Source: Sabellastarte sp. h YS-2021 (lineage: Eukaryota > Annelida > Polychaeta > Sabellida > Sabellidae). From it: a stretch of DNA of 64,000 nt. The DNA lies in assembly GCA_964017235.1 (NCBI GenBank), contig OZ024939.1, positions 42,262,241 through 42,326,240 of the forward strand, written 5' to 3'. This document shows positions 1-64,000 of this stretch, piece by piece. Within the stretch, counting starts at the first letter, position 1; every line of letters begins with the position of its first letter. Under the pieces are notes generated by a model that was not told the DNA's origin, did no database searches, and saw only the letters and a list, made by a program, of their open reading frames with translations. Both the position numbers and the translations under genes were made by a program.

Positions 1-590
1 TCAAAATGTGTAAACTACTGTAGTAAATCATAAGATGCAAATCGTTCCAAGTGTCTAATTTGATCTTTGATCCCTGCTTCAAGACCTTCTTTTGAAAAAA
101 AAAGCTCTATGGCCGATTGTTCGAAACTTATTAAGATGTTCTAAAGTTTAAAATATTGCAGCTAGCTTCATCAGATTTGAACAAAATGTATATGGCTAGA
201 AGCGCTTGCCAGAGAGTAATTTTGGCCTCAGTTTGAAAGCAAGATGGCCACCATATCATATTTTTAAATGTGGGTTATCATATTAATAAGGCCTTATATC
301 TCCCTTCTCATTGGTCCTCAAGGTTGAGAATGTTAAACTTGCCTGAGAATAATTTTGGGCTCGTTTAGAAAACAAGGTGGCCTTATATCTCCCTTAGCAT
401 TGTACCTTGGGGTTCAGGATATCAAAACAACATATGGGAAATTGTGGCCTATAAATCTTTTTCAAAGTTTTGAATTTAACCTTTGACCTCTGTTTCAAGT
501 TCGTGTGGAGTCACCATGCTAAAAAGGCCTTATATTGTCATTATGATTGGTCCTAGGGTGGGAGATAACCACTGCAGCAGCAGTCTTGGT
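1..590 (+). mobile_element. Dispersed repeat, right part (same family as 56507-57579)
   Basis: The sequence matches the element at 56507-57579 in long stretches: A-T-A-T-T-G-C-A-G-C-T-A-G followed by TTCATCA, ATATGGCTAGAA, AGTAATTTTGGCCT, AAGGCCTTATATCTCCC. It ends in GGTGGGAGATAACC (557-570), followed by CTGCAGCAG, like the right end of the complete copy. The left end is cut by the window. No protein is encoded, so it is a non-autonomous element. Confidence 0.65.
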
Positions 591-2326
591 TTTACTAGAC
601 TGCAATACAAACCAGATCATATTAGCAGAACGGAGAAGTGTGAATTGAGTATTAGTGATGCAGGTGCCTGAACTGTCTGGTGTCAAACTCTTCAACAAGT
701 TGATGTTTGTTGTTTTTCCTTTGCTTATAAATTTTTGCCAATCTTTTTCAAAAGAAAACAATGAGCAAAAGTAAAAACAACTTGTTTTTCTGTGCAGTGC
801 AGTTTATGTTTAACTCTCCTGTCTTTAACTTGTGCCACATTACAGTGCACCAGCCTACTCAATATTTTGTGGGTTTATCTTGATTTACAAGCACATCCTA
901 TGATTGAAAATAGAAAGTCTATTCCTCACAAATTTCTAGTTTTTATGTTTCCTTTTACATATATTTCTTTACACATAGACAGAAGATACCAATAAACTGG
1001 TGTTTTGTATATTTTTAAAATATTTTTTAAAATGTATGTAAATTCATTAAAAAACGTATTATTTAAATGTTTTATTATCTTTTTCCTGCAGAAACCCCAT
1101 TTTTGTTACATTTTTATATTGAAATATTTCATTTTCAATTTCTGTACATATCGTATTGTCTAAATGTTTTTGATCTAAAATAGTATAAATTTTACTCCTT
1201 TTTCCAATTTTCTTTCATTCTTTTGAGCATTAATCTAAATAGTTTATGATTAACGTTCATCACTGCACTCTGAAAAGCTTTCGTTTGTTAAAATATTTAT
1301 ATCTGCTGCAATGACTACAGAACAGTAGCTTGTGTTCAAAAGGTCAAGGATACTTCAGAATGGTCACAGTGATAGCCAGGTTTATATGTCTTGTTCTGTG
1401 TAGCATATAGCCCACAGAGTCTCAAGATTGAGTGCTTCCAGGTCAGTTTGCTAAATGTAATGGGGCAATGTACTGTGATTACAACTGTTGTAACTAGAAC
1501 CTCTAATATCCATAAATTATCTTTCTAGTTATGTCTCATTCCCACTTATATACACAAAAACAAGTGTATTTTGATGTTGGGACCACATAACTGGTTTCAT
1601 TTTTATATAAGTTAAACTTATACCGATTCTTCTAAAACAGAGTCTACTCTATAATGGTGTGGTTGTATAACATCTTATCATTATGTATACACGTGACTTT
1701 ATTTAACTTTCTTCATAAAGTTCTATTTACCTCCACAAGGCAGTTATGTTATCGGGTGTGTTTGACTGTGGGATAACTGCAGAAATAATCTATGGATCTT
1801 TCTGAATTTTTCTATGTTGACAGGGCCTGACCAAAGTAAAACATGATCAAATTTGGGGAGAGATCTGGATACGAAAAAATCCTAAATTTTCAAAGGTTCC
1901 AATATTTTGAAATGCTTAATGGTTCATATTACTGTATAAGACAGGAGCAGATCTTCATGAATTGTTTTTATGTGGGTAAGACCTTGCCATAAGAAGTACT
2001 AGTTACATTTTAGGAAAGATCCTGTTCATACTCTGGGCACAAAAATTTCTAGAATTTTGCAAACACCCCCAATGGAGGTCTGTGCTCTATGGGTATTTTC
2101 TAGTTATTAAATGAAAAGAAAATAAATTCCATATAACCCACATATACTTAACATATTGGGTCAGTGAATGAAACTTTACTTAAATGATAGGTCCATGTAT
2201 GTGCAAATGCCAATACAAAAATGTATTTATTTTCATTTAGTTTTATCAGTTTTCAACAAGAATAATTATGGAAGATCTGAGCGACCATTTTAATTTTCTT
2301 TTACTCACTTGTATCTACAAGTTATT

Positions 2327-2825
2327 AACTCTTATCCAGGAGTTATTAATTCACATTCCTAAGTGATATCTTCAAGTTATTAACTCTTATCCAGGAGTTA
2401 TTAATTCACATTCCTAAGTGATATCTTCAAGTTAGTAACTCTTATCCAGGAGTTATTAATTCACATTCCTAAGTGATATCTTCAAGTTAGTAACTCTTAT
2501 CCAGGAGTTATTAATTCACATTCCTAAGTGATATCTTCAAGTTAGTAACTCTTATCCAGGAGTTATTAATTCACATTCCTAAGTGATATCTTCAAGTTAT
2601 TAACTCTTATCCAGGAGTTATTAATTCACATTCCTAAGTGATATCTTCAAGTTAGTAACTCTTATCCAGGAGTTATTAATTCACATTCCTAAGTGATATC
2701 TTCAAGTTAGTAACTCTTATCCAGGAGTTATTAATTCACATTCCTAAGTGATATCTTCAAGTTAGTAACTCTTATCCAGGAGTTATTAATTCACATTCCT
2801 AAGTGATATCTTCAAGTTAGTAACT
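2327..2825 (+). repeat. 55-bp minisatellite, nine copies
   Basis: A 55-bp unit starts at 2327, 2382, 2437, 2492, 2547, 2602, 2657, 2712 and 2767. The copies are almost identical; the main variation is GTTATTAACT against GTTAGTAACT. Each unit contains TAACTC...GAGTTA, an inverted repeat, around TTATCCAG. The near-identity indicates recent expansion or homogenisation. No open frame is carried through it. Confidence 0.95.
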
Positions 2826-4829
2826 GGTATCTGCATGTTAAGAAGTCGTGTTTTTTACCAGTTTATTTCAAACATAAAAATTCAGCCTATTGTAGCTAGA
2901 ATCAATCATCGGAGCTCCATATTAACAATGTATTAATGACCGATAAAGTAGCAAATTTTAGCATTAATGTCACAAGCATTATCATTGGTGCAGCAATTAT
3001 TAGCCTACTTTTTAGCAATAAAGCCCTAATAATATATACCATACTAGTTAGGAATCCATCATTCAGCAGTGAGATCTGCACCGTGACCAACGCTTTGTAA
3101 AGTTTTTGTCAGAAAATAGTGTCATGCTACAAAACATAAAAAGGACCACCGGTTTATCATCCAGCTGGAGGAAATTTTTGGCACATGCTATAAATTGGCA
3201 CAATCAGCTACATAACAAAGTATTATAAGCAACATGTTAATCCATCCAAATCTGCAAAACAATAGTTTGTACCAAGTTAAGGTATATTAAACCCATGTTA
3301 CTTGCTTTGTTTTACTTGCAATTGCAAATATAAGTTTTACTTATCTCAATTCACATTTGGCAAAGGAATTCATGAGATATAACACAAAACAGAAGGAGTA
3401 AAACATTTTGTACTGAATCAAGCCCTAAGAACTTGTTATTGTTTGTTCCTGAGGTGAAACGTGATTTATTCTTCAGGACTTCTTATCAAATAATTATTAT
3501 CTATTACATTTAAGCTTTACAGGGTCTGTTATTGTTGGGAAAATATTGAAGGAAATATATTGCTCCTGAGAGATATGAGGCTCTCTCATAATAATTTCTG
3601 AAGGAAATATGATGGTAGGAAATGCTTTATCCTGATAAATATTACATCGTTATATGCAACAGTACAAGTTCATCTGTAATATAACAAGCAAACAATATTT
3701 AGCAAGAAAAATTTTCTAATTTTGCAAGATGAATCATTTTCTAATCATAGCTTTTAATGGAAAAAAAATCAATAAAAATATTGTTTTTGCCATGAATACC
3801 AACTGTTAATAGTCATAGCTATGTTTTCAAATCTGTATGTAAGCACAGTTTATTTACCTGACTTTGGGGTGAAGTAATTCTGTGAAGCTAAAAGCTTAAT
3901 CCTATATATTGTTTGAAATTGTTTGATTGATCAATAAAGCAGATTTTATAACTAGACTTGGAAACAACTTCCATTTTCATTATTTAGAGAAAATTCTTGC
4001 ATGTTTCTTATTTTCATGCTGCCAGTGGTTTGTAATGGTAAAATGAACTATTTAACTATGTTTAGTTTTCACCTCCGAAGTCTGAGGGTTCTAATCCTAT
4101 GTTTAAAAGTTTGTCCTGTCCTTTAACATTATCTGATCTTACCAGAGTTTTCAGGATACACAAAAAACATCATTTAATAGCAGTTCCACTTTCTGATGGT
4201 AATCGTACGTTGTAGGATGAATTGCCCAATATATGATAGTCACTCTGTCACTTTACTGAGTTATTTCAAAGACTTAAAGCCCAACACCAAGAGATCAAAG
4301 AGTGTTTCAAATTCCTGATTAATCTATCAAATGTGAATGTAAAGCAAACATGACACATACACAACAAGTGCCACATCATTAATAGACCTGCCAAAGCATT
4401 AACATAACTGTGGATTTGAAGGGTTTTGAAAGGGATTTCTGTGTCACACAGATAACAAGACCTCAGGAGCCAGGTGTATTGCTTTATTCTTGTAGTAACA
4501 AATCTAAATGGACAACAACTAAAAGTTCATAGGATGTTTGTCATATTGGGACAAGCCTGCAGTCTTGTTACTTGCAGGAGTTGAACCTACACAAAGATGC
4601 CAGCCTTTGATTAGATGCCAAACATGTTAAGTGCTTGGCCACTGAAGACCTCCTTGTCCCCTTTAAAAGCTATCTGTTTACCAAAGATTTCCAACCTTAA
4701 TCTCCATGATTGCCTGACACCGCCATGGTTAAAAATCCATCTTTGTCCAAAATGCATTAGAAATAGCCACTGCAGAGATTTACCACTGCAAACAATTTGA
4801 CCAAAGTAAAATGAGAATCATAAACTACA

Positions 4830-5035
4830 AGACCCCAGTGGTTTAGTAGTTAACACACTCGTCTCCCATCTCTGGGTTTGACGACTCGAACCCAGGACCC
4901 AACCCTATGTGGGAAAGTTGGTTGTTGCTTATCAATGCCTGGCAGTTTACAGCACAGAATCTTGACCAAGTAGTACTGGTTCCCATTTGCCCTTAACACA
5001 AAGGATCATGATGACATTAAACCCAAATAAATCGA
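4830..5035 (+). mobile_element. tRNA-derived SINE (diverged)
   Basis: The 5' part reads as a tRNA-like promoter: an A-box-like AGTGGTTTAGTAGTTAAC and a B-box-like GACGACTCGAACCCAG. The downstream part (GGGAAAGTTGG ... CAGAATCTTGACCAA) is shared with the SINE at 48436-48660, which points to one family with a conserved central domain. The tail is A-rich (AAACCCAAATAAA). Target duplications were not identified. Confidence 0.75.
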
Positions 5036-5931
5036 ACATTGAATATTTTTTATAATCTTTGTCATAAAATATGTGAAATGTACAACAGAAACAAGTGTGG
5101 TAGCCTGGAGACAAGACTAATTATCCTGTTCTCCAGCAGACAACACAGGAATGCAATCTCTGCTCATAAGGTTCACTGTGTTTTACCAGTAGATAAGTCT
5201 GATGTAGCCTTGCTTTTAAAGGCTCAAGTTTGTCTTTTACATTTTCATAATTACATTTTCATAATGTAGTCTTATAGATTTTTTATATCACCCATACTGC
5301 TAAAAAGAACTTCTTCTGGAGAGCTTGCCTTCTTCTGCTTGCTTTGAAATTCTGAATGTGTACCTTATGACTGACAAACATTTCTGCACCTATTCTGAAC
5401 CTATTCTGAACATATTATACACATATGGGCCTTAAAGCAAGGCTAAGTCTGATGAGTCACTGTCTAAGTAATGTTGAGTACTTAACTAGTCTGCAACAGT
5501 CACTGTATGCTGTACTATAACATACTCAAAATAATTGCATTAAGCACAAGACATTGTAGGTGTATCAGTGTTGAAATTAAATTGTACCTCCGACCAACAA
5601 AGTTAATCCATTTCTCAAGGTTTTCAGCATTATGTCCTCAGGTTTTATTTATCCACCATGCACTGTATTTGTCCTACATACAGGGACATACAGACTGGGA
5701 CATATTTTTTGTATACTTGGACATCACGTACTATGGATTATAAGCAAATGTGTCAACGAGTGATGATTTTTCTTTAATGTTTCTAAAACTATGTAACCTA
5801 CAAGTATGTGATGTACGTCATTAAAAATATATTTTTACAGAGCTTCTGCTCATTTTTATCGCATTAAGCTTTATCCAGAAATGGTGGGGGAAATCATAAA
5901 TTAATGACTGAATCTTTATATTCACTGGTGA

Positions 5932-5941
5932 CCCCCCCCCC

Positions 5942-5976
<35 letters not shown>
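5932..5976. repeat. Poly-C followed by (CA)n microsatellite
   Basis: A run of about 13 C is followed directly by about 16 CA units. This is a simple sequence repeat in non-coding DNA. Confidence 0.95.
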
Positions 5977-5978
<2 letters not shown>

Positions 5979-7798
5979 ATGACAGCCTCTTTGGTACTGT
6001 GAGACGGTTTCTTTTTTACTTATTATTTATTTGAAATGGTAGAAACGGTGGATAATAAAAGTAAAACATCCCTCAGTAGATATACATATGAAACAAGACC
6101 ACTCCACCAAGGCATGTCATAAGTAAATGGGAAAATCTGGATCCTTGATATTTTTTGTATCCAGCTATTCAGATTAGTCTCAAACTTTAATGGGATCTAA
6201 GTTGGACCAAAACCCATGTTCTCATTTTGTCATGAAGATCCAACCATGGAGTAGTATTTGCATAATCCTGGTAATAAATAAACAAACAGACAAACGGTCA
6301 TGAATTTAATATCTCCTTGGTGCAGTTAACAAAATATCACTCATTTAGTTTAATAATATAATACATCATCTATTTGTGATGTATTTTTTGTATATGTCAT
6401 TCAGGAAGTTTCCTGTTATAGAAGCTGTTTTTAACCATTTTCTATTTATGTCCATGTAGCATCTGTTAATTATCAACCACAGACAATTACATGCGTGGAC
6501 AGTCTTATCGACAGGACAATGCAATGAACAATTACGTCATCTGTCCATTGTACAATCTTGTCTGTAGGACTGTCCACCCCTGTATTTTAATATTTTTCAG
6601 TTATTCATTTGAGTATGGAAAATAGAAAGTACATCATTTTTGGCTCATTATTTGTGAGTAAAAATTAAAGTAATACATATTGATGTTAGAAAAACAATCA
6701 AATGATAATAAAAGTAATGTGTCACTTGCATGTCATAAAAACCCTGAAGTTTTAAACAGGAGCTGTTTATACTTGTGTTGTCAAGCATATCAATCAAACA
6801 ATGACTTTATTTACAGATTTATGATACATGGTGTGTTCATCAGTTGCTCATCTGCAGCCTTTAATCTCTTCATGCACAATTGTCTTTCAAATCACTGGTA
6901 TCACAGAATCATGAAAGTCCAATAGCCCTGGGCAGAATGCTTGTTTTTATTGTGTTTTACACTTGTCAATATTTGAATATCGTGATTATAAATAAGCTAT
7001 TCTCTTCCGCTATAATACATTAAACATTTTGTGGTGTTTGTATATTGTCACGTCTTAGGATTTCTATATTTTATTTGCATCTCATGTAGAGACTAGTGAA
7101 ATGCTAGTATTTAAATGCTATGGCTTAAGACACTGGTTAGCTACATAGCCAAGTACTTGTACACTGTACTAAACCATCAAATAACAGTAAAAATATGTAT
7201 ACTCACTCCCAGCCAGCTTACTCTGAACACTCCACTTGTTATCTGTCAGTATATTTTTATTTGACAAAAAGTGGGTTTTAATGACGTCAGATGTCTACAA
7301 ATTTAGAAACTGAGGCCCAAAGATTAAGGATTCCTTCCACTAAGGGAATGTGTAACAGCACTGGCTGTTGAACAAGATGTAAAATTGCAACTTTGACCTT
7401 TGTGTAACAACATTTTAATAACACAGCATTGCATGTGGAAAATATTGACTAGTTTTGTTTTCATACTTTTCATAATGGCCTTATGTAAGTCTTTCCAGTT
7501 TTCCATAACTAAATTTTCTCATTTCTAAAGTAAACAAAATATAGAAGGTTTACAGAATACTTTTATGTACTTACAATGAATTATTATTTTTGTTATTATC
7601 AGATTAAAATGTTCACTGATACCCAAATGTACTTGTGTAAAGTTATGAACACTTTGTGAATTTGGCCTGACTGGATAACTAAGTCTGTAACAGTCACAGG
7701 ATGGTTGTAAAGGCTTTATTATTCTACAATATAGATTTTTATATGACTTAATTGACTGTATGACTTATACATCTATTTATATATCTTTTAACAATGCA

Positions 7799-8438
7799 TA
7801 ATGCCCCTGTTCCACCAAAGGATTAAGTCCCGATTGGTCCTGCGACTCTTAATCCTTGAGAGTCTGTGAAAAAAACTTGAATAATGGGTGGGGCAATGGT
7901 GTCGGGATCCAGTTCAGCGATTGTTCTCAGGAAGCCTCAGACCTCCTCAGACAACTCATGATCGTTCCCCAACTAAGAGGCGATTAAGCTATGATTGTGA
8001 TACATTCAACACCGATCCTGTCTGGGACATACTGACTGGGTCTCAGACTGGTCTGAGACTTCCTCAGACTCCCTGGGACTAATAACAGATTTCCTCAGAC
8101 AGCTATGGCCGACTTTTGTTTTTTCTTTCCCATGGTGGGTCAGGGATAGATCTGGGATTAAGTCCCGACCTTCTGGGACTAAAACATTACCGACCTGGCA
8201 TTAACAGTTCCAGGAAGTCTGAGACAACATAAGATTGTGTAAATTAGGGTTTGAGGAGGCCTCAGGAAGTCTGAGACTGGAATATTTGTGGGTAGGGGCG
8301 ACAGTGGATCGGTTATAGTTGTGAAAAATATCAAACAAGCAGACTCAAACAGACTGTCTGGGACTCTACAATTTTAGGAAACCGATTCTAAAAATACCTT
8401 AATCGGGAGCCTTAGTTGTGTGGTGGAACAGGAGCATA
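7799..8438. mobile_element. Inverted-repeat element with reiterated CCTCAGAC, hAT-like target duplication
   Basis: The ends pair as TAATGCCCCTGTTCCACC at the left and GGTGGAACAGGAGCATA at the right, continuing less perfectly inward (AGTCCCGATT against AATCGGGAG). The flanks ACAATGCA (7791-7798) and ACATTGCA (8439-8446) differ at one base and could be an 8-bp target duplication. The interior carries many copies of TCCTCAGAC or its complement GTCTGAGGA, plus TGGGACT. It has no coding capacity, so non-autonomous; the hAT label is a guess from the 8-bp flank. Confidence 0.65.
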
Positions 8439-8679
8439 ACATTGCACTGTATTAACCACATGATGTGGCTTGCTTCTGCATTCATCTAGTATTTGGACAA
8501 AAATGTTCTGAGTTCTGTTTTCCTTTTAAATTTGTAAAAATCCAACATCATATAACTCATGTTTTTAATTGTTGATTTGATAAAGCCAACATCATATTTA
8601 TCATTATGTTTGTGCACAGTTTATGTGTAAAGATGTAGGATATATAAATTACTGTATTTATCCTTATATATTTCAACAG

Positions 8680-8799
8680 AAAACTATCGACGAAAGAAAC
8701 GAAACAAAGTAATTAAGAAAGAAAGGTTTGTCCGCTCAGATCAGCTTTCTCAGAGGGTTGTTTCATCCAGTCAGAGCAGTGAGGATGAGAAGTATCAAG
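8680..8799 (+). CDS. SVIL: Supervillin exon A (internal)
   Basis: The acceptor is a pyrimidine-rich tract ending in AG at 8678-8679 and the donor is GTATGT at 8800. The exon is 120 bp, entered after one base of a codon and left after one base, so it is symmetric. It encodes residues 1-39: a very basic start (N-Y-R-R-K-K-R-N-K-V-I-K-K-E-R), then a serine- and acid-rich tail (S-S-Q-S-S-E-D-E-K-Y-Q). The basic head resembles the K/R-rich early segment of supervillins in composition only. Because it opens mid-codon, at least one earlier coding exon must exist; none could be identified in 1-8679. Support comes from splice borders and phase match with exon B, not from homology. Confidence 0.7.
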
Positions 8800-11700
8800 G
8801 TATGTGTACTGTGTCAGGGGCCAAATTCACAAAAGGGATCAAGCTCAAGTTGAGCCAAAAATCAGCTCAAGTTTAGTATAAATAGTTGTAAACCTAAGCT
8901 GATTTTTTGGCTCAACTTATGCTTGATCCATTTTGTGAATACCAGCCCAGTAAGTATGTGAGACATGTGAGCTAAACCTCTACCACTATCCTCTCATCTA
9001 CACGACTGGGGAAAGATGCTGGTCTGATATGATTGTGGATATCTGTTTCATATGCCTTCAGCCTCCCAGTGCAGATATTAAGCCACATTACATTGCAATC
9101 ATATTTTCATAAAACTCGTTTTTATTGTCACATTATTGTTTTGATTAAAATATTAAGTAACCCTTGCCCAGACCTAAATCCTTAGCACATTACTGTCAAA
9201 CTGTGAATACATGAAGTATATTTTTGCTAACACTGCAGACAGACGAGACATATGGACATACAGTGCTTGGCATGGTTATTCAATAACCTTAACATACAAC
9301 AGAGGACGAAATTGATTGTATGTAAAAAGTCTACAACCAACTAATCACATGTACATTAATTTCTGCCCATTTAGGGCACCTAACTAATCAGAAAATGTTA
9401 CTATTTCATCAAAATTGTTGTAATTGGATATAAATAAGTATGTATGCATATTTTAACAAAAAAAGTCCACATTATTAAAATGAGCTCAGAGTAAGTTAAG
9501 ACATTAAGAAAACAGTAAAAGTAAACCAACCAATATAAATATTCTTTCACAGTGTAAGTCAAAGAAAGAGCTGTAATTATTGTTGTTATCTGTAGATGAG
9601 AGAACTGTGAGTTGGAGCAGTTGTCACTCTACCCCCACCATGGAGATGATGTATGGGGCGAGTCCAGGGAGCAGCCAGGGTCCACAGTCATCATACCCAC
9701 TGCCTTACCAGGGTCAACAGCAAACCGGGTACAGGCTTCAACTTGTTTCATTTTAAATCACATATATATATGAATATATATATCAATTTTGATATATCTG
9801 AAACTGTTAAATTTCAGTTTCTTTCAAAAAAGCATTAACCACAGAAATGAGAAGAAAATCTGTCTTTAGAACTTAATATTATCGTGTTAAACAAATTGCT
9901 TTTGACATTTTATGCATCATACATACATTTTATAGCCATTCACCATAGCACTGTTCATATGTTTACAACAGATAAATAAAACTTCCAAAAGCTGCAACAA
10001 AATCGGTGTCTGTGCAGTTGAAATTTATGACTCTCCTTTAAAATGATTTGCTCTGGCAGCGTTCGTTACATTTTTTGCAAACACTACAAATATTGCCCAA
10101 AATGTCAATCCCTTTCTGTGTAAATATCAATCTTCCATTTGCATTCTCTTTCTGTTCCCGTTGTAACAAATGGCCTATATTTCAGCTTTCTCCAGTCATA
10201 TCCACACAGAGGTAGCTCAAGCAGTGACACATCAGGTCAAACTCCCAAACCAGTTAACATAGAGCAGTACCTGGCCTACACCTCACAGGAACCCTCTGGA
10301 CGGGTTCCAAGACAAAGCCGTGCTGAACGGCCGAGTTCGACATATGACCACAAAACTATACCTGCATCTGCGCCTCCATTCGAATATTATGGACAGCCAC
10401 AAGTGTATCAGCAACAAAGGTATGAGAAGCATGATATACAGCCACCAAGGGCAACTCCAGAGCATCTTTACAGGAGAAAATATGGAAGTCAGGATGAATC
10501 ATACAGACAGCCACCTCAAACTTATCAAAGAGGATCATGGGATGGCAGTAAACCATCAGAAGTGGATGAAAGGGCAAAGAAAGCCAGATGGGGGAGAGAT
10601 AGGTCACTGGATACAGTGTCTAAGAAGCGAGGAAAGAATCTGTCTGCTAGCAGTACTGACAGTTATCAGTATCCTAGTTCATCAGTACCCTGGGATGGCA
10701 GCAACCGGTTGTCTCGAGACAGCAGCATGGAGTCAGTGAAGTCAGATTCTTCTAAAGTTGTAAAAGCATCAACAGCTAATGTTTTGGCATACACACCAAG
10801 GAGAGCGAAGCCATTTGTGTGTGGGAGGGCCACAACTGTTGATATATCAATGTTGGATAGGGGCAGTCAAGGTAGTTTGAGTAGTATAGGGGATGTATCA
10901 CAACCCATTCAAGAAAACAGAGAGGCCAGCTTTGTAGCACCTTGGAGATTGAAAGACAGACCAAGTTCTCAGGTGTTTGAACCACTAGAAAATAAAGAAG
11001 CTGTTAAAAGACAGCCATTGGTTAAATCAGGTTCTTTAGATAAACCTTTACCAAGCTTAAGGACCACTCACTGTGATTCACCTGACTTGGATGAGCTTGT
11101 AGAAGCAAACATAGAAGCAGCAACGGATTCTCCAAGGACAGCAAGAAAGGCTAAAAGGGAAAAGAGGAAAGATTTGTCTAGCAGAATAAATGACAACAGG
11201 CTTTCTGAAAGATCAAAAACTAGGCCAGAATATTATGGAGAGGAGCTATCATACTGTCCTGCAGTAACGTTTCAGCCTGCATTTGAGAAACATGTGGCAC
11301 AAGTTACACAATTGGATAAAAATAAACTTAATGAACAACAGACCTTGAAACCTCCAGAGGAAGAGACACAAAACCTCTCTGATTTTGAAAAACATTTACA
11401 GGATCTCAGATCTGAATTGAAAACAACTGCTAAGACAAATAACAAAGGCAATGAAAAGAAAAACAGTATAGACATTCTTGGAGTGAAGCTAGATCAGCCT
11501 AGGACTGAAACTGTTTTCAATAGAAGAGATGAACAGGCAGCCATTGAAGCACTAAAAGATGAAAAACCAGCTTTGGCAGATTTACTGGAACGAGATCGGG
11601 AAGCTGCAACAAAGCCACCAGAATACCATGACAAAGAATTGGCTGAGAGGATTGCCAGTGAAAAGCAAAAGGAACTGAAAAGAAAACACTTGCTCTTCAA

Positions 11701-14700
11701 ATTAGGTGCCATACGAAAGGAATTGTCAAATCGAATCGGTTCAATTGATGAAAAAACACATTCGGTAAGTAGAACAAAGAAATCCAAGTCACTGACTAAG
11801 TCTAAGAGTTTGGGTGATGAAAAGATTGAGGAGAAAAAGAGACAAGAAGTCCCAGTCTCAGAGGTCCAGAGCTCCATAAGAACACAAGTGCAGCAGGAAC
11901 CTGTAGAGCAGCTGAAACTTTTAGAAGGTATACAAGAAATACGACAACATTTTCCAAATCCTGATATACTTAAAGGTAGGAATCACGCTGATTCAGCACC
12001 ACAGAAAATCAAAGATATAGACCAACAATTTCTCAGTACTCAAGAAATACCAGGAACAAAACAAGCTCCACCTAGCAAACTCGAAGATGTAGTTAGTCCA
12101 GTCCAAAAGTCTGCAGCAAGTGTCACTCCACAACAAGATACAAGGAATGTTCGACAAGATAGCAGACCCTTCTCTCCAGCTGGAAATACTACAACAAAAC
12201 CTGTAACATCTCCGCTACATATGACAACAAAAGCTTCTTCAATGCATCAACCACAGATGGGTATTAATTACAACCCTTTGATAAAATCACCATCTCCACA
12301 AGTAACAAGTGTCACAACCATTTCAACTTCAACAAGTATCTCGACAAAAGTACCCTCAACTTCTGCAGTTGTTACAGAAGCTACAACAATAACATCATCA
12401 GTGGTTAACACACAAAATGTGTCAACAACAACAACTAGCACTGTTACCACTTCACATACCACTGGGTCAAAGGCAAGTTCTGTAATCAGCAGTTCTACTA
12501 TGACAAAACCAGTAACACACTTACCAGCATCTACTTTAAGTGTATCAGATGGTTCTTTGATTCAGCGCAGAAGCAAATCGCCTGATGCAGAGACCCATGG
12601 GGCTTTGTCATTGGTGAAAGCAATACAGTCAAGGTTAACTGGTAAGAGCACTGGACGGAAATCCCCAAGACCTCCTGATGTACTATCCAAAAATGTTGAT
12701 ATTCCTGACACCAAAATGGCACAAGATGCCATTAAAGATGTCAAAATAGATGATGAAATCAATAAAGTCCCCATGCCACCTGATGCTATTCTGACCGATA
12801 TTAAAATTGACTCTAGACAAAAACCCGTCATGAGTCAAACTGAAGTTGATACAAGTGTTACTGTGGAAACAAAAAGTACAATCAAGAAGAATAATATACC
12901 AGATACCAAGGCTGATGCTGTTGATATGAAACAAGATCTCTCTCCCAAACCTGCTATTTCTCCTTCACCGTTATCATCTGTGAATTCAAATTTAGTTTAT
13001 CAAGGAACTGTGTTTAATTCAACCAAGGATTTACTTTCCCACCAGCTGCAACAAATTGCACCTTCATCCAATCTAGGGAGAATGGATTCTCCAGACTTCA
13101 AGCCAATGTCAGAAAAACTTGATCAGGCATTGGATAAGCACAGTCATCTGGATTTGTATGAACGAAAACATGCTCTTTCTTCACATAAACCAGTGGCAAA
13201 GACTCCAAAGGCACCAGAATTTGGGATATCATATTTAAAGAAAGCACCAACCACAGAGAAAATTAATGAAGATCTTGGACGATTTGATGAAGATGGTATA
13301 TATCCACAAGTAATGCTAATTGAAACACCAAAAACTGCAAACCCAACACCTTCCCCTAAAGCGCCTCGACAACCGAGTAGCAGCCAAGTAATACAGCCAA
13401 CTTTGTCATCAGAAAATGTGTTTCAATTTCCCCCTCCACATGAAAGAGAACACACCAAAGACTTTACTCAGATGGCTGAAGATCAAAACAGGCAGAAGAA
13501 AGAAGATGAAATGCGAAGAAGGGAACTTTACCGAGATGATTCGTTTGTAAGAGACTCTTCACCAGAGTACTCCCCAATCCCTCTTCCAAAGGACTCTGTC
13601 ATCTTGAGAAATAAACATCAATGCTTGGAGAGGAGAGGCTCAACCAGCTCAGAATCTGATGTGACTGTGGCCTCTCAGAGTTCCAGATCTCCCAGACTGT
13701 CACCCAGGACCATGAGAAAACAAGCACAAGCACAGAAGATGAGATCAGTTTCCAACAGAGGGTCAACTTCTTCTGGTATAGGTGGAGACCTCTTGAACAT
13801 TCCTTCTGCCAGGTAATGAACAGTGTTTCTGTCAGTTTTTAATGATTTTTGGTATGACATCTAAAGTATTGTAAAGTTGTCTCACTGGATTGGCTGGGTG
13901 CCAATTCATTCATCCATTGAACTTAGCTAAGGTGTTTACAACCTGTCCACAGTATTTCATTGCACAAATGAGATTGTACAATTGCTAATTCCTTCTAAGT
14001 TTTTACATCTTAATATACAGGGGTGTTTGTATGAGTACATTATGAATAAACACGTGTCTTACAAAAATTGTTGATGCAGGTATGCACTGCTATAGCTACT
14101 GTTTCTATTTGTTTAATTGGTTGATTGATTCATTTATTTAATCGTTTATTCATCACAGGGTTGTAAAGAGAATGGTGAACTAGTTTGCATATATAAAAAG
14201 GTGTTTTAACAACAATACTTTAACATAGATTTTGTCAACACGTCTAATATAATTTTTGATAAAATATAGCTGTAAAAACTGAGAAATAAAAGATAAAAAC
14301 TAGTCAATAAATAAACAGGGGGAAGCACTATGTTTAGAGCATAGAGACTAGAAGTAACAGTTAATTAATCGCATAGTATCATTAGTTGTTTTCTTTTCCA
14401 AGACGAGGTAGATAGTTTTGCAAACCTTCCACCAGGGACTAAACATAGTCTTAGAAACTGGGCAGAATGAATATATCTTGACATTTCCGTTTTATGGGTA
14501 TCTACTGGAAGAGTGACGCCAAATTTGACAGAAAATACCATTGTCAGAGTCGTTACTACAGTTTATAATGCAAGAGGATAATATAAAGAATAGCAGAAAG
14601 AATTCATAGTCATCAATTTCAAACTTCAGCAAGTCACAATTTGATACATTCTTTTGGGGAGTAAAATTGATTTGCGTTGTCTAAACCAGGGTCCCATGTT

Positions 14701-17700
14701 TCTGATTAAATAAATGTAAGATACTCTTTGATATTTATAACTTTGTTCCTTTTCGACTCAGCTTTCCCGTGAGACAATTTCAATCAAAATTTAAAGACAT
14801 CCATCTTCACTAAATTGTGACAGCAGCACACGTTTTCTCACTTTGCACCTTGTGCGTGTGTAACATAAATTATAGAAACAACTTGCTCAATATTGGAATA
14901 AAAACGTAAAAACCAGATATGTTGTAATTTACATTATGTTTAGTACAAAAGTTATGGATCTTTTCTACCCAGGAGAATATTGCTTTTTATGAAGTAGGCT
15001 TCTGTGGCTTTGCTTCCCAGCTCTGGTCTTGACTAAGTAAAAGTATCTACACTTCTCAACAATATATAGATACATACCTGTCTGGATGATCTCGTAACCC
15101 TTCTTTAGCTCACAAATTTACATGGTAAAATGTGTGCATTCTCACAATCTCTGACCATATTCTATGGTTCTACAAAGTATCTGGGCTCAATTTGAATTTT
15201 GATTGGATTTAACCTGTACAACTGGAAACAAGACATGTTGCTGACGCCATCAAGTTCTTTCTGCACTGTATGACTTCATGATATTATTAAATGTAGTTAT
15301 AATTTGTGTTACTTTGCAGTATTTATTTATTTATTATATCATACACATGGTATACTAACATAGTGGGTGAAGAAAGAACAACATTACAAAAAAAACCCCC
15401 AAAAAACTACACTACACTATGTACAATATGAAACTACACTTAATCACACAGACATTATTTAACAGGTACACAGGTATTCTAACATGTGGTTAATCTCCTC
15501 ATAGTTGAATTTAGTGTGATTACTCTCTTTGATGCTTATGAAGTCTCTGATATTGCCACATATACTACTTTCTCATCGGCATTAGTCTTACTATGCTCAT
15601 AGTTATTAATTAATTTTTTAAAATTTACTAGGTCTTTCAGGAACAAGTGCCTGACTACTGTTTAGTTCCTGTGAAGGAAGGAATTTAGTATTTAATAATA
15701 TATAAAGTATTTAGTATAATAGTATTTCATCCTATGAACAATTTTAGCACAAGGTAAACAAAGTTATTAAATTTAGGACAAAGCAGCTTTGAAGATTATG
15801 AAGAGACTATATGCTTAAAGAGGCCTTGCATTTGACACTGAAACATGACCAACCAGTTTGCGTTTCTTCCTTCCACTGTACTGCCAAAATTGTCTGTTAT
15901 AACATCATGTATATGACATGTAGAAAATCTAATCAAATCTTCAGCCACAATAGGAGTCTTGTCTTCCAGTAAAGGCTAGTAAAACTCCCATCTTGCTGGT
16001 ACAGTTGCAGACAGCTGAATATCCCTAGTAAAAATAAGGATGATGATTCTCCCAGGAGTTTTGTAGTAGCAGTTATCTCCCACTCTCTCTCCCTCCCTTG
16101 AGTAAGTGTACATATACATAATAATAAAAACTATGCTAATAATAACTGACAGTGGAACAAGATTAATAGCTATGGGTGGCCTCCATATAGTATTAACACT
16201 TGGGCTAATATTGTTCAGGTCAAATCTTGGATAAGGCTCTGAGGGAGAATTGTAAATGATGGTCTGAAGGAATAAGTTCAAGATATGGATATTAGTTCTT
16301 GTAAATGGGGACAGTTTTTCCCTCTTTTGAATATCATATCATGTTTTCAATAAAATATATGAGCTTTTGGTGTTAAATATATGAGCATTGTTGAGCAAAA
16401 TTTGAGGAAACAGCATAAAAAGAGTCACAAGTTCAAACACTATGGGTAATGTGTAAGTATATTGACGTTCTCATGATAATTTCCATGATTGTAGATAATA
16501 AACAGATCTTTAACATTTCAAATAATGATATCTAATAAACTAGTCAGCCATACAACAACAACAAAAATCTATTATACCATTGGTCAAGCTAATTTTCTCA
16601 TAAATTTTGTATTTTTACTTTGTTTTCAGATTTCGTTCTCTTTATTAATAATGTGGAAAAAAAATATTGTGAATTGACAGAACGTGCATAATTAACAATC
16701 AGAAACTGTAGTCAATTTCAACAGATTTTGTCAAAGCATTCTTTTACATAGGGTGTCATCATAATGAATTTTTCTGTTTACCTTTATATTTAAAACTTAT
16801 GACAAAATCAAAAGAAAGGAATCTGTGCACATGTGACTAAATATATGTGAAAGAATAAGTTAAACATACTCATCTAATTACCAAACACGAAATTAGCAAA
16901 ACAAAAGTCCAGCAGGTACAACATTTGTTTTCCAGCTCGGCTAAAGATGGCTTTCATATGCAGAGTAGGAATTCTAAAACCTCTCCAAGAGGTTCAACCA
17001 CTTCCCTGCCACAAACCTCAAGACATATCAGTGGTTCCAGAGAACGATTATTTACAACACCCCCAGGAACTCCTCAAAACCAGTTTTCAAAGAAGTCACA
17101 AACTTTACCTGGTGGGGTACTGGGCAGGACTTCATCTGCTGATACAGTGGCAATTTCACAGCGCCAGGATAATACAACAGGTGGGAATATTAAAACATGA
17201 ATACATTGTAAACTTAGTATTTAATTGCCGAGATATAAATTGATTTGTTCAACCTATGATGAAAACAAGTTCATATATTGATATTGGAATACAGATACTA
17301 GTATGTTATGTATCAGCTCAATATTCCTCTTGTTATTAAAAAAAGTCATATCTTTTTATGGGTCAGAAATAAATGGTAACAAAATACAGTGATACATTCT
17401 ATTGGTTTTCTTGACTATGAATGATTGAGAAGAAAATCAACACCAGCTCTTCCTGCTTTTAATATAATTATTGTCTCATTCAGTTTTGGCATCTGACAGT
17501 AGCACAAGTTCAAAACGAGGTGATGGCAGGAGACGTTTTCGTAAGCGTGATGCACCAGTGCAGTCAGATCCATCTACTTCTGCATCAAATGTTATCCAAA
17601 CTCAGACAGAATCACAAAACATTGTAACAAACGAGCGAAAACAACACATTCATCAAGATGTCCATCCTATTGTGCCATTAAAAGGACAGGTGGAACAAAA

Positions 17701-20700
17701 TCATAGAGCTATGGATAACTTCGACACACATACAGGTTTGTAACTTTTACCAGCTTTGTAGTAGTAAAAGCGGTTTGCGTTGTTTAAAGGTAATAAATGG
17801 CACCCATAAAATACACAGTAGGCTCAGTATTGGAGAGCATGAAAAACATGCAATTTTAACCACGTTTTCCCTTCATATCAGGTTTTATGCATTTTTAACT
17901 GTTTACTCAGACTTATATGTTAAAAACAAATCAAGTTTAGTGTCTGTCTCGAATTTCTAATAATTTCAATACATTAAATACATTAAACAGAAAAACGATC
18001 CTCGGTTCTTTTTGCCCTAACATTTTAGTATTTTATTCTTCTTTTTTATTATTTAACAAATAATGTGTGCTCATACAATGTATTTTCTTTAGAAATTGAA
18101 ATTTATATGGCGTCATAAAAATAATTATTTCGGGATGTTTCTCGGCGAATGGTGTTTAGGTTTAGCATTAGCGCCTCCTTTCGGTATTTGATCATAAGGT
18201 GAAGGCCATTGCGGTTGTAAACAAAAACAACTGTCAAAACAGGTGAATGTGTATGGTATGTTGAAGTGAGATATTGACAATGGATTTAAGATAAATTCTA
18301 ACAACATATATCTTGAATGTTAAATATATTGGTTTGTCTAAGGTTTAGGGCAGATTTGGCGGTTTCATATTTGCAAGTTCGATAAATAAATGTTGGTTTT
18401 TTTTTTTGTCCAGTTTTTGGATATCCTCATCCATGTACTGTACCAAAATCCGGTCCGTTTCACATTCCAGTCTGAGTGGTTTAATGTCAGATTTATGAAT
18501 GTTTGTTGTTCAAAAATGTCGATAAAGGCTTTATATCTTTTAAATGTAAATGTGAGATTTTGTGTGTTCTATTTTGTGGGACAAGTGTGTTTAAATCTGC
18601 AAATGTTAATACAAACAAAGGCTGTACAGTATGGTGATCCATTAAGTTACGAATCTGTAGTTGGATTTTTAATGGGTATATTAGAGTAAAAATACTCCTT
18701 TATCTAGCTTTATATAGACCGAGTTTCTGTCCCGTTGCGTATTGCTGTTGATATTTCTGATGGTACGCAATGGCAAGGGACAGAGCTCACATGTACCTGT
18801 TTTCTGGGTATGCATGCAAATCGCGACCAAAACGGCTCGCACCCAACAACTCGCACACACAACTCGCACCCAAAATTGAAGTATTTGCTCTTCAAACAGC
18901 ATTTTTATTTAGGGCATGGCTTGATTTCAATGGTTAAGTAAATTAATCACGTTTGTAGACGAAATGTAGACTGGTTTCCTGGATCTTCTGTTTGTAAAAT
19001 ATGGCTAGAAACCCATCGTGGCTTCATATTTCCTTATGTATAAGCTGCATTTTATTTATAAAATATTGCTAGGAAACCTATTGTTAAACTGTATATATTT
19101 TCGAATAGACGTATGTTAAATATTTAATTAAATTAATCACGTTTGCAGATGAAAAAAACTTTGTCTTGAGTGAGGTTTCAGTAACAATTTATTTCATTGG
19201 TTAATTAAATTAATCACGTTTGCAGACGAATAGTACACTGGTTGCCTGGATCTTCTGTATGTAAAATATGGCTGGAAACCCATCGTATAAGCTGCATAAT
19301 GTATCATTTATTTGTTTTGGGGGTGCGAGTTGTTTTGGTCGCGACTTGCCGGTAATTCGTTTTCTGTGTAAATCTTGAACTGTGGGGAATTATTGCATTC
19401 ACTTTAAAAAGTTATTATTATGTCTATTATAGCTGTATCTAGTTTCCAATACATATGTTGTTAAATTAAACTGCTTTTAGAAGTCAGGAAGTTTTTTGTA
19501 GATAACTATGTAATGTTGAAGGTTTGTTTACATTTTGAAAATTGGTTGAAATATATACATGCCAGTTTGACTGGCATGAAATATAAGTGAACGGCACATT
19601 TACATACCTTAAAGAAACCAAATAACACTTCATATTTGTGGTAATATGTGTACAAATATGCCGTCCAAAATTTACACAGAAAACAGGTACATGTGAACTC
19701 TGTCCCTCGCCATTGTGTCCATCAGTATATCAATAGCAATTGGCGATGGGACAGAAACTCGGTCTAAGCTTTATATAGCTTGTTAGACATGATTACCTCG
19801 GCTCTACTTTTATTGCGTGTACAGGGGGACAGTGATTCGCCCATAAAAACACCAAAATGAGAACAAATATGCAGTGTTGTTTTATAAAGTTGTCAGAATG
19901 AAAAGAGGTTCCTCAAACTGTAAAATGATAGTAGCATCATAATATATATTTTGTGATAAGTACAAATACACCCATAAGACTTGTCCCATGGCAATAAGAT
20001 TAGGGCTGTTGGAAAGTGGACAGCATTTCGCCGATTATTTTACACTGTTCCCAAAAAAGTTACAAAGACTGTTAAACACTTTGCAAACAATAAATAAAGT
20101 TAAAGATCAATTCTTCTCATTGTATTCTAGCATATGATGAAGTTAAAAATAGTATTTATATTGACCCCAGATACAGTTTAGAGAACATACAGCTCTTTGC
20201 ATCAGTCAGATGCAGTTTGTTAGGCATATTTCTCACTGACATATAAACTTTTTTATTCATCTTTATAATCCTGCATGCTGTCGATTCTAAAATCTGAGAA
20301 AAGTATCAAGACATGTTGCTATAAGGCTCCTTCAGTATCAACACAGATGTTAGTTTTAAATGAGGTACAATAGAGATTGGCGAATCGCTGTCCCCCCCCT
20401 GTAGAGCCGTGGCACGACCCCACATAAAACTGGAGATTTGCTTCAAATACAAATCCCTCCAAATGTATTCTTTGTTGTATTCTCCTTCAACATGTAAACA
20501 TAACTGAGTGAAAGACATTGGTATTTAACCATTTTCAACATTTTTTTGAAGATTTTTCCAAAATATTAAAAATGTGGTTTCACTGTAAAAGTTCCAAAAA
20601 AGTTGTCTGAATTTCTGAAATGGCTTATATATCATAATCCTGGTATCCTTACATCAAAATCAATTGATTTCAACTACATAAAGTCAAAGTTAGCCATTTA

Positions 20701-23700
20701 TCTAGTTTAATTCAACAGGAAAGTCTTTGAAGCAAATCTCCAGTTTTATGTGGGGTCGTGCCACGGCTCTACACGCAAGTTAAGTAGAGCCAAGGTAACC
20801 ACATCTAATAGCTTGTAAGTCTGAGAATCTATTCTATTTATAAAATATCATCTGTGAATTTGTAGTATTTGATCTGCAAGCAGCCATTCTTTTTAAATAT
20901 TGTTAGAAAACCTCAGGAAAATCTGTGACCTCATATTTTCTCATGAATATTAATGAGTTAGGTACTCTACTTCCAAGTTCAAGATGCAAGCACCTGTTTT
21001 ACTTACAGACTAGTGTTGGAAAACCCCAGGGAAATCTGTGACATCATATATCCTCTTAAATATCAATAAGTTTGGTGCTGTGCTTGCAAGTCCGTTCTAA
21101 AATACTCCTTTATGTTCATGAAAATTAATGAGTTGGCACTAGCTTACAAGTCAGAGAATTGTGTTCTGTTTATAAAATATTGTTAGATTAAAAAAAATCA
21201 AGTTTTGAATTTGGTTCTGAGTTACACCAATAACTTCTAACCCCTTTTTTACAGTTCCAATAAAAGTCGGATCTGTAACCACTGTGTAAACAATTTATGT
21301 AATTATAATTTTTGATATTTTTGTGGATCAATTTTAGTTTAATTTACGCTGCAATATGAATTAAATTACATTAATATATTATTTTATGAAAAATATTATA
21401 TTACAGCAGTGTAGTAGTTAAATGCTAGGTTTATAGAAGTATTCACATTACCATGAAAACTCCAATGACACAAAAACACATGACCATACAGCTTTTACAT
21501 TTCTCAAGTGAACTCCGATATAATTTCTATGTTTTTCTTGCATGTTTTCCTAGTGAAATTTGTCACAATATGAGATTTTGTGTGTGAGGCAAAGCAGTGC
21601 TTTGAAAACACTACTTTTTTATATCCATGAGGACAAATTTTGACACTTAACATTTTTTGAATCTAATTAAAACTTTATTTTGTAGAAAGTAAAGGTGAAA
21701 ACACACTTAAGGTTTCCTCATTTGATGAGAAGAGTTTTGAAAGTGTAAGTATGCTTTTGAATAAAATAAAGTGATAAAAAATATAAAAATTTATAAAGTA
21801 AATCAGACACATACTTTCCATTTTTTGAGTCATTAATAATGAATTGTAGTGTTCTTGCACGGAGGAGTTATTCTACCTAACTTGTCATATTACATTGCAA
21901 AGGCCTGTCTTAGAATTGACAACATTTAACACACTGTGGTTGTAATGGGCATTTTTATCAAATCAAAATTCAATTTAGCAGTTGGTTAAATCAGTAACTG
22001 AAATGGATGGTAAGAAAAAAAGAAAGAGGTTTGTGTATGGAGACAGTCATAATACTTGCCATTGTCTTTCAGGTTCAAATCAAATAGTGAATATAATTAA
22101 ACATTTTGTATGAAACATTTTACAGATTTTATCTATTGATATTCAGTCCTATCAGTGTCACAGTTTGTCTATTAAAGCTAAGTTTCTTTTTCGTTCAGAC
22201 CCTCGTCTTAAAAATTTTAAAAAGGTTTGAGACAAGTTTGCATTTCTGTCTTGTAGAAAAACCTACCAGATAGTCAAGCTACACCAGTAATAATCCTGCA
22301 AGCTGAACCCGTGATACATGAACTGACCTACATACCAGCACTCACTGCAGAACCAATTGTACAAGAAATCCAGTACAAACCAATTTTGTCTGCATTTGAT
22401 GCTTCACCTGCTAAAGATGAGAGCCAAAATACAGCCCTTTCTGAAGCCAATCATTTTTTATTGCATAGGAGTGCAGATTCCTCACAAGTGAAATACAAAG
22501 ATTCTAAAGATCAAGACAGCAGGCAGTACCATCCGAGACCTGCACTCCTAAAACAAAGCAATGTAGCTGAACCAAAGCCTGCAAAGGTTACAGCTCAATG
22601 TGCTAAGCCTCTGGAAACTACAGAGGAAAAGGTTCTGTCTGAAGAACCGTCTGATGAGAAATCAAGAAACATTGTGGCAAAACAGAAAGGTGAAAAGGGA
22701 CCACCATTGACTTTTGACAGGGATCAAGTTAAGTTAGAATCTGATGCTGAATTGAAAAGCAATAGAAAGGAGCTCGATTCAGCAATTGAAACTTTAGATG
22801 CTTTAACCAAGGATCTTGAAGAACGTCAGCAAAACCCCAAGGAAGTTAAACCCACAAGTGAAGTAGGTGATAAGTATAATAAGGCAGGAAAGAAACCTGT
22901 AACTGATGTAACTGCTGCACTATCTATTTTAAGACAGAATAGTCTTGCAGAGAAGCAGATTGGAGTGGATCGTGGCAGTAGAAGTATTGGCTTTCGTCCT
23001 TCACCTCTACAATTATCTAGTGTGTCATCAGGCAGTCAGGTAGCCAAAGCCTCTGAGAGTGAAATCTTGTCCCCACCAGTTGTGATAACCAGTAAAGTAG
23101 TATCTGAATCTCACGATAAAGAGAAAACACAGAGTAGGCCTAAGTCTGAAGAAAGGCCTGTGGTAATGCGAAGGGGTGGTCAAGGAGAAATATCACCTTC
23201 CAGACCAAAGTCTGTAGTAGCAGGAGCTGGACTTATTCAAAGATCAAAAGCTCAAGAAAAAGCTACAACACAAACTGTTGGTGCATGTTTTCATGCACAG
23301 CCTTCAAAAGGTTCAGATATATCAAAACAAGATAATACACTAAGCAAGACTATACCTGGAGATATCAGAAGAGAAAGTGAGACCAAGGAAAAGTTGGACT
23401 TTAAGTCATCTGGTCAAAATGTCCAGAGAGGCCAGACTTCATCACTGCAAATTTCTGACCATAAATTAACAGTTAAGGATAAACAAGAGCAGAAGTCTCC
23501 ACCAGGGCATCCAGAACCCAAGAGGCAACAGAGTAGTTATCTCAAGAAAAATATAGAAGAGCAAGTACATAAGAACCAATTAGAAAAGCAGAAACTAATA
23601 GAGGAAAAAGTTCAGGAGGAAGAACACTTAAACAGGCAGAAAGAAGAAATCCAAAAGCAACAAAAGGAAAAAAATTTGAAGATAAAGGAGAAAACACAAG

Positions 23701-26700
23701 AAAAATCAGAAGATCAAGAAAAGAAGGAACAGCATAAAGTTTTCAAACAACAGGTGGAAATACCAAACTTTCAAAAACAGGAAAAAGAAGAGACAGGTAT
23801 TCAAGCAAAGCAGAGGGAAACACAAGGGAAGCCAGACCAAGAACCCCAACAGCAGAAGGGAACTTTACATGGAGCAACTGTACAGGATCTGAAGTCTAAA
23901 CCTCTGTCAACAAATGTGAACTATGGACAAAAAATTGTAGATCCAGTCATATCAACTGAATCAGAACAGATGTTGATGCGAAAGAGTCAAGGGGCTGTAC
24001 AACCATCAAACGCCCCAGGCCCACAGCCAGCCAAATCAAAACAACCTCACAGTGATATTCAAAAACATTCAGTTAGCAAAGCCAGTGATGGGAAACCAGT
24101 GCTTGCAGCTACTGGTGAGAAAGCAAACGCAGCAGCTGTTAAAATGCAAACAGTTGGACACAAGCAAGAGTTGATATCAAAACAAGCAAATCAAGCACAA
24201 AGACCAAGTCAAAAACAACCAAGTCCTCCAAGAAAGGGTCAAGTCACACTGGGTAGTGGTACAGCAGTAAAAGATGCTAGGCAAACTCATCTTCAAAAGC
24301 AAAATGGTCCCAAAAAGCAAGCTAGTCCTCAAAGACAAGTTCAGAATGCATCTGAAAAGAGTCAGAAAATGTCAGAGGTAGCTCATACTGCCAAATATCA
24401 ACCAGGACAGCCAAGGCAGAAAAAGGGACCAAGTCCTCAAAGAACAACCAAAACCTCAACCCAAAGAGTACAGAGTTCCCCACAAAGGCAGTTGCCCAAG
24501 GTAGAAACTGTTGCCGCTGCCACGCAAAAAGGAGTAGCTCAAACATCAAAGGTAGTAGACAAAACATCATCTGCCCAATCTAGGAGATTGCAGGCTAGCC
24601 CTCAAAGGACCAGTCATGTACTACAACAGAAGGATGCTGGTAAAGGGTCTGCATCCCCTGCACAGAAGAAACCGGGAGAGAAGGTGCAGAAGACAGAAAC
24701 ACAAAAACCTGCTGCTCAAAGAACTGTGAAAAAGACAGTTACTACCACCACCACATATACAAATGCCTCAGGCCAGAAAATACAGCGTCAGTCCAGCACA
24801 ACAACTACTGAGGAAGTGACCACAAACAAGGACTCAGAGGTGACACAGAAAGGTCAAAGTGAGGCAAAGCAGAAAGGTCCTGTACAGAAAACAGCAGGGA
24901 CCCGAACCCCAGTGATTCAAATGCCTGGAGTAAATAGTACTGGTCCAGCTCAGAGAAGCACCTCACAGAAAACTGTCCAGGACACAAAGTCTGTAATGGG
25001 GAAGGATCCACAACAGCAAGATGTTTCTTCAGACACAAAAACACCACTTCCAGTGCAGAAAACACAGCTGCAGACAGGTTCTGCAGCCCAGGCTAAGCAG
25101 TCACCAAATCAGCTAACTTCAAAAAAGGAAGATCCAGCTTCATACACTGCTGAAACAGGTGCAGGAAAGATGATGAAAAAACAAAGTGTTACATCATCAC
25201 TTGATGCAACTGCCCAGAGACCTCCTTGGAAGGAGAAAAGATCAATAGAAGCAACTTCAGTGACTCAGACCACTGGGAAGGGCCAGATAGTTCAGCAAGA
25301 GAAAGATACAAAGATACAGAGTAATCAGGCACAAATTCAACAGAACTCTCAGAAAGAACACACAGCTGAAACAATCAGTTCTGGTGTTAGGGTGCAGCAG
25401 AAAACACCTACAGCAACAAAGACTGGAAAGTTGCAAGGTCAAAAGACACCATCGAAAGGTCGGTCTGTGATAGGGACACAACAGCATGGTGCTCAGTTTG
25501 GTACATTTGGATTGCAGTTCACTGTGAATAAAAAGCCGGCTGTTGGTGACAAGAAGCTAGAGACTCAAACTCCTGTTTCACCTCAAAAACCAATCCTGGA
25601 TCAAAGTATGAAGAGCAAATTTAATGAAAATCAAGAAAAACAAGATTCTGTCCTTCTTAAAATGTCACCAGCCCAACAGTCCTCAGGTACACCCAAAGAG
25701 ACACCAGGAGCACATCCAGAGGTCAAAACCACTGAAGATAATAAGATAGCTTTATCACCAGTCCAGACTGATCCTATACTGATAGAAACTAGCTCAGTGT
25801 TGTCAGTCAACAAGGCCAAAGTGCCACATGAAACCCACTTCCCAGCTACGGACATTGAACAGAACGATCCTCATGATCAAGGTCAGTGGGAGAAGGGTTC
25901 CGAAGGTGTTCAGGAAGGGAAAGGAAAAGCTCCTCCAGATGGATCAGATACCATAGTAAGTCACACTACTAGTTGGTCATTAAATTCTGTATTTAATTGG
26001 AATTTATTGGATTTAATAGTTGACTAACCTTTGTATGTTGCATGAAATGGCTTAGACTTGTAGATATCACATGAGACACTTTGTGAATGGTTAATTTTTT
26101 AAAGTATCCAAGGACATATGAAGCACTCTAAACGTTGTGCTTTGAGCTGAATTAAAAATGAACTGCAGTTTTATAAATAGCAGCAGCGGCCAAAACTTTT
26201 CCTCTCCTAAGTTAAAAGTAGAAATATTCCAGCTTGAAATAGATCTTCACAGAAGTTGTATTATAAAGTGATTCAAAAACCTGACAGGAAAGGAAAAAAT
26301 TATCTGAAATAATGAATTTCTTTAATCTGTCTGTGAATCAACATAAACAAATGCCTGACAAATATAAACACAAAATATATGAAATCAGACAGAAAAAAAT
26401 TAAAAAAAAATAGTTGACTGCTTCAGCAAAAAAAAAAAAAAAATCCCAATAAACGATTGTATATGAGAAGATGAACATATGTTTGTAAGTTATTATTAAT
26501 GTTTAAGCATAACTGTAATCAATAGTGACTTTGAGAAGCATAATATGTTTACATGTACAGGCATATGTACTGTAGGGAGTTGTATTGGAACTGTTTAAGA
26601 ATGGAAATCTATTATGTAAATATTCAATCATCAAAATGTCCTGATTGTGGATTCTAGTAATTAAAATACATACCAATGGCTGAAGATATTCTTGAAGAAA

Positions 26701-29700
26701 GTCATTGAAAATAAAGAAAAACTTTTGAAGAACTCAATATAAAAATATGACAATGGCATAACTCAAATATGGCAAATGTGAAGTATTCCTTTGTCAAAGA
26801 AATATAATTGATTAAGGAAATAGAAACACAAAAGATAGTGCAGGAGCGACAGTTGGTTTGGATATATGTCCCAGTCAATTTCCAGTAAATGTTTATTGAG
26901 ATGTATATAAAAAAATCAAGTTGTCTTAACTTGAAAGGATATATATTGAATTTCAGTTGAATATTCAGTTATTTAAAATTTTAGAGCTATAATAATTTTT
27001 GGGAGATTTGATGAATATAAATATCATATTTGTTAAAAAACAGTGTATCTGCATATCTTTAATATTGTTAAGTGATAATATTAAAACTGACAAGCTCATA
27101 GAAGATAGTATAAGAATTGTGTAACTTATAAATCCGTCCATAAGACATATTTGGAAAATATATTTTTCAGATTATAAAAGTTCTTCTCTGTAGTTAATGT
27201 TGACAATATTTTATAATATGTGAAAAAAACCCTAAGAAAACATTTGTTTAAAAGCTATGGCCTTTGAGAATCCACCTGTATCAGGGGGTTTGAATGTTCC
27301 ACATGGGTGGGCTGTACATGGATAATGGCAACATTTCTTGCGGCCTATTTTTTAGCGTTTGTGGTTGATTTACAAAGTCAGCTATTCAGTGGAGTATTGT
27401 AACATAATTGAATACCATCCAAATACAGTGGCTTCAGCATAATTAAGTTTAATGCCTAATATTTACAAGATTTGGTTCTACACAACTAACTTGTTACCTG
27501 TTATCCATAAACTTAGTTCAAAGTCCAGAGTTTTCAGCTCAGGGACTTCCACTACCACAGACCAAACTCTTTTGTTTGATGCTGGTGTTTGGTTCCATGT
27601 TTATCCACATAAACTCCCCAGGGGCGATGCATTTTTCAATGCCGTGGGGGTGACTTTTTGAGATAAAGAAACCACTCCAAGTGTCTGGAAGCAATGGGCA
27701 ATTATTACATACTTTACAACCAGCATCTAAATTGTCAGCATGTGGGAGAAACTACATATAGTACAAACAAACTTAAATCTGAAGAAAATTATAAACTTTT
27801 TCTAATATTTCTTAGATTTTAAGGCATTCTTGATCCAACCTGCCATGTTTTGTTTTGATGAATTTCACTTCCTGTTAGTGGTCACTGTTGGATGTGCTAA
27901 ATGCATTTTTTGAGAATCCAGCAATTGGAAACTGGTAGGGGGGGGGGGGGGGGGGGGCATTTAATAGGGAGGGGTGTTTAAACAAATAAATATAATATGC
28001 ATAGTACTATGTCTAATTAAATTCTCACAAATGATTGGATTGTCAACAAGTAGAGTTACAAGTCTGAGATTCAGCACAGCATGTAACAGTGTTAACATTG
28101 AGGAGGACTTGCTGAAATTCCCCCACACATTTGCTAAATGGTCTTATATTGTGACAATGTTGCCCCACCTTTCACACTTACGTCAGATGGTAAACTTACA
28201 ACCTGAAATTTTGCTGCAAATTTTCCAGTGAATTTCTTATTCTTTTCTGGCACAGTTGCACTTCCATTCAGAAAATTACCTCAGAATGATCAAACACTGA
28301 GATTAAGTAGCCTCAGGAGTAAGGTAAAATATGAATTATCTTAAATATTAAATTAAGAAGCTAAAATATAAAATAAAGACCTTAACCCCAAAACAAGAAA
28401 ACAATTGGTCAAAAATTGGGAAATACAAGACCTTAATGTGATTCTAGTGAAAAAAGAAGGTTTGAAGTCTAGGCTGTAGTTTAGACCCATAACCCTGAGA
28501 GATAACCATGATGAGTCAAGTTTCTGGGTGTACAGAGTGTATGGGAGAGTTCTTGGAGGTTTCTCCGCAAGCAAATTGAGATCACTGGCACTATTGCGTC
28601 TTACCTTGTTCTCACCAAGAAAAATAGCCCTGTGGGAGGATCAATTGTCCTTTGTTCTTCACATTTTAATCAGTCAGGACATCTAATAGAAGCCTGTTCC
28701 AATGTTATTTTAGATGATAAAGGGAAACAAAAGGCCAAATGTATATTATTTGAGCTTGTATTATTATTGAATGTATACTGCATTTTGAAGTGTTTAACGC
28801 AGACAGATTTAAAACAATTAAGTAAAAAGTAACAAAAAAAGTCACGTGATATTTAGATAATTTCACGAGATTAAAGTGTTTTGGTGGAAAAGAGATGTGT
28901 TATACATTAATGCTATAGACTGTCATTTTTCAAGAGCCTGACAAATCAAATATGTAACTGTGAAACTCTGTAACTCTGTAAGTAAAATAATGGTAAATGA
29001 AATTTAAGACATAAAGGTTGGCTGCCCTTGTAAAACAGATTTTGTCTTGCCACTACTATAGATTCCTTATCCCAACCCCAGCCTTTTACACTGGAAAGCT
29101 AGTGGTTACATATTGTTGCCTGTTAATTATGTGGGTGCCTACACATTACTGACCACTGATGTCCAATCACTGATGGCTCTCAGTGATGTTATCCCTTGAA
29201 CTGATCTGACCAGAATTCTTTTCCTTTCATGTGATCCGTACTTCTCTTTATGTAGCTAAAAAACCACCATCAGTGAGCAAGTGTATTATAGACAAAATTA
29301 ATGAAGACATATGCATATTTTGGTTTATATTGACCTATTTAGTATTAAAATTTGTGTCTTTTTACATAATTGACATTTGTAAAGGAATAATTAAAATCAG
29401 CTTGAAGCACTTATATGCACTGTCTTCCTTCACCTGTACAACAAGCCCTTGCTAAATCATCAATGCAGCGTGTTGACACTCACAAATCTGACCAAAAGTA
29501 GCACCTCTGTCATCAGAATGTATGGGAAGTTTAGCCAAGAATATAACACTGTATCCATGAAGTCACTGGTATTTTACAGACAATGTAAAGAGATGGTTGC
29601 TGTTATTTATTGTCAGATTCAACCTCGGGCAAGGCTGCTACACAGATCAGCTAAACAATGTTTTGCACCTGAATCTAGATGTACAAGTTCTCTATTCAGT

Positions 29701-32700
29701 ATTCTGCTACATGTTTGTTTTTGTATGTTTTTCCTTGGCAGAATAAATATATTATGAAAAATAAGACATATTATCTTATCTAGTCATCAAGATATGCTAA
29801 AATATTGTATTATTAATATTAGTACAATATATTCCATATTGTAATGGAATGAAGGCATCTACTTATTACGAGAAAATTTTACTTTTTTAAAGCAAAATAG
29901 CTTTCACAACTTTCATTTTGGCAACTATATTTGTCATTTATTCATTCAAAGGATTAGTGAAAGTATCATCTGAAATAGGAGAATATCAATAAATTGTATA
30001 AAGATCTCTGGAAAGTAAAAATTTATGGTTTATTAAAAAAACAAAATGATTCAGGAAATGGAAGGTTACATCGGAATAGGTTAACATGAAAACATCCAGG
30101 TTTAAAGTGATTTACTAAAACTGTGAGCCTTCCAAGGGATATTGCAATTAGAAAAGAGACTTCAAAGAGTGTAAAGCATTTTGTGAATCAGAGGGTGAAT
30201 TAATCCCCAAATTCAAGGATATATAGTGTACAGTCTGTATGAACGGGATGACACTGGACAAAAAAAAAAAATCTTAAATGGGTGGTATGTAAGGGTGACA
30301 TGTACGCTTAGTAAGGCAGAACGTAGCAAAGCTAATGTTTTATAACTGAGTTGATGGATCAAGGAAACAAATAAAGAATATTTAATTTGTATAGTATTGT
30401 TAAAATTGAAGTCAGTTTGTATGATACATGATATGCATTCTTACATCACAGTGAAGCTTGAGCAAGGCTAACCTGGAAGTATAAAACATATATTTGTGGG
30501 GAAAATATTTAATGAAAATGTAACTCTTACAATATAGAGCTGCAGATAGAGAATTAATTTGATAAAAATCAAATTTTAATGTATTCAGTAAAAATGCTTC
30601 TTCATTGTGAAATTAGTTGGACATGTAAAAGCTGACATGGGTTAATTTATTAAGTCACAAGGATATGAGTGAACATATTAATATCACTGTGGAATTACAA
30701 TTGACTCGATGACTGAAAGATAATGTAATGAAATGGAAAATATCATACATAAAAATGTAAAATGTAATTAACTCAAATCTAACCAAATTTTAAATTCTGT
30801 TGACAGAACTTATATCCATTTCAACCCTTGACCTCAGAGCAGTAGCCTCAGTTTCATCAACAGAATATGAAGTTCTGTCAGCAGAATTTCGAATTCTGTC
30901 AACAGAACTTCAAATCCCTGCAAACCAATGGACTACAAGGATTGGAAGTTCTATCGACACAACTTCCAATTGGAAGTTCTGTTGAGAGAATTTGAAATTT
31001 GGTCATGACAATATGCATATCCATGTGAAATCAAACCTTATTCAAAGTGAAATCTTAAGGGAGAGAAAAATACCCTCACTTAACCAGGCGCCCCCTCATA
31101 ACAAGGTCAGTGTAAGTGGAAAAGGGACTATGAGGACCTGATATGAACATGTACTTAAAAGGCAGTTCCACTTAAACAGATTGAACTCACACTTGGTCAA
31201 AGTGACAAGACTTGGGCAGGCTAGCATGGATTTATTGACTATTTTTGTCAACATCTGTGGCTTTTTACTGCAGTTTGTGTTCATTGTGTGCCTGTGGATT
31301 GGACATCTGGTAAGTACAGTAAGTCCATACAAATTGACCCCAGCTATCAGTTACCACTGAAAGGCAAATAGTTATTTGTTTGCCCTCTCAATTATTTGAA
31401 TATCCTTTAAAACAATGAATATTTGGTATATATATATCCTTAATATATATCCAAGGTACTCTAACTAACATGAAAACAGATATTATATTAAAATGTACTT
31501 GCACTTAAGTTGTGTTAATTTGTTGCAGTGAAGTTTTAACAAGTCTCTTTAGTACTGGCTTTCCTGCTTGCAGTTTTCAGGATAGAGTATTTAATGTATT
31601 TCCAATTTTACATGTCTTAAATTGTTGGTAGTAGAGTAAGAAATCTAAAATTCGCCAGGAATCTAAAATTCGCCACCTCTAAAACCTTAGTTAATTTTAT
31701 GAAGAAAATGATGTTTTTGTCCAAAAATTGGTATTTTTCAGTTCAAAAAGCCTTAATTTACTATACAGTCAACAAATCTCACCCCAATTCATTTATTTTA
31801 TTGGTATTTTCACATGTGGCGAATTTCAGATATGTGGCGAATTTTAGATTTCTTACTCTATATGAGTAGTGTAAGACAGCATTTGGTTTTGTCTAAGAAC
31901 CAGCAGAGCTGCATTCACTTTAAAACAAGTCGTGGGGCGGGGACTTGGTCCTCAGCACTCTGGTTGTTGGTTCAAATCTTGTGTGATGGCCAAATATCCT
32001 GACAGCAGGTCCCAATATGTATGCTAAAGGTTGGTAAAACCCTTGACCTTTACCATCTTATGCAGACACCCTGGCACAGTCACCCCTTATTTGTACTTGT
32101 AAAATTTTCAACAAACTTATACTTTCAAACAGGTAGCTAACTTATTTTCTGATGGCACAGTTAAGAATAAGCTTACTTTCCACATTTAATTACCTGTTGT
32201 GTTTATTAAAAACAATTTCTTTCCTTGAATGACTTTTATGTGAGGTTTGAAAAATTCTGGTTCAGGAAGTCATGTACTGTCGCTATTTACATAACATAAT
32301 GATTAAAGTCATAGCTCAACTCAGAGTTTCTCAAATTGAAGATGACAAATTCAATGTCTTCTTGATATTTGTAACTTGTGAATATGTGTGATTGAGAATA
32401 ATCAATACAATACAAATCTTTGACTTCAAACAGTGAAATGTAGTTTAATTCACTGGACCATGAAAAAAAATCAATGTTTATGTTGAGAAGTTTCAGGAAG
32501 CAAGTCAAGGGCTATTGATTATTGTCAGTGTAACAGTTGGGGCTTAGTCATGCAGGAAAATTGTACACTGGATGTTTTCTGGAAAAAAATCAGTTCTTCG
32601 TAATGTTTTATAAAAACAAAGGATAAGGCTTAAATTTTTTTAAGATGGTGAGTAAATTGAGCGATTACTAATTGTAAAACTCAATCTGAACAGTAAGAAA

Positions 32701-35700
32701 CAAGATATGCTAACTTGTTCATTTTGTTTTTAAATGTTTGCAGAAATGTTGTTTGTAAGTAGTCCACTGTAGTTGTGAGAATGAGAAGTATTTTAACTGT
32801 AAATTTGATTATCATAACTAAAGCTTATATCATCTAGAGTTAAAATTAAACTATTTGTTTGGTGAAGTAAGTACATGAAATATCAAAGAAATATAGACAA
32901 CATCTTAAACATGCAGGCATTTTGATGTTGTATTCATTTCAAATTATTGTATTTATAAATGCAGAAACTCTGAACCAGAAATATCTTAAATTAAAATTTG
33001 ACTGCTATATAAATGATTCAATTTGAGGAACAAGTTTTCTGAATTTACAGTATTTAAAACCTTTACGCCAAATCTGTGTGTTCTAGAAATAAGAAGAATA
33101 TGATATTTTAAATTTAAACTCAACGGACCATATATTGTTCAATTTTGAGATACAAGTATCAAAATTTAAAAAAGAAGTAAATTTTACTGCCATAAATTAT
33201 TTAGATGTCAGGTATTAGTATCTAAATTTTAAGTTAGATGCAAACAATTACATTTAAAATTATAACAAAAAATATTTTAAACATAATTACATAATATGGG
33301 AAATATTTTGTTGCTGTTTTCATTCTTGTGATTTGTGAAATACTCTATTCTAATATCTGCAAAAACATTAACATTAAGTTTCAGACATTTTATTATTTAT
33401 CACAGAGAAGGTTATCTGCCTGTGTTAATTATTTAGATTATTATATTTTCTCTCTAAATCCCCAGGTTGGGGTTGCTCTATCACGACTGCAGCGTCACAA
33501 TGACGGGACGACTAAAGAACAGCTGACTTCCAAGAAATATGACATCCAATCAGGACACAGAGATGTCAGTAGTCTCTCCAGGAAGTTTGGCGGTATGCAG
33601 ACTTTCTGATATCTTAGTTTTATCTGTAGTGTGAAGTAAATTTGTAAACCATACTGAGCATACATACATCAGGCAGCATGAAAATTGGGGATTTTATAGT
33701 GTAATGAAAACCATTCATTCATTTATCAAACATACAATGTATAGCATGTTGTATACATGACGAGTGCATGATATGTAATTTACATACCTGAGCAGTGGGA
33801 CTCTTGTGTCTATAAACCTGAGTCCTGCTACTTGCCATTATACTATAAGGGTGTATAGAGGGTTTCACAGTCAATCAGATGATATGCAATACCTAATGTC
33901 TGTATCCAGACCCTTTTACTGAAATTCTGAAAGAAAATATTACAAGCAACATTGTGATTATCATCACATAAAATAGTAGGATAACTTACAATTCTAGAAA
34001 CAATCGGTTTATATTTACATATTTTTCAGCTTTTGAAGCAGTTTTCATGAGTATGGTTTGTTTTCGTTAACTTCCTGTTAGCAGAGGTATTCGATTGTGA
34101 TGATGCCAGAATTCTGACATTTTGGTTTCAGAATCTGAACAGATCGGCTCAGAGACCTTAAACTGGTTCCACCGATACAAGTTCATGTAGGCCGGACTTC
34201 CAATTGTTCTACTTATACAGGCTCTTTTGTAATAGATATTGAACTATTCTAATCTGAGTGGATTTATTCTCAATCTATTTTTTAATATTTGACAAATATT
34301 TTGGAGCAATGTATTATTTCTTTTAGCTTGCAATAAACATTTACATCAATGGAAAACTTTGTCCCACAAAAAACAACTGATTAGAGGGTACATATGGCTT
34401 GGGAACATTGAATAGAGACCTAAATTCACCATTAAAACAAGTCTATGACATTTAAGAATTGAACATCAAATACATATTGATAAACTTTATACCACAAATA
34501 TGATAAAACAATTGTGGAATAAGCTGTGTACATAAAGTGATGGAAAAGTTTTCTTCAAATGCGATAAGTGTAGCATTAACATAATTGATTGTTATAAGTT
34601 ATCATTACATATCTTTCATCATCACTGTATATTAGTCATTGTTATTTCATATTTTTCTTGAAACTCTAACTATAAATGGCTCATGTTTGATATTTAGTGT
34701 TTTTCTTCGTGTACGAGTTTTTGTATAGGTATATATGCTTTTGTATGTCTTTGGCTTAAGTAATAGGCATAGCTATGACATAAAAGTACCAAGTACAGTC
34801 ATGTGATATAAGCCATTGTAAGTTAAAGAAAAAGATAAAATGATGTTTCAATTTTAGTTTTAAAGTATCTCCTTTGGGCCCTTTTCCAAATACTGCCTGG
34901 TTATTTATTGTCTCGTTTAAAGCAGAACAATTGCAGAGAGAATGAGAAGAGGCCTTCATTTTAATAATATGGTCTTTTGTAACAGAAGTTTTCTTTGTGG
35001 TGATTTTGGGACCATTCTGAAAAAAAGAGATGGCCATCATGATTGTTTTCTTGTTTATTTAACAAAAGTTGAGAACAGATATTCTTCCACACTAAATTTG
35101 TATGTTAATTAAGCATTCCTTTTAAGTTAAATTATATTTAGAAGATTTACAATAAGCCATGTACAAATATGAAATTCGTTACAGTGTGTGAAATTTGCAC
35201 CTTCAGCTACCCTACAAAATTAGGGAATGGGCAGCAGATTTCACTGAAATGCTACAGAAAATGAAGTAAATGGAATACTATAACTGTCGAAAATGTCACA
35301 TATTTGACAAGAATGTCCCATAATTCAATGCAATGTTGATACTTTATGCTCAGGTCCCACCTTGGTGATTTTTTATAACAACTACCAACAAATTTGAAGT
35401 CTTCATCAATCCTGCTTTCATCTCCATTGTCCGCTGTAAGGCTTCCTGTCATGACAATTTTGATTTTAACCTTTTGAAACTTTCATGGTCAGTCACCACT
35501 CTGTCATTGAATTGTTGTCCACTTCCACAGTAAACTTGCCCAGACTGTAGTATACCTGCAGTGATGTCATCACCTATCTTCGTATCACTCACTATAATCC
35601 ACAGAACAATTTCTGAAGGTCTGTCACATGAAACCTGTATAAGCCGTTGTAAGTTAAAGAAAAAGATAAAATGATGGTTCAATTTTAGTTTTAAAATATC

Positions 35701-38700
35701 TCCTTTGGGCCCTGTTCAGAATACTGCCCGGTTATTTATTGTCTCATTTAAAGCAGAACAACTCCAGATAGAATGAGAAGAAAGTGACAGAAAGTAATGC
35801 ATTTTTTTAGTTTAAGTGGAAGTTAGCCCTAACTAGAACCATTTCCCGTGGATAATGAAGGTTATAGTTATGCACAGTCCACTCTATGCCCAAGTCTTAA
35901 GGCTCAATTTTTTCCTTTTGTTGTATTACTTCTGTGAGAGATTACAATGTAGGCTGAGCTCATTTCCTGTATGAGTATACAAGTCTTTATGAGAAGCAGC
36001 ATAACCCGTGGATTGGTCTTTGTAGGCCAACAATTGACTTATCTCAGTCTTCCTCAGTCACCGACAGTCTTGCCACTATGGTAGATCCTCTTACATTAAC
36101 ATTTACCATGATTCTTTGTGTTTCCATTGTATAATCGTATACAGTTCAGCTTAAATCGCAGCAGTAGTATAACAATGTGGTAACAAATCATTAAGGGAGA
36201 CCACGTGACAACATTTTCCCACCCAATTTCGATGAACAATAAAGACTTGCGTGTGGCTAGCCTCTGTTTACTGTCAGTATTGTCATAGTGTAGTCTTGTA
36301 TGTGGGACCTGGGCGTTATATATTTTACAGAATACAATTTCTTCCTGGGTAAAACTTATTTTATACATGGTCACAAACAAGTATTCATTGTTTCAAAATG
36401 CTTTCCTAATATGGAAAACACAAGAGAACAGACACTTTACAACAAGTGAGACTTTTTTTGAAATTAGCGAGATAAGCATTTCAAAGAACCTATTATTATT
36501 GTCCTGAAAGAAACTCTGCTAGAAATGAATGAACAAGGCTTGTCACAATGTTACCGCATTGACAGTAAGCCAGGGGTTTGGTTTTTTTTAAAAAAAAACA
36601 CCATTCAAGATTTCAGTTTGTTTGGAAGGCTGTTTTTGAGCTTTTTAAAGTTTTCATTCTAAATAAATTTGTGGTTTACGACCAAGTGAGAATGTATAAT
36701 GTCATCTGATACAAATCCAAATTTAGGAAGAGCCAGTTTTTGTGGTCACACTAACAGAAAGTAATTATTTTTTTTAGTTTTAAGTGGAAGTTAGCCGTAA
36801 CTAGAACCTTTTCCCATGGATAATGAAGGTTATAGTTATGCACAGTCCACTCTATGCCCAAGTCTTAAGACTCAATTTTTCCTTTTGTTGTATTACTTAT
36901 GTGAGAGATTACAATCTAGGCTGAGCTCATTTCCTGTTGTACCAGTTTGTTTTAGCCTATTTAACATAGACAGTAAGTACACCCAACTTTAAAAGCTTGT
37001 GAACTCTACCACTGAGCAAACATCCTGATTTTTTGTGATTTATCGGATGTTATTGTGAAATGTGTCACTCTGTTGTGACATTTTAAAAGCAATTTGTTAA
37101 TTTGTTGCAGAATTTCAGTGAATTTTGCCTTCTTGTTGTCAAATAATTCAATGGTCAGGCCCTTGTGGCGAATTTCTCATGTTGAGGCAGATTTCACAAT
37201 GCTTACAACAATTGCGTTTACTGTAAGAATCTCTGCCTTTGTGGAATGTAAAAAGATTCATTAAATCCTGTTGCAAAAAAATGTCAGACAAACAAGGTAA
37301 AAAATAGTGGTAGCCAAAGTATTAAGAAAAACTATTGTATATTAAACACACCAAATTACCACCACAGTTGAACCTCTTTATATGGAACTCTGTGTATATG
37401 CTTCTTAAATCAAAATAAATATCGGCCCCCTAAGGAACTTTTCCAATGATATTTACCCTGGTATCTAGAGTTCCAGGTTAAGTAGCTGTGTTTTTCCAAT
37501 GATATTTACCCTGATATCTAGAGTTCCAGGTTAAGTAGCTGTATTTTTCCAATGATATTTACACTGATATCGAGAGTTCCAGGTTAAGTAGCTGTGTTTT
37601 TCCAATGATATTTACCCTGATATCTAGAGTTCCAGGTTAAGTAGCTGTGTTTTTCCAGTGATATGTACCCTGATATCTAGAGTTCCAGGTTAAGTAGCTG
37701 TGCTTTCCAATGATATTTACCCTGATATCCAGAGTTCCAGGTTAAGTAGCAGGTTAAGTAGCTGTGTTTTTCCAATGATATTTACCCTGATATCTAGAGT
37801 TCCAGGTTAAGTAGCTGTGCTTTCCAATGATATTTACCCTGATATCCAGAGTTCCAGGTTAAGTAGCTGTGTTTTTCGAATGATATTTACCCTGATATCT
37901 AAAGTTCCTGGTTAAGTAGCTGTGCTTTCCAATGATATTTACCCTGATATCTGGAGTTCCTGGTTAAGTAGCTGTGCTTTTCCAATGATATGTACTCTGG
38001 TATCTAGAGTTCCAGGTTAAGTAGCTGTGTTTTTCCAGTGATATGTATCCTGATGTCTAGAGTTCCAGGTTAAGTAGCTGTGTTTTTCCAATGATATGTA
38101 CCCTGATGTCTAGAGTTCCAGGTTAAGTACCTGTGTTTTTCCAATGATATTTACCCTGATATCTAGAGTTCCAGGTTAAGTTGGTGTGCTTTCCAATGAT
38201 ATTTACCCTGATAGAGTTCCAGGGTTTTTTTCCAATGATAGCAGTGTTTTTTTTCCAATGATATTAACCCTGATATTTAGAGTTCCAGGTAAGTAGAAGT
38301 ATTTTGCTGTTTTGTTGAGATTCAAATTTATTTAAGAAGTTGCAGTTCTTGGTTTGTCTTGAATATATCTCAGTGAATGACACACTCTACATTTGAAACA
38401 AGATACTTGTTTGATCATCTCTATGAAATCTCCTTATTTGATGAAAGCTACATAAGAAATGTTACGAGTCAAATTTCCTGGCTGTCAGATTCAACAAGGG
38501 CTGATTATTTGGGGACTGATGTGTCATAGAAAAAACTAGAATAGTCTATCAGAATAGACAAGGCTTATTTGATCTCATTTTATTATGATGTACTTTATGA
38601 CTGGGTTGGGTATTTATAAAATGTGAAATAAGTGGTTAGGTTAATATCAAAATTACACGGATGTCAATGTAAGTGGATGGAATATCAGTATTGTATAGAA

Positions 38701-41700
38701 TGGATCGTAAAGTACAAGAGAAAACAAGGATTAGGGGGATAGTTTATATGTCTTGTTCTTTGACAGGAGGGTTTGTTATAAATTATATGTCGTGTACTAG
38801 AAAATATTTCATTGAATCCTAAACAAAGCATGGATTGTTTTCAATAAATCAAAACATTGAATGTTTTAGTTGTGAAATTTTTTTCTTCAGTTTAACACTC
38901 CAACCTAATTATTGTAATATTTACTTGGAAATGTAATTTTTTTAAATCTGATTTAGGTTTTTATGATGTAAGCAGCTTTCTATTTCAGTGATTTCACACA
39001 ATATCTTGAGATCTTTTCTTTTATTTGATTTGAAATATCTCACGATGTCGCATACAGACAGTAAATCTGATTACACAAAGAAAAAAAAACTGAAGTAAGG
39101 TTTGAAAATTAAACCACAGCTGACAACACTAACTTAAATTAAGTAACACACACCATCAAAATGCTTAGAAATTCTGAAAAAGATAATTTGTCAAAATTAG
39201 TCACAAAAGTCATAAGTTTGAGAAAAATAGGCCATCATTGAAAATACAAGACAGGGATTTGAGTGAGTGGTGAATTTCACATCTGTAGCAAACTTGTCCT
39301 TTTTTTCACTCTATTTCACCCACAGCATCAAATTACCAGGGCTTATACTTTTATTAATATTCCTAATCATACACTATTATGATAAGTTACAGAGTGGACT
39401 GTAGAATTCATCTTATAGCTCTACTAAGTGGTCTGCCATTCTTGAACTATCACAGATACATAATGTCAAGCCGCTTACAGTGTTTTTAGTATTTTTTTTT
39501 TCTTTTTTTTTCTGAATGATGACTTCAGTGATGTTCACTGATAACACATTTCATGTACATATTGTAATGTCTGTCGTGTTTGTAATTATTTGGAATGCTT
39601 CAAACTTTCTGCTGTCATATTTCAGCCTCCACACATAGCATATTATGAATGAGTACATTGTTCAAATAAATACTGTTCAAAGCTCATTGTGTGTCAGTGG
39701 AAAGTAAAACTGTATTTAATGCTATGGAGTTCTTTGGTAAACTTACAGCACATGTTTTAGGTGAAATAATCTTAGAACTGACCACAACTTGTGGCTCAGA
39801 TATGGATAATGGTCCAAACTCTGGTGGTCCACAAGTCATTCATTTCAACAAAGCTGTCATTTTACACACAGTCAAACCCCTAACATGCAGAACTTTGTAA
39901 AATTGATTTCTGTTTTAAGTAAAAGTAAATAAGAAGTGCTCATAAATCATTTTCTAGGTAAATTAGTTCTTGGGGTCTTGTAATGTCCAACTAACCAAAG
40001 TTAAATTTTTCAAAAATATCATCTTAGAAGTGTTCTTCACCAGATATTAATTCAAACCACTTTGAAACCTAAATTGTATTTTGGAATATTATTATGCTGG
40101 GTTCCAGTATGTTAAATTCTCCCAATGTGCTTTTAAATTAATATTATTTAATAGTATTATTTTTTGTTCTTTTCATGTCACAGGTTCTGTGGAACTATGT
40201 AGTCCTGAATCAACCCAAGTAAAGAAAGCTGTGAGTCCCCAGCCACCCATTTCCCAGCCTCAGAGAGCTGACTTGCAGCAGTCCCAACCACAAATTACCC
40301 AGGCATCAGAACCAAAAGCCATGCAACAGTCCAAACCACAAACTACCGAGGCATCAGAGTCAATAGCCATGCAGCAGTCCCAACCACAAATTACCCAGGT
40401 ATCAGAACCAATAGCCATGCAACAGTGTAAACCACAAGCTATCCAGGCATCAAAACCAATAGGCATGCAGCAGTCCAAACCACAAGCTATACAGGCATTA
40501 GCACCAATAGCCATGGAACAGTCTAAACCACAAGTTACACAGGCATCTACAGCAATATCTGCACAGCGGTCCAAACCACAAATTACCCAGGCATCTGCAT
40601 CGCTATCCATGCAACAGTCCAAGCCACAAGTAACACAGACAACTGCAACAGTAGCCGCTCAAAAGTCCAAACCACATGTTCCCCAGTCATCTGGTTCAAC
40701 AGTCATGCCACAGTCACAACCACAAGCCAGACAAACATCTGAAACAATAGCCACACAACAGTGTAATTCTCAGATGACTGAGGGATCTGTGCCAGCCAAG
40801 ACCAGAAGGACCCCCGAGAGAACCATGAGTTTACGGGAGGAGAAAAGGTCAACTCCAGAGAGAGAAAGGGTGCTTACTAAAGCTTATAGTAGTTTCAGGT
40901 AACTTTTTAAATATGTTTTACATTAAACTTTACTTGTATATTTATGAACTCTGTTATTCAAATAAAACTGAGCTACTCTAAATTTGCTTGACAGAAATTC
41001 TTTCACCAAAGCTGCAGGTGCGGTGATAGTATACTCACTTTCCACCTGATAGGTCCCGGGCTGAAACCTCATACCCGGCTGTAATAGTTATCCAGTACAA
41101 TATATATTATCTGACCCTACTGGAAGAGTAAACCGATGGTTGTGTTACAGAAGGTCTGTAAAGTAAGAGGACACATTTTAGAATAAAACATTGAGGAAAA
41201 TAGAAAAACTTGAGAAAGTGGAAAGGTGCTGAATATACAGATAGTAGAAGTTCAGATAATGGGAGTTCTGCTGCAGTCAGCTGCTAATGCCTAGTGTTTT
41301 ACAGGTCAGAATGATGATTGCTATGCACTGCAGTCTTCCAGTACTAACTTACCTGATCCAAGTGAATCTCAAAAACTGTTTTGGCAATTATCATTGTGTA
41401 GCCCTAGATATATAAAAATCTTGAACAGTCCTAGTTTATAGGGGTTTTCCCTCATAAAAAGTCTGTTTTCCAGGAAAATTCCAAGAAATAAAAACCAGTG
41501 CTTTGTAGATACAGGCCTGGATCAGTTCTGGAGCATATATCTGTCAAGTAGTGGTTATTAATCTGCATACAGCTCTACTTTTCTATCTTGGAAGTCCTCT
41601 GAAAGTAAAGCCATAAGTTTGCAATTAATTGACACATTGATATAATGATCTGTAGAGCCTCATTGTTGCAGACATATCTTTACTTTGTACTAGCCTGTCA

Positions 41701-44700
41701 GTGACTCCATCACAGATGACTCCAGATAGGTTAGGAAAACCTCATTGACCCAGTGGTCATCAACTCAGTTGGCTTTGAATTCATCTCATAGCAAAATGTT
41801 GCATACACCAAATTCTAATTCAAATTTAATCTTTGCCGTTGAAAGGCAACTAGATTTGGTGTCTGTAAGTAAATGGTTTGAGTGATGGAATTTAGTCACT
41901 AAAGTCACTGGAGTCAGTCTGTCCGTAAAAAAAACATTTATCTTATGAGTTACCGATTCAGATTAGCCTACCCTCCAAACATTTATGTTATGACTTACCT
42001 ATTCAGGTTAGCCTACCCTCCAAACATTTATGTTATGACTTACCTATTCAGGTTAGCCTACCCTCCAAACATTTGTGTTATGACTTACCTATTCAGGTTA
42101 GCCTACCCTCCAGATATTTATATTATGACTTACCTATTCAGGTTAGCTTACCCTCCAGACATTTATGTTATGACTTACCTATTCAGGTTAGCCTACCCTC
42201 GAAACATTTATGTTATGACTTACATTTCAGGTTAGCCTACCCTCCAAACATTTATGTTATGACTTACCTATTCAGGTTAGCCTACCCTCCAAACATTTGT
42301 GTTATGACTTACCTATTCAGGTTAGCCTACCCTCCAGACATTTATGTTATGACTTACTTATTCAGGTTAGCCTACCCTCCAAACATTTATGTTATGACTT
42401 ACCTATTCAGTTCAGCCTACCCTCCAAACATTTATGGTATAACTTACCCATTTAGGTTAGCCTACCCCCCACCATAGTCTTTCTTCCCTATTGGATGCTA
42501 ACATGGACACAGACTTCCTTCCGTAAATTTGAGTATCCCTTCTTGGACATCAACACCTTAGAGGGTGACTTCATCAATTTGGCACTATTTAAAGCTTCAT
42601 ACTTAATAAGTAATAATGAGGAACATCAGTACAGTTACAGAACCACCTGTATTATTATAACTTCTATTTTTGGAATGTTTGATTTTGTAATCATGTTTCC
42701 ATGCTCCAAAATTTATAATTTTTTTCACTGTTTTAGATAAAAGTGAAGTCTCTCCCATGTAATGAACTGTTATATGATCAGTGTGTTTGGATAATAAAGG
42801 TTTTTATGGCCAGTCACCATTTTAATCCTTGGCCGCTGGAATATATGTTGTATGTAGTGTGTATTGGTGTGGTGTGTATTGAGTGACACCAAAGTCACAA
42901 TTTATACCATGTAACAACAATTGATAAAAGTAGAGACTTGGTTAAAGAAAAAAATTGAATGATATTGGGCTCGTCATCACCTAACAATTGTAACAGTAGA
43001 TCCAACACAGTGATCAGCTTGTCTACGCCAAAGAAAGTCATGCCTTGTGTGAGATCTGGAGAATGAAATAAGTAAAATTGGTCTTGTAGAAAACTAGTTT
43101 TGTCAGTTATTATGTTAATTGCTGGTGACAGATATATGTATATGTACAGAGAGGACCTGTACCTTGTGGATTTCTATTCATCACTGCTAACATACGCCTG
43201 AAAAGAAAAGGTCTCACAGGAATATATGTATATATCATATATGAGGAGGTTTTAAGTCAGTTTTTAAGACATGAAACGGAAGATTGCCCTGCCAAGGTAA
43301 TACAAAAACCTCGACAAGATTCTGCGTAGAATCATTTCCTTGTCTGACTTGTTGTTTCTGAGGTTTCTGCTCAACCTGTTATGCAGATAGTTGAGCCATT
43401 TCAGTCAGGATCTAATGCTTTTTCTGTAATATTTTGAAGTATAGCTTGTGTAATTGTCATAATTTATTGGAAGCAAAATAATTCAGTGAGTAATCTGAAG
43501 TTTTAGTAAGAGTAGAAGAGATAGTGAAATATTTCAGATATTTTGTTTAGATTAATTTTGGATAACACTTACAACGTTGGTGACATTTAAATGTTGAAAT
43601 AGGATCAGCAATATTACTACATACATTTTGTTGAATTAAAAGTGGTGGATGAACATCAAAACTTCCATGACTAGGATATGAGGATGAGCCTTTCAATATA
43701 GAAGGTTTATACGGGTAAGTTTTAAAAGACAGGTCATTATAAGGATATTGATTTCTACTTAAAGGGGGTATCATTGTAGTGATTAGACTTCTACATTAAG
43801 GGCTCTGTCTAATACATGTGTAGAGGGTGGAGTCTGTGTACATAGAACCAGTGGCAGTCACGTCCAGGTATGACTAGAACCATACATTGAGGTGGCACTG
43901 AGAATATGCAGTGTTTGTGTAGGTAGAAATAGAAGCTAGGTATACTGAAAAAAAACTAAACAAATCCAGTGGATGTTGGAGGATCTGTCCGATGATGTGA
44001 AAGGGACGATATAAGTCAGCTGAAAAGGCAGGATTTGGACAATGATTAATTGATTACATCATTTTACAGTCATATATTCAAGTGAATTGTCCAGGATAGA
44101 GTGTTTCGTTTTGAGAAATATTGCAGCGAGTTCATTGAGTGGAAGTCAGCATGATGAGGTTTAAACAGAATATTCGTGTTTAAATGTTACTATCTGAATG
44201 TTTTATTTTATGCAGGGATGGAGATGTGAAGAGAAGAAAACCGCGATTAGAGAAGTCAGAAAACCTGGTGGATGAAGAACTACAGAAGATACTCAACAGG
44301 AGGTGAGAAGCTAATCAACACCTTTCTGAAACCTGTTTTATTTTCGAAAGATCAGAAAACAAATTCATACCTGATGAATCTACTGCTTTGCAGGCACAAT
44401 ATCTTCCCTACAATAGGAACTAAGTGTGCTATGAAGACTGTTCCATTTCTGCCATATGTTGTAAACCTTGCTCCGTTTCCCCAATATACTGGGATGGGGA
44501 GGTAGATCTTTTCAATTGTAATAATGTTAAAGTCATCGTACAGAGAGGCTGTATGGAATATACAGAATTTCTGATTGGTTTACGAGTACAGCACTCGGGA
44601 GACCATTGGGAACAGTTAACAAGAAATTCAAACTGTTTGAAATTGTTGTAAACTTTCCTTATCAGATTTATAACATCATAAACCCATCGCATTATCATCT

Positions 44701-47700
44701 TTTTAATCTTACAGCAATCTTAGACCTATCTTACACTCATACAGGAATCTTCCATTTTATAGTGATCATATAAAGCTATGTTTTTCATCTTAAGTCCATC
44801 ATAAACCAATTGGATGGATCAGAAAACTATCACAAACCTAGCAGAGGATTTTCTGAGGCAGTGGCGATACCAGTTGGTGGGGCTATCGGGAAAATATCTT
44901 GTACATTGGGAACACATCATAAATCCATCCCAAACCTATCATAAATTATACCTTGAATCCTGCATTTTCACAATTGGGAAGAAGGTTTACGATATATGAT
45001 AGAAATGGAACAGCTCAATACACTAAAGAAATTGACAAAAGCAATAGTCAGGGCATGTTCTAGTTCTGTTCTATTTGACTGTATTTGGTGTAGGCTCTGC
45101 TGTGTTTGGTGCTGCACACATCCTCCTTGCAGGTCCAAGGTCATAGGATATAATCTTGTCCCCTGGTTTTATTTAGGAAACTGGATAATTATCTCCCAAT
45201 TTGGGTTGGTTTAATGCGTGGAATGGTGGCCCCACCTTATAGTCACTGCTTTTTCTGTATCATTGTTGCAGCCTGTGATGATGTTAAACCAAAGATAAAT
45301 CCATCACTCCTTATATACATAAATAAATAGATGTGTTAAACCTACCATAAACAAATCAGGTATATCACCAGTTAGCTCAACTTGGTTAAAATATGCTCAT
45401 AAGTTAGGTAGTGTCACTCCCATCAAATCCCAAGTTTATGACATGATAAAATGCCATGGTGTTTCCATATTCCCCTGGATCACCAAGTGAGTTTAATGGT
45501 CATGATGTGGTAACAGAAGATATGAAGTGAGGACTTTGGTGACTGGAGTGAGTGTGTATTGGTATTCCACCTTTCTGTACTATCTGACATGAGGTGAGGA
45601 CTTTGGTGACTGGAGTGAGGGTGTATTGTTGATCCACTGTTCTGTACATTCTGACATTTGTAGGAGTAACTACTTGGAAGACTGGGAACAGCAAGTTCTC
45701 TCATCAGAAGGGGAGACCTCTGCTGACAAGTCAGTAGCTCAGTTTGAGGCCAGGCTAAGGAAAGAGAAGCAAAGCAAGCAGGATGCAGTGATAGTGGACA
45801 GAGAGCTGAGTCAGATGTTAGAGCACAGACGTGCCAATACAGATAGCGAATCTGGTGGGTAAATGGTTACTCTGTATAAAGTAGTTTAAAAGGGTTCAAC
45901 TTAGTGGCCATTTTTGACATTAGGATAAAAACTGAACTTAATTTGGCAGTGGCTTATGTAGTGAAGTAATATATGAAATTTTATTTTTATTGATATGGTA
46001 GAATGATTACTTTGTAAGTAGACAGAGAAATCTTGTCAGTGTTGTGAATTCTGTGGCTGAAGAATCAATTGACTCATAAGTTTTTTTGTTAGAGAAAGTG
46101 GATCTTCAGGTTTTATACTGGTAAAAACAGTTTTTAGAAAGCCTTTTGTTTCCATAGATGATACGGTGTAAAGTTTCTGAAAAGAACTTTTTAACATTCA
46201 ATTTCCAGCTATTTCACCTGATCCATTGTATAACAACTTACAGTATTCAGCTGTATATTGTTGGGACATTTATTTTTGTTAGATTCTCCAACCAAGCCAT
46301 CATTACCATCTGAGCCTTCAGTGGATACAGTTGCTAAGCAACAAGCTGCCACACCTACTCCCACTGCTGCCACTGTGACATCTACCCTAAAGCAGACAAG
46401 TTCCTTTGAAATGGAAATATCAGAAAAACCAACCCCTGTCCCTTCAATACTAAAGAAGAAGTCTGAAGAAGAGCCCATCACCAAACCAACACCTTCAATA
46501 CTGAAGAAAGATTCACAAGTGAAAAATCAGAAAAACACCTGCCCTCAGCAAGACATCAGACCAATCTTGAAGAAGGAACCATCTTTCGAAAAACAGCCAC
46601 AGTCTGTGGTGAAGACCTCGCTACATGTGACACCTGAGGTGAAACAGGTTGCAAAGCAGGAAGCGGTTCCTGTACAGAAAACCATGCGGCATTTCAAGCT
46701 CCAGAAGAGTAAAACTCTGGGAGAAATGCCGTCAGAAGCTTCAGAAAAGGTAGACTTCAAGCAGAATAACAAGAGGGTAGAGGAGATAAGGGTGAAGTCA
46801 TCGGCAAGACCGATTTTACGGAAAGCCAAGACATTCGACTCAAGTGTAGAAGAGATGGATCCTGAACTGGCGTCATTGTTGAAAAGCAGAAGGAGAAGCT
46901 CTGATGAAAGTGATGAGAAGTGAGTATCTTTTGTATAGACTAAAATCAAGGGGAACCTGCCTTCCTGTCTAGAATCTAGACTCTCACCCAATGTATAGGC
47001 CCACATATATGCATAGAGTTGAAGTTTTAAAAAGTTTATCCAGAACAACCTATTGTCTGCTACCCATTTCTATTTTTGTCAAACCCACTACAATTGCTAT
47101 TTGCTCATATTGGCAAAATTAAAGATTTTCAAGCTGTTTATGATTTTCGTTTTTATAAAAACAAAACCATTTTTGTCATGTATGTATTTTAAGTACCAAC
47201 ATTCAGTTAAAATCTCAATTTTCACCAGTTGATATACTTCATGTGCTCGTTTCTTCCTGAACTTAATGCATATTTCTGAATTACCATTGATACTTTTGCA
47301 TTCTGTTTGACTTTTGTTTTATGCATCCTTTAGGAAGCCAGACAAACCTGTTGCTGCCGCTGTAGAAGGGAGTGGGGACCAATCAGTGGAAAATGAGGAG
47401 TCCAGGCTGAGTGTAGCGGAGAGGATCTTTCAGATGCAGAGTAAGATTGAGGAGAGCAGCCTGCCAGTGTCCAGAACAGGATCCGCACTGATAGGAACTC
47501 CAAAGAACAAATCTAGGTCTGCTATGACTCATAGAAAATATACTCTCTGTTAGAATGTACACGTTTTATTAAAAAAGACAAAAGCCATACATCTTATTTC
47601 ATCACTCTTTACACATTTGTAAATACCTCTTCTTGCAACAGGGCCTATTATAATCTGTTTTAACTTTGCCTGAATTTGTAAATAAAATACTGTTTATGAA

Positions 47701-50700
47701 CACAAAATAAATGGCTGAGTAATAAGTTGAATATCCTGTCTTATTGGCTTAATTTCATGAAAGTACAAGGGGAGCAGCTTGTCTTCTGTTTCCATGATAG
47801 GCTCAGTGTAATACAGACTTCAAAGTTCAAGTCCAGATAATGTATTCAAAGAGTCAAAGAATTTTATTTCTTACCTTCTACTAACAAGCTAGGAAAGCTG
47901 TCACTTGTTCCAGGTATTCAGCCAGGTTAGTATCACTGAAGACTGCAAATATCAAACCTCGTCTAGGCAGAAGTTCCCAAACATATAATGGTATATACAT
48001 ATATTATGGGAGATAGAGGGCATGGGACATGCCTGTATAATATGCTCAAAGTCTCAAAGCTTTGGGTCTTGTTACATATGTAGAAGTTACACAGTTTCCA
48101 TCTGTTTTTTGTTTGCAGCTCTAAATCCATGCCAACATCTCCTGGCCTGCTGGGTAACCGTACTGTTGGCGGGAGCCCCGTACTCAGCTTGAAGACCTCA
48201 GAAGATGACCTGTTAACAAAACTTACAGATGTGGCAGCAGCAGAGAAAAGTGCCACAGACAGGAGGAATCGGTTCCAGAGAAGCCGGGATAATTGGAGAC
48301 GCCGAACTCAACCAATCACTGAAGAGGAAGTCAAGTCAGCTGATGCGTAAGTTTGTCATCTTACAAATAATCATGAGTAATCTTACTTCTGTGGGCTGCT
48401 TAATCTCTGTTTCCACACATTCTAAGCAGGATAAAGGGGCTCGGTGGTGTAGCGGTTAGAGTGCTTACCTTCAATCTCTGAGGTTGCCAGTTCGAATCTT
48501 GGCCCAGGTGCTTCATGTTGGAAAGTTGGCAGTTACTTGCTGATGCTTGGTGGTTTATAGTGCAGAATCTTGACCAACTATGGTTCCTCCACCCATAAAC
48601 TACCCATCACAATATGACCCTGCCTGTTGAACCTGACGTAAAACAAAAAACAAATCTAAATCTAAGCAGTATAAAATCAAACCCATTTCTTTGAAATCAA
48701 AATGCTGTTGGACAAACTTGGGTCCTTTACCAAGAAGAAAACCCCCCTGACAAGTGGATAGGTCTTAAACAAGTCAGTTAGGTGACAATTGGGATGCAAT
48801 TCATTGTAAAGCTGAGAACCATTCATTCTGTTAAAAACTGTATTTAATGTATTTCTGTCCTTTTGTCATGTGTAACGACAAGCTTGGTTTGTTGGAACTC
48901 TTCTTGGATAGTATTATATATGAAGACATTATGGACCAGTAAGAATATGTGAGATGTATATTGCTCCAGCCTGTGTGACTTTCTGACACACAGATTTGGT
49001 TATACCTAGATCTAATACAGAGAAGTGTGTGGCAAGTACATAAGCCAATTGTCTCCATAGCTTTGTTTGAACTCCATTTTTGCTTGGTCTCCTCTGTCAC
49101 CATTATTAGTAGAGCTAGCTGAGGTAAAGATGTGAAATGTCCAAATGAAGCCTTTCATGGACAAAGTGTCTCTTGTAAGGAGTTATTGAGGATTCTATAT
49201 GGACTTTGTGTTGTTGAGATAATACTTTGGGCTGTTACAGGAAGTAGCTGCAACTCTTGACTCCAGCCTCCAGTGGGCAAGTTATTAGTTTCTTGTCACT
49301 CTCACACGGTTTGCAGAATGTCAACCAATCAGTATGCACTGCCTTCCTCCACTTCTTCTTCCCACCCTGATATAACTGAAAAAAATTGCTTGAAAGCAAC
49401 ATTATACACAAATATACATCAAGTCAAATCCTTATGAATGTCAATAGACATATGTTCTTATGAGAATGTGCCATACTTGAAAAGTATGACTTTGATTGCA
49501 AAAGAGTTAATGTGAAGAGGATTCCTCTGACTCATAATCCAAGTCTGTTCTTTTTGAATTACATCTGTTATTACTTTTCTGTAATAATGTCTTGTTGACC
49601 TTTCCCCTTAACATTTATGAAAACCACACAACAGTCGACCCTGCCTCTCTCCAATACTCTCCAATTGGTAACTGATAGCATAATCAAATTTCCACCTACT
49701 TCTTCCCAGTGGTATTTTAATTACAATTTTTGACAATTGAATAAATGCATCCAAAATGATAGCTGGTTATAAGTTTCAACACAATTTCAAAGATACTCTG
49801 TGTTATGTTGTACTCAGCAGATGAGTAACCCCAAGACTGTATGATCCACAGTTCACACCCTGTACATCGACAGAAAAACATTTGTTGTTGGAACATCAAT
49901 TATCTAGAAAATCTTTTATTCAGTGATTTCCAGTCTTTCAATCATCAGCACTAATCCTGTTTCTTGAAACCCAAATACAGTTGTACCCTGTTAAGTAGAA
50001 GCTAAAGAGATTGGATAAAGTACTTCTGCTCACCTTGGATTTCTGCTTAAATATCAAATGAAAACTATATTCAGTTTACAAGCCATTTGTTTCTACTTTA
50101 GCATAAACACTACTAAACACAATTCCACTTAAAGGGACCTTTTTAAAACTCATGTTATCCATATTTCATATTATTTTTACATCTGCAAGGTTGGGTTTCT
50201 GTGACATGGGAAATGTGTTCTGTTTTATCAATGATACTGATGAAGAGATCCTGTCTACCTTGTATGCAGTGGCACTCGCATGGAGTCTCTGTGCAATCGG
50301 GAATGATATCTCATTCTCAATATAATACCAATCAATAACACATTGATCTTTGTGGTGATGATCTTCATGGCCTCTGTAACTTTTTTACAAACTCTGCCTT
50401 TTTCCTCTTCAGTTCTTTATCAGTGTATCAAAATTTTCTTTTCTTAAAGGTTTTTGGACTTGTTCAAATGCAACATATTGTTTAAACTGTTATAGTTTCA
50501 ATGTATACTTATTAAATTCATGGGACTAATTCATTAACCACACCAGGGTGATTCTCCAGGTATGAGCTCCTTATTTCTCGGCCGTGTCAGTTGATTCTTC
50601 TTTGTGAAAGATGTTAGAATTATTAAAATGAAGGCTGTTGTTTAAACTGTGGTACTTGGAATAGTTTGGTTATTCAATTCAAAGGAATCTATCTACCGAT

Positions 50701-53700
50701 ACTCAGGATGTGTATTCATGAAAGGACTTAAACAAATATAAGGATTTTCACTTTTGTATAAAAGTACATCAGGGTTTAAAGTCTAAGAACCAGCTCAGAC
50801 CTTTGATGACTATGTCTCCTAGATATGAGCTGCTTACACTGAAGTGAGCAGTACAAGTTGCATTATCCAGCCGTGCTGGGGGAGTAAGAGTTAATGTGGA
50901 TAATAGAAGGTTTGAACATAAGAAGAGGTATTTTGGTATAAAGTAATCGGGAAATACAAACGTAGGAGCTTTAGTTCTTTAAATATAATGTATGGATAAC
51001 AGGAGGTCGGTTAATAGAGGTTCTATTTTCTTTTACTTTTAGACTACAAATACTGAGAAAAGGATATTAATATGAAATTGTCCAATTTTTTTTCATTTAC
51101 AAAAGACAAATTTGTCAATATGGCTGGCATTGATGAATTAAAATATAAATAATAATATTGAAAAAACAACAAAATATTAATGTATGAAAAATAGGTTTTT
51201 CCCATGTAGATTTTCAGTTGATAAATATTTCACATATTTACTTTTACATTTTAAAATGGGAAAATGTATGTTTGAATTTTAAACTTACGCTTAATAGCTG
51301 CCAGCATAAATTATTAAATTGCAAATTACTTGACACTCAAACATTATGCAAGGTAAATATTTGATCTGAGTCATATTCAGTAGCCACTCAAGTTGCTGTG
51401 ACAACAATTAACTATTTCTAGATGGCATTATTTAAAAGGAAATGCATCCCAACTTTACACAAAATAATCACAATTAACAAAATAAACCATGTCTCTGTAC
51501 ACAAAAGTTAAAACATGTACTTTTGCAGCAAAAGTTAGTTTTACCTTCCAGCAAGCCTTTCATTCAGACAACAGTGTATCTATTTGCCTCATATGTACTC
51601 GTTAACATTTACTACAGTCAGTTCTTATTAGTCATACTTGTTGTTATGATTATAGGTTCCTGTTATTGATCAACCAATATAGTAAGAAGTACACAAAATT
51701 TGCCACAGCTTGTCAAAATTCACCAACAAGGAAATCTCGGTAGTTTACACTGAATCATGGGATTTTTTATCAAAGCTGTGAACTTCATGAAATATTTCGG
51801 TCATTTATCAAATGAGTTGTAGAATTTCAATCAAATTTGTTTCTTGTTCATTAATTTAAAGAGGTAGCTCTGGGGATGAATTTCATATAATGTGGTAAAT
51901 TTCATATTGTCTTACTTTATTTTCCTGGCCATCTTTGACCCAGAACCTCTGTTGTTATCTTAAACAGACTTCAAACTATGAGAAACACAAATAATGAGAG
52001 ATGCTTCTTTGAATGGGAAGCTTGGAGATAATTATATAACTCACTGTTTTCACTGGAACAGCTCATCGACGTTGAAATTATTACAAATTATTTTTTTTTT
52101 AGTATTTTAAACTTAAGTTGACTTGAGTTGAGACCTTGATACAACACACCATCAAATACACATCTGCCACAGCAGGCTTTATTATCCTCTCCACTGTGTA
52201 AGAGTAGAGCATCACTTACACTGGGCATTTCTTTTTCTCTGTAGTCCAAAAAAGTAAGGTTTAAATGAATGAACTAATCTGCATAGTTTTTGTAATGTTT
52301 CTTTGTTATTTCTGTAATTATCATTTTGAGTTAGTATTGGTTAAGTAGAAATAACACAAAATGAGGTCATACAATGAGGAGTTTTTCTTCATATGTTCTG
52401 ATTTATAATGGCTTAACACAGAGTTGGAGTTCTCATTGTGGACCTGCTTAATATCATCACACAGATATTATATACTGGGATATTTATTATTGTTTTTAAA
52501 ACATTTTGATGTAAGTTTAATACAAGTATATTGAGGTCGTTTACAAGGTTGAGTGTATTGTTGTGAGTGTCTTATTTTAATCAAAATTTATTTAAAATAA
52601 TATACACTAAAAATTATTGAAAAATCCCAAGGAGTAATTATTTAACCTTTAAAAAATTTACAAAGCTATGCCATAGTTTCAATAAAGTAAAATCTAGTAA
52701 TGAAATTTGATTAATACGTTTTTATGAGTCAAAATCTTTCTCAGCTTTATTATAATGACCAGTGAGGTGTATTTAGCCAAAACTATGAGATAGGCTAACG
52801 CTAAGACCACTGAATATGCATCGTGTATACAAACCTGTTTTTTTTTTTTTGTTTTAGGTTGGAATCTGTGAACAGTTTCCGAGCTGAAATTTTGCGCCAT
52901 ACATCATTAAGTTTCTTCAAGCAGCAGGCTGAGCAAAAAGACAGTTCAAAATCCCTGGCACCCGTCAAAAAGGTCAAAGGGCAAGAAACCTTCCCCCAGC
53001 CAATGAAACGAGACCGTTTCAAAGACCGGCGTAAGAATAACCTCGGTCGATTCAAGTCTTTGCCGGAGCTAAATCAGATTTCAGAGACAGAACTTTTGAT
53101 GTCCAAGGAAACACTAACAAAAAAATGGTCTTCAGACATTGATAAAAATAAAGTCAGTAAGAATAAACTGGGAGAAGATTCTGACGCAAGGGCCATGGAC
53201 ATTGTCCCTGCTGATATTGTGAAGGAAAAGGCAAATATTTTTCAACAGCCCACCGTTCCGGAGATTCAGATTGAATCTAAAGTAAAAAGCAGCCAAGCTG
53301 TTTCATGTAGTAGTACAGAAGTCAGGGGAGTTGGTACTGTTTCTACAGCGGGTACCAAAGGTACTGTCATTCGAGAAGATATCAATTCGAAGAGCCTTCA
53401 AAAAGGTTCTCAAAACATGCCACAGAATTTAACATGCCAGAAGCAAACTGGTACTTCGTTAACAACAAAAGCTCTTTCTAGTCAGTCAATTGTGACATCA
53501 AGCCTTTCGAGTGGAACTCATCCAGAGGAGGGGATGTTGAGTAGTGATGATGACTTTGATAAATTGGTGGAAATCAATGCCAGGACTCTCATGGAAGACT
53601 CCTCTTCCTCTGTTTCGGAGAGAGATAGCTTCAGGGTGACCAAACAAGATCTCAGCAGCATGACCATGTCTTTAAAACCTCCGGATCCAGACATAGCCAT

Positions 53701-54449
53701 AAACCAGCCATCTTCCCCTGAAGACGAGATGTCAAAAATGTCTTTGTCTGAAAAACTCTCAAAGTTCAAACACTTGGACCAAAAAGCCCAAGGCGGGCAA
53801 GAATTAGCAGCAAGCAAGTCACCCTCTTCACCTAGGAGGCTCATGAGTCGCAAAGAACGCATGGAGAGGTCACAGACCCAGCCAATCACAGTGCAGGAAC
53901 TCTCCTCAGCCTCAACCTTTGCCAAGAACCAGATGGCAGACGAAGTCATAGCAAAGGTCAAAGACACAGTCGATTTGAAAGTCAAGGACAGAGATGACTT
54001 CAGGGTCAAGGATAGTGTGGATTCAGAGGTGGATACAACAGCCTCTGAAGATGACCTGTCAAAGTGAGAAATTTTTCTTTGTCTTCTTGCTTAGGATAGT
54101 GTGCTCACCTCAAAATGGTGGAAATGTGTGTTATTCAGAAATGTTTAGAAAATTTCAAAAAATGTTTCTGGAAATTCATAAAATGACAAAATGCAACTAA
54201 AATATTGGCTTTGTTGTATTTTTCTAGTGCCAGATTTCTAGTTCATACCTCGACACCACCCTCAACAATCACCACTGACAATATACGCTACATACATTTT
54301 TTAGACTTTCCCTGGCAGAGAAAATGAAGCTGTTCTCCAGTCCAAGTACCAGTCCACAGATAGTGGAGGATTCAACTACACCACCCACCAGAAAGTACAG
54401 TCCACCCAGACGTAAGGGAAAGAAATTCCAGTCCCGCTTTAAAACACAG
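8680..54449 (+). CDS. SVIL: Supervillin-like protein, N-terminal and central part (16 exons, partial at both ends)
   Basis: This is the whole visible gene; exons are listed separately. Supervillins are peripheral membrane proteins that bind F-actin and myosin II and act in focal adhesion turnover, cell spreading and muscle costameres; that role is from the family. Seen here: sixteen exons with GT..AG borders chain in one phase-consistent frame of 3884 complete codons. Exons 13-16 carry S-V-A-E-R-I-F, R-x-R-x-x-TQPITEEEV, S-L-S-E-K-L, TQPITVQEL and L-S-L-A-E-K-M boxes, matching the repeated motifs of the vertebrate SVIL N-terminal half. The first exon opens mid-codon, so the start lies upstream. 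The last ends in phase 0 at 54449 and the gelsolin/headpiece half is absent, so it lies beyond 64000. Human SVIL is about 2200 residues in total, so this N-terminal part alone is much longer. Orthology is well supported by motifs but not by a domain search. Residue numbers below count from the first complete codon at 8682. Confidence 0.8.
8800..9595 (+). other. Intron A-B
   Basis: It contains the foldback repeat at 8818-8948; the rest is AT-rich with nothing recognised. Confidence 0.7.
8818..8948. repeat. Foldback element (ATTCACAAAA family)
   Basis: A near-palindrome: the left arm has ATTCACAAAAGGGATCAAGC, TTGAGCCAAAAATCAGCT; the right arm has AGCTGATTTTTTGGCTCAA, GCTTGATCCATTTTGTGAAT. The loop is about 20 bp. 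Related sequences occur at 59748-59830 and 62600-62760. Confidence 0.8.
9596..9728 (+). CDS. SVIL: Supervillin exon B
   Basis: The acceptor AG is at 9594-9595 and the donor GTACAG at 9729. It is 133 bp and encodes about residues 40-84. The split GAT codon shared with exon A restores the frame. The peptide starts D-E-R-T-V-S-W-S-S-C-H-S-T-P and continues into a G/S/Q/P/Y-rich low-complexity segment ending in Q-Q-Q-T-G. No domain is recognised. The ATG codons inside it lie in the continuing frame and need not be starts. Two bases (GG) carry over into exon C. Confidence 0.72.
9729..10185 (+). other. Intron B-C
   Basis: A 457-bp AT-rich intron with a short ATATATAT stretch near 9760-9790; nothing else is recognised. 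It also contains the in-frame ATG at 10139, before the acceptor. Confidence 0.7.
10186..13812 (+). CDS. SVIL: Supervillin giant exon C (disordered, S/T-rich)
   Basis: The acceptor is TTTCAG ending at 10185 and the donor is GTAATG at 13813. At 3627 bp this exon supplies about residues 84-1293. It is multiple-of-three and phase-symmetric (2-2), so skippable. An ATG at 10139 opens the same frame but lies inside the intron, before the acceptor. Visible content: an early Y/Q/R-rich stretch; D-L-D-E-L-V-E-A-N near residue 384; a charged helix around residues 566-606 (E-K-Q-K-E-L-K-R-K-H-L-L); an S/T-rich run at about residues 788-860 (12295-12510); and a C-terminal basic, serine-rich tail with R-x-x-S-type sites and R-G-S-T-S-S repeated twice. 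No folded domain is seen. The antisense frames open across parts of it are shadows. Assignment to supervillin rests on its position in the continuous frame. Confidence 0.85.
13813..16935 (+). other. Intron C-D
   Basis: About 3.1 kb of AT-rich sequence. I see no exon, no tandem array and no clear inverted-repeat element. Confidence 0.65.
16936..17180 (+). CDS. SVIL: Supervillin exon D
   Basis: The acceptor CCAG ends at 16935 and the donor GTGGGA starts at 17181. It is 245 bp, about residues 1293-1375, entered with two carried bases (AG+C) and left with one. It encodes a serine-, threonine- and arginine-rich disordered peptide with S-P-R-G-S-T-T-S and T-P-P-G-T-P, which look like proline-directed phosphorylation sites. 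No domain is seen. Read-through past the donor soon meets a stop at 17198, consistent with a real exon end. Confidence 0.8.
17181..17483 (+). other. Intron D-E
   Basis: A 303-bp intron with nothing recognised beyond its GT..AG borders. Confidence 0.75.
17484..17735 (+). CDS. SVIL: Supervillin exon E
   Basis: The acceptor TTCAG ends at 17483 and the donor GTTTGT starts at 17736. It is 252 bp, phase 1-1 and symmetric, about residues 1375-1459. It opens V-L-A-S-D-S-S-T-S-S-K, followed by a strongly basic cluster (R-R-R-F-R-K-R) and a Q/H/N-rich tail. The basic cluster could be a nuclear-localisation or acidic-lipid contact; supervillins are known to carry nuclear-targeting sequences, but equating this cluster with one is inference. 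Confidence 0.78.
18715..19766. mobile_element. Non-autonomous TIR transposon with 9-bp target duplication (element 1)
   Basis: The terminal inverted repeats are about 95 bp: 18715-18809 against the complement of 19672-19766, both starting TAGACCGAGTTTCTGTCCC. The flanks are a perfect 9-bp direct duplication, AGCTTTATA, at 18706-18714 and 19767-19775. Inside, a second inverted pair (TCGCGACCAAAAC / GTTTTGGTCGCGA) and three copies of AATTAATCACGTTTG (18940, 19132 and 19209 areas) are seen. No transposase frame. Long TIRs plus a 9-bp duplication are typical of Mutator-like elements; that class is inferred. Confidence 0.88.
19784..20807. mobile_element. Non-autonomous TIR transposon with 9-bp target duplication (element 2)
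   Basis: The left end TAGACATGATTACCTCGG pairs with the right end CCAAGGTAACCACATCTA. The arms continue through GGCTCTACTT and GCGTGTACA to GGGGGACAGTGATTCGCC. The flanks are a perfect 9-bp duplication, ATAGCTTGT, at 19775-19783 and 20808-20816. The right arm is interrupted by the TA-flanked element at 20404-20769. It starts eight bases after the target copy of element 1 begins, so the two insertions are back to back. No coding capacity is seen. Confidence 0.87.
20404..20769. mobile_element. TA-flanked MITE nested inside element 2
   Basis: A 366-bp element with perfect inverted arms of about 44 bp starting GAGCCGTGGCACGACCCCAC (20404-20447 against 20726-20769), with TA on both sides (20402-20403 and 20770-20771). 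Removing it and one TA makes the right arm of the host element match its left arm (CCTGTACACGCAA), which confirms the insertion. A TA duplication suggests Tc1/mariner-type mobilisation. Its interior is AT-rich and non-coding. Confidence 0.9.
21686..21744 (+). CDS. SVIL: Supervillin microexon-sized exon F
   Basis: The acceptor TTGTAG ends at 21685 and the donor is a strong GTAAGT at 21745. It is only 59 bp, about residues 1459-1478. The base carried from exon E plus AA gives GAA, and the exon ends exactly on a codon. It encodes E-S-K-G-E-N-T-L-K-V-S-S-F-D-E-K. The support is that both borders are good and the phases fit exon E and exon G. The peptide is too short to judge by homology. Confidence 0.65.
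21745..22256 (+). other. Intron F-G
   Basis: A 512-bp AT-rich intron with nothing recognised. Confidence 0.7.
22257..25955 (+). CDS. SVIL: Supervillin giant exon G (charged helix and S-P-Q-R repeats)
   Basis: The acceptor TTGTAG ends at 22256 and the donor GTAAGT starts at 25956. It is 3699 bp, phase 0-0, 1233 codons, residues 1479-2711. The frame is open upstream of its first ATG (22311), which is therefore not taken as a start. In order: an LD-like helix (L-D-A-L-T-K-D-L-E-E) near residue 1658; a long K/E/Q-rich helical stretch at about 1903-2013 (23530-23860), a likely coiled coil or single alpha-helix; a Q/K/P-rich region at about 2131-2280 with five S-P-[QP]-R sites; a T-rich stretch with K-K-T-V-T-T-T-T; and a glutamine-rich C-terminal third. 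No folded domain is visible. Its length and symmetric phase make it a candidate cassette exon. Confidence 0.85.
27938..27957. repeat. G20 homopolymer
   Basis: Twenty consecutive G on the + strand in an otherwise AT-rich intron. The exact length is prone to sequencing error. Confidence 0.9.
30782..31004. mobile_element. Short inverted-repeat element with palindromic TTCTGTTGACAGAA cores
   Basis: The ends ACCAAATTTTAAATTCTG and the complement of GAATTTGAAATTTGGTC pair over about 30 bp with five mismatches. The interior repeats a palindrome-like core (TTCTGTCAACAGAACTT and variants) at about 30797, 30862, 30893 and 30975. Non-coding and foldback-like. Confidence 0.7.
31632..31860. mobile_element. 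MITE-like element, TAGAGTAAGAAATCTAAAAT termini
   Basis: The terminal inverted repeat TAGAGTAAGAAATCTAAAAT plus TCGCCA at the left pairs with TGGCGAATTTTAGATTTCTTACTCTA-type sequence at the right. A second internal copy of CTAAAATTCGCCA is present at the left and of GTGGCGAATTTCAGA at the right. It is 229 bp and non-coding. The target duplication may be TA but is ambiguous. Confidence 0.8.
31925..32090 (+). mobile_element. Decayed tRNA-derived SINE-like fragment
   Basis: It has a B-box-like TTGTTGGTTCAAATCTTG preceded by an A-box-like stretch, followed by a tail resembling other SINE bodies (GGTTGGTAAAACCCTTGACC). Too degraded to place in a family with confidence. Confidence 0.4.
33466..33592 (+). 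CDS. SVIL: Supervillin exon H
   Basis: The acceptor CCCCAG ends at 33465 and the donor GTATGC starts at 33593. It is 127 bp, residues 2712-2754, phase 0 in and 1 out. The peptide is V-G-V-A-L-S-R-L-Q-R-H-N-D-G, then K-K-Y-D-I-Q-S-G-H-R-D and S-L-S-R-K-F-G. It is more balanced in composition than its neighbours and could contain a short ordered motif. It is isolated between a 7.5-kb and a 6.6-kb intron. The phase fits G and I exactly. Confidence 0.75.
34807..34950 (+). repeat. Dispersed repeat X, copy 1
   Basis: About 140 bp, nearly the same as 35638-35780 (TAAGTTAAAGAAAAAGATAA, CTCCTTTGGGCCC, GGTTATTTATTGTCTC, TTTAAAGCAGAACAA). Non-coding. Confidence 0.85.
35638..35780 (+). repeat. Dispersed repeat X, copy 2
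   Basis: Second copy of the block at 34807-34950, about 90% identical by eye, about 830 bp downstream. It is followed at once by block Y. Confidence 0.85.
35806..35970 (+). repeat. Dispersed repeat Y, copy 1
   Basis: About 165 bp, nearly the same as 36768-36937 (AAGTGGAAGTTAGCC, TGGATAATGAAGGTTATAG, CACAGTCCACTCTATGCCC, GGCTGAGCTCATTTCCTG). Confidence 0.87.
36768..36937 (+). repeat. Dispersed repeat Y, copy 2
   Basis: Second copy of the block at 35806-35970, about 95% identical by eye, about 960 bp downstream. Confidence 0.87.
37441..38295 (+). repeat. 53-bp minisatellite, about 16 copies
   Basis: The unit is roughly TTCCAATGATATTTACCCTG plus ATATCTAGAGTTCC plus AGGTTAAGTAGCTGTGT, with a period of mostly 53 bp (51-bp variants when a T run shortens). 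It includes a small internal duplication near 37738-37758 and two truncated units at the 3' end (about 38190-38260). Variation between copies is higher than in the 55-bp array. Confidence 0.93.
40184..40898 (+). CDS. SVIL: Supervillin exon I with 16-residue tandem repeats
   Basis: The acceptor TCACAG ends at 40183 and the donor GTAACT starts at 40899. It is 715 bp, about residues 2754-2992. After a short leader the exon is filled by a tandem array of 16-residue units (S-K-P-Q-x-T-Q-A-S-x-x-I-A-M-Q-Q), followed by a basic tail (T-R-R-T-P-E-R-T-M-S, then R-S-T-P-E-R-E-R) with two T-P-E-R sites. The open frame extends upstream of the acceptor, but that part is intronic. The array is glutamine/serine-rich and predicted disordered; no function is inferred for it. 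Confidence 0.82.
40282..40809 (+). repeat. 48-bp coding tandem repeat (11 units) inside exon I
   Basis: Units of exactly 48 bp start at 40282 and every 48 bp to 40762, encoding 16 residues each (S-[KQ]-P-Q-x-T-Q-A-S-x-x-I-A-M-Q-Q). The first units are most alike and the last two diverge. The period is a multiple of three, so copy number can change without breaking the frame. Confidence 0.95.
41010..41140 (+). mobile_element. Possible decayed tRNA-derived SINE
   Basis: CTGCAGGTGCGGTGATAGTA and AGGTCCCGGGCTGAAACC look like worn A and B boxes about 35 bp apart. No body or tail could be matched to the other SINEs here. Confidence 0.35.
41945..42475 (+). repeat. 45-bp minisatellite, about 12 copies
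   Basis: The unit is TTATGACTTACCTATTCAGG plus TTAGCCTACCCTCCAAACAT plus TTATG-like sequence, 45 bp. One unit is a base short (TTACATTTCAGG near 42220), which shifts the phase. The period divisible by three leaves long frames open in both halves; these are not taken as genes. Confidence 0.94.
44216..44302 (+). CDS. SVIL: Supervillin exon J
   Basis: The acceptor ATGCAG ends at 44215 and the donor GTGAGA starts at 44303. It is 87 bp, phase 2-2, symmetric, about residues 2992-3021. It encodes D-G-D-V-K-R-R-K-P-R-L-E-K and ends E-E-L-Q-K-I-L-N-R-R across the junction to exon K. That closing motif recurs in exons K and L. Short, but its phases and its motif fit the chain. Confidence 0.75.
44303..45663 (+). 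other. Intron J-K
   Basis: It contains the dispersed repeat at 44500-45015. Near 45520-45620 a short direct repeat (GTGAGGACTTTGGTGACTGG) occurs twice. Confidence 0.7.
44500..45015 (+). mobile_element. Dispersed repeat Z, copy 1
   Basis: It resembles 60727-61242 along its length: TAGATCTTTTCAATTG, CTGATTGGTTTACG against CCGATTGGAATGTGG, ATTGGATGGATCAGAAAACT against ATCGGATGGATCGGGAAACT, and AAATGGAACAGC near the 3' end. Diverged, non-coding; the class is unknown. Confidence 0.6.
45664..45854 (+). CDS. SVIL: Supervillin exon K
   Basis: The acceptor TGTAG ends at 45663. Two donors are possible, GTGGGT at 45855 and GTAAAT at 45859; only 45855 keeps the frame into exon L. It is 191 bp, about residues 3021-3085. 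It encodes S-N-Y-L-E-D-W-E-Q-Q-V-L-S, a charged helix (F-E-A-R-L-R-K-E-K-Q-S-K-Q) and R-E-L-S-Q-M-L-E-H-R-R. Likely a short helical segment; the function is not known from sequence. Confidence 0.78.
45855..46282 (+). other. Intron K-L
   Basis: A 428-bp intron with nothing recognised. Confidence 0.72.
46283..46919 (+). CDS. SVIL: Supervillin exon L with four I-L-[KR]-K motifs
   Basis: The acceptor TTAG ends at 46282 and the donor GTGAGT starts at 46920. It is 637 bp, about residues 3085-3297. It is disordered, T/P-rich at first, then has four copies of a P-x-I-L-K-K-like motif: P-S-I-L-K-K (twice), P-I-L-K-K and P-I-L-R-K. It also has F-K-L-Q-K-S-K-T-L, D-P-E-L-A-S-L-L-K-S-R-R-R and an acidic end (S-S-D-E-S-D-E-K). 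Human SVIL has a single comparable R-S-I-L-K stretch in its N-terminal half, as I remember it. Confidence 0.82.
46920..47333 (+). other. Intron L-M
   Basis: A 414-bp intron with nothing recognised. Confidence 0.75.
47334..47516 (+). CDS. SVIL: Supervillin exon M with S-V-A-E-R box
   Basis: The acceptor TTTAG ends at 47333 and the donor GTCTGC starts at 47517. It is 183 bp, phase 2-2, symmetric, about residues 3297-3358. It contains R-L-S-V-A-E-R-I-F-Q-M at about residue 3322, matching the L-S-V-A-A-K-R-L-L-F type box that precedes the first TQPIT motif in vertebrate SVIL. A basic, S/T-rich tail follows (K-N-K-S-R). The spacing from this box to the TQPIT box in exon N follows the supervillin order. 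Confidence 0.82.
47517..48118 (+). other. Intron M-N
   Basis: A 602-bp intron with nothing recognised. Confidence 0.75.
48119..48346 (+). CDS. SVIL: Supervillin exon N with TQPIT box 1
   Basis: The acceptor TTTGCAG ends at 48118 and the donor GTAAGT starts at 48347. It is 228 bp, phase 2-2, symmetric, about residues 3358-3434. After S-K-S-M-P-T-S-P comes D-D-L-L-T-K-L-T-D-V-A-A-A-E-K and then the arginine-rich R-S-R-D-N-W-R-R-R followed by T-Q-P-I-T-E-E-E-V (48306 on, near residue 3421). Human SVIL has L-R-R-L-Q-D-R-S-L-T-Q-P-I-T-T-E-E-V at the matching place. This is the strongest single piece of evidence for the gene's identity. Confidence 0.88.
48347..52857 (+). other. Intron N-O
   Basis: A 4.5-kb intron. 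Apart from the SINE at 48436-48660 it is AT-rich; near 49980-51030 there are loose fragments of the GTTAAGTAGAAG / GGATAACAGGAGG type that recall the units of the minisatellites. No exon was recognised. Confidence 0.7.
48436..48660 (+). mobile_element. tRNA-derived SINE with target-site duplication
   Basis: The head is tRNA-like (GGCTCGGTGGTGTAGCGGTT, an A box) with a B box (GGTTGCCAGTTCGAATC). The body is shared with the SINE at 4830-5035 (GGAAAGTTGGCAGTTACTTG; CAGAATCTTGACCAA), and the tail is A-rich with repeats of AAATCT. The flanks TCTAAGCAGGATAAA (48421-48435) and TCTAAGCAGTATAAA (48661-48675) form a 15-bp target duplication with one mismatch, proof of retrotransposition. Confidence 0.93.
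52858..54063 (+). CDS. SVIL: Supervillin exon O with TQPIT box 2
   Basis: The acceptor TTTTAG follows a T-rich tract and ends at 52857; the donor GTGAGA starts at 54064. It is 1206 bp, phase 2-2, symmetric, about residues 3434-3836. It holds D-F-D-K-L-V-E-I-N near residue 3666; M-S-L-S-E-K-L-S-K-F (53738 on) near residue 3728; and R-K-E-R-M-E-R-S-Q-T-Q-P-I-T-V-Q-E-L (TQPIT at 53876) near residue 3774. These match the SLAEKL and TQPVT boxes of vertebrate SVIL in order. A charged K-V-K-D repeat follows (V-K-D-x-V-D-x-K-V-K-D-R-D-D-F), then an acidic end. Confidence 0.88.
54064..54304 (+). other. Intron O-P
   Basis: A 241-bp intron, AT-rich, with a T-rich acceptor tract. Nothing else is recognised. 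Confidence 0.75.
54305..54449 (+). CDS. SVIL: Supervillin exon P with L-S-L-A-E-K-M box (last visible exon)
   Basis: The acceptor TTTTTTAG ends at 54304 and the donor GTATGA starts at 54450. It is 145 bp, residues 3836-3884, ending on a codon boundary. It opens L-S-L-A-E-K-M-K-L-F, the same box as in exon O, then P-P-R-R-K-G-K-K-F-Q-S-R-F-K-T-Q. By analogy with the other repeats the next exon should continue with a P-[VI]-T-like sequence; I found no such exon in 54450-64000, so the following intron is probably over 9.5 kb. Confidence 0.84.
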
Positions 54450-54762
54450 GTATGATTGTCTTGGGGGTTTATATATGGGTCTCTAGGGCTATGGAAGATT
54501 CTTATCAGAAAAATATAGAGGTAGACTCGGGACAAGTAAACCCTTATAAGTTGAAATTAGGCGTAAATGGTAAGATGATAAAGTTGTTCCTTGGGCCAAT
54601 GTGGCTGGTTTTCATTTCATTTTCTATGGTATCAAAAATTTCAAAATAGTCCCACTCATCTAGTGTTGATGGCCATTTAAACTTCCTGGTGAAGAGGGAC
54701 TTCTCTAAAAGTATGCTCTCCATAACCCAACTGGGGATGCAAACCCAGATCTAAATGAATTT

Positions 54763-55460
54763 CAAGTTTATTGATGCTACGACACCTGAATATCAACATT
54801 ACAGATGAACTTTTTGCCCATCAAGAGAATACACATGGTACTTTAGTTTGGGCAGCGGGTCTAGGTAGTGACAAGACCACTGAACCTTGGTGCAATGTTT
54901 GAACTTATTGCAAGTTTATTGGTGCTACGAAACCCAATGTCCTATTCAAATTTCAGCATTACAGATGGACTTTTGGCCAAGTTATGATATCAAAAGAATA
55001 CACATGGTACTTTAGTGGGGGCAGCAGGTCTGGGTAGTGACCAGACCACTGAACCTTGATGTAATGTTTGAACTTATTGCAAGTTTATTGGTGCTACGAA
55101 ACCCAATGTCCTATTCAAATTTCGGCATTACAGATGGACTTTTTTTTGCCCAAGTTATCATTTCAAAAGGATGCACAGGGTTCTTTAGTGGGGGTAAGAG
55201 GTCTGGACGATGACATCACCACTGAACCTTGATGTAATGTTTAAACCTATTTCAAGTCTATTGGTGCCACCAGTCGATATAATCTTGTCCTTATTTCAGG
55301 ATTATTGATAGACTTTTGGCCATCTTATTGGTGTTATTGGGTGCACTTTAGTATTGTTGACAGGCCAGGAGGTAATGTGACCTTTGAATCTGGATGCAAT
55401 GTTTAAACCTATTCCGAGTTTTGTATTACCACCAACCCTATGTCCTGTATAAATTTCAGC
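54763..55460 (+). repeat. Degenerate tandem repeat, about 150-175 bp, four to five units
   Basis: Units begin near 54763, 54911, 55080, 55253 and perhaps 55410, each with CAAGTTTATTGGTGCTACGA, TTTCAGCATTACAGATGGAC, ACACATGGTACTTTAGT and CCACTGAACCTTGATG or variants. The second and third are closest; the last two are heavily eroded. Confidence 0.85.
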
Positions 55461-56506
55461 ATTTCAGATCCTTGACAAAGTAAAGGGGGAGATAGGTGCA
55501 AAGGGTACTTCAGTAGGATTTGCAGGGCAGATTGATTACATGACCTTTGAACCCAATTTTTAGGATAGTGTTTAAGTATTCTACGTTTTTAATTTTGGTG
55601 TAAAAACTGGAAAAATCTGTTGATGTTGATGCACTAGAACAATCTATCCGATGATCATTGGTGCTGATTCTTTTGTTTTTTTTTTGTTGTTTTTTTTTGT
55701 ATTTTTGGCTGCAAATTTATTAAGTACAAAACATAATTATTAAATTTTTCATCAAGAAACAATTTTATCAGGAGAGGGATAATTAATTATAAATATAGTA
55801 CAGTGTATTTGCAAAATAGCAGTTTAGACAGTAGAACATCTCTAGAGAAATTATTTGTGAGAAAAATTGGTTATGGTTGACTTGTTTATGGTAATTATTC
55901 ATAAAGACTGATTTCCTTCATCACTGAAGTTGTTTAAAAGTCTGAATAACTGTTTCAGTGTCACAGATTTTACATATTATTATGTTTGCATGTTCATAAA
56001 GTCTAAGGAAGAACTGGTAACTAGTTGTTAGTTGATGACATTGTGTGAGTTCTGAGTATGTACAGTAGAAACTCTTGTCATCTGAACATGGTGAGAGAGT
56101 GAGAGTTTGTTTGGATAAGAAGGAATAAATGTTTGGGGGGGACGAAACTGTAAGCTGGAAGATGTAGAGATATGTGTAATTGAGTCTTGTTACCAGGACT
56201 CAACTTTTTGACAAATATTCACTCCTCAGTCCAAACTTGCCAGAATTTGCATCAGTTGTATGTGGATAACTTTTTCTGTACTCTGAATGACTTGAGTACC
56301 CTTTGTGTAAGTACTCTTCAAAGGCCATTTCATGTAAAAGAATGTTTTGGTAACAAAAGTTCAGATAAAAGAGGTTCTGCTGTATAATAGTGGTTCAAAG
56401 TTCTGCTTTCTTATAACCTTGTTGGAGACTATACCAGTCTTGGCTCCAGTGAACATATACTTCTGAATGATGCTGTTTTATGGTTACTGTTCTGTTAAAG
56501 CAATTA

Positions 56507-57579
56507 TTATCTCCCGCCTGCAGCCGAAGGTTGTGGTCGGGAGATTATAAAACGCCTTCCGTACGTGCGTGAGTCTGTCCATCCGTGAGTCCGTCCGTCC
56601 ATCCGTCCGTTCGTCACGTTTTTACATAAACCTTAATATCTCATTCATTTATAAAGATATCTTCACCAAATTTGCAGGGAATGTTTATGGCTATGAAAAC
56701 CTGTCTCTGAACAATTTTAGCCTCATTTTGAAAAACAAAATGGCCGCCATAGCTAATTGTTTGAAAATCATAAAGGTGCTCTAAATCTTGAAATATTGCA
56801 GCTAGTTTCATCAAATTTGCACAAAAGCTATATGGCTAGAAAAGCTAGCCTGATAGTAATTTTGGCCTAGTTCAAAAAACAAAATGGCTGCCATATTGCA
56901 TGGTTTATGTCAAATGGGGTTACCCTATAAAAAGGCCTTACATCTCCCATAAAATTGCTCCTAGAGGTTCGGAATGTGAAAACAACTTGTAGGAAGTCAT
57001 GGCCTCGGAATCTTTTCCAGGTGTTGAATTTGACCTTTGACCCCTGCTGCAAGGTTAAATCGGGTTATCACACTAAAACATCCTTATTTCTCCCTTTTTG
57101 TTAGTGCTATGACTTTAGAATGTAAAGATAGACCATCAAAAGTCCTGGCCTGCAAATGTTTTGTCTGAGAAAAATTTTGGCCTTATTTTGAAAAACAAAA
57201 TGGCCACCATAGCCAATTATTTCAAAATCATTAAGATGCTCTAAAACTTGAAATATTGCAGCTACGTTAATCAAATTTACACAAAAGATATAAGGCTAGG
57301 AAAGTTAGCCTGCTAGTAATTTGGCCCAGTTTCGAAAACAAAATGGCCGTCATATCACATGTTTAATGTTAAATGGGATTATCCTATTAAAAGGGCCTTA
57401 TATCTCCCTTGTCATTGCTACAAATGTGAAAACAACTTAAAGGAAGTCATGGCCTGAGACTTTTCCAACTGCTGACTTTTACCTTGGACCCTTTTTCGAT
57501 GTCAAGTGGGTTATCTTACTACAAAGGTCTTATATTTCCTTTAGTTCACCATTATTACTGATTCTAAGGCGGGAGATAA
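56507..57579 (+). mobile_element. Dispersed non-autonomous element with TTATCTCCCGCC termini (complete copy)
   Basis: TTATCTCCCGCC at 56507-56518 pairs with GGCGGGAGATAA at 57568-57579. After the left end come reiterated GTCCGTCC-type tetramers (56560-56620). The rest is an internal direct duplication of about 470 bp (about 56720-57180 and 57181-57540) with AAACAAAATGGCC, ATATTGCAGCTA, ATATGGCTAGAA and CCTTATATCTCCC. A partial copy occupies 1-590. No protein is encoded; the transposon class is not certain. Confidence 0.75.
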
Positions 57580-58599
57580 CCGCTGCGGCAGTGGCCTTGT
57601 TTTCTATGAAACATGCCTGTGTGTTTATTTAGATATGTTTTAAATGACTGAGCTTCTTTTCAGTGACCTCTGAATAACTGTTTAAAAACTTTACATGTGT
57701 TTTTCTACTTCTTACTGTAAGTTAACTTGTTGGACTTGTTCGCAACCATGTTAAGATTTGTTGATTTTGTTATGTGAGCCAATCAAATACTTCATATGTG
57801 CATAAAACTTCTTTTTTGTACTTATGAACCATATGATTCCTTGCTTTGCTAAATGTTTATGAATGAAGTCTCATCCCTGCTTCTGTGACATACCATAAAT
57901 TTCCAAAATAACGCCAGGTTCAAATAAACGCCTGGTTCAAATTAATGCATGGTTCCAAGCACACTGTTTACAATTTATAACATTGTTTTTGTATTTCAAA
58001 AGAACGCCTGGTTCAATTTAATGCCTGTTCTGATGCCATTTGAAAAAAAATTAACGCCCGGGACATATTTTGCAAAAAATACAGTAATGCAGTAAATTGT
58101 GAGAAAATATGAAATTTGCTGCAACACAAATCTATACACACTTAACCTTTACAATTTTGTATCAGGAAGCAAAATGCACAAAAACTCTGCATTATAGATC
58201 AAATAAATGGCCTAATTATGGTGACAAAAAAATCATAGAATTGATAAGAATGTCTCATTATTCAAAGTAAGCTGTAAATCTCATGAAGAGTGACAAATTT
58301 CACAGTATTTACTGTAACCCAGCTTCCTCTTCTCTTACTTGGGTTTTTAGTCATTTATTTTTTTTTGAAAATAAATAACACATTGCCACAACAGAAATAA
58401 AATCTCTGCCGTGGGACAAACATGGTTAACACACAAAATAGGTACCAATAGTACCCATATACCAGACACACCAAGTCTTACCTTTCACTACATTTTTAAA
58501 CATGAGCTCTAGTGAGGCTCGTGTTTCTAGGGATGACTTTTTTGTTCGTGTATCTTTTTTTTTGTCTTTGGACATTCGTGAATTGTGGCGTAGCATGAT

Positions 58600-58745
58600 G
58601 AGTGCCTGTCTCTTCACTGAAGTTAAACGGCACTGGGATGGGTGACCACTTCAGTGCACTACTTGTGTCCCTGATGGCTTTGCGGCTCGCGCTAGTAGAC
58701 CAAAACCCCTTTTGGCCTTGTTAAAAGGAGAAGATAAATTTTCGC
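58600..58745 (+). mobile_element. 5S rRNA-like fragment, possibly a SINE3-type head
   Basis: TGAAGTTAAACGGC followed by ACTGGGATGGGTGACCAC resembles the internal promoter of 5S rRNA (AAGTTAA...C and GGATGGGTGACC) with the segment between them shortened. An unrelated tail follows. It is too short and altered to be a 5S gene; a 5S-derived SINE or pseudogene is the best reading. Confidence 0.5.
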
Positions 58746-59089
58746 ATTAAGATTTGGCTGACTGTTGTCAGCTGTCTGTATTCATTTAATTTACAATATG
58801 TGTCCATAAATGTATAAGTAGATTGATCTTATCAAATCAGACTTTATAACACTAAATTCTCAGTGCAAGCAAATTCAAAGGTGCCTCTGGATTCACATAG
58901 CCACTGTACTTACAGACCTTTGTATCCTCTAATTTCAGAATCATAAGGATAAGGTCGTGAAGCAGAATTAAAAAAAACAAGTTGTTATGATCACATGGAA
59001 CTGTGTGAACAGACCCTACTTGAGCTTCATTATAATATAAAGAATAGCATACAATTGCATATCTGTGTGACACACATTCTAATCTTTTT

Positions 59090-59250
59090 CCCTTGAGGTC
59101 TTTGGTAGACTAGTGGTTTGGAAGTTTTGACGTTTAATCACAGGTCATCACCTTTGTGTGGGTTCATCTCGCATAAGTGGCAGTGCTGACGGCCTGTGCT
59201 TAATATAACCCTGGCCTAATAGGGGTTTAAAAACCTTTTAAGTTTAATCT
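59090..59250 (+). mobile_element. SINE-like segment
   Basis: CTTTGGTAGACTAGTGGTTT looks like an A box, and the body (GTGTGGGTTCATCTCGC; TAATATAACCCTGGCCTAAT) resembles SINE 3' parts, but the B box is poor and no target duplication was seen. Confidence 0.35.
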
Positions 59251-59658
59251 TTGATCTACCCTATTCTCCGTTTAAACTTTCATATGTATTAATTGACAGC
59301 AGATGAAAGAAACCAGATTAGCTGTAAGTAAATAAAACCACAGGAGCTTTGAAATATCCTCAGTTATTTGCAATAGAAACTGTCATTGTATAAGTAATGA
59401 TATTTACAGCCTATATTAAAGTGCATACATGAGTGGACTATTATCCTTTTTTATTGTCTGGGAGAATGAATGTGAAGTGAAATTAACATATACATGTTCT
59501 TATTGAACAGTGTGTTTATATGAAGAAATCCAATTAGCCTGCATAAAGGCTACTAGGATTCTGACGCGTATTCCAAACCTGAAAACTGTCAATCCTGTTT
59601 TTGATGGAACAGAATTCAACCCTGTTAACAGTTAAATCTGAATGAACCAGAAAATGAC

Positions 59659-59700
59659 TTCTACTTACCTAGAATTCCAGGTAACAGGGTAAATATCAAT
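59659..59700 (-). repeat. Single dispersed unit of the 53-bp minisatellite
   Basis: CTACTTACCTAGAATTCCAG and GGGTAAATATCA match the reverse complement of the 37.4-38.3 kb unit (CTACTTAACCTGGAACTC...; CAGGGTAAATATCATTGG), allowing several differences. Confidence 0.55.
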
Positions 59701-59747
59701 AAGAAAGGACCTGTCAGGACAGGGTGGACATATTCACAGAGGCATTG

Positions 59748-59830
59748 GCTAAATATGAGCCAAAAAGCAGTTTATTATGATAAGCTCTGTGAGGTGTTTT
59801 CTGGCTGATCCATTTTGTGCATACCAGTCG
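59748..59830. repeat. Foldback fragment (ATTCACAAAA family)
   Basis: TGAGCCAAAAAGCAG ... CTGGCTGATCCATTTTGTGCATACCAG matches the arms of the element at 8818-8948. The left arm is truncated. Confidence 0.5.
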
Positions 59831-60726
59831 AGATATTTATATCTCCTATCACTGGAATTCCAGTGTAGCAGAAAATTCTAGTTATTGGGGATTTATTGTA
59901 GATACCTTCTTTAAGTCCTCTACAGTCACTGCAATATTTTTACCTTAGACAGTTTAGTGAAATTAACTATGGTTTTATGTCTTAACTGAGCAGTCCATAT
60001 TGACTTTCAACTGCCCCATAGACTTTAAAAATAGCCCGATCTGAACAATTTTGGCTGCAATTAATGCAGAATTTTCTGTTGAAATTAAAACACCCCAGGG
60101 TTAACATATCTACAATCACAAATGAAGTGAGTAATAACAGTTAAATACACATAATTTATTTCTCCAGGCTACAGCTAAAACAAAGATGTAGGACTCTTAT
60201 AAAGAGGCATTCTATCTCTCTTGAAACTGGCACTTTAAATCTGAAATTTTGCCAGCAAGTAAATAGAAACAAACTGTACACCAGCATATAAACCTGCACA
60301 TCTGCAGTTGCTGTTTCTTTAAGTTAGTTGGTGTTTCCACAGCATTGATCAATGGTTAGATCCTGGTGTGCAGACAAAATACTAGAGGAGAAAATGTTGG
60401 TCAAAATTGCAAGGGAGGACAAAGTGCTCTGTTTTGTTCACCAGAATTTTGTCCTGGAAATTTAGACCCCCTTCATTACTTTTCTTGAAGAGACATCTTT
60501 TCACTTTTTTTCAATAAGAAAATTATGGTTTAAAAATTAAAAACATTTTGTTTTTAAATATATAAGATGGGCCTTAAATATCTGGTGTGTGGAAACAGTA
60601 GTTATGCCATTGGCATCAGTGATCCAGTGTTAAGCAGTTGGCATGACGACACACAGTCTTAGAGGGTTGCTTCACTATGGCGATGTTGCTTCCCTAATTG
60701 GTGTATGATGCCTCATTTTGCCATTC

Positions 60727-61242
60727 AGGAAGTTGATCTTTTCAATTGGAATGATCTCAAACCCATTGCAAACTACAATCACAATGGTTGTGTGCAGAAG
60801 TTACGGTACTTCCCGATGGGTTCTCCGATTGGAATGTGGATCGGAACAGTTTACGACAATATTAAACTCTTTGAATTTATCGTAAATTGCTGTTGCTTAT
60901 CAGATCTTGCAATCTGGAACAGATCTTAAACCCATCTTAAACCTATCTTATGGTTCGTAAAGTCATCTTTGTTATCTTACAGTGATCTTAAACCTATCTT
61001 TTTCATCTTAAGTGGATCTTAAAGGTTTGTAAACCAATCGGATGGATCGGGAAACTGTCACAAACTTTTCGGGTACCTATCGGGAGACTTCATGAAGCAA
61101 GTACTGCTTCAATCAGATATCTGTTGCGAAAATATCTTAAACCTATCTCAAACTACACACATGAGATCGTGAGTACTTTCATTTTTTCCAATCAGGAAGA
61201 AGTTTTATCCTCATATCGTATAAATGGAACAGCCAATTAAGG
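60727..61242 (+). mobile_element. Dispersed repeat Z, copy 2
   Basis: It is similar over about 500 bp to 44500-45015 and contains reiterated AAACCTATCTTA / GATCTTAAACC motifs (60925-61020). No coding capacity; diverged. Confidence 0.6.
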
Positions 61243-61915
61243 TTTTTCTGGCTGACATTTCTTTTGGTGAGTCAATTAAAGTCACTTGTCTTTCATCATT
61301 TCTTTCAAACTTAAAAACAACTCAACAGACTGTCAAATCAGAACCAACATAATATGGGTATGAAGATGGAGTGAGTCTTTGGAACAAAATTATATTATGA
61401 AACCATGTAATGATGTCCACAGGATTGACATTTGGAGAGAGAAGGGGGAGGTGACACACCAAACAAGGTTTAAATGCATGAAAAAGCATAAAGACATCTT
61501 CTTATACTAATAAGGAAGGCCTTTTAAGGAAATGGTTTTATCTGATTTTAAAACAGGCAATAATGTCCCCTCTCCTTTGCCTCAGTGAATACCCCCCCCC
61601 CCCCCCATATTTTACATATCTTGACACCAAAAGATACCACTTCATAAACTACAAGCCACTCCTTATCGCTACATAATTCTGCATATGAACATATAATAGC
61701 CTGAGGAATGGCCCAGATTGGCAGCTTTGTTTTTCTCTTACTTTTTCATCCTTTTACTATTTATATAGTATTTTACGTCATGCATAGTGCCTTATCATAA
61801 AGGTATGACGGGTAGTTGCAAGGGGGGAAAGGAAACTAGTACATACAATTGGTCAAGGTTCTATACTGCAAACTGCCAACCAACAGCAAGCGACTACCAG
61901 CTTTCCCAGAGATCG

Positions 61916-62012
61916 GCCTTTTGTCCACCCTGCCCCAAAACCGGCCGGCATTTTGTCCACCCCTGCAATTTTGACTGGCATTTTGTCCACCGGCATTTTG
62001 TCCTCTATTCAA
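61916..62012 (+). repeat. Short repeat of GGCATTTTGTCCACC, four copies
   Basis: TTTTGTCCACC or TTTTGTCCTC occurs four times within about 100 bp, three preceded by GGCA. Low-complexity intronic sequence. Confidence 0.75.
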
Positions 62013-62599
62013 GGTGAGGCCAGGATTGGAACTCTGATCTCAGAGGTGGGAGGCAAGTGTGTCACCACTGTGGCCCATTTTACATCCTTTTATAGCTGGG
62101 TTCATTTTTGGGATGGCCTTTCAATATTTCCAACAGGTTGTGGTGAGATGGATAGAATCTTCAACTGTTTGCTATTTTACTTGAAAAATCATTGCAAAGC
62201 TTAATATCTGTACTGTCAAATTGCAAATAAAACCACACTACATAGTTTGATAAGTGATATAATATATAAACAGAAAGTTCATCCTGGACAGAATTTTATA
62301 ATAATGTTCCGTAAGATGGAAAAAAGTTCAGATAGCGCCCTCAGACAGTAAAAATTAAATCATATCACTCCTGTAATACTGCTTAAGTAGAAATTGGAGG
62401 TAAAAGAAAATTTCAGTAAATTCTTCATTTTTAAGAAATTCACCAGAACTAATATTAAGGTAGTTTCTAATTAAGATATTGATATAGGTTTAAAGTTTTA
62501 CTGTGAATTAGTCTTCATTTTTCAAGGTCACTAGATAAAATAGGTAAAATACACAGCCAGTGAAAATTTCAACTTGTACAGTAGTTGCCATACTTGGGG

Positions 62600-62760
62600 T
62601 GTCAAGTTTTGTGGGGGTCATATTCATAAAGGGGACCTGAGAAAGATAAGCCAAAACTCACCTCAAGTTTGGACACAAAGACTCTAAACCTGAGTTTATA
62701 TTTTTGCTGATCTTTTGCTGATTCTTTTTGTGCATACTAGTCTTGAAGACTGGGGACCAG
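62600..62760. repeat. Foldback element (ATTCACAAAA family), diverged
   Basis: GGGGTCATATTCATAAAGGG ... CTCACCTCAAGTTTGGAC and the complementary GCTGATTCTTTTTGTGCATACTAG follow the layout of the element at 8818-8948. Many mismatches. Confidence 0.5.
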
Positions 62761-62887
62761 CATATCCTATACAGAAATGCACAGTACTGAATTGGCATAA
62801 CTGCTGTGTTTAAAGCCCAAACTTTAGGGGTTAAGACACATTTAGATTCACTCCTTACTCTGTTTAGTGCTGAAGTAAACATTTTTA

Positions 62888-63060
62888 CCTTTGGCTCAGT
62901 GGCAAACACAGTCGCCCAGGAAAACAGAGGACCTGGGTCTGATCCCAGGTACAGGCAGATACATAGTGGCTTAGATAACCACTTAAAACGGCTGTCCTCT
63001 GTTTTTGGGTCCTCGCTACTCCCAGTGACATTCTAAAGAACATCAGGGAGGTTGATAAAT
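62888..63060 (+). mobile_element. tRNA-derived SINE-like element
   Basis: TTTGGCTCAGTGGCAAACAC (A-box-like) and GGACCTGGGTCTGATCCCAG (B-box-like) are spaced as in a tRNA. The body follows with TAGTGGCTTAGATAACCAC and GTTTTTGGGTCCTCGC. It differs from the 4.8-kb and 48.4-kb SINEs, so probably another family. Confidence 0.6.
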
Positions 63061-64000
63061 GCTCATCCCAGAGACTCTTTTACTTTAGTAAGGAGATCAT
63101 GTGATCGGTGCAAAGTACCACATAAAAATGGGAAGTGGCGCCTATTATACACATCAAGCAGGTCTTACTTGCATAGTATACAGGTTCACACAGGATTTCA
63201 TTGCAGTTGGGTTGGGTTGATTCAGTAAATACACTGAGAGTCAAATATAATAATAACAGTATTGTTGTGGAGTTGTCAACACTGTGTTGAAGTATGGTAT
63301 TCACAGTCAGCATTGTATAATTTGGGCCTTTCTCCTGGTTAGTTCAAGGTTCACCAAAATTCTGACCCACTGAATGTTTGGATGTGGGTGGAGAGGAGGG
63401 GGATCATGGAGAGGTGCAGTTGTGTTCATGTCTGTGTATTATTTACATGTACTGTGTTTACTTGAAAATAACTCACTAGCATATATACACTTGTACAGAT
63501 AAAGCAACAAAAAAGTGTCACTTTATTTGCAGGGAATTTAGCCACACCTCTGAATTATTTAATGTAACAACTAGCTTACAGTGTAATGAAACTCCAGTAA
63601 ATCATACTTTATCATATATAAATTGTAGTTTATACAAATTTACACTGACATACTGCCTCCGAAACTTTGCAGGGGAATAAAGAATTTTGATATATGAAGG
63701 GTCCTTGCTTTTGGATACAATACAAATATGACCGTAAACAACAAAGACATTTGGCAAATATGTGTGAATACCTAATCTGGGATATTAATGAGTTTCTTGC
63801 TGATAAGAGTCAAACTAAGAGTCATGTGTTTTGTTATTTTTTCTTCTCAAAATATAAAAGAACTAATTTGAAGTCCAGTTCAGAAATTTCAGAAATAATC
63901 CAAGTTCACCAGATGTTACTTTGATTAAAAAAAATACTGTCAAGTTTCAGTGCTGTGTGGAAGTGAGTGTCTCAAATAGACAAATACTCTATAGTTGTAT

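Follow-up and report, generated by a model that had tools for sequence, protein, structure and literature searches.

The 64,000-nucleotide stretch analysed here (the window) carries two adjacent non-autonomous elements with terminal inverted repeats, E1 and E2; strands are given below for the terminal repeats, the other features being unstranded. E1 occupies 18715..19766, measures about 492 bp without the insertion nested in it, and is flanked by two copies of AGCTTTATA (18706..18714 and 19767..19775). E2, at 19784..20807 and about 442 bp without its own nested insertion, sits between two copies of ATAGCTTGT (19775..19783 and 20808..20816). This bears out the first-pass annotation, which had described two neighbouring elements, each with an exact 9-bp target duplication, and target copies overlapping by one base: base 19775 is indeed common to both duplications, and the facing ends stand 17 bp apart. 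Its statement that both elements start with TAGAC holds for three of the four ends, whereas the right end of E2 reads TAGAT. The arms of both elements are inverted, long and imperfect, with terminal repeats of about 104 bp in E1 and 76-82 bp in E2. The left terminal repeat of E1 (18715..18809, plus strand) contains an internal palindrome and is shortened by the nested insertion, while its right counterpart lies at 19661..19766 and that of E2 at 20726..20807, both on the minus strand. Both terminal repeats that were folded contain one palindrome each. In Foldback-type elements the terminal repeats consist of tandem subrepeats that fold back, and no tandem subrepeat units were found in the arms of the window copies of E1 and E2.

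The first-pass annotation had missed a nested insertion in each of the two window copies. That of E1 (18810..19358, about 549 bp) has inverted arms of its own (18816-18844 and 19321-19349) and flanks that read GTTTTCTG(G/T)GT with one mismatch. The one in E2 is a high-copy repeat of 580 bp (19822..20401) that entered the left terminal repeat and duplicated TA (19820-19821 and 20402-20403). In agreement with the earlier claim that neither element encodes a transposase, no open reading frame longer than 73 aa (ATG, GTG or TTG start) overlaps E1 or E2 in the window, and a Pfam search with the four longest frames beside them gave no match. A 99-aa frame stops ahead of E1.

E1 and E2 are copies of two different high-copy mini-transposon families in this 1.79-Gb genome. 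A 19-base pattern for the E1 end, allowing up to two mismatches, matched 3,939 times genome-wide (1,944 + 1,995), against nine matches (1 + 8) for the reversed-pattern control, and a first look at the E2 family returned 1,575 candidates genome-wide. Copies of both families stop at the termini named in the first-pass annotation. Of 22 E1 elements in 20 loci, picked for exact ends that face one another, a perfect 9-bp duplication is present in 18; two match at eight of nine positions, and one each has a perfect 8-bp or 10-bp duplication. For E2, both ends were visible in 16 of the 20 loci sampled; here the duplication is a perfect 9 bp in three, 8/9 in five, a perfect 8 bp in one, 7/9 in three and at most 6/9 in four. 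Among older E2 copies a clean duplication is often missing (7/16 match at no more than seven of nine positions). Mutator-like elements (MULEs), in the part of PMC6446971 that describes them, have target duplications of 8-11 bp and long terminal repeats. Both E1 and E2 show target duplications within that range, often of 9 bp and weaker in older E2 copies, together with long terminal inverted repeats.

MULE transposase domains are common in the genome, with 150 scored matches, each above the cut-off, among 633 candidates. One of these loci, L088, holds a MULE whose inverted ends measure 88 bp and whose 9-bp duplication reads TTATTATTT. The most direct link to our elements is found at L095. There the 76-bp terminal repeat of E2, which shares 93-96% identity with E2 copies, lies upstream of a MULE frame (Pfam: ZSWIM1-3 RNaseH-like, 112 bits; MULE, 63.6 bits) whose identity to other MULE frames of the genome is 37-62%. 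Nothing separates the two but a young repeat, itself flanked by an 8-bp duplication, and a short TATA-like stretch similar to that of a paralogue; the sequence between the E2 repeat and the frame was rejected as element interior, being a separate young repeat. The first-pass annotation had proposed a search for a transposase gene flanked by the same termini, and that search yielded the E2 left end before the L095 gene, but no two-ended case among the MULE loci examined and none at all for E1. Within 7.3 kb downstream of L095 no inverted copy of the E2 repeat is present. For E1, no transposase was found: its ends are absent from 12 MULE stretches, several of which fall short of both element ends, and from the flanks of three further MULE genes, a sample to be set against the 150 scored matches. 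A MULE at C1:55769435 was considered as the E1 transposase gene and rejected, the nearby E1 end belonging to a neighbouring copy that points away. Furthermore, blastn of 11 MULE stretches (L085-L094 and L096) against E1 and E2 reference copies gave no match; some of these stretches end in unrelated repeats, and others have no visible inverted ends. A pattern search for additional repeat-TATA junctions returned a single match, C6:75320702, which has no MULE match and was discarded as a chance match.

Could the elements come from a different cut-and-paste superfamily, one with duplications of 8-10 bp, the E2 repeat at L095 being a truncated copy that happened to land there? The one-sidedness of the L095 link speaks for this, as does the closest relative of L095 (92% protein identity over part of its length), which lacks the E2 repeat, and so does the absence of E1 ends beside the MULEs examined. 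However, the 9-bp duplications and the long repeats with palindromes are as in the MULE at L088, and at L095 the similarity to E2 stops where the terminal repeat ends on its inner side, which is also where similarity to the gene flank of L110 sets in. We regard this alternative as unlikely, and a Mutator-like origin of E1 and E2 as likely, though not proven. Mobilisation in trans, also part of the original proposal, is counted as inferred, since no MULE turned up that was bordered left and right by E1 or E2 ends; the common MULE domains, the 9-bp duplication of L088 and the E2 repeat directly before one MULE gene bear on the Mutator-like type. Overall, the interpretation given in the first-pass annotation is supported.

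The adjacency of E1 and E2 is a genome-wide pattern. Ends facing each other at 0-30 bp occur at 43 sites (E1-E1 10 with a strict pattern, E1-E2 26 with a looser one, and E2-E2 7), compared with none for reversed-pattern controls; for E1-E2, less than one site would be expected under independence, even when chance hits of the short pattern are counted in. A spacing of exactly 9 bp is found at 15 of the 43 sites (E1-E1 3, E1-E2 10, E2-E2 2), which has P = 2.7e-12 if all 31 spacings are taken as equally likely, although the sites are not all independent. Might both families simply favour the same receptive, for instance open, regions, with adjacency as a by-product and the target sequence of minor importance in re-use? 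E1 and E2 ends also lie 40-70 bp apart at eight places, one of which shares its E2 end with a 0-30-bp site; this is far above independent placement and means that general clustering exists as well. The 17-bp spacing of the window pair, not 9 bp, fits such an account too. Yet shared hotspots would predict neither the peak at exactly 9 bp, with 10 of the 26 E1-E2 sites (Poisson P = 3e-13 relative to the rate at 40-70 bp, and 3e-10 relative to the remaining 30 spacings), nor the presence of one identical 9-mer in three copies around two elements, as seen at L075, L082, L102 and L098, and as the whole explanation they appear rather improbable. Less easily reconciled with re-use of a target are the spacings below 9 bp, which account for eight of the 26 E1-E2 sites; at the two such loci L108 and L109 the duplication expected in the far flank is missing.

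At L075, L082, L102 and L098 the three target copies enclose two insertions, as a double insertion into the same target would leave them. The window pair, unlike these trains, has targets that overlap by a single base, and it may owe as much to general clustering as to the re-use of one site. Within single trains at L098, L102 and L104 the two sequence families alternate. As for the target itself, E1 and E2 have a preference in common on both sides of the 9 bp, in the positions just beyond them: not C at -4, C or T at -3, and A or T at -2. Over 74 half-sites, the preference at -3 reaches P = 9.5e-15, and still 3.4e-12 once five TCTA half-sites are removed; it is present in each family taken separately. 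Eight half-sites from outside this set have C at -3 in six cases (P = 5e-4), and C or T at -3 together with A or T at -2 in only five. The left half-site of E1 in the window fits only in part, with C at -2, and inside the duplication no clear sequence signal is seen. The target preference suggested by the first-pass annotation is thus real for both families but positioned outside the 9 bp, and the window pair by itself may reflect general clustering equally well.

A transposase bound to resident ends could also capture an incoming element and steer it into the duplication next to them, with the target sequence playing a minor part. Both the re-use of the exact duplication beside a resident end and the mixing of E1 and E2 in trains would follow from such tethering. 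Solitary insertions, however, carry the half-site too, and the ends of E1 and E2 have little in common beyond TAGAC, so that both would depend on a single bound enzyme; we consider tethering improbable. That unequal exchange between repeats or template switching, and not successive insertion, built the trains is hardly credible: although a copy of one E1-E1 junction is present elsewhere (L083/L084, 98% identity over 484 bp), train neighbours differ despite identical 9-mers, belonging to different families or, at L082, being E1 copies only 74% identical, which excludes tandem duplication there.

Taken together, it is reasonably probable that E1 and E2 are moved in trans by host MULE transposases and that their own ends re-make the half-site, favouring insertion next to a resident copy. 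Both families are gene-less and MITE-like, and the host transposases would cut with a 9-bp stagger and recognise the half-site just outside the 9 bp. The terminus of each element, read outwards, is TCTA, which fits the half-site preference, and an insertion would thereby re-make its own target: TCTA would supply the half-site beside the duplicated 9 bp, and the next insertion, even by the other family, would enter the same or an overlapping 9-mer. The window pair, whose targets share a single base, could then represent one such neighbour insertion. E1 and E2 probably stand side by side because a short landing signal is recognised by both and resembled by their own tips, which would draw new copies to the immediate vicinity of old ones. 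More tentatively, the target may be self-renewing, the half-site preferred by the transposase matching the outward TCTA terminus, each insertion rebuilding a full site, and families with a common target code giving rise to mixed trains. A simple half-site that both families use and that recurs in their tips would account for the growth of mixed mini-transposon arrays at one locus, arrays that are a possible seed of satellite-like repeats. The predicted peak at 9-bp spacing is sharp, and any assembly lends itself to checking it.

For Drosophila, McGurk and Barbash reportedly described in 2018 that a duplicated target can take up two insertions. Same-site double insertion as such is already known there: the relevant part of a review (PMC12628747) has a second element inserting into the already duplicated target, as in our trains, the elements being of the same type, whereas at L098, L102 and L104 the train alternates between two sequence families. 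In what PMC6446971 gives on non-autonomous Mutator-like elements, these resemble E1 and E2 in their 9-bp duplications, long inverted repeats, lack of transposase, high copy number and MULE genes in the same genome; the preference outside the 9 bp and the fact that no complete autonomous partner was found set E1 and E2 apart. Maize Mu, for which an excerpt of PMC2774946 gives the target consensus SW::SWNNNNNWS::WS, has a comparably weak palindromic preference around its 9-bp duplication, but the signal of E1 and E2 lies outside, at -4 to -2, with none clear inside. Among animal MULEs, Muta1 of Aedes aegypti (8-9-bp duplications; PMC5225508) and the Mutator/Foldback element Tm1 of root-knot nematodes (8-10 bp; PMC3169594) likewise have many non-autonomous derivatives and structured terminal repeats; in the portions of these two accounts that concern targeting, little or no target preference is given, in contrast to E1 and E2. 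Our literature search turned up no description of MULE trains that mix families on unique 9-mers, which does not prove that none exists. The SaTar MULEs of guayule and rice, in the sections of PMC5907723 on their arrays, are joined end to end at microsatellites, those not targeted to microsatellites being absent from such arrays. Like the trains described here, these are arrays of unrelated non-autonomous MULEs, but the spacers in the E1/E2 trains are 9-mers and mostly not simple repeats.

When the window was re-read, E1 (18715-19766) and E2 (19784-20807), adjacent gene-less inverted-repeat elements of two families, and their two 9-bp target duplications proved to be exactly as first described, with base 19775 common to both duplications; because of this overlap, we infer that the target before the insertions was AGCTTTATATAGCTTGT. 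The first-pass annotation has both elements start with TAGAC; the right end of E2 differs from this (TAGAT). Its statement that neither element encodes a transposase agrees with an ORF scan of the window, in which all frames overlapping E1 or E2 have at most 73 aa. Both elements are nests, each with another insertion inside. Aligned with a 493-bp E1 copy (L055), the left 96 bases of E1 match, followed by bases 83-493 of that copy, and the insertion (18810-19358, ~549 bp) has inverted arms of its own. The insertion in E2 (19822-20401, 580 bp) is a high-copy repeat bordered by a duplicated TA, and it is also present in the E2 copies L003 (same TA) and L002 (different TA). This repeat, ~580-600 bp long and starting with CAGGGGGACAG, was seen in L004-L008 as well, and the whole query gave 6,385 first-look candidates genome-wide; in three E2 copies, its insertion sites are two distinct TAs within the terminal repeat of E2.

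The genome searched comprises 1.786 Gb in 647 contigs, the window lying on contig C20. Across all of it, the 19-base E1 end gave 1,944 forward and 1,995 reverse matches with up to two mismatches, against 1 forward and 8 reverse for the reversed pattern, and the right part of E2 gave 1,575 first-look candidates, the best 40 of which were scored. In 22 E1 elements from 20 loci, picked for exact ends facing each other, the duplication was a perfect 9 bp in 18, matched at 8 of 9 positions in two, and was 8 bp and 10 bp long in one each. Both ends were visible in 16 of 20 fetched E2 loci, with a perfect 9-bp duplication in three, 8-of-9 matches in five, a perfect 8-bp duplication in one, 7-of-9 matches in three and 6 of 9 or fewer in four; L002 and L003 add two more perfect ones beyond this sample. 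E2 copies look older than E1 copies, though the latter were chosen for exact ends. Near-palindromic E2 copies of just 63-74 bp occur at L104:17-90, L108:595-657 and L109:596-664, the first flanked by near-identical target duplications. At L072:100-979, one E1 copy interrupts a second one no more than a dozen bases from its start (target ACCGAGTTT). Two E2 ends (C7:84139500-84139557 and L095:740-770) share the near-identical flank CGGCCA[AG]CTTATGACTGCGGC, hinting that E2 may have entered copies of another repeat.

Ends facing each other across 0-30 bp were found at 10 E1-E1 sites (two being copies of one junction), 26 E1-E2 sites (window pair included, three in one train) and 7 E2-E2 sites, with zero in the reversed-pattern controls of all three classes. 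Independent placement would give ~0.07 E1-E1 sites and, with short-pattern chance matches counted, 0.3-0.8 E1-E2 sites, the latter a rough figure as the number of E2 ends is known from first-look candidates only. General clustering is also present, since eight E1-E2 places occur in a 40-70 bp control (one of them using an E2 end that also belongs to a 0-30 bp site), and the window pair, spaced at 17 bp, could be assigned to it. The class spaced at exactly 9 bp (3/10 E1-E1, 10/26 E1-E2, 2/7 E2-E2) is well above such clustering: for E1-E2, the Poisson P is 3e-13 against the control rate and 3e-10 against the other spacings. Eight of the 26 E1-E2 sites are spaced at 2-8 bp, which the proposed scheme leaves unexplained, and the far flanks of L108 and L109 mismatch the duplication predicted by a target overlapping the E1 end.

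Several loci form trains on one repeated 9-mer. L082 reads CCGTTGGTG-E1-CCGTTGGTG-E1-CCGTTGGTG, its two E1 copies being 74% identical; in L075, three copies of ACAAACCAG surround two E1 copies, and in L102, three of GGAATTCCA surround E1 and E2. L098 carries E1, E2 (111 bp), E1 and E2 on GCAGGGGCC and the overlapping GGGCCGAGT, the far end of the first E1 being out of view, and in L104 a 74-bp E2, an E1 and a further E2, whose far end was not seen, are arranged around copies of GGACCACCC, of which one carries a mismatch. In L077 the targets overlap by one base, as in the window pair, but are 10 bp long. We read the trains as probable insertions one after another; if transposase bound to resident ends tethered incoming copies, very similar trains would be expected.

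Outside the duplication, 74 half-sites (bases -4 to -2) from 26 E1 and 11 E2 insertions, window ones included, avoid C at -4 (P 4e-5), have C or T at -3 (P 1e-14; C in 26/52 E1 and 12/22 E2 half-sites) and A or T at -2 (P 0.001); within the duplication, these 74 gave no clear base preference. The preference survives removal of five TCTA half-sites, for E1 and E2 separately, and eight new half-sites have C at -3 in six (P 5e-4), C/T in all eight, and C/T followed by A/T in five. One of the four window half-sites fits it partially. Read outward, the end of both families is TCTA, in agreement with this preference, and an insertion would thus re-make a landing site next to itself. Double insertion at the same site is known from Drosophila (reviewed in PMC12628747) and arrays of Mutator-like elements (MULEs) at microsatellites from guayule and rice (PMC5907723), and for Muta1 and Tm1 little or no target preference is reported. 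The present case is set apart from these by trains on 9-mers in which both families take part, and by a half-site that the tips of the elements themselves resemble.

As for the transposase, the Pfam MULE model found at least 150 domains over cut-off, with the best 150 of 633 candidates scored; 12 MULE loci were examined as stretches, together with the flanks of three further genes, one of which came from a search for relatives of L095. L088 holds a MULE whose inverted ends are 88 bp long and whose target duplication is TTATTATTT. L086:1290-3249 and L087:1455-3811 are MULEs with terminal repeats of tandem units (GGACGTTTCGG.. and GAACTTTGCCCTTCA..), and about two dozen identical scores of 48.9 bits for the L086 type, among those best 150, suggest recent activity. 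In L095, the 76-bp terminal repeat of E2 (93-96% identity to copies of the element) precedes a 604-aa frame with best Pfam match to the ZSWIM1-3 RNaseH-like domain (112 bits; MULE 63.6 bits) and 37-62% identity to most other MULE frames read. The gap between them is a separate young and abundant repeat of about 391 bp (L095:858-1248) with at least 39 further copies (95-98% identical), which we take to be hAT-like from the size of its 8-bp duplication, TTTATAAG. Beside it, the E2 repeat adjoins a TATA-like stretch resembling L110 in an alignment by eye. Two results speak against this link: no inverted copy of the repeat was found within 7.3 kb downstream, and the gene nearest in protein sequence (92% and 75% identity in two segments) lacks the E2 repeat. 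A genome search for the junction pattern found no more E2-repeat/TATA junctions at MULE genes. E2 is likely, not proven, to be a MULE member, and so, by analogy, is E1, likewise unproven. Mobilisation in trans by a MULE with re-use of half-sites, taken as a whole, we consider reasonably probable, at a confidence slightly lowered on a re-check of the evidence for MULE membership.

E1 and E2 are probably intronic, within a single large gene. Very long open frames on the + strand stand one on each side of them, at 10124-13813 (1,230 residues) and 22257-26024 (1,256 residues), and neither has a Pfam match. The window also holds three minisatellite arrays, at 2312-2825 (55-bp units), 37439-38213 (53-bp) and 41932-42471 (45-bp).
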